Shown in pieces: positions 1 through 36,232 of a DNA stretch of 36,232 nucleotides. A program made the position numbers and the translations under genes. A model generated the notes under the pieces. The model had not been told where the DNA came from. It saw nothing but the letters and a program-made list of their open reading frames with translations, and did no database searches. The first letter of the stretch is position 1. Each line of letters begins with the position of its first letter. The stretch is from Terrimicrobiaceae bacterium (GTDB lineage: Bacteria > Verrucomicrobiota > Verrucomicrobiia > Chthoniobacterales > Terrimicrobiaceae), in NCBI GenBank assembly GCA_021463905.1, contig JAJTZA010000151.1:1-36232 (forward strand), read 5' to 3'.

Positions 1-560
1 CCACGTTTCTTAACGGGTTTGAAGAAGGAGCGTATTCGCACGGCTTTGACCCGCAACGACACCTTGAGCGCGTGGGAGTGGCCAACCAAACCACGATGCT
101 GCGCGGAGAGACGGAGGCCATCCAGCGCCTCCTGCGGGCAGCAGTGCTGACGCGCGATCAAGGCTCCTCGGACAATTTTCGCTATTTCGACACGATCTGC
201 GGGGCGACCCAGGAGCGACAAGACGCGCTCTTCGCTCTGGTGGACGACCCCTTCGACCTTCTGGTGGTCGTGGGCGGCTACAACAGTTCCAACACAACGC
301 ACCTGGTGGAAATTGGCGAGAAGAAGCTGCCCACCTGGTTTGTTCGCAATGCGAAGTGCCTCCTTTCTGCGGAAGAAATCCGGCACTTTGACATCCATGC
401 CAAGCAGGAAGTTCTGAGTCGGGGGTGGCTGCCGCCAGCGGGGCGTGAGGCCCGGGTGGCCATTACGGCAGGGGCCAGTTGCCCCAATAACCTCATCGAG
501 GAAACCATTCATCGCATCCTGGAATTGCGCGGCGAGCACCTCGAACCAGACGGAGCATGA
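1..560 (+). CDS. ispH: 4-hydroxy-3-methylbut-2-enyl diphosphate reductase, C-terminal part (cut by window edge)
   Basis: IspH is the last enzyme of the MEP isoprenoid pathway. It reductively dehydrates HMBPP to IPP and DMAPP in the cytosol using a 4Fe-4S cluster. The frame is open from base 3, so the gene starts upstream of the window. Typical IspH segments are visible: FLNGFEEGAYSHGFDP, VANQTTMLRGET, VVVGGYNSSNTTHL and TAGASCPNN. The last holds a cluster cysteine, and a second cysteine lies in the FDTICGAT stretch. The C-terminus appears complete. The stop overlaps the start of the next gene (ATGA at 557-560), which suggests translational coupling with the downstream exoribonuclease-like gene. 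Confidence 0.95.
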   Translation, partial: TFLNGFEEGAYSHGFDPQRHLERVGVANQTTMLRGETEAIQRLLRAAVLTRDQGSSDNFRYFDTICGATQERQDALFALVDDPFDLLVVVGGYNSSNTTHLVEIGEKKLPTWFVRNAKCLLSAEEIRHFDIHAKQEVLSRGWLPPAGREARVAITAGASCPNNLIEETIHRILELRGEHLEPDGA

Positions 561-1573
561 GCGCGCCCCTGCTGAGCATTGCCGAGCTGAAGGCGCTGGT
601 GCGTGAAACGCTCATGCCCGCACGCATCCACGCTCAGGCCGTCGAAATCCAGCGTCGCGAGTCCTCAAATGGGAAGCCCTTTTACGAGCTTCGGCTGCGC
701 GACGCCGACAGCTCTCTCCTTCTGCGCGCCTGGAATGACACCCCGGCCTTCGCCGCATGCGAGCAGTTGGAAGTGGCTGCTCCGGTCGAGGTGGCCGGCG
801 AGTTTGTCGTCAATGGCTCTTTTGGTCTCGAAGCGCGGCGCTGGGGGCTTCGTGTGTTGAATGATGCGGAAGCCCATGCCCTCTTTGAGAACGGCAATGA
901 ACGCGCGGACGAGACCCTCGGGAGGATTCGTGGGATCATTGCCACGCTTGCCGATCCCCGGCTGAGTGCTCTCTGCGAGGAGTTTTTGCGGGAGTTTGGG
1001 GTGCGCTTTGCCCGGGCCGCCGCCGCGCGCGCCAACCACCACGCACGACGTGGGGGGCTGGCCGAGCACACCCTGCGCATGATGGAGGCGGCCCAGTCGC
1101 TCTGCGCCGCCTACCCGGAATTGAACCGCGATCTCCTGCTGGCAGGAACGCTTCTGCATGACTGCGGGAAACTGTGGGAGACCTGTCCGCCGGAACGCGG
1201 CTTCGACATTCCGCGCGACCTGCGCGGCGAACTCCTTGGCCACATCACCATCGGCATCGAAGTCGTCAATGCCCTGTGGAGGAACCTCCCGCTCGATGAC
1301 TGGAAAAACGCAGTGCCCCCCTCCGAAGCTGTGCGACTGCACCTTCTGCATCTGATCGCAGCCCATCATGGCGCACTCGAATACGGGTCGCCGGTTCTCC
1401 CCAAAACCCCCGAGGCCTTTGCCCTGCACGCCATGGACAACCTCGATGCCCGCATCGAAATGTTCAAGGACGCACAACGGCAGCCGGAGACGGTTCCGGG
1501 CGTCCTGGCATGGTCCCGCCCGCTCAATGTCCATCCAGCGGCCCCGTTGCCCGCTTTTGATGCTCCTTCATGA
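557..1573 (+). CDS. YhaM-like 3'-5' exoribonuclease (OB-fold plus HD domain)
   Basis: This 338-residue protein has an N-terminal OB-fold-like region (about residues 20-100) and a C-terminal HD-type metal phosphohydrolase region. The HD residues are visible as HHARRGGLAEHT, then LLHDCGKLWE (HD pair), GHITIG, and AAHHGALEYGSP followed by HAMDNLDA. This order is typical of the YhaM/CBF1 family, which degrades single-stranded RNA or DNA from the 3' end. Function is inferred from family architecture. The gene is coupled on both sides: ATGA overlap with ispH upstream and with the ABC lipoprotein gene downstream (ATGA at 1570-1573). Confidence 0.85.
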   Translation: MSAPLLSIAELKALVRETLMPARIHAQAVEIQRRESSNGKPFYELRLRDADSSLLLRAWNDTPAFAACEQLEVAAPVEVAGEFVVNGSFGLEARRWGLRVLNDAEAHALFENGNERADETLGRIRGIIATLADPRLSALCEEFLREFGVRFARAAAARANHHARRGGLAEHTLRMMEAAQSLCAAYPELNRDLLLAGTLLHDCGKLWETCPPERGFDIPRDLRGELLGHITIGIEVVNALWRNLPLDDWKNAVPPSEAVRLHLLHLIAAHHGALEYGSPVLPKTPEAFALHAMDNLDARIEMFKDAQRQPETVPGVLAWSRPLNVHPAAPLPAFDAPS

Positions 1574-2751
1574 GCGGACGCAATCACCCCGTTCTGCGCG
1601 GCCTGGCCGTCCTGCTGCTGACAGTACTGTCGGCATGCAAACCTCCGGCTCCCCAAGCGTTTCCCGAGCAGGCACCTGCCCGCGAAAAGAACGCGCTGAC
1701 GGTGGGCGTTCTGTTGCCCTTGAGCGGTGCGCAGGCGTCTTTCGGGACGGATGCCGTGCGCGGTGTTGAGTTGGCTGTGCAGGAGATCAATGCGCGAGGT
1801 GGTGTCTTGGGTCGTCCGTTTCGGATGGAGATTCGCGATACGCGCTCGGAGGAATCCACCACGATTGAGGCGGTCAGAGAGCTGGCTGCGGAGTCCTCCC
1901 TTCCCCTGATTATTGGTGAGATTACCTCGCTGCGAACGAGAGCCGCCGCTCATGAGGCCCAGGCGTTGGGCATCCCATTGCTGGCACCGGCGGCCACACA
2001 ACAAGACCTCACCACGGAAGGAGACGGGATTTTTCGCAGTTGTTATGCGGATCCGTTCCCGGGTGTCGCCATGGCAAAATTCGCGGACTCCCTGGAAGCA
2101 AACCGCGCAGCTGTGCTCGAAGAAGAGAATAACCCCTACAGCAAGGAACTGGCTGATAATTTTGTCGGACAATTCCAGCGGGACGGCGGAACCCTTGTGG
2201 CTCGCGAGACGTTCCAACCCGGAGATCCAAACCTCCGCGAGCGACTGGAGGCGGTCAAAGCCGCCACTCCGGACGTGATCTTTCTCCCAAGCTACTACCC
2301 CGAAGCCGCCGAGGTCGTCCGGACAGCCCGACAACTCGGCATCGAGACTCCATTTTTAGGCGGCGATGGATGGGACTCTCCGGAGTTCCTCAGACAGGCC
2401 GGCACCGGAGCGAAAAATTGCTATTTCTCGAATCATTTTTCCGCCGACAACCGAACGCCGGAAAATGAGGCGTTCATCGTCGCTTTCACTGAGAAATACG
2501 GAGCACCACCCCCTCCCCTGGCTGCGCTGGCTTACGATGCCACCCGCCTGGCCGCAGCCGCCCTGGAAGCCGCACAATCCACCGACCGTGCCGCCGTCCG
2601 CGATGCCCTGGCCGCCACACGCGATTTTCCCGGCGTGACCGGAACGATCAGCTACGGGAGCGAGCGCACCCCTCAGAAACCCGCCATCATTCTCAGCATT
2701 CAGGACGGCCAATTCCGCTACCTGGAAACCGTCCTGCCCGATGCCAATTAA
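1570..2751 (+). CDS. ABC transporter substrate-binding lipoprotein, LivJ / Peripla_BP_6 type
   Basis: This 393-residue protein starts with a lipoprotein signal peptide: basic start, hydrophobic stretch, and lipobox LSAC with Cys at about residue 20. The rest matches the periplasmic type I binding fold used for branched-chain amino acids and related ligands, for example VGVLLPLSGAQASFG, INARGGVLG, GEITS and PDVIFLPSYYPEA. No permease or ATPase genes lie nearby, so the ligand is unknown. The last 24 or so codons lie in a 78-bp segment repeated at 3533-3610, beyond a TA module. Downstream of that second copy the frame would continue with DTRVSKKSGNPIP and stop, whereas here it ends in just one further residue (N). 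The present C-terminus is therefore probably a product of the insertion. Confidence 0.9.
   Translation: MSGRNHPVLRGLAVLLLTVLSACKPPAPQAFPEQAPAREKNALTVGVLLPLSGAQASFGTDAVRGVELAVQEINARGGVLGRPFRMEIRDTRSEESTTIEAVRELAAESSLPLIIGEITSLRTRAAAHEAQALGIPLLAPAATQQDLTTEGDGIFRSCYADPFPGVAMAKFADSLEANRAAVLEEENNPYSKELADNFVGQFQRDGGTLVARETFQPGDPNLRERLEAVKAATPDVIFLPSYYPEAAEVVRTARQLGIETPFLGGDGWDSPEFLRQAGTGAKNCYFSNHFSADNRTPENEAFIVAFTEKYGAPPPPLAALAYDATRLAAAALEAAQSTDRAAVRDALAATRDFPGVTGTISYGSERTPQKPAIILSIQDGQFRYLETVLPDAN
2667..2744. repeat. Direct repeat 1A: 3' end of the ABC lipoprotein gene
   Basis: This 78-bp segment is repeated in the same orientation at 3533-3610 with one mismatch (T2732 versus C3598). It covers the last codons of the lipoprotein gene up to GATGC. 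Imperfect similarity (GGAGCG) extends a little further left. The two copies enclose the vapBC module. Confidence 0.95.
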
Positions 2752-2842
2752 ATTTCAAAGTCGAACGAGAGTGCGTTGAAGTGGTTGGAATTGAATAAAG
2801 CTGACAATAGACATTGAGGATGGAGAGGATGGAAGCGGCGGA

Positions 2843-3250
2843 TCAATCGAAAGGGTTCAGCACTTCCACGCCAGCATTCCGAAAATCCCTGATATTACGA
2901 GTGACCACAATCAACCCATAATGAAGCGCAGTCGCGGCAATCAGACTGTCCTTTACAGGCATGGCCTTACCTGCCTGCCGAAGATCGGCCAGCAGCCGCG
3001 CCCAGCGCATCCCGATGACGGCGTCCCAGGGGATGCATAAAATGCGCAGCACCACTTGGCTGAACCAGTTTTCCAAGCACCGCTTGCGTCGGCCCGCAGG
3101 CATAAGCAGGATGCCGAATTGAATCTCGCCAAGAATCACGGGATCCACGGCGATCTGCGTCTCATGGTTACGCAACCACGAAATGGCTTTCGCATCTGGC
3201 TGGGGTTTGGTCGCTTCGGCCAACACATTGGCATCCGCCAAGTATTTCAC
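2843..3250 (-). CDS. vapC: VapC-type PIN-domain ribonuclease toxin
   Basis: This 135-residue PIN-domain protein has the acidic metal-binding residues in the usual places: YLADANVL (first Asp), a Glu in the VILGEIQFG segment, and Asp in PVKDSLIAATAL plus the RNIRDF segment near the C-terminus. VapC toxins are Mg2+-dependent endoribonucleases that cut tRNA or rRNA and stop translation. The start is a GTG that overlaps the vapB stop (GTGA at 3247-3250), so the pair is translationally coupled. The module lies antisense to the ABC lipoprotein gene upstream. Confidence 0.93.
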   Translation of the reverse strand: MKYLADANVLAEATKPQPDAKAISWLRNHETQIAVDPVILGEIQFGILLMPAGRRKRCLENWFSQVVLRILCIPWDAVIGMRWARLLADLRQAGKAMPVKDSLIAATALHYGLIVVTRNIRDFRNAGVEVLNPFD

Positions 3251-3477
3251 AAGCTATCGGTGAACTCCGACTGGATCGGGACAAACCAACCTTTCTCCGG
3301 GCAGGAAAGCAGAAAGTCTACTATCCCGCGCTCCGTGCTCGCGGGTTTGCGGATGAGGCGGTATTCCCCTTCCTCGATCCGTTCGATTTCAAATTTCTGC
3401 CCTGACTCGATGCGATCCCGCCGACGGATTGCCGCCGGCAAAACGATCTGGCCTTTCGATGAAATCATTGTGGTCAT
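3247..3477 (-). CDS. vapB: AbrB/MazE-type antitoxin
   Basis: This 76-residue antitoxin has an N-terminal swapped-hairpin AbrB DNA-binding motif (MISSKGQIVLPAAIR). Its acidic, aromatic C-terminal tail (LLSCPEKGWFVP) is typical of the part that wraps around the PIN toxin. It should neutralise the adjacent VapC and repress the operon. A promoter and an inverted repeat lie just ahead of the ATG. The start at 3477 keeps the MTTM N-terminus; a second in-frame ATG lies three codons on. Confidence 0.92.
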   Translation of the reverse strand: MTTMISSKGQIVLPAAIRRRDRIESGQKFEIERIEEGEYRLIRKPASTERGIVDFLLSCPEKGWFVPIQSEFTDSL

Positions 3478-3482
3478 TTACA

Positions 3483-3514
3483 GTAAGAATACGTCTTACC
3501 TCCGGGTTGGTCAA
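3483..3514 (-). promoter_or_regulatory. vapBC promoter with overlapping operator palindrome
   Basis: On the minus strand a TTGACC -35 box (3514-3509) is separated by 17 bases from a TATTCT -10 box (3491-3486). The inverted repeat GTAAGA-N5-TCTTAC (3483-3499) covers the -10 box and lies directly before vapB. It is a natural binding site for the AbrB-type antitoxin. Assignment is by pattern only. Confidence 0.7.
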
Positions 3515-3532
3515 CTTTGAGGAGCGCGTATT

Positions 3533-3610
3533 CACCCCTCAGAAACCCGCCATCATTCTCAGCATTCAGGACGGCCAATTCCGCTACCTGGAAACCGCCC
3601 TGCCCGATGC
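3533..3610. repeat. Direct repeat 1B: duplicated lipoprotein gene tail
   Basis: This is the second copy of the 78-bp tail (77/78 identical to 2667-2744). It begins about 19 bp beyond the vapBC -35 box. The open frame runs past the repeat as DTRVSKKSGNPIP and stops at 3653, which looks like the ancestral end of the lipoprotein. The reverse-strand gene at 3698 follows. Confidence 0.95.
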
Positions 3611-3697
3611 GGACACCCGGGTTTCCAAAAAATCGGGGAATCCCATCCCCTAATCCCGCACCCTCTCAGCTTCTCTTTTTGCCGCAGCCAGCCATCT

Positions 3698-5113
3698 TCA
3701 ATCCCTGCGACCGACGAGGACAATGGCCCCGGAAACCTCGAGAACCCGGATGTGCGTTCCGGGAGGAAGAAACTCTCCGTCGCTTTGCGCATCCACCATC
3801 AATTCGCCAATTTTCACCTTGCCGGCCGGACGCAGCAGGGTCTCGGCCACTCCCTCCTGACCGACGGAAACCTTATGACAAAACAGTGCTTCCCTGGGTG
3901 CTGCCAGTGAGGGGCCTTCCGCTGTGGAATGATCCAGGATCAGCCTCCGGAAAATGGGCAGCTCGGGCAGAAAACGCGCCAGGACAGCTCCGACCACCAC
4001 AGCCAACACCACCGCAATGGAAAAATTCATCACCGGCGTGGCCAACACCTCAAATGAAAATTCCGGCGGAGCACCCGGATAAAAATCCATCATGGCAAAA
4101 AAGAGCGAGCCGGCCATGAGTGCCACGCCGAGGGTGGCCAGAATGACCAGCCCCGGAAAAAACAGGAATTCGGCGGCGAAGAGTGCCAGCCCGAGCAGGA
4201 AGACGGCGGCCACCTCGAAGCCCGTAAGCCCCGCCACATAGTGACCCGCAAAAAAGAGCAGGAAGCACACGATGGCCAGAATCCCTGCCACACCAAACCC
4301 CCCCGTCTTGAACTCGATGTAAGCACCCACGATCCCCCCCATAAGAAAGAGCGGTGCCAGCACGGTGATCCACTGCGCGATGGACTCGAACCCGGTGGGC
4401 GCAACGCGCTCAATCGCATGTCCGGAAAACCCCGCCTGCCGGATGACATCCTCGACGGAATCCGCGATCCCCCGCGCGAGAACCGGCTTGCCCTCAATGG
4501 TCTCCACCGCTTCCTGGGCACTGAGGGTCAGAAGTGCCCCCTTGGGATTCAAAACACGATCACCAATTTTGACTTCCTTATCCAGGTTCATAAAAGCGTC
4601 CACCAACTCGGGGTTATGATCGTTCCGTCCGGCGACACTGCGAAAGTATCCTGAATAATAGGAGACCACTTTTTTGCTCATGGTTTCCTCGAGTTCCTGG
4701 CCGGAGCCGGTCACGGGAGCCGCCGCGCCAATCGCGCTCACGGGTGCCATGTAGATGCCCTTGGTGGCCAGCGCGATGAGGGCGCCGGCCGAGGCGGCAT
4801 TGGGGTTGATGTAGGCAAAGACGGGCATGCGCGCCTTGAGCAGTGCCTGATCCATTTTTTCCGTGGCCGACAACGCGCCGCCGGGTGTGTCGAGATCCAG
4901 AACCACCGCCGCCGCTCCGGTGGCATCCGCCTGCTTGATCGCGCGCCTCAAAAAGAAAAACTGTGCTTCGCTGATCGGGCCGCGAATCGGAACCACGAGC
5001 ACCGGCGATTTGTCGGAGGGGGACTCATCCGTCGCATGCGCGGAGGATGCGCCCAGAACGGGGAGCGAGCAAACGACACAAGCTGCGGCCAAAATGGAAG
5101 TCCGGAGTTTCAC
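3698..5113 (-). CDS. NfeD-family membrane serine protease (ClpP-like domain, membrane segments, OB fold)
   Basis: This protein of about 471 residues follows the long NfeD (NfeD1b) layout. It has a signal peptide (LAAACVVCSLPVLGASSAHA), then a ClpP/SppA-like serine protease domain in which NAASAGA carries the probable nucleophile Ser, with the AVVLDLDTPGG segment ahead of it. Four or so hydrophobic segments follow (about residues 290-400), then a C-terminal soluble OB-fold domain (VGQEGVAETLLRPAGKV, IRVLEVSGAIVLV). Such proteins are linked to membrane quality control, often with stomatin-like partners. None is seen here. I chose the GTG at 5113 because it gives a clean signal peptide and has AAGGGA upstream. 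A longer frame reads into mnmE and is unlikely. Confidence 0.88.
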   Translation of the reverse strand: MKLRTSILAAACVVCSLPVLGASSAHATDESPSDKSPVLVVPIRGPISEAQFFFLRRAIKQADATGAAAVVLDLDTPGGALSATEKMDQALLKARMPVFAYINPNAASAGALIALATKGIYMAPVSAIGAAAPVTGSGQELEETMSKKVVSYYSGYFRSVAGRNDHNPELVDAFMNLDKEVKIGDRVLNPKGALLTLSAQEAVETIEGKPVLARGIADSVEDVIRQAGFSGHAIERVAPTGFESIAQWITVLAPLFLMGGIVGAYIEFKTGGFGVAGILAIVCFLLFFAGHYVAGLTGFEVAAVFLLGLALFAAEFLFFPGLVILATLGVALMAGSLFFAMMDFYPGAPPEFSFEVLATPVMNFSIAVVLAVVVGAVLARFLPELPIFRRLILDHSTAEGPSLAAPREALFCHKVSVGQEGVAETLLRPAGKVKIGELMVDAQSDGEFLPPGTHIRVLEVSGAIVLVGRRD

Positions 5114-5124
5114 GCTGGCAATTT

Positions 5125-5151
5125 CCCTTGCCGCGCCGCCTCCGGCAAGGG
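5125..5151. promoter_or_regulatory. Perfect inverted repeat carrying the ribosome-binding sites of two divergent genes
   Basis: CCCTTGCCG (5125-5133) and CGGCAAGGG (5143-5151) form a 9-bp perfect stem with a 9-base loop between the divergent starts of nfeD (5113) and mnmE (5157). AAGG/AAGGGA, the Shine-Dalgarno-like sequence for each gene, lies within the stem on either strand. The structure could be an operator, or an RNA hairpin that hides the ribosome site. Confidence 0.6.
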
Positions 5152-5156
5152 ATTTT

Positions 5157-6497
5157 ATGCAGGTGCTTTTCGAGGAGACCATCGCCGCCCAATCCACCGC
5201 GCTAGGAGAAGGAGCCATTGCCGTGATCCGCATCTCCGGAAAAGATGCTTCCGGGATTGCCCGCCACATCCTGGGCCTGCCCGAAAAGGCCCTTCCGATG
5301 ACCACCCCCCGTAGGATGCGGCTGAGCCGCATCGTCCTGCGAGGACGCCCGATTGACAATGCGCTCACGGCATTTTTTCCGGGGCCAACCAGTTATACAG
5401 GCGAGGATGTGCTGGAGGTCTATTGTCATGGGGGACTCCTCGTTGCCGCCAAGGTGCTGGAGGCTGCGCTCGAGGCGGGGGCGCGGCTGGCCGATCCGGG
5501 AGAGTTCCCCCGGCGGGCCTTCCTCAACGGGCGCATGGACCTCACTCAGGCCGAGGCGGTGATGGATGTCATTCGTGCCCGCGCACCGCTGGCGCTGGAG
5601 GCCGCTCGTGAGCAGCTCGAGGGCGGACTCGGACGCGCGATGGGAGGGCTTCGCGAGCGGCTCCTCGGGCTCGTGGCCAACATCGAGGCGTGGATTGATT
5701 TTCCCGAGGAAGACATTGACCCCGAAACCGGCGCGGGGTTCCTCGCGTCCGTTCGCGGGGTGATAGCGGAGATTGACGTACTGCTGGCCACAGCGGACGA
5801 CGGGCGCATTCTCCGCGAGGGCATCCGGCTGGTTCTGTGTGGAAAGCCGAACGCGGGAAAGTCCAGCCTTCTCAATTGTCTGCTTCGCTCGGAGCGCGCC
5901 ATTGTGGATGCGGCTCCCGGCACCACGCGCGACACCCTCGAGGAGGCAGCCACTCTGGGCGGGTGGCCGTTCCGGATCACCGACACAGCCGGCTTGCGTG
6001 AGACCACGGATCGTGTTGAGCGCATCGGCGTCGAGCGGGCCCGTGCCGCCATGCGCGCTGCCGACATTCTCCTGCGTGTGGTGGATGCCACCGAGGGCGC
6101 TCCTCCTGCGCCGGAGGCTCCCAACGAACTCATCGCTCTCAACAAAACGGATTTGCTCTCCGGGCCGTTGGTCGGTCAACCGGACTGGGTTCATCCGATT
6201 TCCTGTCTCACCGGCGCGGGGTTTCCGGAGCTGATCGAGGCTCTCGTGGCCCGGGCGCGGGGCGCGGGCGCGGCGCGTCCGACGGCCCTGGCGATCAATG
6301 CGCGCCACCAGGCCTGCCTGAACCGCGCCCACGCATCGCTCGAAGAAGCCGCTTCCGAGCTTTCCGCAGGCACTCCCCCGGAATTTGCAGCCACCGGACT
6401 GCGCAGCGCCCTCGATGCCATCGGCGAAATCCTCGGCGTCGCCGACACCGAAGAAATTTTGGGAGAAATTTTTCAACGATTTTGTATTGGGAAATAA
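5157..6497 (+). CDS. mnmE: tRNA uridine-5-carboxymethylaminomethyl modification GTPase MnmE
   Basis: MnmE with MnmG modifies U34 of tRNAs that read two-fold degenerate codons. The 446-residue length fits the family. The N-terminal formyl-THF-binding part begins ETIAAQSTALGEGAIAVIRISG. The inserted GTPase domain shows G1 GKPNAGKSS, G2 GTTRD, G3 DTAGLRET and G4 NKTDL. The C-terminus ends FCIGK with the conserved Cys. The ATG at 5157 has AAGG six bases upstream; a longer frame extends into nfeD and is rejected. pyrD follows after six bases. Confidence 0.97.
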   Translation: MQVLFEETIAAQSTALGEGAIAVIRISGKDASGIARHILGLPEKALPMTTPRRMRLSRIVLRGRPIDNALTAFFPGPTSYTGEDVLEVYCHGGLLVAAKVLEAALEAGARLADPGEFPRRAFLNGRMDLTQAEAVMDVIRARAPLALEAAREQLEGGLGRAMGGLRERLLGLVANIEAWIDFPEEDIDPETGAGFLASVRGVIAEIDVLLATADDGRILREGIRLVLCGKPNAGKSSLLNCLLRSERAIVDAAPGTTRDTLEEAATLGGWPFRITDTAGLRETTDRVERIGVERARAAMRAADILLRVVDATEGAPPAPEAPNELIALNKTDLLSGPLVGQPDWVHPISCLTGAGFPELIEALVARARGAGAARPTALAINARHQACLNRAHASLEEAASELSAGTPPEFAATGLRSALDAIGEILGVADTEEILGEIFQRFCIGK

Positions 6498-6503
6498 AAC
6501 AAC

Positions 6504-7565
6504 ATGGACCTCTACCGCCTCATCCTTCGCCCCGCCTTCTTCCGTCTCGATCCGGAACGCGCCCACAATCTTGCACTCCAGTTCCTGGCACTCACCCCGG
6601 CTCCCCTCCTGCGTCTCCTCTTTCCCCCGCCTCCAGCCGGTGAAAAACGCTCCACCCTTGGGCTGACCTTTCCCAACCCGGTCGGCCTCGCCGCCGGTCT
6701 GGACAAAAACGCGGAGGCTCTCTCCGCATGGGAGGCTCTCGGCTTTGGCTTTATCGAAATTGGAACCATCACCGCCCTGCCGCAGCCGGGAAACCCAAAG
6801 CCACGCGCCTTCCGCTACCCGGCCCAGCAGGCCCTGGTCAATCGGATGGGTTTTAACAACCTGGGCGCGGAAGCCATCGCCGCCCGGCTCGGACAGATCA
6901 AAAAATCCGGCCGTTGGCCGCGTGTCCCCGTCGGCATCAACCTGGGAAAATCCAAAGTGACGCCGCTCGATCAGGCTCCGGGGGATTACCTCATCTCACT
7001 GCGGGCTCTGCTGCCGTTTGGAGACTACTTTGTCGTCAATGTCAGCTCGCCAAATACGCCGGGTCTGCGGGATCTGCAGAACGTCACGCTTCTGCGGGGC
7101 ATTCTCACCGCACTGCGTCCGGCCACCTGCGGCAAACCGTTGCTGGTGAAAATCGCCCCCGATCTTGCGGATGAGGACGCTTTGGCCATTGCCGGGCTTG
7201 CGGAAGCAGTCGGTCTCGACGGCCTGATCGCCACCAATACCACCCTCGATCACTCCGCGCTGCCCGCCAGTCAGGATCAGTCCGGCGGACTCAGCGGCGC
7301 CCCACTGCGGCAACGCGCCACCTCCCTCCCCCGGCTCCTCCCCACCGCCACCCGCCTGCCGGTCATCGCATCCGGCGGCATCATGAGCACCCAGGACGCA
7401 GCAGAAAAATTGCGCGCCGGCGCCTCCCTCGTCCAGATTTTCACCGGCTTCATCTACCACGGGCCGGGCCTCATCCGCAGCATCGCCTCACTGCCTCGCG
7501 ACCCGAACGCATCTCCCCTCATTTCATCACACCCGGATGCCCGCGCTCCCGTGGAAGGGCTTTGA
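6504..7565 (+). CDS. pyrD: Dihydroorotate dehydrogenase (quinone), class 2
   Basis: PyrD oxidises dihydroorotate to orotate in pyrimidine synthesis and passes electrons to the quinone pool. This 353-residue protein has the class 2 N-terminal extension for membrane association (MDLYRLILRPAFFRLDPERAH). It also has FPNPVGLAAGLDKNAE, the catalytic Ser region NVSSPNTPGLR, and the flavin-binding ASGGI segment near the C-terminus. The quinone class agrees with the menaquinone gene mqnC next door. GGGAAA at the end of mnmE probably serves as ribosome site, so the genes are co-translated. Confidence 0.96.
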   Translation: MDLYRLILRPAFFRLDPERAHNLALQFLALTPAPLLRLLFPPPPAGEKRSTLGLTFPNPVGLAAGLDKNAEALSAWEALGFGFIEIGTITALPQPGNPKPRAFRYPAQQALVNRMGFNNLGAEAIAARLGQIKKSGRWPRVPVGINLGKSKVTPLDQAPGDYLISLRALLPFGDYFVVNVSSPNTPGLRDLQNVTLLRGILTALRPATCGKPLLVKIAPDLADEDALAIAGLAEAVGLDGLIATNTTLDHSALPASQDQSGGLSGAPLRQRATSLPRLLPTATRLPVIASGGIMSTQDAAEKLRAGASLVQIFTGFIYHGPGLIRSIASLPRDPNASPLISSHPDARAPVEGL

Positions 7566-7597
7566 CCTGTTGTTCGCTCACGGATATTCTGCCGCGC

Positions 7598-8686
7598 ATG
7601 ACAACTCTGGATGACCCATCGCTGGTGGATCGCGTTCTTGCCGGAGAGCGCATCACAGCCGAGGATGCGCGCACCCTGCACAAGCTTCCGCTCGAGGAAC
7701 TGGGTGCACTCGCCGACCACCGCCGCAACCTCGCAAAAGGGAACGCCTACGACGGACGCGGCAATGACATCGTCACCTACATCGTGGACCGCAATGTCAA
7801 CTACACCAATGTCTGCAATGTGTACTGCAAATTTTGTGCGTTCTATCGAACGGAAAAGCAGCCTGACCATTATGTGCTGACCCTCGGACAAATTGACGAA
7901 AAGCTTGATGAGCTGGCGGCGGCGGGCGGTGTGCAGGTGCTCCTCCAGGGCGGCCACCACCCCAAGCTGGGCATGGATTTCTATCTGACGATGCTGACCC
8001 ACATTCGGGAAAAGTATCCGCAAATCAACGTACATGGATTCAGTCCGCCTGAGTTCAACCACTTTGCGGAGGTCTTCGGGATGCCACTTGTCGAGGTGAT
8101 CTCCCGGTTCCGTGAGGCGGGACTCGGCTCGATCCCCGGCGGCGGCGGAGAAATCCTGGTGGATCGCATCCGCGACCGCATCGCACCGCTCAAGTGCAAG
8201 TCCGACCAATGGCTGGAAGTGATGCGCGTCGCCCACGGCCTCGGCATGCGGTCGAGCGCGACAATGATGTTTGGTCATGTCGAGGCACTCGAGGACCGCA
8301 TCGAACACCTCGAACGCCTGCGCGCAACGCAGGACGAAACCGGTGGTTTCACCGCCTTCATCTGCTGGACATTCCAGCCGGAAAACACGCGCCTGCGCGC
8401 CGAAACGGTCACCTCCGCAGAATACCTCCGCATGCAGGCCATCGCCCGCATCTACCTCGACAATTTCGAGAATGTCCAAAGCTCATGGGTGACCCAGGGC
8501 CCGCGCATCGGACAGGTGGCACTCCGTTATGGAGCCAATGATTTCGGGAGCGTGATGATGGAGGAAAATGTCGTCTCCAGCGCAGGCACCTCCTTCCGGC
8601 TCAACGCCACCGAGATCGAGCGTCTGATCCACGACGCAGGATATGAGCCGCACCGCCGCAGCACATGGTACCAGCTCCTGAACTGA
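7598..8686 (+). CDS. mqnC: Cyclic dehypoxanthine futalosine synthase (radical SAM)
   Basis: MqnC catalyses the radical SAM cyclisation of dehypoxanthine futalosine in the futalosine route to menaquinone. The CNVYCKFC motif (CX3CX2C) binds the 4Fe-4S cluster. LLQGGHHPKLGMDFY and HGFSPPEFNHFA are typical of MqnC rather than its relative MqnE. The protein is 362 residues from the ATG at 7598. A TTG 12 codons upstream overlaps pyrD and is less likely. The last 14 or so codons, the stop and 17 bases beyond it lie in a 61-bp segment repeated at 9298-9358, beyond the BrnTA module. Other mqn genes are not in the window. Confidence 0.94.
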   Translation: MTTLDDPSLVDRVLAGERITAEDARTLHKLPLEELGALADHRRNLAKGNAYDGRGNDIVTYIVDRNVNYTNVCNVYCKFCAFYRTEKQPDHYVLTLGQIDEKLDELAAAGGVQVLLQGGHHPKLGMDFYLTMLTHIREKYPQINVHGFSPPEFNHFAEVFGMPLVEVISRFREAGLGSIPGGGGEILVDRIRDRIAPLKCKSDQWLEVMRVAHGLGMRSSATMMFGHVEALEDRIEHLERLRATQDETGGFTAFICWTFQPENTRLRAETVTSAEYLRMQAIARIYLDNFENVQSSWVTQGPRIGQVALRYGANDFGSVMMEENVVSSAGTSFRLNATEIERLIHDAGYEPHRRSTWYQLLN

Positions 8687-8703
8687 ACCGCGCCGGACGA
8701 CAC
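8643..8703. repeat. Direct repeat 2A: 3' end of mqnC
   Basis: This 61-bp segment runs from ATGAGCCGCACC through the mqnC stop to GACGACAC. It is repeated in the same orientation at 9298-9358 with one mismatch (A8687 versus G9342). The copies enclose the brnT-brnA module almost exactly. Confidence 0.96.
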
Positions 8704-8766
8704 CTCTGGCCCGCACCAACACAGACACAACCAAAACTTGAAAAATCTATTTGACAATCAAGATTC

Positions 8767-9072
8767 GTGGTGGATGTTTGCCGTGTGAGGCGGGAGTTTG
8801 AGTGGGATCAGCTCAAGAGTGTGGTCAATCGCGAGAAGCACGGGATATCGCTCGAGGAGGCGTGCGCACTGTGGGATGGTCCCGTGCTCGAAGTGCGGAG
8901 CCATTATTCACAGGAAAGCAGGCGACTTGCCATTGGTAGAATCGCTGGCAGGTTCTGGACGGCTGTCTTCACGTGGCGGGGCAAAAAAATCCGTCTCATC
9001 AGTGTGCGGCGAAGCCGCGAGAAAGAAAGGAAAGCTTACGATGAAAAAGAAAACGACTGCAGAGAACCTTGA
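8767..9072 (+). CDS. brnT: BrnT-type ribonuclease toxin
   Basis: This protein of about 100 residues has the BrnT signature: FEWDQLKS, NREKHGISLEEA, an IGRIAGRFWTAVFTWRG segment, then IRLISVRRSREKER and a late Tyr. BrnT is a RelE-fold ribonuclease toxin of type II TA systems, found with a BrnA antitoxin. Possible starts are GTG at 8767, 8770 or 8785. The last is closest to the usual BrnT N-terminus and has GGTGGA about ten bases ahead. Unlike most TA pairs the toxin gene comes first, which is normal for brnTA. The gene end overlaps the brnA start (9041). Confidence 0.9.
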   Translation: MVDVCRVRREFEWDQLKSVVNREKHGISLEEACALWDGPVLEVRSHYSQESRRLAIGRIAGRFWTAVFTWRGKKIRLISVRRSREKERKAYDEKENDCREP

Positions 9073-9301
9073 GGCCCGCTTTGATGCTGGCGAAGACGTG
9101 TTGGATTACTTCGACCTTCAGAACGCACAGTGGGGAGGAGCACGTGAGGGCGCGGGGCGCAAGCCCATGTCTGCCAAGTCCCGGCGGGTGCAGATCAGCA
9201 CTTCGGTGTCTCCCGAGACGGCGCGTCGGCTGCGGGCGCGTGCCAAGAAAGCGGGTCTTTCATTGGGTGCCACGCTTGACCTGCTGGCAATCTCCGCATG
9301 A
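9041..9301 (+). CDS. brnA: BrnA-type antitoxin
   Basis: This 86-residue protein is encoded directly behind and overlapping brnT. Its C-terminal half (RRVQISTSVSPETARRLRARAKKAGLS) looks like a ribbon-helix-helix DNA-binding segment, and the N-terminal part is acidic (EARFDAGEDVLDYFD) as in BrnA proteins. It should bind and inhibit BrnT and repress the operon. AAAGGA lies eight bases before the ATG. The stop codon (9299-9301) overlaps the first bases of repeat copy 2B, so the module ends exactly where the duplicated mqnC tail begins. Confidence 0.85.
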   Translation: MKKKTTAENLEARFDAGEDVLDYFDLQNAQWGGAREGAGRKPMSAKSRRVQISTSVSPETARRLRARAKKAGLSLGATLDLLAISA

Positions 9302-9358
9302 GCCGCACCGCCGCAGCACATGGTACCAGCTCCTGAACTGAGCCGCGCCGGACGACAC
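9298..9358. repeat. Direct repeat 2B: duplicated mqnC tail
   Basis: This second copy of the 61-bp mqnC tail (60/61 identical to 8643-8703) lies between brnA and the next gene, whose GTG start is two bases after the repeat. Without the insert, mqnC and the nucleotidyltransferase gene would be about 22 bp apart, as in an ordinary operon. Confidence 0.96.
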
Positions 9359-9360
9359 TC

Positions 9361-10680
9361 GTGAGCACTCTCGAACGTGGAGCTTTGCAGGTGGTGCGGC
9401 GTCTGCGCGCTTCCGGCTATCAGGCTCTCTACGCAGGGGGATGCGCACGCGATACACTCCTCGGAAAGACGCCTTCCGATATTGACATCGCCACCGATGC
9501 GACGCCGGAACGCGTCTGCGAACTCTTCAACCGCACCGTGGCCGTGGGCGCGCACTTTGGAGTCATCATCGTGCTTCAAGGCGCGGAATCCTACGAAGTG
9601 GCCACCTTCCGCAACGACGGACGCTATGGAGACGGACGCCGCCCCGAGACGGTCAGTTTCTCGGATGCCCGCAACGACGCCCTCCGGCGCGACTTTACCG
9701 TCAATGGTCTTTTTTTGGATCCGGAGACGCGGGAGGTGGTGGACTATGTCGGCGGACGGGCGGACCTGGAGGCGAAAATCCTGCGCGCAATCGGCGATCC
9801 GGCCACCCGATTTTCCGAAGACCGCCTGCGGCTGCTGCGCGGCGTCCGGCTGGCCGCTTCGCTCGGCTTTGTCATCGAGGAGCGCACCTGGGAGGCCCTG
9901 TGCGCGGCAGCACCAGCCATCCGCGAGGTCAGTGCCGAGCGCATCCGCGATGAGCTGACGAAAATTTTCACCGCCCCGACGCGGGCGCGAGGGCTGGACC
10001 TGTTGGATGAAAGCGGCCTGCTCGAAATCCTCCTGCCGGATATTGCCGCGCTCAAGGGCTGCGAGCAGCCTCCAGAGTTTCACCCCGAGGGAGATGTTTT
10101 CCAGCACACGCGGCTCATGCTCGACCTGCTTGGCCAATCGGTCAGCCGCACGCTGGCCTTCGCCACCCTCCTGCACGACGTCGGAAAACCCGTCTGCGCT
10201 TTTCGCGATCCGGAGGGGCGCATCCGCTTCAACGGCCATGAGCATGTGGGCGCAGACATGGCCGAGCGCATCCTTCGCGGGTTGCGCTTCTCGAACGAGA
10301 CCATCCGCGCCGTCGTGGAAATGGTGCGCCACCACATGGCCTTCAAAGACACTCCGCAAATGCGCACGTCCCGTCTGCGGCGGTTCATGGCCAGGGAAAC
10401 GTTTCCGGAAGAACTCGAGTTGCACCGTGTGGATTGCCTCGGCAGTCATGCCCAGCTCGACATCCACCGCTTCCTGCTGGCCAAGCAAAAGGAATTTGCC
10501 GACGAACCGGTCATCCCCCCGCGTCTCGTCCGCGGCGACGACCTCCTCGAGCGCGGCATGAAGCCCGGCCCGCGTTTCCGCGAAATCCTCGATGCCATCC
10601 AAACCCGCCAGTTGGAAGGAGAACTCAAAACCCGGGAGGAGGCACTCGAATGGTTGGAGACCCATTATCCTCCGCTCTGA
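9361..10680 (+). CDS. CCA-adding enzyme / poly(A) polymerase family nucleotidyltransferase with HD domain
   Basis: This 439-residue class II nucleotidyltransferase adds CCA to tRNA 3' ends, or A-tails to RNA. The head carries YAGGCARDTLLGKTPSDIDIATDA with the DxD metal site, ALRRDFTVNGLF, and FSEDRLRLLRGVRLAASLGF. The C-terminal part has an HD domain (QHTRLMLDLL, ATLLHDVGKPV, and HEHVGADMAERIL). CCA addition and poly(A) addition cannot be told apart by eye. The GTG at 9361 follows repeat copy 2B directly, and no clear Shine-Dalgarno is seen there. Before the TA insertion it probably followed mqnC in one operon. Confidence 0.93.
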   Translation: MSTLERGALQVVRRLRASGYQALYAGGCARDTLLGKTPSDIDIATDATPERVCELFNRTVAVGAHFGVIIVLQGAESYEVATFRNDGRYGDGRRPETVSFSDARNDALRRDFTVNGLFLDPETREVVDYVGGRADLEAKILRAIGDPATRFSEDRLRLLRGVRLAASLGFVIEERTWEALCAAAPAIREVSAERIRDELTKIFTAPTRARGLDLLDESGLLEILLPDIAALKGCEQPPEFHPEGDVFQHTRLMLDLLGQSVSRTLAFATLLHDVGKPVCAFRDPEGRIRFNGHEHVGADMAERILRGLRFSNETIRAVVEMVRHHMAFKDTPQMRTSRLRRFMARETFPEELELHRVDCLGSHAQLDIHRFLLAKQKEFADEPVIPPRLVRGDDLLERGMKPGPRFREILDAIQTRQLEGELKTREEALEWLETHYPPL

Positions 10681-10805
10681 GGCATCCTCCGGACACCCTT
10701 GCCTGACCATCAGCAGGGATGCGGATGCAGTGACTGCAGGAACCGCCGGGGAGCAAAAATTCTTCGAGTGACTTTAGACGCCTCTTTGATCATGGTGCCT
10801 CCATT

Positions 10806-11450
10806 GTGTCCGATCAGCTTCCTGCACGCGTTCCGCGACTGGGCGGCGCCATCGCCTTCGTCGTGCTTACCGCTGCCGTCGCCTTTCTCTTTGCCTCCTT
10901 AAAGCGGCCCGCCCCGCCCCGGGAATCTCCCGCTCCAGGCGCAGCCCAGACCGCCATCCTTGATATCGAGCTGACCACCCCGCAAGGTGAGCGGTTCGCC
11001 TCCTCCGATCTCCTCGGCAAACTCTGGGTGGTGAGCTTTTGGTCCCCGGAGAATCCGGAGGCCGGACGACACACGCTGGCCCGCCTGGTCGAGCTGGAGC
11101 GTTTTGTCGCCCGCGCCGACTCCTCACAAATTGGGATACTCACGATTATCCTCGGCAGCCAAAGTCCACTGCCCCCCGAGCTGTCCCACCTCGAACGGTC
11201 TCCAACACCTCCAAACTCCCCCATGTGGAAAGTGGCGCACAGTTCCGAAACCACCATCCAACCCATCCTCGAAAATTGGCCGCTCGCCCCCGACAGGGCT
11301 CCGCCCCCTTCTTCTTCACCCAATCAACTCATGGTGGTGGATACACAGGGAAAAATTTGCGCCCAGCGTGATGCGCGCGACCCGCAAGCTGTTCAGCAAT
11401 TGCTGGCGGACCTCGCCGGTCTCTTTCAAATAAAATCACACGGACGCTGA
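10806..11450 (+). CDS. Membrane-anchored Sco1/thioredoxin-fold protein lacking the cysteine pair
   Basis: This 214-residue protein has one N-terminal membrane anchor (about residues 12-32: LGGAIAFVVLTAAVAFLFA) and a thioredoxin-like outer domain: ELTTPQGERFASSDLLGKLWVVSFW, then LILGSQ-like strands and NQLMVVDTQGKI. In Sco1/SenC proteins the strand after VVSFW is followed by CxxxC, which binds copper. Here the place reads SPENPEAG with no cysteine. Copper binding or thiol redox work is therefore unlikely; a structural or assembly role is possible. GTG at 10806 gives the natural N-terminus. The gap from the previous gene (10681-10805) holds nothing I recognise. Confidence 0.6.
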   Translation: MSDQLPARVPRLGGAIAFVVLTAAVAFLFASLKRPAPPRESPAPGAAQTAILDIELTTPQGERFASSDLLGKLWVVSFWSPENPEAGRHTLARLVELERFVARADSSQIGILTIILGSQSPLPPELSHLERSPTPPNSPMWKVAHSSETTIQPILENWPLAPDRAPPPSSSPNQLMVVDTQGKICAQRDARDPQAVQQLLADLAGLFQIKSHGR

Positions 11451-11499
11451 TCTTTCTGTCAGCCAAAAATCCTTCGCAGGGCACCTCAAAGGCTCAATA

Positions 11500-11803
11500 A
11501 ATTTCGACCGATTCGCGGTTTTCCTTTGCCGACAGCAAATTGTCGCTGGGCAAGGCTGCTGAACTTGCCGGACTGCCTCCAACTGAACCTGCCGTTCTGG
11601 AAGCAGGAGGAGATTTTGTTTTTGGACGGTGGGGCGGGTGTGACGGAGCGGGAGGTGCGAGGGAATTGTTTGGTTTGGTCTTTGGACTCGCTGCCCACGC
11701 CGCCGCGCTGGTGACCGGCGACAAGGACTTCCTGGTGCTCGGGTCGTATGAGGGCATCCCGATTCTTACGCCACGCAAGGGGCTCGCACTGTTGCATCAG
11801 TGA
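11500..11803 (+). pseudogene. Decayed TA module: antitoxin piece fused to the end of a PIN toxin
   Basis: The open frame reads ADSKLSLGKAAELAGL, which resembles the helix of UPF0175-type antitoxins. After a low-complexity stretch it runs into LVTGDKDFLVLGSYEGIPIL, the C-terminal end of a COG1569-type PIN toxin. The middle of both genes is missing, so this looks like an internal deletion joining antitoxin and toxin remnants. No function is expected. Confidence 0.6.
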
Positions 11804-11809
11804 TGTTGT

Positions 11810-12187
11810 TCAGGGTCGAATAATTTGTGCATCTGGAATGCCAGTATCAAAGGTGGCAACGGTCAAATGGTTTTGAGAGGCCAGTTGCGTCAGATAGGCG
11901 TCAGAGGTTCGCGCTGCGGCTGTAGCCCAATCCGGCAGGCGGGGAGAAGGCGCATCGGCAATAAAGCCGCCCACTTGCTTTTTGATGGCTGCAAGTGCTT
12001 CTTGCGCCTCTTTTAAGGAGTATCCGAATACCTGCATGGAAATGCGGAGAAAGCCCAGTTCACTGTGTGCACAAGTTCTCAGGCTGCTCAGCTTTGTTCG
12101 GGCCGCCCAGGCATGGAAGGCCGTGTGATGAGGAGAACGGCGGTGTTGCCATGCCAGCAGCGCATTGACATCGAGCAAATATTTCAC
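11810..12187 (-). CDS. VapC-type PIN-domain toxin
   Basis: This 125-residue PIN protein contains KYLLDVNALLAW (first Asp), CAHSELGFLR (Glu), SDAYLTQLA (third acidic residue) and ATFDTGI (fourth). It is a likely Mg2+-dependent endoribonuclease toxin. The GTG start at 12187 overlaps the antitoxin stop (GTGA), the same coupling as in the vapBC pair at 2843-3477, although the antitoxins are unrelated. The frame and active-site residues look intact, unlike most genes in this accessory region. Confidence 0.9.
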   Translation of the reverse strand: MKYLLDVNALLAWQHRRSPHHTAFHAWAARTKLSSLRTCAHSELGFLRISMQVFGYSLKEAQEALAAIKKQVGGFIADAPSPRLPDWATAAARTSDAYLTQLASQNHLTVATFDTGIPDAQIIRP

Positions 12188-12423
12188 GGGAAATCAGCCA
12201 GGGCGGCGCGAATTTCCTCATCGGTGACCTGTGGGCCGGGGGAGGCGTCGTAGGGCAAGCCGGAGACCGGATGTGTTTTCGTCACGACTTTGCGGCGAGC
12301 CGGGGATTCCTGGAGAACGGATTTGCGCAGAAAGGCCGAGAGGGATTTCGCCTTGGCGGAGTGCGCCCTGGCACGAATGATACGAGCCTCCTCATCGGTG
12401 ACCTTAAAAGTAAGAACCGGCAT
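12184..12423 (-). CDS. Ribbon-helix-helix-type antitoxin partner of the adjacent PIN toxin
   Basis: This 79-residue protein starts MPVLTFKVTDEEARIIRARA and then SLSAFLRKSVL, a pattern expected of a ribbon-helix-helix or relaxosome-like DNA-binding fold. The C-terminal half (TKTHPVSGLPYDASPGPQVT) would contact the toxin. The ATG at 12423 is preferred over a longer frame to 12813, because it is preceded directly by a palindromic operator and a promoter-like sequence, and the longer part overlaps unrelated relics. Confidence 0.8.
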   Translation of the reverse strand: MPVLTFKVTDEEARIIRARAHSAKAKSLSAFLRKSVLQESPARRKVVTKTHPVSGLPYDASPGPQVTDEEIRAALADFP

Positions 12424-12424
12424 G

Positions 12425-12441
12425 GGTATTAATTTAATACC
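12425..12441. promoter_or_regulatory. Operator palindrome of the second vapBC-type module
   Basis: GGTATTAA-T-TTAATACC is a perfect 8-bp inverted repeat with a one-base centre, two bases upstream of the antitoxin ATG. On the minus strand TTGACG lies 17 bases ahead of TAAATT, which overlaps the palindrome, so repression by the antitoxin is likely. Confidence 0.7.
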
Positions 12442-12680
12442 GGGATGGTGGATCGTCAAGATCCTCTTGAGCCGTGCAGAGCCTGCGCAACCAGGCCGTC
12501 CCTGATCGGTTCGGGCACTCTCGCCCCCCACCCCTCCCGCAGGGCAGGGGGATTTTATCTCCTGCCAATGGCTCGCAAATTTTTTATTCTGGTAGAAGGA
12601 GCGGTTCATGCCTTCGCTCAATTGGATCGGAAAAAAGCCGTCATTAGTCATCACCTGGAAGTTCCCTTTCGGCTGTTGAA
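12442..12680. other. Intergenic stretch without a recognised gene
   Basis: Nothing coding is recognised here. It holds the upstream promoter bases of the antitoxin gene. It also holds a hairpin with GGCAGG/CCTGCC ends near 12541-12566, embedded in a C-rich then AT-rich stretch. Confidence 0.5.
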
Positions 12681-12682
12681 CT

Positions 12683-13091
12683 ACTCTGTCTGTCTGAATG
12701 CCACGAGGCAGGGTCGCCGGTTGTGCCGCCCCTCGATCACCGTGAATTGGTTCACCGCCAGCCAGTCGTTCGTCCACACATCGGAGAAATCTATCAGACG
12801 GACGATTTCCCATCGCGCAGCAGATTGTGAAACGCCCGGTTCGTCTGCACCAGCGACGGCGTCGCCACGCGCAGCACTTTGCGCAACGCCTCCTCCCGCG
12901 CTTCCTCGGGAATGCTGGGATTCAACCGCCGCAAAGCCTCGCGCAACCGCCCCACTAGCACCACCTCGCCAAACGAATCGCTCTGCCGCCGGCTCGCCCG
13001 GTGCCAACTGCGGCTCGTGTCCGAGGTCGTAGCCCAGCTCCCCGAACCACGTCAGGGCGGTGTCTTCGACGATGGATTTGGTGAGGCTTAT
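12683..13091 (-). pseudogene. hsdR: N-terminal relic of a type I restriction endonuclease subunit (HsdR)
   Basis: Read across frames, the segment gives SLTKSIVEDTALTWFGELGY, then APGEPAAER. After a frame change it reads DSFGEVVLVGRLREAL and EEAREEALRKVLRVATPSLV, then after another LIDFSDVWTNDWLAVNQFTV and EGRHNRRP. These are successive blocks of the HsdR N-terminus. There are at least two frameshifts, a short deletion, and no motor domain. The start codon also seems lost: the expected ATGAGC is ATAAGC at 13091-13086. It directly follows the hipA relic on the same strand. The gene is dead. Confidence 0.8.
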
Positions 13092-13614
13092 TTTTCAGGA
13101 AACGACAGCCGGTGAGTCTTTTGAATCTTGTCTCGCCATTCATCAGCGAGCGGCGCCTCGGCCGCAAATTCCGGCCAGCGCTTCACAGCCGCCTGCACTT
13201 CTTCGAGAATCGCCTCGGCGCGTCCACCTCGATCTTCGACGCCTTGCGCACCTTCGGGCCAAGCACCGACGCAAATTCCAGCGCACCCATGCCGCGCGTG
13301 CCGGAGTAGCAGAGGCGCTCCACAGCGCCGAAACTCTCCGGCGTCCGCCCCTGCGTCGCCAGCCAAGCGTTAATGAGGGCATTGCCAAACTTGTCCGGCA
13401 GCGAATCCGCCAGCAGCCCCGGCAACCCGTGAAACGTACCTCGCGGCAGCGCTGGAAACTCATACACCCGCTCGCTCAACGGCATTATCAGCGGAGAAAG
13501 CTCGATTCCGCTGCGTGCGAACTCCGCGTCATATTGAAACGTCGCCACGTCGCGTCCGGTATCGAGCGACACCGCGCCGATGGTGCGGCCCCAGAGTTGA
13601 ACGTGCGCGATCAT
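13088..13614 (-). pseudogene. hipA: hipA relic with large internal deletion and frameshift
   Basis: The N-terminal part (from the ATG at 13614) matches HipA: VQLWGRTIGAVSLD, then SPLIMPLSERVYEFPAL, GLLADSLPDKFGNALI and YSGTRGMGALEFASV. At about residue 125 it jumps, in another frame, to the C-terminal HipA end (ILEEVQAAVKRWPEFAAEA, then HRLSFPEK and stop). The kinase core, normally about 300 residues, is missing. HipA proteins are Ser/Thr kinases acting as toxins; this remnant cannot be active. The ATG overlaps the end of the hipB relic (ATGA). Confidence 0.85.
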
Positions 13615-13815
13615 GCCGACTCAGCCCACATCCATTTTTTGAGATCACCGCCCGCCGTCTTCTTGCCCGTCGCTCGCTGCCGCTTCCGGCCCTGTTGCTT
13701 GAGTTGTGTCATCGGACCGGCTGTCGGCTCAGGCACAAGCGTTTCGAAACGCTCCAGCAAACCCAGCGTGCGGCAGAGGCGGTGGAAGGCTCCGAGAATC
13801 TTCGGCTCGGTCGGC
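13611..13815 (-). pseudogene. hipB: hipB-like antitoxin relic, C-terminal part only
   Basis: The open frame reads PKILGAFHRLCRTLGLLERF, then TLVPEPTAGPMTQLKQQGRK, resembling the C-terminal region of HipB-type helix-turn-helix antitoxins. The stop overlaps the hipA ATG. The N-terminal helix-turn-helix is missing. The break falls at repeat copy R1, beyond which the acetyltransferase gene ends. Confidence 0.65.
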
Positions 13816-13843
13816 GCCTTCGCTACACATTTTATTGTTCTGC
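13811..13843 (-). repeat. Short interspersed repeat R1, abutting a stop codon
   Basis: On the minus strand this reads GCAGAACAATAAAATGTGTA then GCGAAGGCG. It starts at the base after the stop codon of the acetyltransferase gene. It matches R2 (14424-14471) and R3 (19194-19234) in the GAACAATA...GTG...AGC...AGGCG order but lacks their hairpin part. Confidence 0.65.
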
Positions 13844-14311
13844 TTATTTAAATTCTTCTTCATATCCTATCGTGAAAGGGGAACACTCGTTCCAGCGGAA
13901 AGCCATAAAATACTCGTTTTTCGGATCGAAAGGACATGTAGGACTCTTGATAGGAATGAATCCAAATCTTCTGTAATATTCGGAGTCTCCCAAGACGAAA
14001 ACGGGTGCTTGTCCATCTCCGATAATCGCCAAGCTATCAAGGATCAATGAACTTCCGATTCCTTTCTTTTGTGCGTCGCGTCGCACCGCGATAGGTGCAA
14101 GATGATACCCAATCAAATCCTTTCCACGGAAGGCATTCGAATAGCAGATATATCCGACCAGACCACATTCATCCTCGACAACCCATTCTTTGATTGATTT
14201 CCCGTGTGCTCGTAATCGAGTTACCAGCGTGGACTCGTAACGGCTTGGAGCGAACGCTTCATCAAGCAATTTGGTGATTTTATTGTGGTCTATCGGTGTA
14301 ACAGAGCGCAT
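13844..14311 (-). CDS. GNAT-family N-acetyltransferase (YhbS-like)
   Basis: This 155-residue protein has GNAT motif A with the acetyl-CoA loop (APIAVRRDAQKKGIGSSLI) and the later VFVLGDSEYYRRFGF segment found in YhbS-type acetyltransferases. Substrate unknown. The base composition is more AT-rich than the flanking housekeeping genes, consistent with transfer. The gene looks intact. The stop is followed at once by repeat R1, and about 10 bases ahead of the start lies CCGAAC (14321-14326), part of the hairpin region described separately. Confidence 0.85.
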   Translation of the reverse strand: MRSVTPIDHNKITKLLDEAFAPSRYESTLVTRLRAHGKSIKEWVVEDECGLVGYICYSNAFRGKDLIGYHLAPIAVRRDAQKKGIGSSLILDSLAIIGDGQAPVFVLGDSEYYRRFGFIPIKSPTCPFDPKNEYFMAFRWNECSPFTIGYEEEFK

Positions 14312-14320
14312 TTATTTTTT

Positions 14321-14423
14321 CCGAACGACTAAAATGACTCACGACCGCCTGTGGCGCGGCTCGTGCCTCGTAGGAAGTGTGACACAGGCAGCCGTTGAGT
14401 CCACCGCTTTGTTTCAGGAATAA
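14321..14423. repeat. Imperfect hairpin between two accessory genes
   Basis: GACTCA (14336-14341) pairs with TGAGTC (14396-14401), and GCCTGTG (14347-14353) with CACAGGC (14383-14389). This makes a broken stem of 13 bp with small internal loops. CCGAAC at 14321 mirrors GTTCGG at 14465, so the whole 14321-14471 segment has inverted ends. Confidence 0.55.
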
Positions 14424-14471
14424 AGTCGGAGGACTCGTTCCTCGCCTCTGCTTCACTCTGTATTGTTCGGC
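14424..14471 (-). repeat. Short interspersed repeat R2
   Basis: On the plus strand it starts AGTCGGAGGACTCG and ends TATTGTTCGGC. It lies four bases beyond the stop of the TrpF-like gene. It is close to R3 (19194-19234), with a few inserted bases. Confidence 0.75.
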
Positions 14472-14475
14472 ACCT

Positions 14476-15135
14476 TCATTGCAGCGCGGAGAAGTTCCGA
14501 AGCTTGGTCGAGTCCAGCCGATCATCCGTGCGGACACTGCTGCACAAGTCCAGGCCGAACGGCTCCACTGTCGCGACGGCCTCCGCAACATTGGCTGCGG
14601 TCAGCCCACCGGCGAGAAAGAGTGGCACGCCCACCGCCTCACGGATGCGGCGGCTTGTCTTCCAGTCGTGAGTGCGGCCCGTGCCGCCGAGCAGCTTGAC
14701 GGGCAGCGAGGTGTCACCCGAATCGAGCAACAGTGCGTGAACGTGCTCTGCAGCCGAGCGGGCCAGTTCAATGGTCTCCGGCCCCGTGACGTGAATGACC
14801 TGCACCAGAGCGATGCCGCGAAGTTCGCGTCGCAAGTCGCGATAAACCGAAGCCTCTACATAGTCGCAAAGCTGGAGTGTGTTAGTGCCGCACCGACGCT
14901 GCTGGGCGATAATGCTTTCCGCCGAGGTCGCGCTGGTAAGTAGAAACGTACCGATGGGTGGTGGAATCTGTCGGGCAATCTCCGCGATAATTTCCTCCGT
15001 GATGACCCCGGGGCCACTCGGCATCGCGGAAACCAGTCCCAAGGCGGATGCTCCACTGGCAATCGCAGCCCGTGCCTCGTCAAGCGACGCGATGCAACAG
15101 ATTTTGACTCTTGGTTTGGTTGTCACGGGAGACAT
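14476..15135 (-). CDS. Phosphoribosylanthranilate isomerase-like protein (TrpF family)
   Basis: This 219-residue TIM-barrel protein carries the TrpF landmarks in order: RVKICCIASLDEA with the catalytic-type Cys (about residue 13), LLLDSGD with the catalytic-type Asp (about 138), LLGGTGRTHDW, and the phosphate-binding FLAGGLTAANVAEAV. TrpF isomerises phosphoribosylanthranilate in tryptophan synthesis. Departures include CC instead of the usual CG after the first motif, and DLCSSVRT where TrpF has D(V/L)SSGVE. No trp genes lie nearby; the gene stands alone between relics. It may be an orphan with changed substrate. Start chosen at the ATG (15135); an in-frame upstream start at 15159 is possible. 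Confidence 0.78.
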   Translation of the reverse strand: MSPVTTKPRVKICCIASLDEARAAIASGASALGLVSAMPSGPGVITEEIIAEIARQIPPPIGTFLLTSATSAESIIAQQRRCGTNTLQLCDYVEASVYRDLRRELRGIALVQVIHVTGPETIELARSAAEHVHALLLDSGDTSLPVKLLGGTGRTHDWKTSRRIREAVGVPLFLAGGLTAANVAEAVATVEPFGLDLCSSVRTDDRLDSTKLRNFSALQ

Positions 15136-15432
15136 GCGTAGTCGCCTAAGTAATTCCACCGATCTGGATACCCGCCTTCTTCAGGCACACCACACCAAGG
15201 AGTATGTTTCCGGTCGGCTGGCAGGCGATTTTCACGGACGAGAGCGTAATCACCCGAGGAAGAAAAATAGAGCATTTTTCGCATTGCCCGATTTTTCGAA
15301 TGTCTTCACGGCGTGAGCGACCTGGCAACACATGAGAGTGATTATCCATGTTCCCCAGCAGGACAAGAGCACTGATTGCGGGTAGCGCGGCGAGGAAGGA
15401 TTCGAGCGAGATGGGTGTGAACATGGGGAAAA
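15136..15432. other. Stretch without a recognised gene, containing repeat R4
   Basis: A reverse-strand frame from about 15427 reads MFTPISLESFLAALPAISAL and continues into repeat R4. I recognise no family in it. Apart from R4 (15242-15273) nothing else was identified. Confidence 0.5.
15242..15273. repeat. Short interspersed repeat R4
   Basis: This matches R5 (17075-17106) at 28 of 32 positions. The shared core is GAGCGTARTCRCCCGAGGA. R4 lies about 105 bp upstream of the TrpF-like start; R5 lies about 35 bp upstream of the unknown gene at 16561-17040. Confidence 0.75.
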
Positions 15433-15768
15433 TCAACGGGCTAGCGCGTGTTTGAGGGAAAGGGTGTCCTCGGGACAGGCAGATCGGAGGCGGCTGTCTT
15501 CGGTGATGAGCTTGGTGCGACAACTGCGGGCGAGGACAATAAAACGGGCGTCGTAGGTACTGATGTTTTCCTGGCAGGCGATGGCGAGAGTTTGCTCCAT
15601 ATCCACACGGTGGGTGTTGGCTGGTGGCAACAGGCCTACGGCTCGTCGTTGGATTTCGAGCACCTCAGCGACAGGGTGGATCGTTTGTCGGCTGTACCGA
15701 TTTCCCCAAGTGCCGATACACCCGCCCGGCATAGGGCGAATTTCGATAATCCAAAAACATGATCGCAC
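15433..15768 (-). pseudogene. Truncated PIN-domain toxin (C-terminal part)
   Basis: The second half reads TLAIACQENISTYDARFIVL and CRTKLITEDSRLRSACP, the central and C-terminal parts of a VapC-type PIN domain with the Asp residues of STYDA and TEDSRL. The N-terminal LLDTN strand with the first Asp is missing. The frame instead begins in unrelated sequence next to the SRAP fragment at 15784. No antitoxin gene lies alongside. It is probably inactive. Confidence 0.7.
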
Positions 15769-15773
15769 ATTTG

Positions 15774-15795
15774 AAAATGGGTGTTAACCAAGACG
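15774..15795. repeat. 22-bp motif at the broken end of SRAP copy 1
   Basis: On the minus strand the core reads CTTGGTTAACACCCATTTT. The same 22 bp, with one mismatch, occurs at 19598-19619, and a shorter version (CTTGGTTAG) lies at the right edge of the IS. It may be the end of a lost mobile element. Confidence 0.6.
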
Positions 15796-15990
15796 AGCCA
15801 CGGTTTCCCCACGGGCATTAAAAAGGGGGCGACTCAGCGTGCCGTCCCCTCGCCGGATTACTGGCAACCCCCAGGTGGCGCACTGGGCTTTCCTGCCCGG
15901 GCCATGTGCAACTCGCCGCACGATGGGAATGATCTCCGTGGGAGCCACGTTGAAACGAGCGTCCACGAATCCCTCCGGTGCCCTCATCAA
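15784..15990 (-). pseudogene. SRAP/YedK-type peptidase fragment, copy 1
   Basis: The frame reads GFVDARFNVAPTEIIPIVR, then CATWGLP and NARGETVAR, the N-terminal third of an SRAP (HMCES/YedK) protein, which crosslinks to abasic sites in single-stranded DNA. The start with catalytic Cys2 (MCGR) is missing here. The 3' end stops at LG plus a stop made by CTTGGTTAAC. It is about 90% identical over about 200 bp to copy 2 (18806-19057) and breaks at the same codon. Confidence 0.75.
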
Positions 15991-16079
15991 CAACAAGACG
16001 ACGAGTACTAGCGATGCGATTCTTCGTGATGGGCCATCGTAAACTGGTGTGAAATATAAGTTAGGGAGTGATCCGAGGT

Positions 16080-16499
16080 TTATTGTGGATCGTAGAAGAA
16101 TCCTGAAACATTTGGCGGGCATGGGGCGGCGACGTAGGGTTCTCCCCATTCTTCCATATCGTTATTGGCGCAAATATCTTCGGGGGGAACCCCGTTGTAT
16201 TCGGCAACAAGCTTCTCTAGGTTTCTAATAATTTGCGCGTCTGGAAAATAGGGGATGCCGTCCTTGATTCTCTTTTTTACGGAAGGAGGAGTTTCTACAT
16301 ATTTCCCGATGGATGCCTTTTTTTCTTCTGGCGACATCTTGGACAGGTTGACCGGAGGTGGCAGTTTGTGAAGCTCGGCTTCGATTTCTTCGAGCCGCTC
16401 AACGGCCTCCTTTCCGGTTATGTATTCGACTTCTATTGGTGGTAGTTTGACAGGAGCCGTCTGCATGTTTTCGTTTTCGTTTATAGATTTATTTTTCAT
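16080..16499 (-). CDS. Unknown protein, 139 residues
   Basis: I do not recognise this protein. It starts with a polar MKNKSINENEN stretch; a second in-frame ATG follows at codon 12. It then has an acidic helical part (EAVERLEEIEAELHKLPPPV), SPEEKKASIGKYVETPPSVK, and a C-terminus rich in Pro and Cys (PPEDICANNDMEEW, PCPPNVSGF). It has no signal peptide or membrane segment. Base composition is clearly AT-richer than the core genes, suggesting transfer. It lies 62 bp behind the unknown gene at 16561-17040 in the same direction, so the two probably form one operon. Confidence 0.6.
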   Translation of the reverse strand: MKNKSINENENMQTAPVKLPPIEVEYITGKEAVERLEEIEAELHKLPPPVNLSKMSPEEKKASIGKYVETPPSVKKRIKDGIPYFPDAQIIRNLEKLVAEYNGVPPEDICANNDMEEWGEPYVAAPCPPNVSGFFYDPQ

Positions 16500-16560
16500 G
16501 GTCGTTTGTGGATTGTTCTATCTGTTCTTTTTGTGTTGGTTGGTTGGTTGTGACATGGCT

Positions 16561-17040
16561 TTATGGGGTCGGGTTGGCGGGCGGCGGTTGTTTTAGTGAT
16601 TGCATCCACGGAATACGCGGGACAATTTGGAAATACGCTGGGAGTTGCAATCTTTTTCGCGGGGTGAAGTGTTCTCCGCTTCGTTCGCCAGTCCATACGG
16701 AAAACAAGTATTCCTTTCCTATATCCTCGGGTGTTGGGCATCGGTTGTATTGCGCCTCGTGAAGGTGGAAGGAAAATGGTTCATCAGAGCCGTCGTCGAG
16801 CAGTATCTCCAATGAGAACTCGTCACCCGTTGGTTTATTGCAAAATGATACGGCTGCGTATTCCGCATTGGTACGCATATCCGGGATGAATTGGTTTTCC
16901 CTTGTCGGGACGAGGAGACGAATGGCTCCTGCATTTATGGATGCGTAGAAGACGCCTCTTTCGTTCATTTCGGTTTCCCAAAAATTTGTAGAAGTGATTT
17001 CGGGGCCGTCGTTATTGATTTTAAGGATAGATGGATACAT
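16561..17040 (-). CDS. Unknown protein, 159 residues
   Basis: I cannot name this family. The protein looks like a genuine soluble globular protein: YPSILKINNDGPEITSTNFW, then GVFYASINAGAIRLLVP, DMRTNAEYAAVSF, EILLDDGSDEPFSFHL, EYLFSVWTG and a C-terminal QIVPRIPWM followed by a Pro-rich tail. The regular strand-like pattern and full-length frame argue that it is coding. Composition is AT-rich like its downstream partner. Repeat R5 ends about 35 bp ahead of the ATG and may carry the promoter. Confidence 0.65.
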   Translation of the reverse strand: MYPSILKINNDGPEITSTNFWETEMNERGVFYASINAGAIRLLVPTRENQFIPDMRTNAEYAAVSFCNKPTGDEFSLEILLDDGSDEPFSFHLHEAQYNRCPTPEDIGKEYLFSVWTGERSGEHFTPRKRLQLPAYFQIVPRIPWMQSLKQPPPANPTP

Positions 17041-17074
17041 AGTTGATGTGATGGTAAATTGTTTTTACAGAAGA

Positions 17075-17106
17075 GAGCGTAGTCGCCCGAGGAGGAAAAA
17101 GAGAGC
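17075..17106. repeat. Short interspersed repeat R5
   Basis: Copy of R4 (15242-15273), 28 of 32 positions identical, located just upstream of the unknown gene pair. Confidence 0.75.
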
Positions 17107-17328
17107 GTTTTCGCATGGGCAATTTTCTCCTTCGGAGCCGTCAAGAACAGCATCGCCAACCAGCTGCGATTTACCCGCCCGGCGTGAATTTCGAGTCCCG
17201 TTCAATATGGATCCCCAGATGCATCTTCCAAATTCGGGGATCCGATTGGGCGGCATTTTCATCATCCACACCCGACTCAATCCCCGCAGACGCCCAATTC
17301 AAGCGGGTTTCGGGGCATCCGACCCATT

Positions 17329-17348
17329 GGTTAACAGAGCTGTTAACC
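17329..17348. repeat. Palindrome adjoining the left IS end
   Basis: GGTTAACAG-AG-CTGTTAACC is a 9-bp perfect inverted repeat overlapping the first bases of the left IS terminus. It may be the insertion target or part of the terminus. Confidence 0.6.
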
Positions 17349-18805
17349 CCAATACTGTTCATTTAGTAGATTTTTTTGTGGATTGTTCTCGTCTCCCTGC
17401 ACATAGTCGGCCCACGCGATCTTCGGATTGGATAGCCGGACATCTTTCGTTTGAACCCGCGTGGCCCAAATCGTCCCTTGCGAGGCGGGATCCTCTCGTG
17501 GAGAATTTCTCTCACTACGGTTTCCATCCAAGGTGCGATGGCCTCAGGGGGAAAGGGCTGGCATGGCTGCCAGTTTTCGACGAATCACCCGAATGGCGTG
17601 AGTGAAAGACAATCGATCCGGGTCGAGGTTTTGTCGTAAGGCCGCCTCGTTCATCAGGGATCGAACGGCCCGATGGGCCAGCATCATGCCGTAAAACTCC
17701 TGCTCGACGAGTTCAGGAGTCTTGCTGCGAAGGACGACCTGACCGCCACGCATGTGAGTTTTAAATTCATCGAGGGTCACTTCAATTTCCCAGCGTTCCG
17801 GGTAGAGAGCAGCCAGTTCGTGAGCGGGATACTTTTCCGCATCAGTCAGTGTGGTGATCAAACGGTAGAGCGGCTCGGCATCTTCGACACCCTCAAGTTG
17901 ATATTCAATAACCCGCACGACGAGTCCATTGCGCTTTTTCCGTTTGTCTTTTTCGGTGGGATAGACCCCGGACAGGTAAGAGCCATCAGCAAGAACTTCC
18001 TCGACGGGCAAGTCCGCATTGGATCGCGTGCGCCATAACAGCGATGCCCCGGTGGAACGCGCTTTTTGCCACAGCGAGAAGCTCGGATAGAGCCGGTCTG
18101 CCAGGCACAACATGCCCCTACACAGATGCTCGACGAGTTCAGTCGCAAGAGTCAGCTCGTGGGTGGCATAGGAACCCATGCGCACCGCGAAAATCGCATG
18201 AGGTCCATTCTCGCAAAGCGCAACGAAGCGAAGTTGAGGAAAAGCCGACTGGCCCCGGCTCGATTCCTGGCGACCGAACCGGGCGAGGTTCTCCGCCGTA
18301 TCGGGAACATCAAGAGTGCTCCCGTCAATGGAAACCAGGCGCAAACCTCGGTAAAAAGCTCCCGGCTGGCCCTCCGTTGCCATCGGAACTGCACTCTCCT
18401 GCCACAAAGCCCGTAACGGAGCCGCTCCCAATCGTGTGCGCGCTTGGGAGATCGCCGCCTTCCCCGCCGCTTTGATTCCCGTGGAAGCTCCACCCAACCA
18501 CTGAAGGCCCTCAACCAGTGAGCGCAGAACTTCCCCGGTGGAAACCGCCATGAACAGACCAAGGGCGATCACGTAATGAACCAGCGCCTCAGCAGGTAAA
18601 TCTCTCACCCGCCTACTCTGGAGTCCCATCCTCACAAGGATGCTTCGTATCCGCTCGCGCGGATATGTCCGGGCCAGAACGCCGATGCTCATGTGCTCGG
18701 CGATCCGACCCCCAACGCTCATTGTCATTGCGTTTCGTGCCATGGCAAAGCCGATCATGCCCAGAGCAAACCCTGGTAGCAATACTTAAGTGAACAGTAT
18801 TGGGG
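17347..18805 (-). mobile_element. IS4-family insertion sequence
   Basis: The element is about 1.46 kb. Terminal inverted repeats are visible: CCCCAATACTGTTCATTTA at 17347-17365, and its complement with one change (C for T at position 16) at 18787-18805. GTTA precedes both ends. It encodes a single DDE transposase on the minus strand. I find no clear target duplication (TTAA left, CTAA right). The right end lies directly against SRAP copy 2. Confidence 0.85.
17363..18782 (-). pseudogene. IS4-family transposase, frameshifted near the C-terminus
   Basis: The uninterrupted frame (17544-18782, 412 residues) has the DDE residues in SIDGSTLDVPDT and CLADRLYP. It also has the IS4 YREK block YPERWEIEVTLDEFK (Y-x2-R-x3-E-x6-K). 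It stops at ALSP. In the next frame the sequence continues smoothly as EAIAPWMETVVREIL and ends KKIY at 17363, close to the left terminus. The shift falls at a run of five G (plus strand 17547-17551), consistent with one inserted base. Activity may be lost unless the tail is dispensable. The likely start is the ATG at 18782 or, by family likeness, 18743. Confidence 0.85.
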
Positions 18806-19057
18806 CTAACCAAGGCGGAACACGGTTTCCCCACGGGTATTAAAAAGGTGGCGACTCAGGGTGCCGTCCCGTCGCTGGATTGCTGGCAACCCCCAGGTGG
18901 CGCACTGGGCTTTCCTGCCCGGGCTATGTGCAGCTTGCCGCAAGATTGGGATGCTCTCCGTGGGAGCCACGTTAAAACGACCGTCCACGAATCCCTCCGG
19001 TGCCTCGACTCCAAACCGCCCCCAAGGGATATTGGCAAAATTGGTTCTGCCGCACAT
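18806..19057 (-). pseudogene. SRAP/YedK-type peptidase fragment, copy 2, with intact N-terminus
   Basis: The 83-residue frame starts MCGRTNFA with the catalytic Cys2 of the SRAP family, and contains RFNVAPTESIPI, ATWGLP and NTRGETVFR, then ends LG-stop at the IS border. Full-length SRAP proteins have about 200 residues or more, so the Glu and His active-site residues are absent. The break coincides with the IS right end. About 90% identical over about 200 bp to copy 1 at 15784-15990. Confidence 0.8.
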
Positions 19058-19193
19058 TACGAATTAAAGCTGCTCTCGATCCGCTCGATTCACCATGGGT
19101 CAAACGCCCGAGTCTAATTGGAACCGCATGCCCGATGGTATGAGGCCCGTTGCCGATCAATACTCAGTCACAGGGATCCGATTCCAGGGGTGC

Positions 19194-19234
19194 AGTCGGA
19201 GGACTCGCCTCCGCTACACTCTTTATTGTTCGAC
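19194..19234 (-). repeat. Short interspersed repeat R3 with hairpin
   Basis: It contains CGGAGG-ACTCG-CCTCCG (19198-19214), a 6-bp perfect stem. On the minus strand it begins GTCGAACAATAAAGAGTG at the base following the PEP-CTERM stop codon. It is the clearest copy of the R1-R3 family. Confidence 0.8.
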
Positions 19235-19420
19235 CTATTTTCTCCTTCTGCGGAGTAGCGCGAATACCACTCCCGATCCGGCAAGGAACAAGCCAATGCT
19301 GTTCGGTTCGGGAACAGCCGTGACGGTCACGGAGTCCACCCACACGTCGCCTCCCCCCGTGGAAACATCGGTGATTGTCAGAAGGGTGGAATTACCCGTC
19401 GCTACAAAGTTCAGCGACAA
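19235..19420 (-). pseudogene. C-terminal piece of a PEP-CTERM sorted protein
   Basis: The frame ends VTAVPEPNSIGLFLAGSGVV then FALLRRRRK: a VPEP motif, a hydrophobic span and an Arg/Lys cluster. This is the sorting tail processed by exosortase in bacteria that make exopolysaccharide. Upstream, STLLTITDVSTGGGDVWVDS looks like the end of a beta-sandwich domain. No signal peptide or full N-terminal domain is found in frame; the sequence before about 19440 seems unrelated. It is probably a gene remnant. Confidence 0.7.
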
Positions 19421-19690
19421 CGGAATCCAGACATTCTTGGTATCGGCGAGCGTAGATTATCAAGTTTATTTTTTGGGTTTGGCGGGGCAAAAACTGCGGT
19501 CAGGCTGGGGTCACATTGCATTCGGGTGAGGAATTCCAGATCACGGGGATCGTTGCGGACCACCTCCACGAGTGCCTTGATCGGATTGGCGCACCAAAAA
19601 ATGGGTGTTAACCAAGGCGCACCGGATTCAGATGATGGACGCCCGTCCTGGCTGGACAATCCCATAAACAGAGGATAGGCTCGGGAACGA
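19421..19690. other. Stretch without a recognised gene
   Basis: A reverse-strand frame here reads NPIKALVEVVRNDPRDLEFL and then TRMQCDPSLTAV, but I cannot assign it. The segment also contains the 22-bp motif at 19598-19619 and the flanking 8-bp repeats GGCGCACC (19588-19595 and 19616-19623). Confidence 0.5.
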
Positions 19691-20734
19691 GTGAAAAAGG
19701 CAGCTTCATCGGGTCTTCCGTGTTTGGTGGAGGAGGTAGACGAGTTTTTGAGTGCGCCGGAGCCTGGTGTGGTGGAGTCGTTGGCGCGGGGTTCGGGGAA
19801 TTATCTGGTGTTGGGAGCCGGTGGGAAGATGGGTTTTCATGTGTGTCGGATGTTGCGGCGGGGGCTGGATGCGGCAGGGGTGGCTGGCCGGGTGATTGGG
19901 GTTTCGCGTTTTGGGAATGCGGCGGATCGGGCGGCATTTGAGAAAGCGGGGATCGAGACGATCGTCTGCGATCTTTCCGATGCGGTGGGCGTGGAGAGTC
20001 TTGCTCCCGAGGACAATGTGATTTTCATGGCGGGCGCAAAGTTTGGTACGTCCGACCGTCCCGACATCCTGCAGCGGATGAATGTGGAAATGCCCCGGCT
20101 TGTGGCGGAGCATTTCCGGAGTTCGCGGATCACGGCGTTTTCGACGGGTTGCGTGTACTCGTATGTGCCGACAACTTCGCGGGGAGCGACAGAGGACTCA
20201 CCGACCGAGCCGGTGGGTGAATATGCGTTGTCCTGTCTCGGGCGCGAGAGGGCGTTTCAGGAGGCCTCGCTTCGCCATGGGACAAAGGTTGTGCTGATCC
20301 GTCTCAACTATTCGGTCGAGTTCCGCTATGGGGTGCTTGTGGATATTGCCGGAAAAGTTCTGCGGGGTGAACCCGTGGATGTGGGTGTCGGCCATGTGAA
20401 TCTTATCTGGCAGCGGGATGCGGTTGCCCACACCCTGCTGGCCCAGGAGTATGCGGAGAGTCCCGCGCTGCCTCTCAATGTGACAGGACGGCAGGTTTAT
20501 CGCGTGCGGGAGTTGGCCGAACGTTTCGGCAGGATTTTTGGAAAGCCGCCGGTGTTCACCGGGAGCGAAGCGGCGGAAGTCTGGCTCAGCGATGCTTCCA
20601 GAGCCTGTGCGCTGTTTGGAGACCCGCCGACAGGGATTGACCAGATGATTGACTGGGTGGCCGCATGGCTCCAGGCAGAGCTGCCCACCTTAAACAAACC
20701 GACAGGATTCGAGAAACGTGATGGAAAATTCTAA
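19691..20734 (+). CDS. NAD-dependent epimerase/dehydratase-like protein, catalytic Lys absent
   Basis: This 347-residue extended SDR-type protein has a Rossmann glycine motif LGAGGKMGFHV (about residue 40), CDLSD for the adenine side, and FSTGCVYSY for the Ser strand. It also has EYALSCLGRE where sugar-nucleotide epimerases usually have YxxxK. Here the Lys place is Cys, so the common epimerase proton relay is changed. The GTG start at 19691 follows GGGAACGA. It overlaps the DapA-like gene downstream by 14 bp, so the products probably act on one substrate. Substrate unknown. Confidence 0.8.
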   Translation: MKKAASSGLPCLVEEVDEFLSAPEPGVVESLARGSGNYLVLGAGGKMGFHVCRMLRRGLDAAGVAGRVIGVSRFGNAADRAAFEKAGIETIVCDLSDAVGVESLAPEDNVIFMAGAKFGTSDRPDILQRMNVEMPRLVAEHFRSSRITAFSTGCVYSYVPTTSRGATEDSPTEPVGEYALSCLGRERAFQEASLRHGTKVVLIRLNYSVEFRYGVLVDIAGKVLRGEPVDVGVGHVNLIWQRDAVAHTLLAQEYAESPALPLNVTGRQVYRVRELAERFGRIFGKPPVFTGSEAAEVWLSDASRACALFGDPPTGIDQMIDWVAAWLQAELPTLNKPTGFEKRDGKF

Positions 20735-21770
20735 ACTTCGTCAGCACTTGCAACGGGGCCAGGTGATTCCGGCGCTGCCGCTGGCTCTTGACGCCAACCG
20801 GAAGTGGTCGCAGCGGCACCAACGCGGCCTGGTTCGCTACTATTTCGAGGCGGGAGCGGGAGGGCTGGCTGTGGCGGTTCATTCGACCCAGTTCGAGATT
20901 CGCGAGCCCCAGCACGCACTCTTCGAGCCGGTGCTGCGGTTGGCTGCCGAGGAGGCGGCTACTCTGTGTGCGCGCACCGGGCAGGAGCGGCCCTTCCCGC
21001 TGATTGCCGGTCTGTGCGGACGCACGGATCAGGCGGTTCGCGAGGCCGGTCTGGCGCGCGAACTGGGCTATGCGGCGGGACTGCTGAGCCTGAGCGCATG
21101 GAAGGACGACGCACTGGAAGACCTGATCGCGCATTGCCGCGCAGTGGCCAACGTCATCCCGCTGGTCGGCTTCTATCTCCAACCCGCCGTGGGTGGACGA
21201 ATTTTATCCTACGAATTCTGGCGGCACTTCTCGGAAATCCCGCAGGTTGTCGCCATTAAAATGGCACCCTTCAACCGATACCAGACCATTGATGTGGTGC
21301 GCGCGGTGATCGAATCCGGTCGCGAGGACATCGCACTCTACACGGGGAACGACGACAACATCATCCTGGATTTGTTGACACCCTGGAGGTTCGGAACCGC
21401 CACACGATATATCACCGGCGGGCTGCTCGGCCAGTTTGGTGTTTGGACACACGCGGCGGTACAGCTTTTCCACGACCTCCAGGCCGTGCGCGCTCTCCCG
21501 CAGATTCCGACCGAGTGGCTCGCCAAAAACACAGCACTCACGGATGCCAACGCGGCCGTCTTTGACGCGGCCAACCGCTTTCACGGATGTCTGCCCGGCA
21601 TCCACGAGGTCTTGCGCCGCCAGGGCCTGCTGCCCACCACCCTTTGCCTCAATCCCCAGGAAGTGCTTTCTCCGGGCCAGGCCGAGGAAATTTCGCGGGT
21701 GGCCGCCGCGTACCCGTGGCTGACAGATGATGCCTTTGTCGCCGAACATCGGGAGCACTGGCTGAGCTGA
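20721..21770 (+). CDS. Dihydrodipicolinate synthase-family aldolase/lyase (DapA-like)
   Basis: This 349-residue class I aldolase-fold protein has the Schiff-base Lys in VVAIKMAPFNRYQ, VIPALPLALDANRKW near the N-terminus and GTATRYITGG later. The family joins or splits pyruvate-type keto acids. True lysine synthesis is unlikely, given the neighbours and sequence differences. Start: ATG at 20721, with a GTG just ahead at 20718. Its stop overlaps the start of sdaAB by one base. With the epimerase-like gene it probably forms a catabolic pair for a sugar acid or hydroxy-amino acid. Confidence 0.82.
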   Translation: MENSKLRQHLQRGQVIPALPLALDANRKWSQRHQRGLVRYYFEAGAGGLAVAVHSTQFEIREPQHALFEPVLRLAAEEAATLCARTGQERPFPLIAGLCGRTDQAVREAGLARELGYAAGLLSLSAWKDDALEDLIAHCRAVANVIPLVGFYLQPAVGGRILSYEFWRHFSEIPQVVAIKMAPFNRYQTIDVVRAVIESGREDIALYTGNDDNIILDLLTPWRFGTATRYITGGLLGQFGVWTHAAVQLFHDLQAVRALPQIPTEWLAKNTALTDANAAVFDAANRFHGCLPGIHEVLRRQGLLPTTLCLNPQEVLSPGQAEEISRVAAAYPWLTDDAFVAEHREHWLS

Positions 21771-22438
21771 TGGGCATCTTCGAGATCATTGGCCCAGCCA
21801 TGATCGGACCCTCGAGTTCGCACACCGCCGGTGCGTGCCGCCTGGGCTGGGTGGCGGGGCGCCTGCTCGCAGAGCCGCCCCGGCGAGCGCTCTTCCATCT
21901 TCACGGATCGTTCCTTGCCACCGGACGCGGTCATGGCACGCAGGAGGCTCTTCTGGCGGGAGTGCTTGGTGTGACACCCGACGACGAACGCATCATCGAG
22001 GCAAGGGATTTTGCGGAAAGGAGCGGACTGGAATACGAATTCTTTCCGGTTGATCTCGGCCCCCAGGCGCATCCCAACAGCGTGCGCATCGTCCTCGAGG
22101 GTTCCACCCGGCAGGTCGAGACCGCCGGCTCTTCGGTGGGTGGCGGCAGCATCCGGATTTTTGAAATTGACGGCCTCGCCTGCGAGATGTCGGGCGTTCT
22201 CGAGGCGCTGGTGTTTTGGCATCAGGACGAACCGGGGTTTCTGGCGCGGCTGACTGCCGTGCTGTCTTCTGTGCAGGTCAACCTAGCCGGCATTCGAACC
22301 AGCCGCGAGCAGCGCGGGGCGCGCGCCATTACTGTGGTGGAAGTGGATGGTGCCATTCCCACAGAAATTTCCGGCGTATTCTCCCGGATGCCTTCCATCC
22401 GGCGCTCGGTGATCATCCCTCCACTCCCCGCTTCGTGA
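21770..22438 (+). CDS. sdaAB: L-serine dehydratase, iron-sulfur-dependent, beta subunit
   Basis: This 222-residue subunit has the start FEIIGPAMIGPSSSHTAGA, the RGHGTQEALLAG segment, and a C-terminal ACT domain beginning about residue 150 (QDEPGFLARLTAVLSSVQVN). In two-subunit enzymes it pairs with SdaAA to deaminate serine to pyruvate and ammonia. The stop overlaps the next gene's possible GTG start (GTGA at 22435-22438), so both subunits should be made together. Confidence 0.92.
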   Translation: MGIFEIIGPAMIGPSSSHTAGACRLGWVAGRLLAEPPRRALFHLHGSFLATGRGHGTQEALLAGVLGVTPDDERIIEARDFAERSGLEYEFFPVDLGPQAHPNSVRIVLEGSTRQVETAGSSVGGGSIRIFEIDGLACEMSGVLEALVFWHQDEPGFLARLTAVLSSVQVNLAGIRTSREQRGARAITVVEVDGAIPTEISGVFSRMPSIRRSVIIPPLPAS

Positions 22439-23331
22439 CCGGCATGCGTCATCAATTCCAAACGACGCCGGAGCTGCTGGCTCTGTGTCAGGAAAATCGG
22501 TGGGGCGTGGCGGAGGCTGCGCTGGCCAGCGAAGTGGAGCTTTCCGGAAAGCCGGAAGCGGAAATCCGTGCGCGCATGGAGGCGTACTATTTGCAGATGA
22601 AAGACTCCGTGCGGCGGGGTCTGGAAATCACCCAGCGCAGCCGGAGCGGGCTTTCGGGCGGAGACTCGCGGCGCGTGCTGGCACATGCCTCCGGTGAGTC
22701 CGTGGGGCCGCTGGGCGCGGCCTTCGAGCGCTGCATCGCCTATGCCCTGGCAGTCCTCGAAACCAATGCCGCATTTGGCCGCATTGTGGCCACACCCACG
22801 GCCGGTAGCTCCGGTGTGGCTCCCGCCTGCCTGCTCTCGTGGCAGGAACAACGCCAGGCCGAGAACCCCCGCGCCGCACACGGACTTTTTACCGCCTCGG
22901 GAATCGGAAAAATTATTGGTCACGGTGCCTGCTTCTCCGGGGCGCAGGGCGGTTGCCAGGCTGAGGTCGGGAGTGCTTCCGCCATGGCGGCTGCCGCCAT
23001 CTGCGAACTCGAGGGGGGAGACCCCGGGCAGGTCGTCAATGCCGCCGCCCTCGCGCTCCAAAACACCCTTGGACTGATCTGCGACCCAATTGGCGGCTAC
23101 GTCGAAGCTCCCTGCATGATGCGCAATGGCCTCTTTGCCGTTCATGCCTTTGGTGCCGCTGCCGTGTCGCTCTCCGGTGTCCAAAGCATCGTGCCCTTTG
23201 ACGAAGTCGTCGCCACTCTGCGCGAGGTTGGTAACCGCATGCCGCGCATCTACAAGGAAACTTCGGAGGGCGGACTCGCCACCACCCCCACCGGCCTGCG
23301 CTTCAAAAGCAAACCCCTCCAACAAAAATGA
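22435..23331 (+). CDS. sdaAA: L-serine dehydratase, iron-sulfur-dependent, alpha subunit
   Basis: This subunit of about 298 residues carries the catalytic 4Fe-4S cluster. Candidate cluster cysteines lie in GAQGGCQAEVG, LICDPIGG and EAPCMMRN. VATPTAGSSGVAPACLL is the usual substrate-loop segment. Starts: GTG 22435 (4-base overlap with sdaAB) or ATG 22444. The far longer frame from 22216 overlaps the ACT domain and is a shadow. In line with family knowledge it needs reduced iron and is oxygen-sensitive. Confidence 0.92.
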   Translation: MTGMRHQFQTTPELLALCQENRWGVAEAALASEVELSGKPEAEIRARMEAYYLQMKDSVRRGLEITQRSRSGLSGGDSRRVLAHASGESVGPLGAAFERCIAYALAVLETNAAFGRIVATPTAGSSGVAPACLLSWQEQRQAENPRAAHGLFTASGIGKIIGHGACFSGAQGGCQAEVGSASAMAAAAICELEGGDPGQVVNAAALALQNTLGLICDPIGGYVEAPCMMRNGLFAVHAFGAAAVSLSGVQSIVPFDEVVATLREVGNRMPRIYKETSEGGLATTPTGLRFKSKPLQQK

Positions 23332-23424
23332 GCGGCGCGACACATCAGCCACTCGTTCGTGGTCCGGAACGTGCCGGTCAGCGGCCAGGGCAGACTTGCG
23401 CTCCTCATCAGAGCCTGACACATT

Positions 23425-23928
23425 ATGTCGCAACAAGACAAAATTCGACGAGTGAAAAAGAGTGATTATGAAACCCTGGCGGCCTTCCGCTACGAGCTTC
23501 GGAAGTTTCTACGATTCAGCGAGCAAGCGGCGGAGTGTCACGATTTGACGCCGCAGCAGTACCTGGTGTTGCTCGAGATTCGTGGGCTTCCTGAGGGTGG
23601 GGGGATAACCGTGGGTGCTCTGGCGGAGCGGCTGCAGGTGACTCCGCACAATGCGGTGGGACGTGTGAATCGGCTCGAGCAGCGCGGGATTGTGCGCCGT
23701 CGAACCTGCGCCCAGGATCGGCGGCGTGTTTATGTGTCACTGACGCGCAAAGGAGAGCGGATACTCGAACAACTCGCCCACGTTCATCAGGAGGAACTCA
23801 AAACTGTCGGCCCGCTGCTGGTCAAACTTCTCACGCAAATGAACAGCGCTGTGGAGCGCCGTCCCAATCCGCCCGCCAGCCCGGTGTGCTACGCTGACGA
23901 GGACGAGCTGCTCACAGAACCGGTCTGA
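23425..23928 (+). CDS. MarR-family transcriptional regulator
   Basis: This 167-residue protein has a MarR winged helix: LTPQQYLVLLEIRG, GALAERLQVTPHNAVGRVNR, LEQRGIVRRR and the wing DRRRVYVSLTRKG. These dimeric regulators usually respond to small ligands or stress. It lies 93 bp behind the serine dehydratase genes and may control this operon, or the divergent or convergent genes. The 93-bp gap may hold its promoter. The C-terminal 25 residues are outside the usual MarR fold. Confidence 0.88.
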   Translation: MSQQDKIRRVKKSDYETLAAFRYELRKFLRFSEQAAECHDLTPQQYLVLLEIRGLPEGGGITVGALAERLQVTPHNAVGRVNRLEQRGIVRRRTCAQDRRRVYVSLTRKGERILEQLAHVHQEELKTVGPLLVKLLTQMNSAVERRPNPPASPVCYADEDELLTEPV

Positions 23929-24206
23929 TGCAATCCCCTGCCATGTCTGTCATCCACAACACGACCCTCTGCCGATTTGAGCTGCGTACCGAGAGCCACC
24001 TGGCGCTGCTCGAGTATTCGCATCTGGGCGGCCAGCGCGTGAGCTTTGATCACACCGAGGTTCCCGACGCACTACGCGGTCGGGGAGTTGGCGTGAAATT
24101 GGTGGAGGCGGCGCTCGATGAGGCGCGGAAGCAGGGCTGGCAGGTCGAGCCGCGCTGTTCATTTGTGGCGCATTACCTCCAGAAGCATCCGGAAGCAGCA
24201 CGCTGA
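23928..24206 (+). CDS. Small GNAT-like N-acetyltransferase (COG2388 / YjdJ type)
   Basis: This 92-residue protein ends the plus-strand operon. It shows VSFDHTEVPDALRGRGVGVK (acetyl-CoA loop), LVEAALDEARKQGW and PRCSFVAHYLQKHPE, matching the short single-domain GNAT relatives. The ATG at 23928 overlaps the marR stop; a second ATG at 23943 is also plausible. Substrate unknown. Confidence 0.88.
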   Translation: MQSPAMSVIHNTTLCRFELRTESHLALLEYSHLGGQRVSFDHTEVPDALRGRGVGVKLVEAALDEARKQGWQVEPRCSFVAHYLQKHPEAAR

Positions 24207-24237
24207 AGGCGCGAGTTTCCTTGGCGGTCTCAGCGGC

Positions 24238-25335
24238 TTAACGTACGACGCGGGCACTGCCGCCTTTCATGAGTTTTTCGACTTCCTTGCGGGTGGCCAT
24301 CGAGGTGTCGCCGGGGGTGGTGGATGCGTGTGCGCCATGGGCCGCGCCGTAGTCCACGGCGAGTTGCGGGTCGTTGTGTTCGAGGAATCCAAAGGCGACG
24401 CCGCTGGCAAAGCTGTCGCCGCCGCCGACGCGATCCAGAATGTAGAGGCCGGGAAATTTACGACTTTCGTGGAATTTTCCTTCATGCCAGAGGATGGCAC
24501 TCCAGTCGTTTTTGCTCGCGGTAATGACCTCGCGCAGGGTGGTGGCGGCCACTTTGAAGTTGGGGTATTCCTTCACGGCCTTCTCGATCATGCGTTTGAA
24601 GGCGTCGGTTTCGATGTTGGTGATATTGTGATCCACGCCTTCCACCTCGAAGCCAAGCGAGGCGGTGAAATCCTCTTCATTGCCAAGCATCACATCCACG
24701 TATTTGGCGATTTCGCGGTTGACCTCGCGGGCCTTGGCCTGGCCCCCGATGGACTTCCACAATGAGGGGCGGTAGTTGAGGTCGTAGGAAACGATGACGC
24801 CGTGCTTTTTCGCGGCCTGCACGGCCTCGATGGTCAGATCGGCAGTGGTTTCCGAGAGCGCGGCAAATATCCCGCCGGTGTGAAACCAGCGCGCCCCAAG
24901 CTTTCCAAAAATATGATCCCAGTCGAAATCGCCGCGCTTGAGCTGGGATGCGGCGGTGTGGCCGCGGTCAGGAACCCCCACCGCGCCGCGGACACCAAAT
25001 CCACGCTCGGTGAAGTTGAGGCCGTTGCGCACCGAGCGACCCATGCCATCATCCTCGCGCCATTGGATCAGTGAGGTGTCCACCCCGCCCTGCATGATGA
25101 AATCCTCGATCAGATGGCCGACTTCGTTGTCCACGAGAGCGGTGCAAACGGCGGTGCGCAGTCCGAAGCACTTGCGCAGTCCGCGGGAGGTATTGTATTC
25201 GCCGCCGCCTTCCCATGCGGCGAAATGGCGCGCGGTGCGGATGCGGCCCTCGCCCGGATCCAGACGGAGCATGATCTCCCCAAGGGAGACTTGGTCGTAG
25301 TGGCAGGCGGCTTTGTCGCGGAGTGGTAATGGCAT
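24238..25335 (-). CDS. PfkB-family sugar kinase, 2-keto-3-deoxygluconate kinase-like
   Basis: This 365-residue kinase has the N-terminal SLGEIMLRLDPGEGRI and GGGEYNTSRGL of PfkB kinases and the C-terminal DRVGGGDSFASGVAFG with the catalytic Asp. A likely role is phosphorylation of 2-keto-3-deoxygluconate before aldol cleavage (KdgK), as inferred from family and from the neighbouring gnd and oxidoreductase genes. The ATG at 25335 is chosen over an upstream in-frame ATG because the extra 17 residues run into the hairpin repeat region. It is the last gene of the minus-strand operon and converges on the GNAT gene. Confidence 0.85.
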   Translation of the reverse strand: MPLPLRDKAACHYDQVSLGEIMLRLDPGEGRIRTARHFAAWEGGGEYNTSRGLRKCFGLRTAVCTALVDNEVGHLIEDFIMQGGVDTSLIQWREDDGMGRSVRNGLNFTERGFGVRGAVGVPDRGHTAASQLKRGDFDWDHIFGKLGARWFHTGGIFAALSETTADLTIEAVQAAKKHGVIVSYDLNYRPSLWKSIGGQAKAREVNREIAKYVDVMLGNEEDFTASLGFEVEGVDHNITNIETDAFKRMIEKAVKEYPNFKVAATTLREVITASKNDWSAILWHEGKFHESRKFPGLYILDRVGGGDSFASGVAFGFLEHNDPQLAVDYGAAHGAHASTTPGDTSMATRKEVEKLMKGGSARVVR

Positions 25336-25380
25336 GGCTATGGATTTTGTGGTTGTCGAGAAATCAGGAGATGGGGGCAT

Positions 25381-25425
25381 GGGCATCCTGCCCGCATCTG
25401 TCTCTCAAAAGCGGGCGGGATGCCC
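25381..25425. repeat. REP-like hairpin
   Basis: GGGCATCCTGCCCGC (25381-25395) and GCGGGCGGGATGCCC (25411-25425) pair at 14 of 15 bases with a 15-base loop. It lies between two genes of one minus-strand operon. No T-run follows on that strand, so it is more like a repetitive palindrome that may stabilise the mRNA than a classical terminator. Confidence 0.75.
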
Positions 25426-25461
25426 GCGCTTCCGTCTTTTGGCATGTTGGGCAACATGAGA

Positions 25462-26559
25462 TCAGATGGTGACAGACCGGAAATTTTCGGGCTTCCAGGC
25501 AGGTTCGCCGAGATCGTCGGTGATGTGAGCAAAGCTCTCGATTTCGGCCTTGGTAAAAAGGAGTCCGCCGTGTTCGTCGGTGCGACGGGCGGCTTCCGCC
25601 TCGAGCTGACCGGGAAGCAGGCAGGCTTCATTGCCATGACCGAGGATGTCGGCGAGGCAGGCGTCAAGGTTTTGTGATTGCGAGCGCCCGAGCGCATAGT
25701 CGTGGCCGCGTAACGCCTCCGGATGGATGCACTGGAAAAAAAACGTTGAGCCGCGTTTTTCCTTCGCATCGCCCCTGGTCGTGCCGCGTAGCGATGGCAG
25801 CCCGCCACCGATAAATGCGGCGTAAAGCTCGTCAATCAACCCTAATCCATAACCTTTGTGTGCGCCAAAGGGCAGCAGGGCCACGGCGCGGTTTGGGTCG
25901 GTGGTGGGTTGGCCGTCTTTATCAACCGCCCAGCCGGGAGCGAGTTCCTTTCCTTCGCGGGCACACTGTTGTACGCGGCCCATGGCCACCGTCGAGGTGG
26001 CCCAGTCAATGACAATGGGAAATCCGACCGCATCCTGTGTGGGAAACCCCCACGAGTGGGGGTTGGTGCCCATCGTTGGAGTCTTGCCACCAAAGGGAAC
26101 GACCTCCGAAGTTGCCGAAGTACAGTTGGTGTAAGCGATGTAACCCTTGAGTGCGGCATCAATCACATAACCGCCCCCCCACAGGTAGTGTGTGGCATTG
26201 TCCACGCTCACCATCCCAATCCCGAACTGATCGGCCAGCTCCATGCAACGGGCCATCGCGCGATAGGCGACGGCTTGACCGAGCTTTTTGTGACCGTCCC
26301 ACGCTTCCGATGCGGCAAACCGCGAAGGGAGTTTTTCCACGGTCGCCCCTGGCACCCACTGCCCAACTTTGCTGCCAAAGAGATCGTCGAGGTGCAGGGC
26401 TTTGAGTGCGTTGTGGGTGCGAATGCCATGCCGGGCCGCACTGTGACAGAAACGCGCCGCGTCGTCCGCCTCGCCCTCGCTGTATCCCCGGGCACGGTAA
26501 GCGCGCGACACGAGGGCGTCGTGCTGCTCCGCCGGAACGATAAACCATGTGTCCGCCAT
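25462..26559 (-). CDS. Ldh2-family (malate/L-lactate/ureidoglycolate dehydrogenase-type) oxidoreductase
   Basis: This 365-residue NAD(P)-dependent enzyme belongs to the Ldh2/YlbC fold: ARHGIRTHNALKALHLDDL, GHKKLGQAVAYRAM, NATHYLWGGGYVI, MGTNPHSWGFPT and FGAHKGYGLGLIDELY. Members reduce 2-keto acids such as 2,3-diketogulonate, or oxidise malate, sulfolactate or ureidoglycolate. The substrate cannot be read from sequence. The start is the ATG at 26559, five bases beyond the gnd stop; a longer frame to 26790 overlaps gnd. Confidence 0.87.
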   Translation of the reverse strand: MADTWFIVPAEQHDALVSRAYRARGYSEGEADDAARFCHSAARHGIRTHNALKALHLDDLFGSKVGQWVPGATVEKLPSRFAASEAWDGHKKLGQAVAYRAMARCMELADQFGIGMVSVDNATHYLWGGGYVIDAALKGYIAYTNCTSATSEVVPFGGKTPTMGTNPHSWGFPTQDAVGFPIVIDWATSTVAMGRVQQCAREGKELAPGWAVDKDGQPTTDPNRAVALLPFGAHKGYGLGLIDELYAAFIGGGLPSLRGTTRGDAKEKRGSTFFFQCIHPEALRGHDYALGRSQSQNLDACLADILGHGNEACLLPGQLEAEAARRTDEHGGLLFTKAEIESFAHITDDLGEPAWKPENFRSVTI

Positions 26560-26564
26560 GACTC

Positions 26565-28064
26565 TCAAACCTCGTGTTGCTGGCGGTCGCCGACCCAGTC
26601 GTAATGGAAAAACTTCCCGCGCGGCTGGTCGGTACGCTCGTAGGTGTGGGCACCGAAGTAGTCGCGCTGCGCCTGCAGGAGATTGGCTGGAAGGCGCGCC
26701 GAGCGGTAGCTGTCGAAGTAGGCCAGCGATGCGCTGAAGGCCGGTGTCGGGATGCCCGAGAGCACCGCATCCGAGACGATTTGCCGCCAATGATGCTGCG
26801 TGCGCGCAATGATGTCCTTGAAGTACGGATCGAGCAGCAGGTTGGGCAGTGCCGGATCGCGGTCAAAGGCCTCTTTGATGCGCTGGAGGAAGCGTGCGCG
26901 GATGATGCAGCCACCGCGCCAGATCATGGAAATCTCACCGAAGTTGAGCTGCCAGCCCTGTTCCTCCGCAGCCGCGCGCATGAGCGCGAAACCCTGCGCA
27001 TACGAGCAGATTTTTGAGGCGTAGAGAGAATCCCGCACCGCATCGGTGAGCGCCTTCTTGTCACCGGTAAACCGACTCTCCGGGCCGGAAAGGATTTTGG
27101 ACGCGGCCACGCGCTCTTCCTTGATCGCCGACAGACACCGCGCAAAGACCGCCTCGGAGATCGTCGAGATCGGAATGCCCAGGTTCAGTCCATCCATGAC
27201 CGTCCACTTGCCGGTGCCCTTTTGACCGGCGCGATCCATGATGACATCCACGATGGGCGCGGAGGTCACCGGATCTTTGACCGCGAGGATGTTGGCGGTG
27301 ATTTCAATAAGGAACGAATCGAGATCCCCGGCGTTCCATGAGGCGAAGGCTGCCTGCGTTTCCTCAATGCTCAGGCCAATGCCGTGGCGCAGAATGTTGT
27401 AGGCCTCGCAGATGAGCTGCATGTCGCCGTACTCGATGCCATTGTGAACCATCTTCACGAAATGCCCTGCGCCGTTCTGTCCAATGTAAGCCGTGCAGGG
27501 CACGCCACCCTCGACGGGCCGACCCGGACTGGCACCCTCAAGCGGCTTCCCGGTTTTTGGGTCCACTTTGGCCGCGATGGCATTCCAGATCGGTGCCAGC
27601 TCCTCCCAGGAGGATTCCGCCCCACCGGGCATGAGCGAGGGGCCGAACCGCGCACCCTCCTCGCCGCCGGAGACCCCGGAACCAATGAAGCGCAGCCCCT
27701 TGGCCGTCAGGTCTTTTTCGCGGCGCACGGTGTCGGTCCACAGCGCGTTGCCGCCATCAATGATGATGTCGTCCTTTTCGAGCAAGGGCACAAGGCTCCC
27801 GATGACCGCATCGGTGGCTTTGCCGGCCTGCACGAGAATGATGATTTTGCGCGGGCGTTTGATGGACTGGATAAAGTCCTCGAGGGTCAGCGAGGCATGG
27901 AGCCCGCCCGGGGTGTCCGGGTGCTTGGCCACAAACTCCTCGGTCTTCGAGGTCGTACGGTTGAAAACCGAGATACGGAAGCCGTGGTCGGCGATGTTGA
28001 GGGCGAGGTTTTGCCCCATGACGGCGAGGCCGATGAGGCCGATGTCGGAGAGTTGGTTGCTCAT
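26565..28064 (-). CDS. gnd: 6-phosphogluconate dehydrogenase, decarboxylating
   Basis: This 499-residue enzyme oxidises 6-phosphogluconate to ribulose 5-phosphate, CO2 and NAD(P)H. The dinucleotide motif [20 protein letters not shown], the NRTTSKTEE that favours NADP, the [21 protein letters not shown] block, and [17 protein letters not shown] with catalytic Lys are present, as is the C-terminal [14 protein letters not shown] tail. Length fits the long family. In this operon it lies between the Ldh2 gene and the 2-hydroxyacid dehydrogenase, eight bases behind the latter. Confidence 0.96.
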
Positions 28065-28071
28065 TGATGGT

Positions 28072-29028
28072 TTAGATTTTGTTGGCTTGGGCGAGGGCGG
28101 GTTTTCCCTCGAGGATGTTGATCATATTTTGTGCGGCCATGGTGGCTTGACGCACCACGCTTTCGTAGGTTCGGGAACCGATATGCGGAGTGATGACCGC
28201 GCCACGCGCTTTGAGGAGAGGATGATCAGGTTTCGGCGGCTCCTCGTCGAGTACGTCCGCACCGTAGCCGGCGATCTGACCGGCGTTGAGGGCGTCCGCC
28301 AAAGCCACGCTGTCCACCAGCTCACCACGGGCGCAATTGAGAAGAACCGCGTTCTTTTTGAAAAGTTTGAGGCGTTCGGCGTTGATGAACCCGCGGGTCT
28401 CTGGCGTGAGGTTCATGTGCAGCGAAATCACATCCGAACGGCGGATCAACTCATCCACCTCCGTGACACGCTCGACATCGTGCTTTTTGGCGAAGTCATC
28501 ATCCCAGAACACATCATAGCCAAGCACGTCCATTCCAAAAACGCGCGCCCGGATGGCAACCTCCTTGCCGATACGACCAAGACCGGCAATGCCCATGGTT
28601 TTGCCCATCAGCTCGTGGCCGGTCAAACGCTTCCAATTCCCGCCGCGCACACAGTTCGACTGCTCCACAATGTCACGGTAAATGGCCAGCAACAGCCCGA
28701 AAGTGTGCTCAGCAACCGTGGTATGGTTCACGCCCGGACAGAAGGTCACGGGGATCTTGTGCTCGGTGGCCGCGACCACATCCATTTTGTCAAGACCAAT
28801 GCCGTATTTCGCCAGCACCTTCAACCTCGGCAACGATTTCTCAATGACCGCGCGCGTGATCGCATCATCCCCACACAGGAGCGCATCAAAATCGCCGACC
28901 AATTCCAGCATGCGAGCTTCGGGCAGCGGGCCGCGCTCGCGCGTGATGTCATAGCCCTTCTCCGCCAGCAGGTCGTGGTGTGGGCCGGGGGTGTCTTGAA
29001 ATGAAGTGGTCGTGACCAATATGCGCAT
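28072..29028 (-). CDS. D-isomer-specific 2-hydroxyacid dehydrogenase
   Basis: This 318-residue NAD-dependent enzyme resembles phosphoglycerate dehydrogenase without regulatory domains. [20 protein letters not shown] is the nucleotide-binding loop. The catalytic Arg, Glu and His are in [16 protein letters not shown] and PHIGSRTYE. It opens the minus-strand operon. ATG at 29028 or 29031; the longer frame to 29049 adds seven residues. It may feed or drain a keto acid made in this sugar-acid pathway. The exact substrate is not readable. Confidence 0.88.
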
Positions 29029-29088
29029 CATGGTTGTTTCAGAAAACAACAGTATAAATCCCGCAATTTTTTTCGTAAAGAAGATTCC

Positions 29089-29185
29089 AGCCAGGGGTGT
29101 TTATCGGGGATTGCGCCTGGTTTCCATTGACGGGAGCACGCTGGATGCGCCCAACACGGCAGAATACCTCGCCCATTTCGGGAGC
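29089..29185 (+). pseudogene. Scrap of an IS4-family transposase
   Basis: The frame reads GVYRGLRLVSIDGSTLDAPN, then TAEYLAHFG. This corresponds to the first Asp region of the transposase at 17363-18782 (FYRGLRLVSIDGSTLDVPDT). DNA identity by eye is about 80%, so it is from a related, not identical, element. It lies between the 2-hydroxyacid dehydrogenase start and the lipase gene. Confidence 0.8.
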
Positions 29186-29278
29186 TCTCCTCTATGAAAA
29201 CCTCTCTCCCTTACAACATGACCCACAAAATCCAATATCAATGAAAATACCTTGCGCTCACGCCAGACCCCGAGCCAA

Positions 29279-30937
29279 TTATCGCCAGTGGAGGCGCAGG
29301 ATGCGGCGGAGTTCTTCGATGCCTTCGGGGTTTTCGTTCGTGCTGTGGCCGGAGGGGACGATTTTTTCGGAGGCAGCGCCCTCGAGGTGGGAACTCCAGT
29401 AGGGGACGATGCCATCGGAACTGTTGGGCGTATCGCCTCGTCCCCGATCCCCGATGATCGAATGGTAGGGGACGTCGTCCTTGATCGGGAGATTGAGGAT
29501 GGCTGTGAGCAGTGGCGAATGGGCGCGCAAAAACACGAGGCTGTTGGCCGGCGCGACGAGAATCTCGCGCATGTCCGGGTGGAGGAATTTTTGAATATTC
29601 GTAAGATCGGTGTTGAGAAAGTCGAAGGGCAGGCGTACGAGCCGTGAGGCGATTTCCACGATTCGTTTCGAGGCGATGGTACTGCCGCGGTGTGGGGTGG
29701 CGAAAAAGACGACGCGGGAGATTTCCGGGCGTGGGCCGAATTCCACGATGCGGAGGAGGTGTTCTTTCATCTTGGGCGACACGTTCAATTGACTGGGGGG
29801 GACATCGAGGAATTGACGCCAGAGGAGCTCTCCTCCGGAGCGGACTTGCAGGCTGGAGAGGAGTCCACCCATGCTGTGCCCGGCCAGCACGGTGCGGTTG
29901 AAGTAGCGGTTGCGGTGGTGTGGGTCAAGCACCTGGTGGTAGCGTTCAATTTCGGATCGCAGTTTGGCGGCGGAGGTCCACACGGGCAGGCCGGTGGGAT
30001 AAATGAAAAACCAGAATTGATAATGCTCGCGGATTTTTTTGTCGGCCAGGAGTTCGTTGACGGCGGGAATCCAGGTTTCCGGGCGCGACATCAGCCCATG
30101 CACGAAAATCACAGGGATTTTTTCGGGATCGTAAGCGGAGAATTGGTAGAGGCCGATGCCGAGCGGGTTGAAGTTGGGGAAGAGCATCGTGCGCAAACTC
30201 AAGAGACGGTTTTCTCCCTTGGAAACCATATAAGCCAGAGGGGCGGAAAAATCGGCGGCCAGCCTGGTCTTCCGCCCAGCCACCATGACGTCATCGCTTT
30301 TGAGCGTCCGGTAAAATACCAACTGCGGGCTTTTGCCATCGAAGCGCAGCAATGCCGTGACCGGCTCGCAAATCCCTGCCCGTGGAGGGATGCCTGGCTG
30401 ACCGTGCAGAGCAGGCGCCTCCTTTGTGAAACGCGCCACACAGGGCACGCCCGCGCCCGCCTGGGTGACCCGGACGCGCAGGCCACGGATACGGATGGAC
30501 GAGGCCAGGAGCAGTTCCTGCGCCGTTCGCGGATCGAGGGTTTTGACGGTACCTTCTGGAATGGTCAGGGACTTGCCTTCCCCGAGGCGCACCGGCTCGA
30601 AGCCGCCTTTTTGCATAAGCACAACCACTGCTGCCGTAGCCATGCGGTTAATTTCCTGATCCGGCGTTCCGGGACGCGCCTTCTGCGTGAGTCGGGCTGC
30701 CTCAACAAGCGCAGCCAGTTTTTTTTCCCGCGTGAGACCGGGCTGCGAGGCTTGCCGCAAGTAATCGGCGGCACCGTGCTCAGGGTGTGCAGCGACCGCA
30801 CGCCGCGCTTTGGCCTGGGCAGCAGCAGGGGTCTGCACTTTGACGCCCAGCACCGAGCAACCGCTGGTGGCAAGAACGGCGAAAACAAGAAAGGCATGGA
30901 AGGCGTAAATCAGTGACCTCTTGGCGGCGGGGATCAT
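29279..30937 (-). CDS. Lipoprotein with alpha/beta-hydrolase (lipase-like) domain
   Basis: This 552-residue protein has a lipoprotein signal (SLIYAFHAFLVFAVLATSGC). A region of about 250 residues of unknown fold follows, then a hydrolase domain: VIFVHGLMSRPETW (oxyanion region), LAGHSMGGLLSS with nucleophile Ser, VVFFATPHRGS, SSDGIVPYWSS with a possible Asp, and GHSTNENPEG with a possible His. Such proteins act on esters or lipids at the cell surface or periplasm. The start at 30937 gives the signal peptide; the longer frame reads into the antiporter gene. It follows the Mrp operon by 22 bp and may be read with it. Confidence 0.87.
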   Translation of the reverse strand: MIPAAKRSLIYAFHAFLVFAVLATSGCSVLGVKVQTPAAAQAKARRAVAAHPEHGAADYLRQASQPGLTREKKLAALVEAARLTQKARPGTPDQEINRMATAAVVVLMQKGGFEPVRLGEGKSLTIPEGTVKTLDPRTAQELLLASSIRIRGLRVRVTQAGAGVPCVARFTKEAPALHGQPGIPPRAGICEPVTALLRFDGKSPQLVFYRTLKSDDVMVAGRKTRLAADFSAPLAYMVSKGENRLLSLRTMLFPNFNPLGIGLYQFSAYDPEKIPVIFVHGLMSRPETWIPAVNELLADKKIREHYQFWFFIYPTGLPVWTSAAKLRSEIERYHQVLDPHHRNRYFNRTVLAGHSMGGLLSSLQVRSGGELLWRQFLDVPPSQLNVSPKMKEHLLRIVEFGPRPEISRVVFFATPHRGSTIASKRIVEIASRLVRLPFDFLNTDLTNIQKFLHPDMREILVAPANSLVFLRAHSPLLTAILNLPIKDDVPYHSIIGDRGRGDTPNSSDGIVPYWSSHLEGAASEKIVPSGHSTNENPEGIEELRRILRLHWR

Positions 30938-30959
30938 GGTAGGAAATGGAGTGCGTATT

Positions 30960-32459
30960 CTATAACCACGCCGCAAAAAGCAAAGCGAGAACAATGACAA
31001 GGAGTGCGCCGCAGGCGACCGGCCAATGGCGTAATGTGGTGTCGAGGTGTCCGAGTGCGCGGGCTGCTCCCTGGGCGGTGCGAACCGCCGGTGTCGCCAG
31101 GGCAAGGATGTCACCGGCAGGGATTTTGGGAATCCGGATGCGGCGCAAAAACACACCGGCGGTTCCGCCAAGCAGAACCGGCCAGAGGGTTTTCCAAAGC
31201 GCGACGGGTGCCACCACATCGCTCCAGGAGAGTCCTGTCATCGAGAGCGCAACCCACGGGAATGCGATGCACGCGACAGCTCCCAACAGCCACGGCGCAA
31301 GCCCTCCGCCGGATGACACCGCAGGGTTTTTCCGCGCATCGGCCAGCCGGAATAGGAAATGGGTCATCAGCAGGGCGGTTCCCGCCGCCGAAAGCGAGGC
31401 CAGAGTGGCCGCCGGGCCATAGCCAAAGGGCGCTTTTACAGCGAGCTTGGCCAGTGCGCCTCCGGTAAGGGGCAAGCCAGCAAGGCCCAGCCCGATCAAA
31501 GCCGCCGGTGCCACGGTCAAAGACGGCCTCGCCGCACACGCGCCCACTGCAAGAAAGAGCACTCCCTTGGCCAGAACATGATGCGCTCCGTAAAATGCAG
31601 CGAGAGTGGCGACGCTGCCGTCATGCGTCGCTACTCCCATGCCAATGATGACGGCCAGAAAACCCATCTGGCTCACGCTGGAATAGGCGAGGATGGTCTT
31701 CGGATGGCACTGGGTCAGGCCGACGGCCACGCCATAGAATGCGCCACAAAACCCCACGGTGACGAGCAGCCCACCCCACATGACGGGCGTTGTTTCCATC
31801 GGCAAAAAGCGCAGCAGCCCGATAATTCCAGCCTTAACCGCCGCGCCACTCAGCACAGCCGCCGCCGGAATGGGTGCCGCAGTGTAGCTGAGCGGCATCC
31901 AAAAATGCAGGGGCAACAGCGCAATCTTGGCACCAAATCCGGCGATCAACAATGCTGTGGCAATCGGCGGCAACGGCATCACACCACGCGACAAGATCAC
32001 AAAAGCCGCCAGCAGCAGGTTTTCTCCCAGGATGGCAAATCCAAGATAAATCCTCCCCGCCCTCCTCGCGGGAGGTGTCCCTTCGCTAACCACCAGGCCA
32101 TAAGCGGGCAGGCTCACAAGCGCATAGAAAACCAGAAAGCCAACCCGATCCTCCACAAGGAACACACCCAGGCTCCCGGTGAGCGTGAGCAGCCAACAGG
32201 CGATGAAACCCACGCCGGGCCGTCCCCCGGGGAAATAGGACGGCACCGCCCACCCGCCGATGCTCCAAAGCGCCGCCGCCGCCCCCAGCAGGAGAGTCAC
32301 CGGTGCGCCGACATCCTCGAAAAACACCAAAATGAAAGCAGGCAGGGGCGCAAGCCAGAGCAGTCTCGGCAGCCATTTCCGAAGCGGACGGATCAACAGC
32401 CCGCAAAGCAGGAACATCGGCCAGCCAAGTGCGATCATCGAAAATGGTTTCATGGTCAT
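30960..32459 (-). CDS. Second NuoM/MrpD-like antiporter subunit
   Basis: This 499-residue polytopic membrane protein belongs to the proton-conducting membrane transporter family shared by complex I NuoL/M/N and Mrp A/D. Typical pieces are GFGAKIALLPLHFWMPLSYTAA, VKAGIIGLLRF, TILAYSSVSQMGF and AHHVLAKGVLF. It lies last in the Mrp operon, overlapping the preceding MrpD gene by one base (TGATG). It probably takes the place that the long MrpA holds in other systems, but lacks the MrpA C-terminal part, which is found in the B-like gene instead. Confidence 0.85.
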   Translation of the reverse strand: MTMKPFSMIALGWPMFLLCGLLIRPLRKWLPRLLWLAPLPAFILVFFEDVGAPVTLLLGAAAALWSIGGWAVPSYFPGGRPGVGFIACWLLTLTGSLGVFLVEDRVGFLVFYALVSLPAYGLVVSEGTPPARRAGRIYLGFAILGENLLLAAFVILSRGVMPLPPIATALLIAGFGAKIALLPLHFWMPLSYTAAPIPAAAVLSGAAVKAGIIGLLRFLPMETTPVMWGGLLVTVGFCGAFYGVAVGLTQCHPKTILAYSSVSQMGFLAVIIGMGVATHDGSVATLAAFYGAHHVLAKGVLFLAVGACAARPSLTVAPAALIGLGLAGLPLTGGALAKLAVKAPFGYGPAATLASLSAAGTALLMTHFLFRLADARKNPAVSSGGGLAPWLLGAVACIAFPWVALSMTGLSWSDVVAPVALWKTLWPVLLGGTAGVFLRRIRIPKIPAGDILALATPAVRTAQGAARALGHLDTTLRHWPVACGALLVIVLALLFAAWL

Positions 32460-33928
32460 CAGGGGCGCATCTCCGTGATTTGAGGACGTCCGATATCGAG
32501 AAGCTCGAGGACTTTTTTCGAAAATCCACCCAAAAGAAGGGCACAGACAGCCAGAGCCAGCACCACCCACTCCCGGAGACGGGGAATGGCAGCCGCCGGT
32601 TGAATCCCTTCCACCAGCGTCGGTCGCACCGCGCGAAACATGTAGCCGCCTGCCAACAGGCCACCACATAAAATCACCACAACCCACCACCACTGCCCCG
32701 CAGAAAACGCCGCCGAAAGCAGTTGCCACTTAGCCATAAATCCGCCGGTGGGCGGGACACCCACCAGCGATAAGGCCGCCAACACAAATGCACAGGTCGT
32801 CAAGGGCAGTGCGCGTCCCATCCCGCGCAGCCCGTCAAGCCGGTCGCTTCCCGCCACTTCCGCCATCAACCCCGCCCCAAGGAACATGGACGCCTTGGCA
32901 AAGGCGTGCGCTGCCGCCTGCAGCATGCCACCGGAGAGCGCACCCACGTGTCCGGCCAGCGGAAACATGAGGAACAGATAGCCGATCTGGGCTACGGTGG
33001 AATAAGCGATGAGGAGCTTGAGGCGTTCCTGTTTCAGCGCCAGCACACCCCCTACCACGATGGCTCCAGCACCCATCGCGCCAAGCAGTTGCCCCGTCCT
33101 CATCCCCGCCTGCCCAGGCACAGTGTCGAACCACAAGCGCACGGTGAGAAAAAATGAACCCTTCACCACCAGCGCAGAAAGCAGCGCACTGGCGGAGGGC
33201 GGCGCACCACCATGCGCGGGCGGCAGCCAAAGATGCAGAGGAAAAAGCGCCGTTTTTGCCGCCAGACCCGACGTCATCAAGGCCACCGCCACCCAAAGTG
33301 GCATCCCGGGTTCATACCGAACCAACCCCGACAGTTTGGTAATGTCCAGTGTCCCATAGTTTCCGTAGAGCAGTGCCACCCCGAGCAGGTAAAGGGCGGA
33401 GCCGGTCAGCGCAAACAGCAGGTAGCGCAACGCCGCCTCCAGCGTGGCACGGGTTCCGGTCAGGCAAACCAAAGGCACCGCCGCGAAGGTCAGGAGCTCC
33501 AACGCGACGTAGAGATTGAAAAAATCATTGCCTAGAAAGATCGCGTTCATCGCGCAGCTCACGGCCAGCAGGAGCGACCAAAAGGCCAGCGACCTGCGCG
33601 TTTCCACGCCACCGCGCCTGACCGCGAACTCGTTCGGCGCATAAACACCCACAGCCAGCGCCACCACAGCGGCAGTGATAAGCATGACGACAGACAATCC
33701 GTCCGCGCGCAATTGGATGCCCAACGGCGCAGTCCACCCACCGGAGGAATAGGTGACAGCCCGTCCGGTCCGACAAACCGCGCCGCCGATCCCCACCGCA
33801 ACCGCAAAGTTGCCGACGAGCACAGCCAATGAAATCCCCCGCGCCTGCCGCCCGCCACCGACCACAACCAAGAGGATGCCCGCCACCGGCAGCGTCAAAA
33901 CCAGAATCAAAAGCGCCGCCGAACTCAT
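32459..33928 (-). CDS. mrpD: Mrp-type Na+/H+ antiporter subunit D
   Basis: This 489-residue membrane protein of the NuoM/MrpD family shows LELLTFAAVPLVCLTG, LAAKTALFPLHLWLPPAHGG with the key Lys, SALLSALVVKGSFFLTVR, LKLLIAYSTVAQIGY and HAFAKASMFL. It forms the proton channel of the Mrp complex, exchanging internal Na+ for protons. ATGA overlap with mrpC (33925-33928). The last residues end with TEMRP. The subunit follows C as in standard Mrp order. Confidence 0.92.
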   Translation of the reverse strand: MSSAALLILVLTLPVAGILLVVVGGGRQARGISLAVLVGNFAVAVGIGGAVCRTGRAVTYSSGGWTAPLGIQLRADGLSVVMLITAAVVALAVGVYAPNEFAVRRGGVETRRSLAFWSLLLAVSCAMNAIFLGNDFFNLYVALELLTFAAVPLVCLTGTRATLEAALRYLLFALTGSALYLLGVALLYGNYGTLDITKLSGLVRYEPGMPLWVAVALMTSGLAAKTALFPLHLWLPPAHGGAPPSASALLSALVVKGSFFLTVRLWFDTVPGQAGMRTGQLLGAMGAGAIVVGGVLALKQERLKLLIAYSTVAQIGYLFLMFPLAGHVGALSGGMLQAAAHAFAKASMFLGAGLMAEVAGSDRLDGLRGMGRALPLTTCAFVLAALSLVGVPPTGGFMAKWQLLSAAFSAGQWWWVVVILCGGLLAGGYMFRAVRPTLVEGIQPAAAIPRLREWVVLALAVCALLLGGFSKKVLELLDIGRPQITEMRP

Positions 33929-34218
33929 GGTTCGCCCTCCTCCTCATCATCCTCGTCGAGCCGTCGGATCAGTGCCACGCCCAGTGCTGTGGCGGAGAAT
34001 GCCACCACGATGCCGGTAATAACCAGTGCCTGAGGCACGGGATCCGCGACAAGCCCCGCCGCCGCCCCACGTCGGGCGATCACGCCAAGGAGTAGAAAAA
34101 TTCCGCTGCCCAGCACGTTGAAGGACAGGATTTTCCGCAGCGCTGATGAATGGACGATCAGCCCGTAAAGCCCGAGGCCCACGAGACATGCCGCCGTAAA
34201 ACCGAAGATTTCACTCAT
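33925..34218 (-). CDS. mrpC: Mrp-type Na+/H+ antiporter subunit C
   Basis: This 97-residue protein with three membrane segments is NuoK-like: CLVGLGLYGLIVHSSALRKI, LGSGIFLLLGVIAR and PVPQALVITGIVVAFSATAL, with an acidic tail. The PQALVITGIV stretch is typical of MnhC/MrpC. ATGA overlaps on both sides couple it to the B-like and D genes. Confidence 0.94.
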   Translation of the reverse strand: MSEIFGFTAACLVGLGLYGLIVHSSALRKILSFNVLGSGIFLLLGVIARRGAAAGLVADPVPQALVITGIVVAFSATALGVALIRRLDEDDEEEGEP

Positions 34219-35144
34219 GGCCTCCTCCCCGGTGGCCCCACCACCAACAGCACCAGGGTCAGTGCGATGGAAAGCGTCATGGCGACCTCAATGACTACGA
34301 TCACCGGTTTGGCCAGACCATCAGGGTAAGCGAGAAAATCCCCGGCCCCCCAAAACCCGCCAAAACCCACGATAAGAAAAACCGCGATCCCCGCAACCAC
34401 CGCCCACCGCAACCACCCGCTTCCGACGAGCGGAGGTCTCGCCACGCCGGCAAAAAAGGCCAGCAGCCCCATCGCGGCAATGAGCGCCCCGCCCGCAAAG
34501 GCCCCACCCGGTTCGTCGGCACCTACCCAAAAGAGATAAATGCCAACCAACACACCCACCGGAACCAGCACCCGCGCCAAAAGAAGAAGCGGGCCGCTCG
34601 TTTGTGTGGAAAAATCGAAGTCCGGACGCCCGCCCCAAAAATGATCCCGGCCCAGCGACCACACCGCCACCAAAGCAAGCAGCAGAACGACTTTTTCGAG
34701 CATGGTGTCCAGAGCGCGGTAAGCCATGAGCACAGCAGTGGCCGGGTTGCCCATGCCCGTGAATGCCAGCGATTCCTTAGCAGCCGGAGCCAATGTGGGT
34801 GCCTCGTCCGGCAGCATGAGCACAACAAGCATGAGCCCAGCCGTCACGATTGCCGCCAGAACCGCCGCAATGAACCGCACCCCCCATGACGGCAGCACCT
34901 CCATTTTAGCCCTCATCTGCACACTGGCACTAAGCAGCAGCACCCCGGTCACACCCCCTCCCACCGCTGCCTCCGTCAGGGCGACATCCGGTGCGGCAAG
35001 AGCCACCCATGCCAACGAAAGCAACAACCCAAAAGCCGTGAACCCCACCACCGCCGCAAAATGCCGACGCGTCACCACAGCAAACCCGGCCACCACCAAC
35101 AATAACGCCGACAACCCGGCAAACAAACCATAGACCGCATTCAT
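34215..35144 (-). CDS. Fused DUF4040 (MbhD-like) and MnhB-type antiporter subunit
   Basis: This 309-residue membrane protein has two parts. The first (about 1-100) matches the DUF4040/MbhD module: GFTAFGLLLSLAWVALAAPD and VALTEAAVGGGVTGVLLL. The rest matches MnhB/MrpB: GNPATAVLMAYRALDTMLEK, PDFDFSTQTSG, FWVGADEPGGAFAGGALIAA. In standard Mrp operons the first module is the C-terminal end of MrpA; here it is joined to B, as an Mbh-like layout would suggest. ATGA overlaps on both sides. Start at 35144 (MNAVYG); a longer frame overlaps mrpG. Confidence 0.87.
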   Translation of the reverse strand: MNAVYGLFAGLSALLLVVAGFAVVTRRHFAAVVGFTAFGLLLSLAWVALAAPDVALTEAAVGGGVTGVLLLSASVQMRAKMEVLPSWGVRFIAAVLAAIVTAGLMLVVLMLPDEAPTLAPAAKESLAFTGMGNPATAVLMAYRALDTMLEKVVLLLALVAVWSLGRDHFWGGRPDFDFSTQTSGPLLLLARVLVPVGVLVGIYLFWVGADEPGGAFAGGALIAAMGLLAFFAGVARPPLVGSGWLRWAVVAGIAVFLIVGFGGFWGAGDFLAYPDGLAKPVIVVIEVAMTLSIALTLVLLVVGPPGRRP

Positions 35145-35434
35145 GACCGGTCTTTTCCTCCCCGAACCTTCCGCGCGACCAATTGGGATGAGGCCGCACT
35201 CGCCGCCAATACCAACACCCACACAAGCACAAGCTTGAGTGCGCCAAACGGCCAGGCCACCTGCGGGAGCAAACCCAGGACGATCAGCCCCAAGCCGAGG
35301 TTGTCCGCCTTGGTCAACGCGTGCAGCCGGGACAACGTGTCCGGAAAGCGCAGCAGACCGACGGTTCCCGCGAGAAAGAACATCGCGCCGAGCGAGACGG
35401 CGATGCGCGTAAAAACATCCAATGCCTCTGACAT
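35141..35434 (-). CDS. mrpG: Mrp-type Na+/H+ antiporter subunit G
   Basis: This 97-residue protein with three membrane spans has the G signature LGAMFFLAGTVGLLRFPDTL, SRLHALTKADNLGLGLI. The GLLRFPD and LHA-TK-D patterns are diagnostic of MnhG/MrpG. It follows mrpF by three bases and overlaps the B-like gene. Confidence 0.95.
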   Translation of the reverse strand: MSEALDVFTRIAVSLGAMFFLAGTVGLLRFPDTLSRLHALTKADNLGLGLIVLGLLPQVAWPFGALKLVLVWVLVLAASAASSQLVARKVRGGKDRS

Positions 35435-35437
35435 GGC

Positions 35438-35710
35438 CTAATCCTCCTCCGTGCGCGCGGCTCGTCCGCTGCTTTTGGTGAAGGCCACCGCCGCCACGGC
35501 CGCCAGCAACGCAAACGTGAGTGCCACATCGAGTGCCGCAGCCGATTCCAAGCCCGCCGCCGTCAGCAACATCGCCGCGATCCCGCCCGAACCCAACAGT
35601 TGCGCCGCCATCATTCGATCCGCTCCGCGCGGCCCAAGCAAAACACGCGTCAGCCCGACGGCCACCGTAAGCAGGATAAAAACCCCAGCCAGCAGATAAA
35701 ACTCACGCAT
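35438..35710 (-). CDS. mrpF: Mrp-type Na+/H+ antiporter subunit F
   Basis: This 90-residue protein with three membrane spans reads YLLAGVFILLTVAVGLTRVL, LGPRGADRMMAAQLLGSGGI, ALDVALTFALLAAVA, with the GP-ADR motif typical of MnhF/MrpF. The ATG at 35710 overlaps the end of mrpE by eight bases. A longer frame to 36019 overlaps mrpE and is a shadow. Confidence 0.93.
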   Translation of the reverse strand: MREFYLLAGVFILLTVAVGLTRVLLGPRGADRMMAAQLLGSGGIAAMLLTAAGLESAAALDVALTFALLAAVAAVAFTKSSGRAARTEED

Positions 35711-36188
35711 CACCCATCTCCCCCAGCACCCGGCAAAGCCTCCTCTCCAGCTCCAGCATCTGCTCGGCCGTCGGCTGGTCTGTATCCAGGCAATGCAGCA
35801 CGCCCCGCCCCTCCGCCGTCTCCGCCACCGGCAGTGACCCCGGCAGCAGGCTGCCCAAAGCCAGCAGCCCATCGCGCCGCACCCCCCGGAGCAACACGCA
35901 GTCCACCTCGACAAACCCCGGACGCAATGGCAGCCGGGGATGAAACGCCCGTACCGCCACGTCCACCCCCGCCACCACGGAATTGCGGACAAAATACCAC
36001 GCCAGTGGCACCAAACCACCTACCCGCAGCCGAACGACGCCCGTCGGCCATAACCGCACGCTCAACCACGCCGCCAATACCGCCGCCGGCGCTCCGACAA
36101 TCCATCCCGTCACTTTGCCCCCGTCCAGCACAACCCAAAGCGCGGCAAAGAATACAGAACGCATCACCATCCGCCGATTTGCAGGCAC
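35703..36188 (-). CDS. mrpE: Mrp-type Na+/H+ antiporter subunit E
   Basis: This 161-residue protein opens the visible operon. Membrane segments (VFFAALWVVLDGG, GWIVGAPAAVLAAWLSVRL) are followed by a soluble C-terminal region with PLAWYFVRNSVVAGVDVAVR and CLDTDQPTAEQM. This arrangement matches MnhE/MrpE. Start may be ATG 36188, or the in-frame Mets at 36170 or 36164. The promoter would lie within the last 44 bp of the window or beyond it. Confidence 0.87.
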   Translation of the reverse strand: MPANRRMVMRSVFFAALWVVLDGGKVTGWIVGAPAAVLAAWLSVRLWPTGVVRLRVGGLVPLAWYFVRNSVVAGVDVAVRAFHPRLPLRPGFVEVDCVLLRGVRRDGLLALGSLLPGSLPVAETAEGRGVLHCLDTDQPTAEQMLELERRLCRVLGEMGDA

Positions 36189-36232
36189 AATCCACGCGCC
36201 GTCAATCCCAAAGCCAGCACTGAACCCACTCA

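Follow-up and report, generated by a model that had tools for sequence, protein, structure and literature searches.

A BrnTA toxin-antitoxin pair between copies of a duplicated mqnC end in a Terrimicrobiaceae genome, and long unrelated direct repeats around other toxin-antitoxin pairs

The window, the whole stretch of 36,232 nucleotides analyzed here, is contig 59 of a draft genome (2.04 Mb, 72% complete, 157 contigs) whose nearest relatives belong to the Chthoniobacterales/Terrimicrobiaceae of the Verrucomicrobiota. A single brnT-brnA pair lies in it between mqnC, which is 79 to 83% identical to mqnC genes of the same family, and the CCA tRNA nucleotidyltransferase gene (Table 1). The pair is enclosed by direct repeats of 61 bp, each made up of the mqnC 3' end, stop codon included, and 17 bp downstream. 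In a repeat search of the window, the two copies were identical at 60 of 61 positions (98%), with a start-to-start distance of 655 bp; the sole mismatch, A/G, falls on the first base 3' of the mqnC stop. From the base composition, about 1e-25 such repeat pairs would be expected. The sequence-only reading had described this duplication, and it was reproduced base for base. The same reading had the stop codon of brnA overlapping the first bases of the second copy and the next gene starting two bases past it; both hold, the TGA at 9299-9301 being bases 2 to 4 of copy 2 and the nucleotidyltransferase gene starting with GTG at 9361.

Table 1. Features of the two repeat-enclosed toxin-antitoxin pairs and their host genes in the window
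Feature	Position	Strand	Evidence
ABC-type periplasmic binding protein gene, stop now from insert	1570..2751	+	PF13458 195 bits
First copy of the 78-bp repeat in the second case (end of ORF 1570-2751)	2667..2744	+	repeat scan
vapC-type PIN toxin in second insert	2843..3250	-	PF01850 39.2 bits; NF047863 E 4.9e-11, below cut-off
AbrB/MazE-type antitoxin in second insert	3247..3477	-	PF04014 27.9 bits; TIGR01439 39.9 bits
Second case, repeat copy 2, 77/78	3533..3610	+	repeat scan
mqnC (cyclic dehypoxanthinyl futalosine synthase), host of duplicated 3' end	7598..8686	+	longest ORF starts 7562; TIGR03699 MqnC 473 bits; PF19288, PF04055
Repeat copy 1 (mqnC tail, stop, 17 bp beyond)	8643..8703	+	repeat search
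Inserted segment proper, 594 bp	8704..9297	+	between repeat copies
brnT toxin, 101 aa, GTG start (later GTG 8785 also possible)	8767..9072	+	PF04365 75.9 bits
brnA antitoxin, 86 aa, ATG 9041, stop from repeat copy 2	9041..9301	+	NF047399 31 bits, below cut-off; ribbon-helix-helix similarity
Repeat copy 2, 60/61 vs copy 1	9298..9358	+	repeat search
CCA tRNA nucleotidyltransferase gene, downstream neighbor	9361..10680	+	PF01743, PF12627, PF13735, PF01966; NF009814

The assignment of BrnT to its toxin family is secure, the PF04365 score being more than twice the cut-off of 34.5 bits, and the protein is similar to the solved toxin 7vd7_A (E = 4.6e-6). The match of BrnA was weaker (NF047399, 31.1 bits, E = 2e-7, cut-off 60 bits), and judged by this score the predicted antitoxin is a divergent family member; its position downstream of and overlapping brnT, its size and its ribbon-helix-helix type all fit an antitoxin. 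The pair shares with known BrnT/BrnA type II systems the BrnT_toxin family, the toxin gene in first place and a small overlapping predicted antitoxin gene of the ribbon-helix-helix type. Unlike them, it has a BrnA below the NCBIfam cut-off and a stop codon taken from the duplicated target. No near-identical second brnTA that could have been a local source was found in the genome, the other two BrnT proteins being only 37 to 48% identical, and no donor copy of the insert was found.

The G+C content of the inserted segment is 0.57, versus 0.60 and 0.64 in the flanks. The TA pair fills the 594 bp, in which no transposase was found, and inverted repeats are also absent from its ends. A promoter and terminator scan of the 655-bp unit gave nothing above chance. 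An insertion sequence or transposon was considered and rejected on the lack of transposase and terminal inverted repeats and on the length of the duplication, 61 bp here and variable between cases.

A scan of the whole window detected a second, similar structure. A 78-bp direct repeat, with 77 of 78 positions identical and copies 866 bp apart, corresponds to the end of a periplasmic binding-protein gene. Between its copies lie a PIN toxin gene and an AbrB/MazE-type antitoxin gene, both in the orientation opposite to that of the host gene. At copy 1, the host frame ends on a stop derived from the insert (..PDAN*); at copy 2, it stays open as far as ..DTRVSKKSGNPIP*, which is presumably where the host gene originally ended. 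The window contains three TA pairs in its 36 kb, the remaining one, a minus-strand PIN toxin with its antitoxin (11810-12813), lacking flanking repeats. Elsewhere in the window, an ORF for an IS4-type transposase (17544-18782, minus strand) belongs to a region flanked by a 206-nt repeat (89% identical; 15777-15982 and 18799-19004), and the 22-nt motif AAAATGGGTGTTAACCAAGRCG is present at both 15774 and 19598.

Direct repeats of at least 24 nt with a spacing of 250 to 4000 bp were surveyed in the window and 60 further stretches of the genome, 714,567 bp in all, and eight were detected. Only four were at least 96% identical and less than 1.5 kb apart, and all four enclose a TA pair, one of them weakly recognized. 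These four, 61 and 78 bp in the window, 31 bp on contig C18 and 27 bp on contig C117, share neither sequence nor length, and three consist of the coding end of a local gene. The other four repeats are weaker or wider, and one surrounds a transposase. On C18 (6075-6774 of stretch L065), a second BrnTA lies inside a 31-bp duplication (30/31) of the tail of another gene. On C117 (8095-9296 of stretch L122), a perfect 27-bp repeat surrounds an AbiEii-like nucleotidyltransferase gene together with a small partner gene; the toxin-like gene ends on a stop supplied by the repeat, like brnA in the window. With an AbiEii score of 17 bits, below the cut-off, this is a likely TA pair. In control sequence of 864 kb (630 kb plus 234 kb around the nucleotidyltransferase and mqnC genes of relatives), one direct repeat of at least 24 nt and at least 90% identity was detected, with copies 2.8 kb apart. 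No repeat flanks the genome's third BrnTA, on C145, and 11 of the 12 testable PIN genes of the genome are unflanked, the exception being the VapBC pair of the window.

Across the order, BrnT genes were detected in 97 of the 197 genomes searched. All loci surveyed across these genomes, which are mostly draft metagenome assemblies, were scored by one rule: a repeat of at least 22 nt and at least 88% identity, with copies 300 to 1500 bp apart and one on each side. Thirteen of 61 usable BrnT loci were flanked; L236, L258 and L289 were discounted as dispersed repeats, leaving 10 of 61, or about one in six. Flanking repeats were also detected at 2 of 27 PIN loci and 1 of 26 ParE loci. Among the controls, 1 of 28 acetyltransferase loci (L309, a GNAT gene at a dispersed repeat, likewise discounted as a flanked case) and none of 53 core-gene loci were flanked. 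The difference between BrnT loci and controls (10/61 versus 1/81; Fisher P = 0.001) refers to best-scoring hits in which some genera recur, not to a random sample. The majority of BrnT loci (51/61) are unflanked, and at unflanked TA loci age could have erased the repeats. None of the BrnT loci on eight complete plasmids was flanked.

The repeats around the flanked loci of the order range from 22 to 183 bp, are mutually unrelated and enclose BrnTA, VapBC or ParE modules. The inserts are 513 to 1332 bp long, usually hold one TA pair and mostly have a lower G+C content than their flanks; no terminal inverted repeats or common end motif were found among them. At the brnTA loci L224 and L280, the repeats are the tails of an aldehyde dehydrogenase gene (112 bp) and a DegT aminotransferase gene (119 bp), and at L262 the tail of a hydrolase gene (40 bp). 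The 106-bp repeat of a VapBC locus (L394) takes in the start of a reductase-like gene. Duplication is thus not confined to gene ends; the clear cases span a gene boundary and leave the gene whole. The description of the insert at mqnC as a single TA module with an added copy of the host-gene tail was supported, and the pattern generalizes to other loci.

Integrons and dif-related elements offer a different origin for such structures. TA pairs are frequent as integron cassettes, and pdif modules of Acinetobacter plasmids can carry BrnTA; both kinds of element resemble the present cases in holding small TA units between direct repeats. A site-specific mobile cassette, either an integron gene cassette or a pdif-type module with the repeat as its recombination site, has a possible example nearby in L229, one of the ten flanked BrnT loci. 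There (1076-2524), BrnTA and a small membrane protein gene lie between ~110-bp, 99% identical repeats resembling integron attC sites, and by sequence this locus looks like an integron cassette, different in kind from the others. The repeats of pdif modules and cassettes are conserved recombination sites, whereas the four of the genome studied here (61, 78, 31 and 27 bp) are unrelated local sequences, three of them coding ends, which argues against site-specific recombination. Neither an integrase nor a shared core was seen, and by sequence comparison the four repeats have no conserved attC-type site in common. An integron cassette was accordingly rejected as the source of the unit at mqnC, and for the window a cassette origin of either kind is largely refuted and highly improbable.

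In a draft genome of 157 contigs and 72% completeness, the duplication might also have arisen when two strain variants were joined at an overlap during metagenome assembly. The repeat lengths differ, however, each long repeat contains one mismatch, and the reading frames are intact on both sides. The same structure also occurs in other genomes with diverged copies (91 to 96% identical), which no assembler would create. An assembly artefact is thus very hard to sustain as an explanation.

The mqnC tail was duplicated in none of 29 relatives' loci, so the finding that had been named as fatal to the association, a duplicated tail without brnTA in many relatives, did not appear. The uninterrupted junction of mqnC and the nucleotidyltransferase gene was not found in 80 nucleotidyltransferase loci and 58 whole genomes, with no congener among them; the two genes lie apart in every relative examined, all of other genera. 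Empty sites were detected at two other loci. The aldehyde dehydrogenase gene of L224 (genome G076) has one tail and no brnTA in 6 of 6 congeners, and for the DegT gene of L280 (genome G079) a lone tail with brnTA absent was likewise seen in 8 of 8. Both comparisons cover the proximal side, the sequence past the distal copy being too diverged to align and the far edge thus unseen. The copies differ at 6 of 112 positions at L224 and 7 of 119 at L280, with mixed polarity at both loci, so that neither indicates which copy is older.

These differing copies bear on a further explanation, homology-anchored import. Here, DNA of a relative already carrying brnTA beside the same gene would have been joined by homology in the tail and illegitimately at the other end, so that the two tails would differ slightly in ancestry. 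Import accounts for the variable repeat length, the missing end motifs and the mismatches between copies at L224 and L280, and the distal copy of L224 is indeed closer to the tail in genome G070 (97%) than to the proximal copy (95%). It requires, however, a donor with the same TA pair at the same gene, which was absent in 14 of 14 congeners at L224 and L280, and the copies in the window differ at only 1 of 61 sites, as local duplication predicts. Import is therefore considered unlikely, though better placed than a cassette or an artefact.

The recurrence of such repeats around TA pairs suggests insertion without a known transposase, with duplication of a long and variable stretch of the target. 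For the 655-bp unit at mqnC, we estimate a probability of roughly 70% that it represents one insertion event with a long, variable target duplication, the module bringing neither transposase nor integrase with it. A single 594-bp BrnTA module would have entered at the mqnC end, and 61 bp of target would have been duplicated at insertion, with the outcome that mqnC kept its full 3' end and the downstream gene its leader. The variable length of the duplications argues against a transposase with a fixed stagger. Two routes may be envisaged: a TA fragment could be captured between two distant staggered breaks that are then filled in, or a replication fork could switch to TA DNA and return slightly upstream.

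Repeats of such length should promote deletion. That only TA-bearing inserts are visible in the genome suggests selective retention. Recombination between the repeats would remove the antitoxin gene and kill or stop the cell, and inserts without a TA pair would collapse back to the empty site; by this analysis, BrnTA is perhaps locked in by addiction. It is tentatively proposed, as an idea somewhat short of even odds, that several unrelated chromosomal TA families spread pair by pair through transposase-free insertion with long duplications, addiction selecting against the repeat-mediated deletion that removes all other inserts of this kind.

A comparable process has been described for restriction-modification (R-M) genes. 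Insertion with long target duplication in H. pylori is attributed to Nobusato et al. (2000) in the article that cites it (PMC1643837), and a review (PMC3874152) gives long, variable target duplications of ~100 bp for some R-M systems and notes that mobility is commonly put down to transport on known mobile elements. Common to both are a gene pair of an addictive class, no transposase, variable duplications around 100 bp and the comparison of filled and empty sites. The present cases differ in their cargo, type II TA pairs (BrnTA, VapBC and ParE-type) of 0.5 to 1.3 kb in Verrucomicrobiota, in duplications of 22 to 183 bp and in several recurrences within one genome. Integrative elements that regenerate the 3' end of the gene they enter likewise leave a gene tail on both sides and the gene intact; here, in contrast, there is no integrase and no fixed attachment site, and the insert is the TA pair alone. 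In a literature search, with many journals outside its reach, long target duplications around TA modules were nowhere described. These comparisons suggest that TA modules are a new cargo for a mechanism known from R-M genes, which would thereby also serve the second major class of addictive gene pairs. The fixation of chromosomal TA modules after horizontal acquisition has been described as not understood (PMC2654758). With a base-resolved footprint, comprising the module, the long duplicated target and an empty site in congeners, insertions can be dated, the mobile unit is delimited to the bare TA pair, and the proposed protection of an insert by addiction from repeat-mediated deletion becomes testable in a laboratory strain.

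Several TA-bearing regions of the order are more complex. In 780 kb of two other genomes, dispersed intergenic repeats dominate and preclude a clean count, and several TA pairs lie between repeats. A TA-rich region of a family member (L423, G004:C38) contains pairs separated by dispersed intergenic repeats, an arrangement that could represent stacked insertions. At L271 and L267, several different direct-repeat pairs are nested or serial around BrnTA, as repeated insertion at one place predicts.
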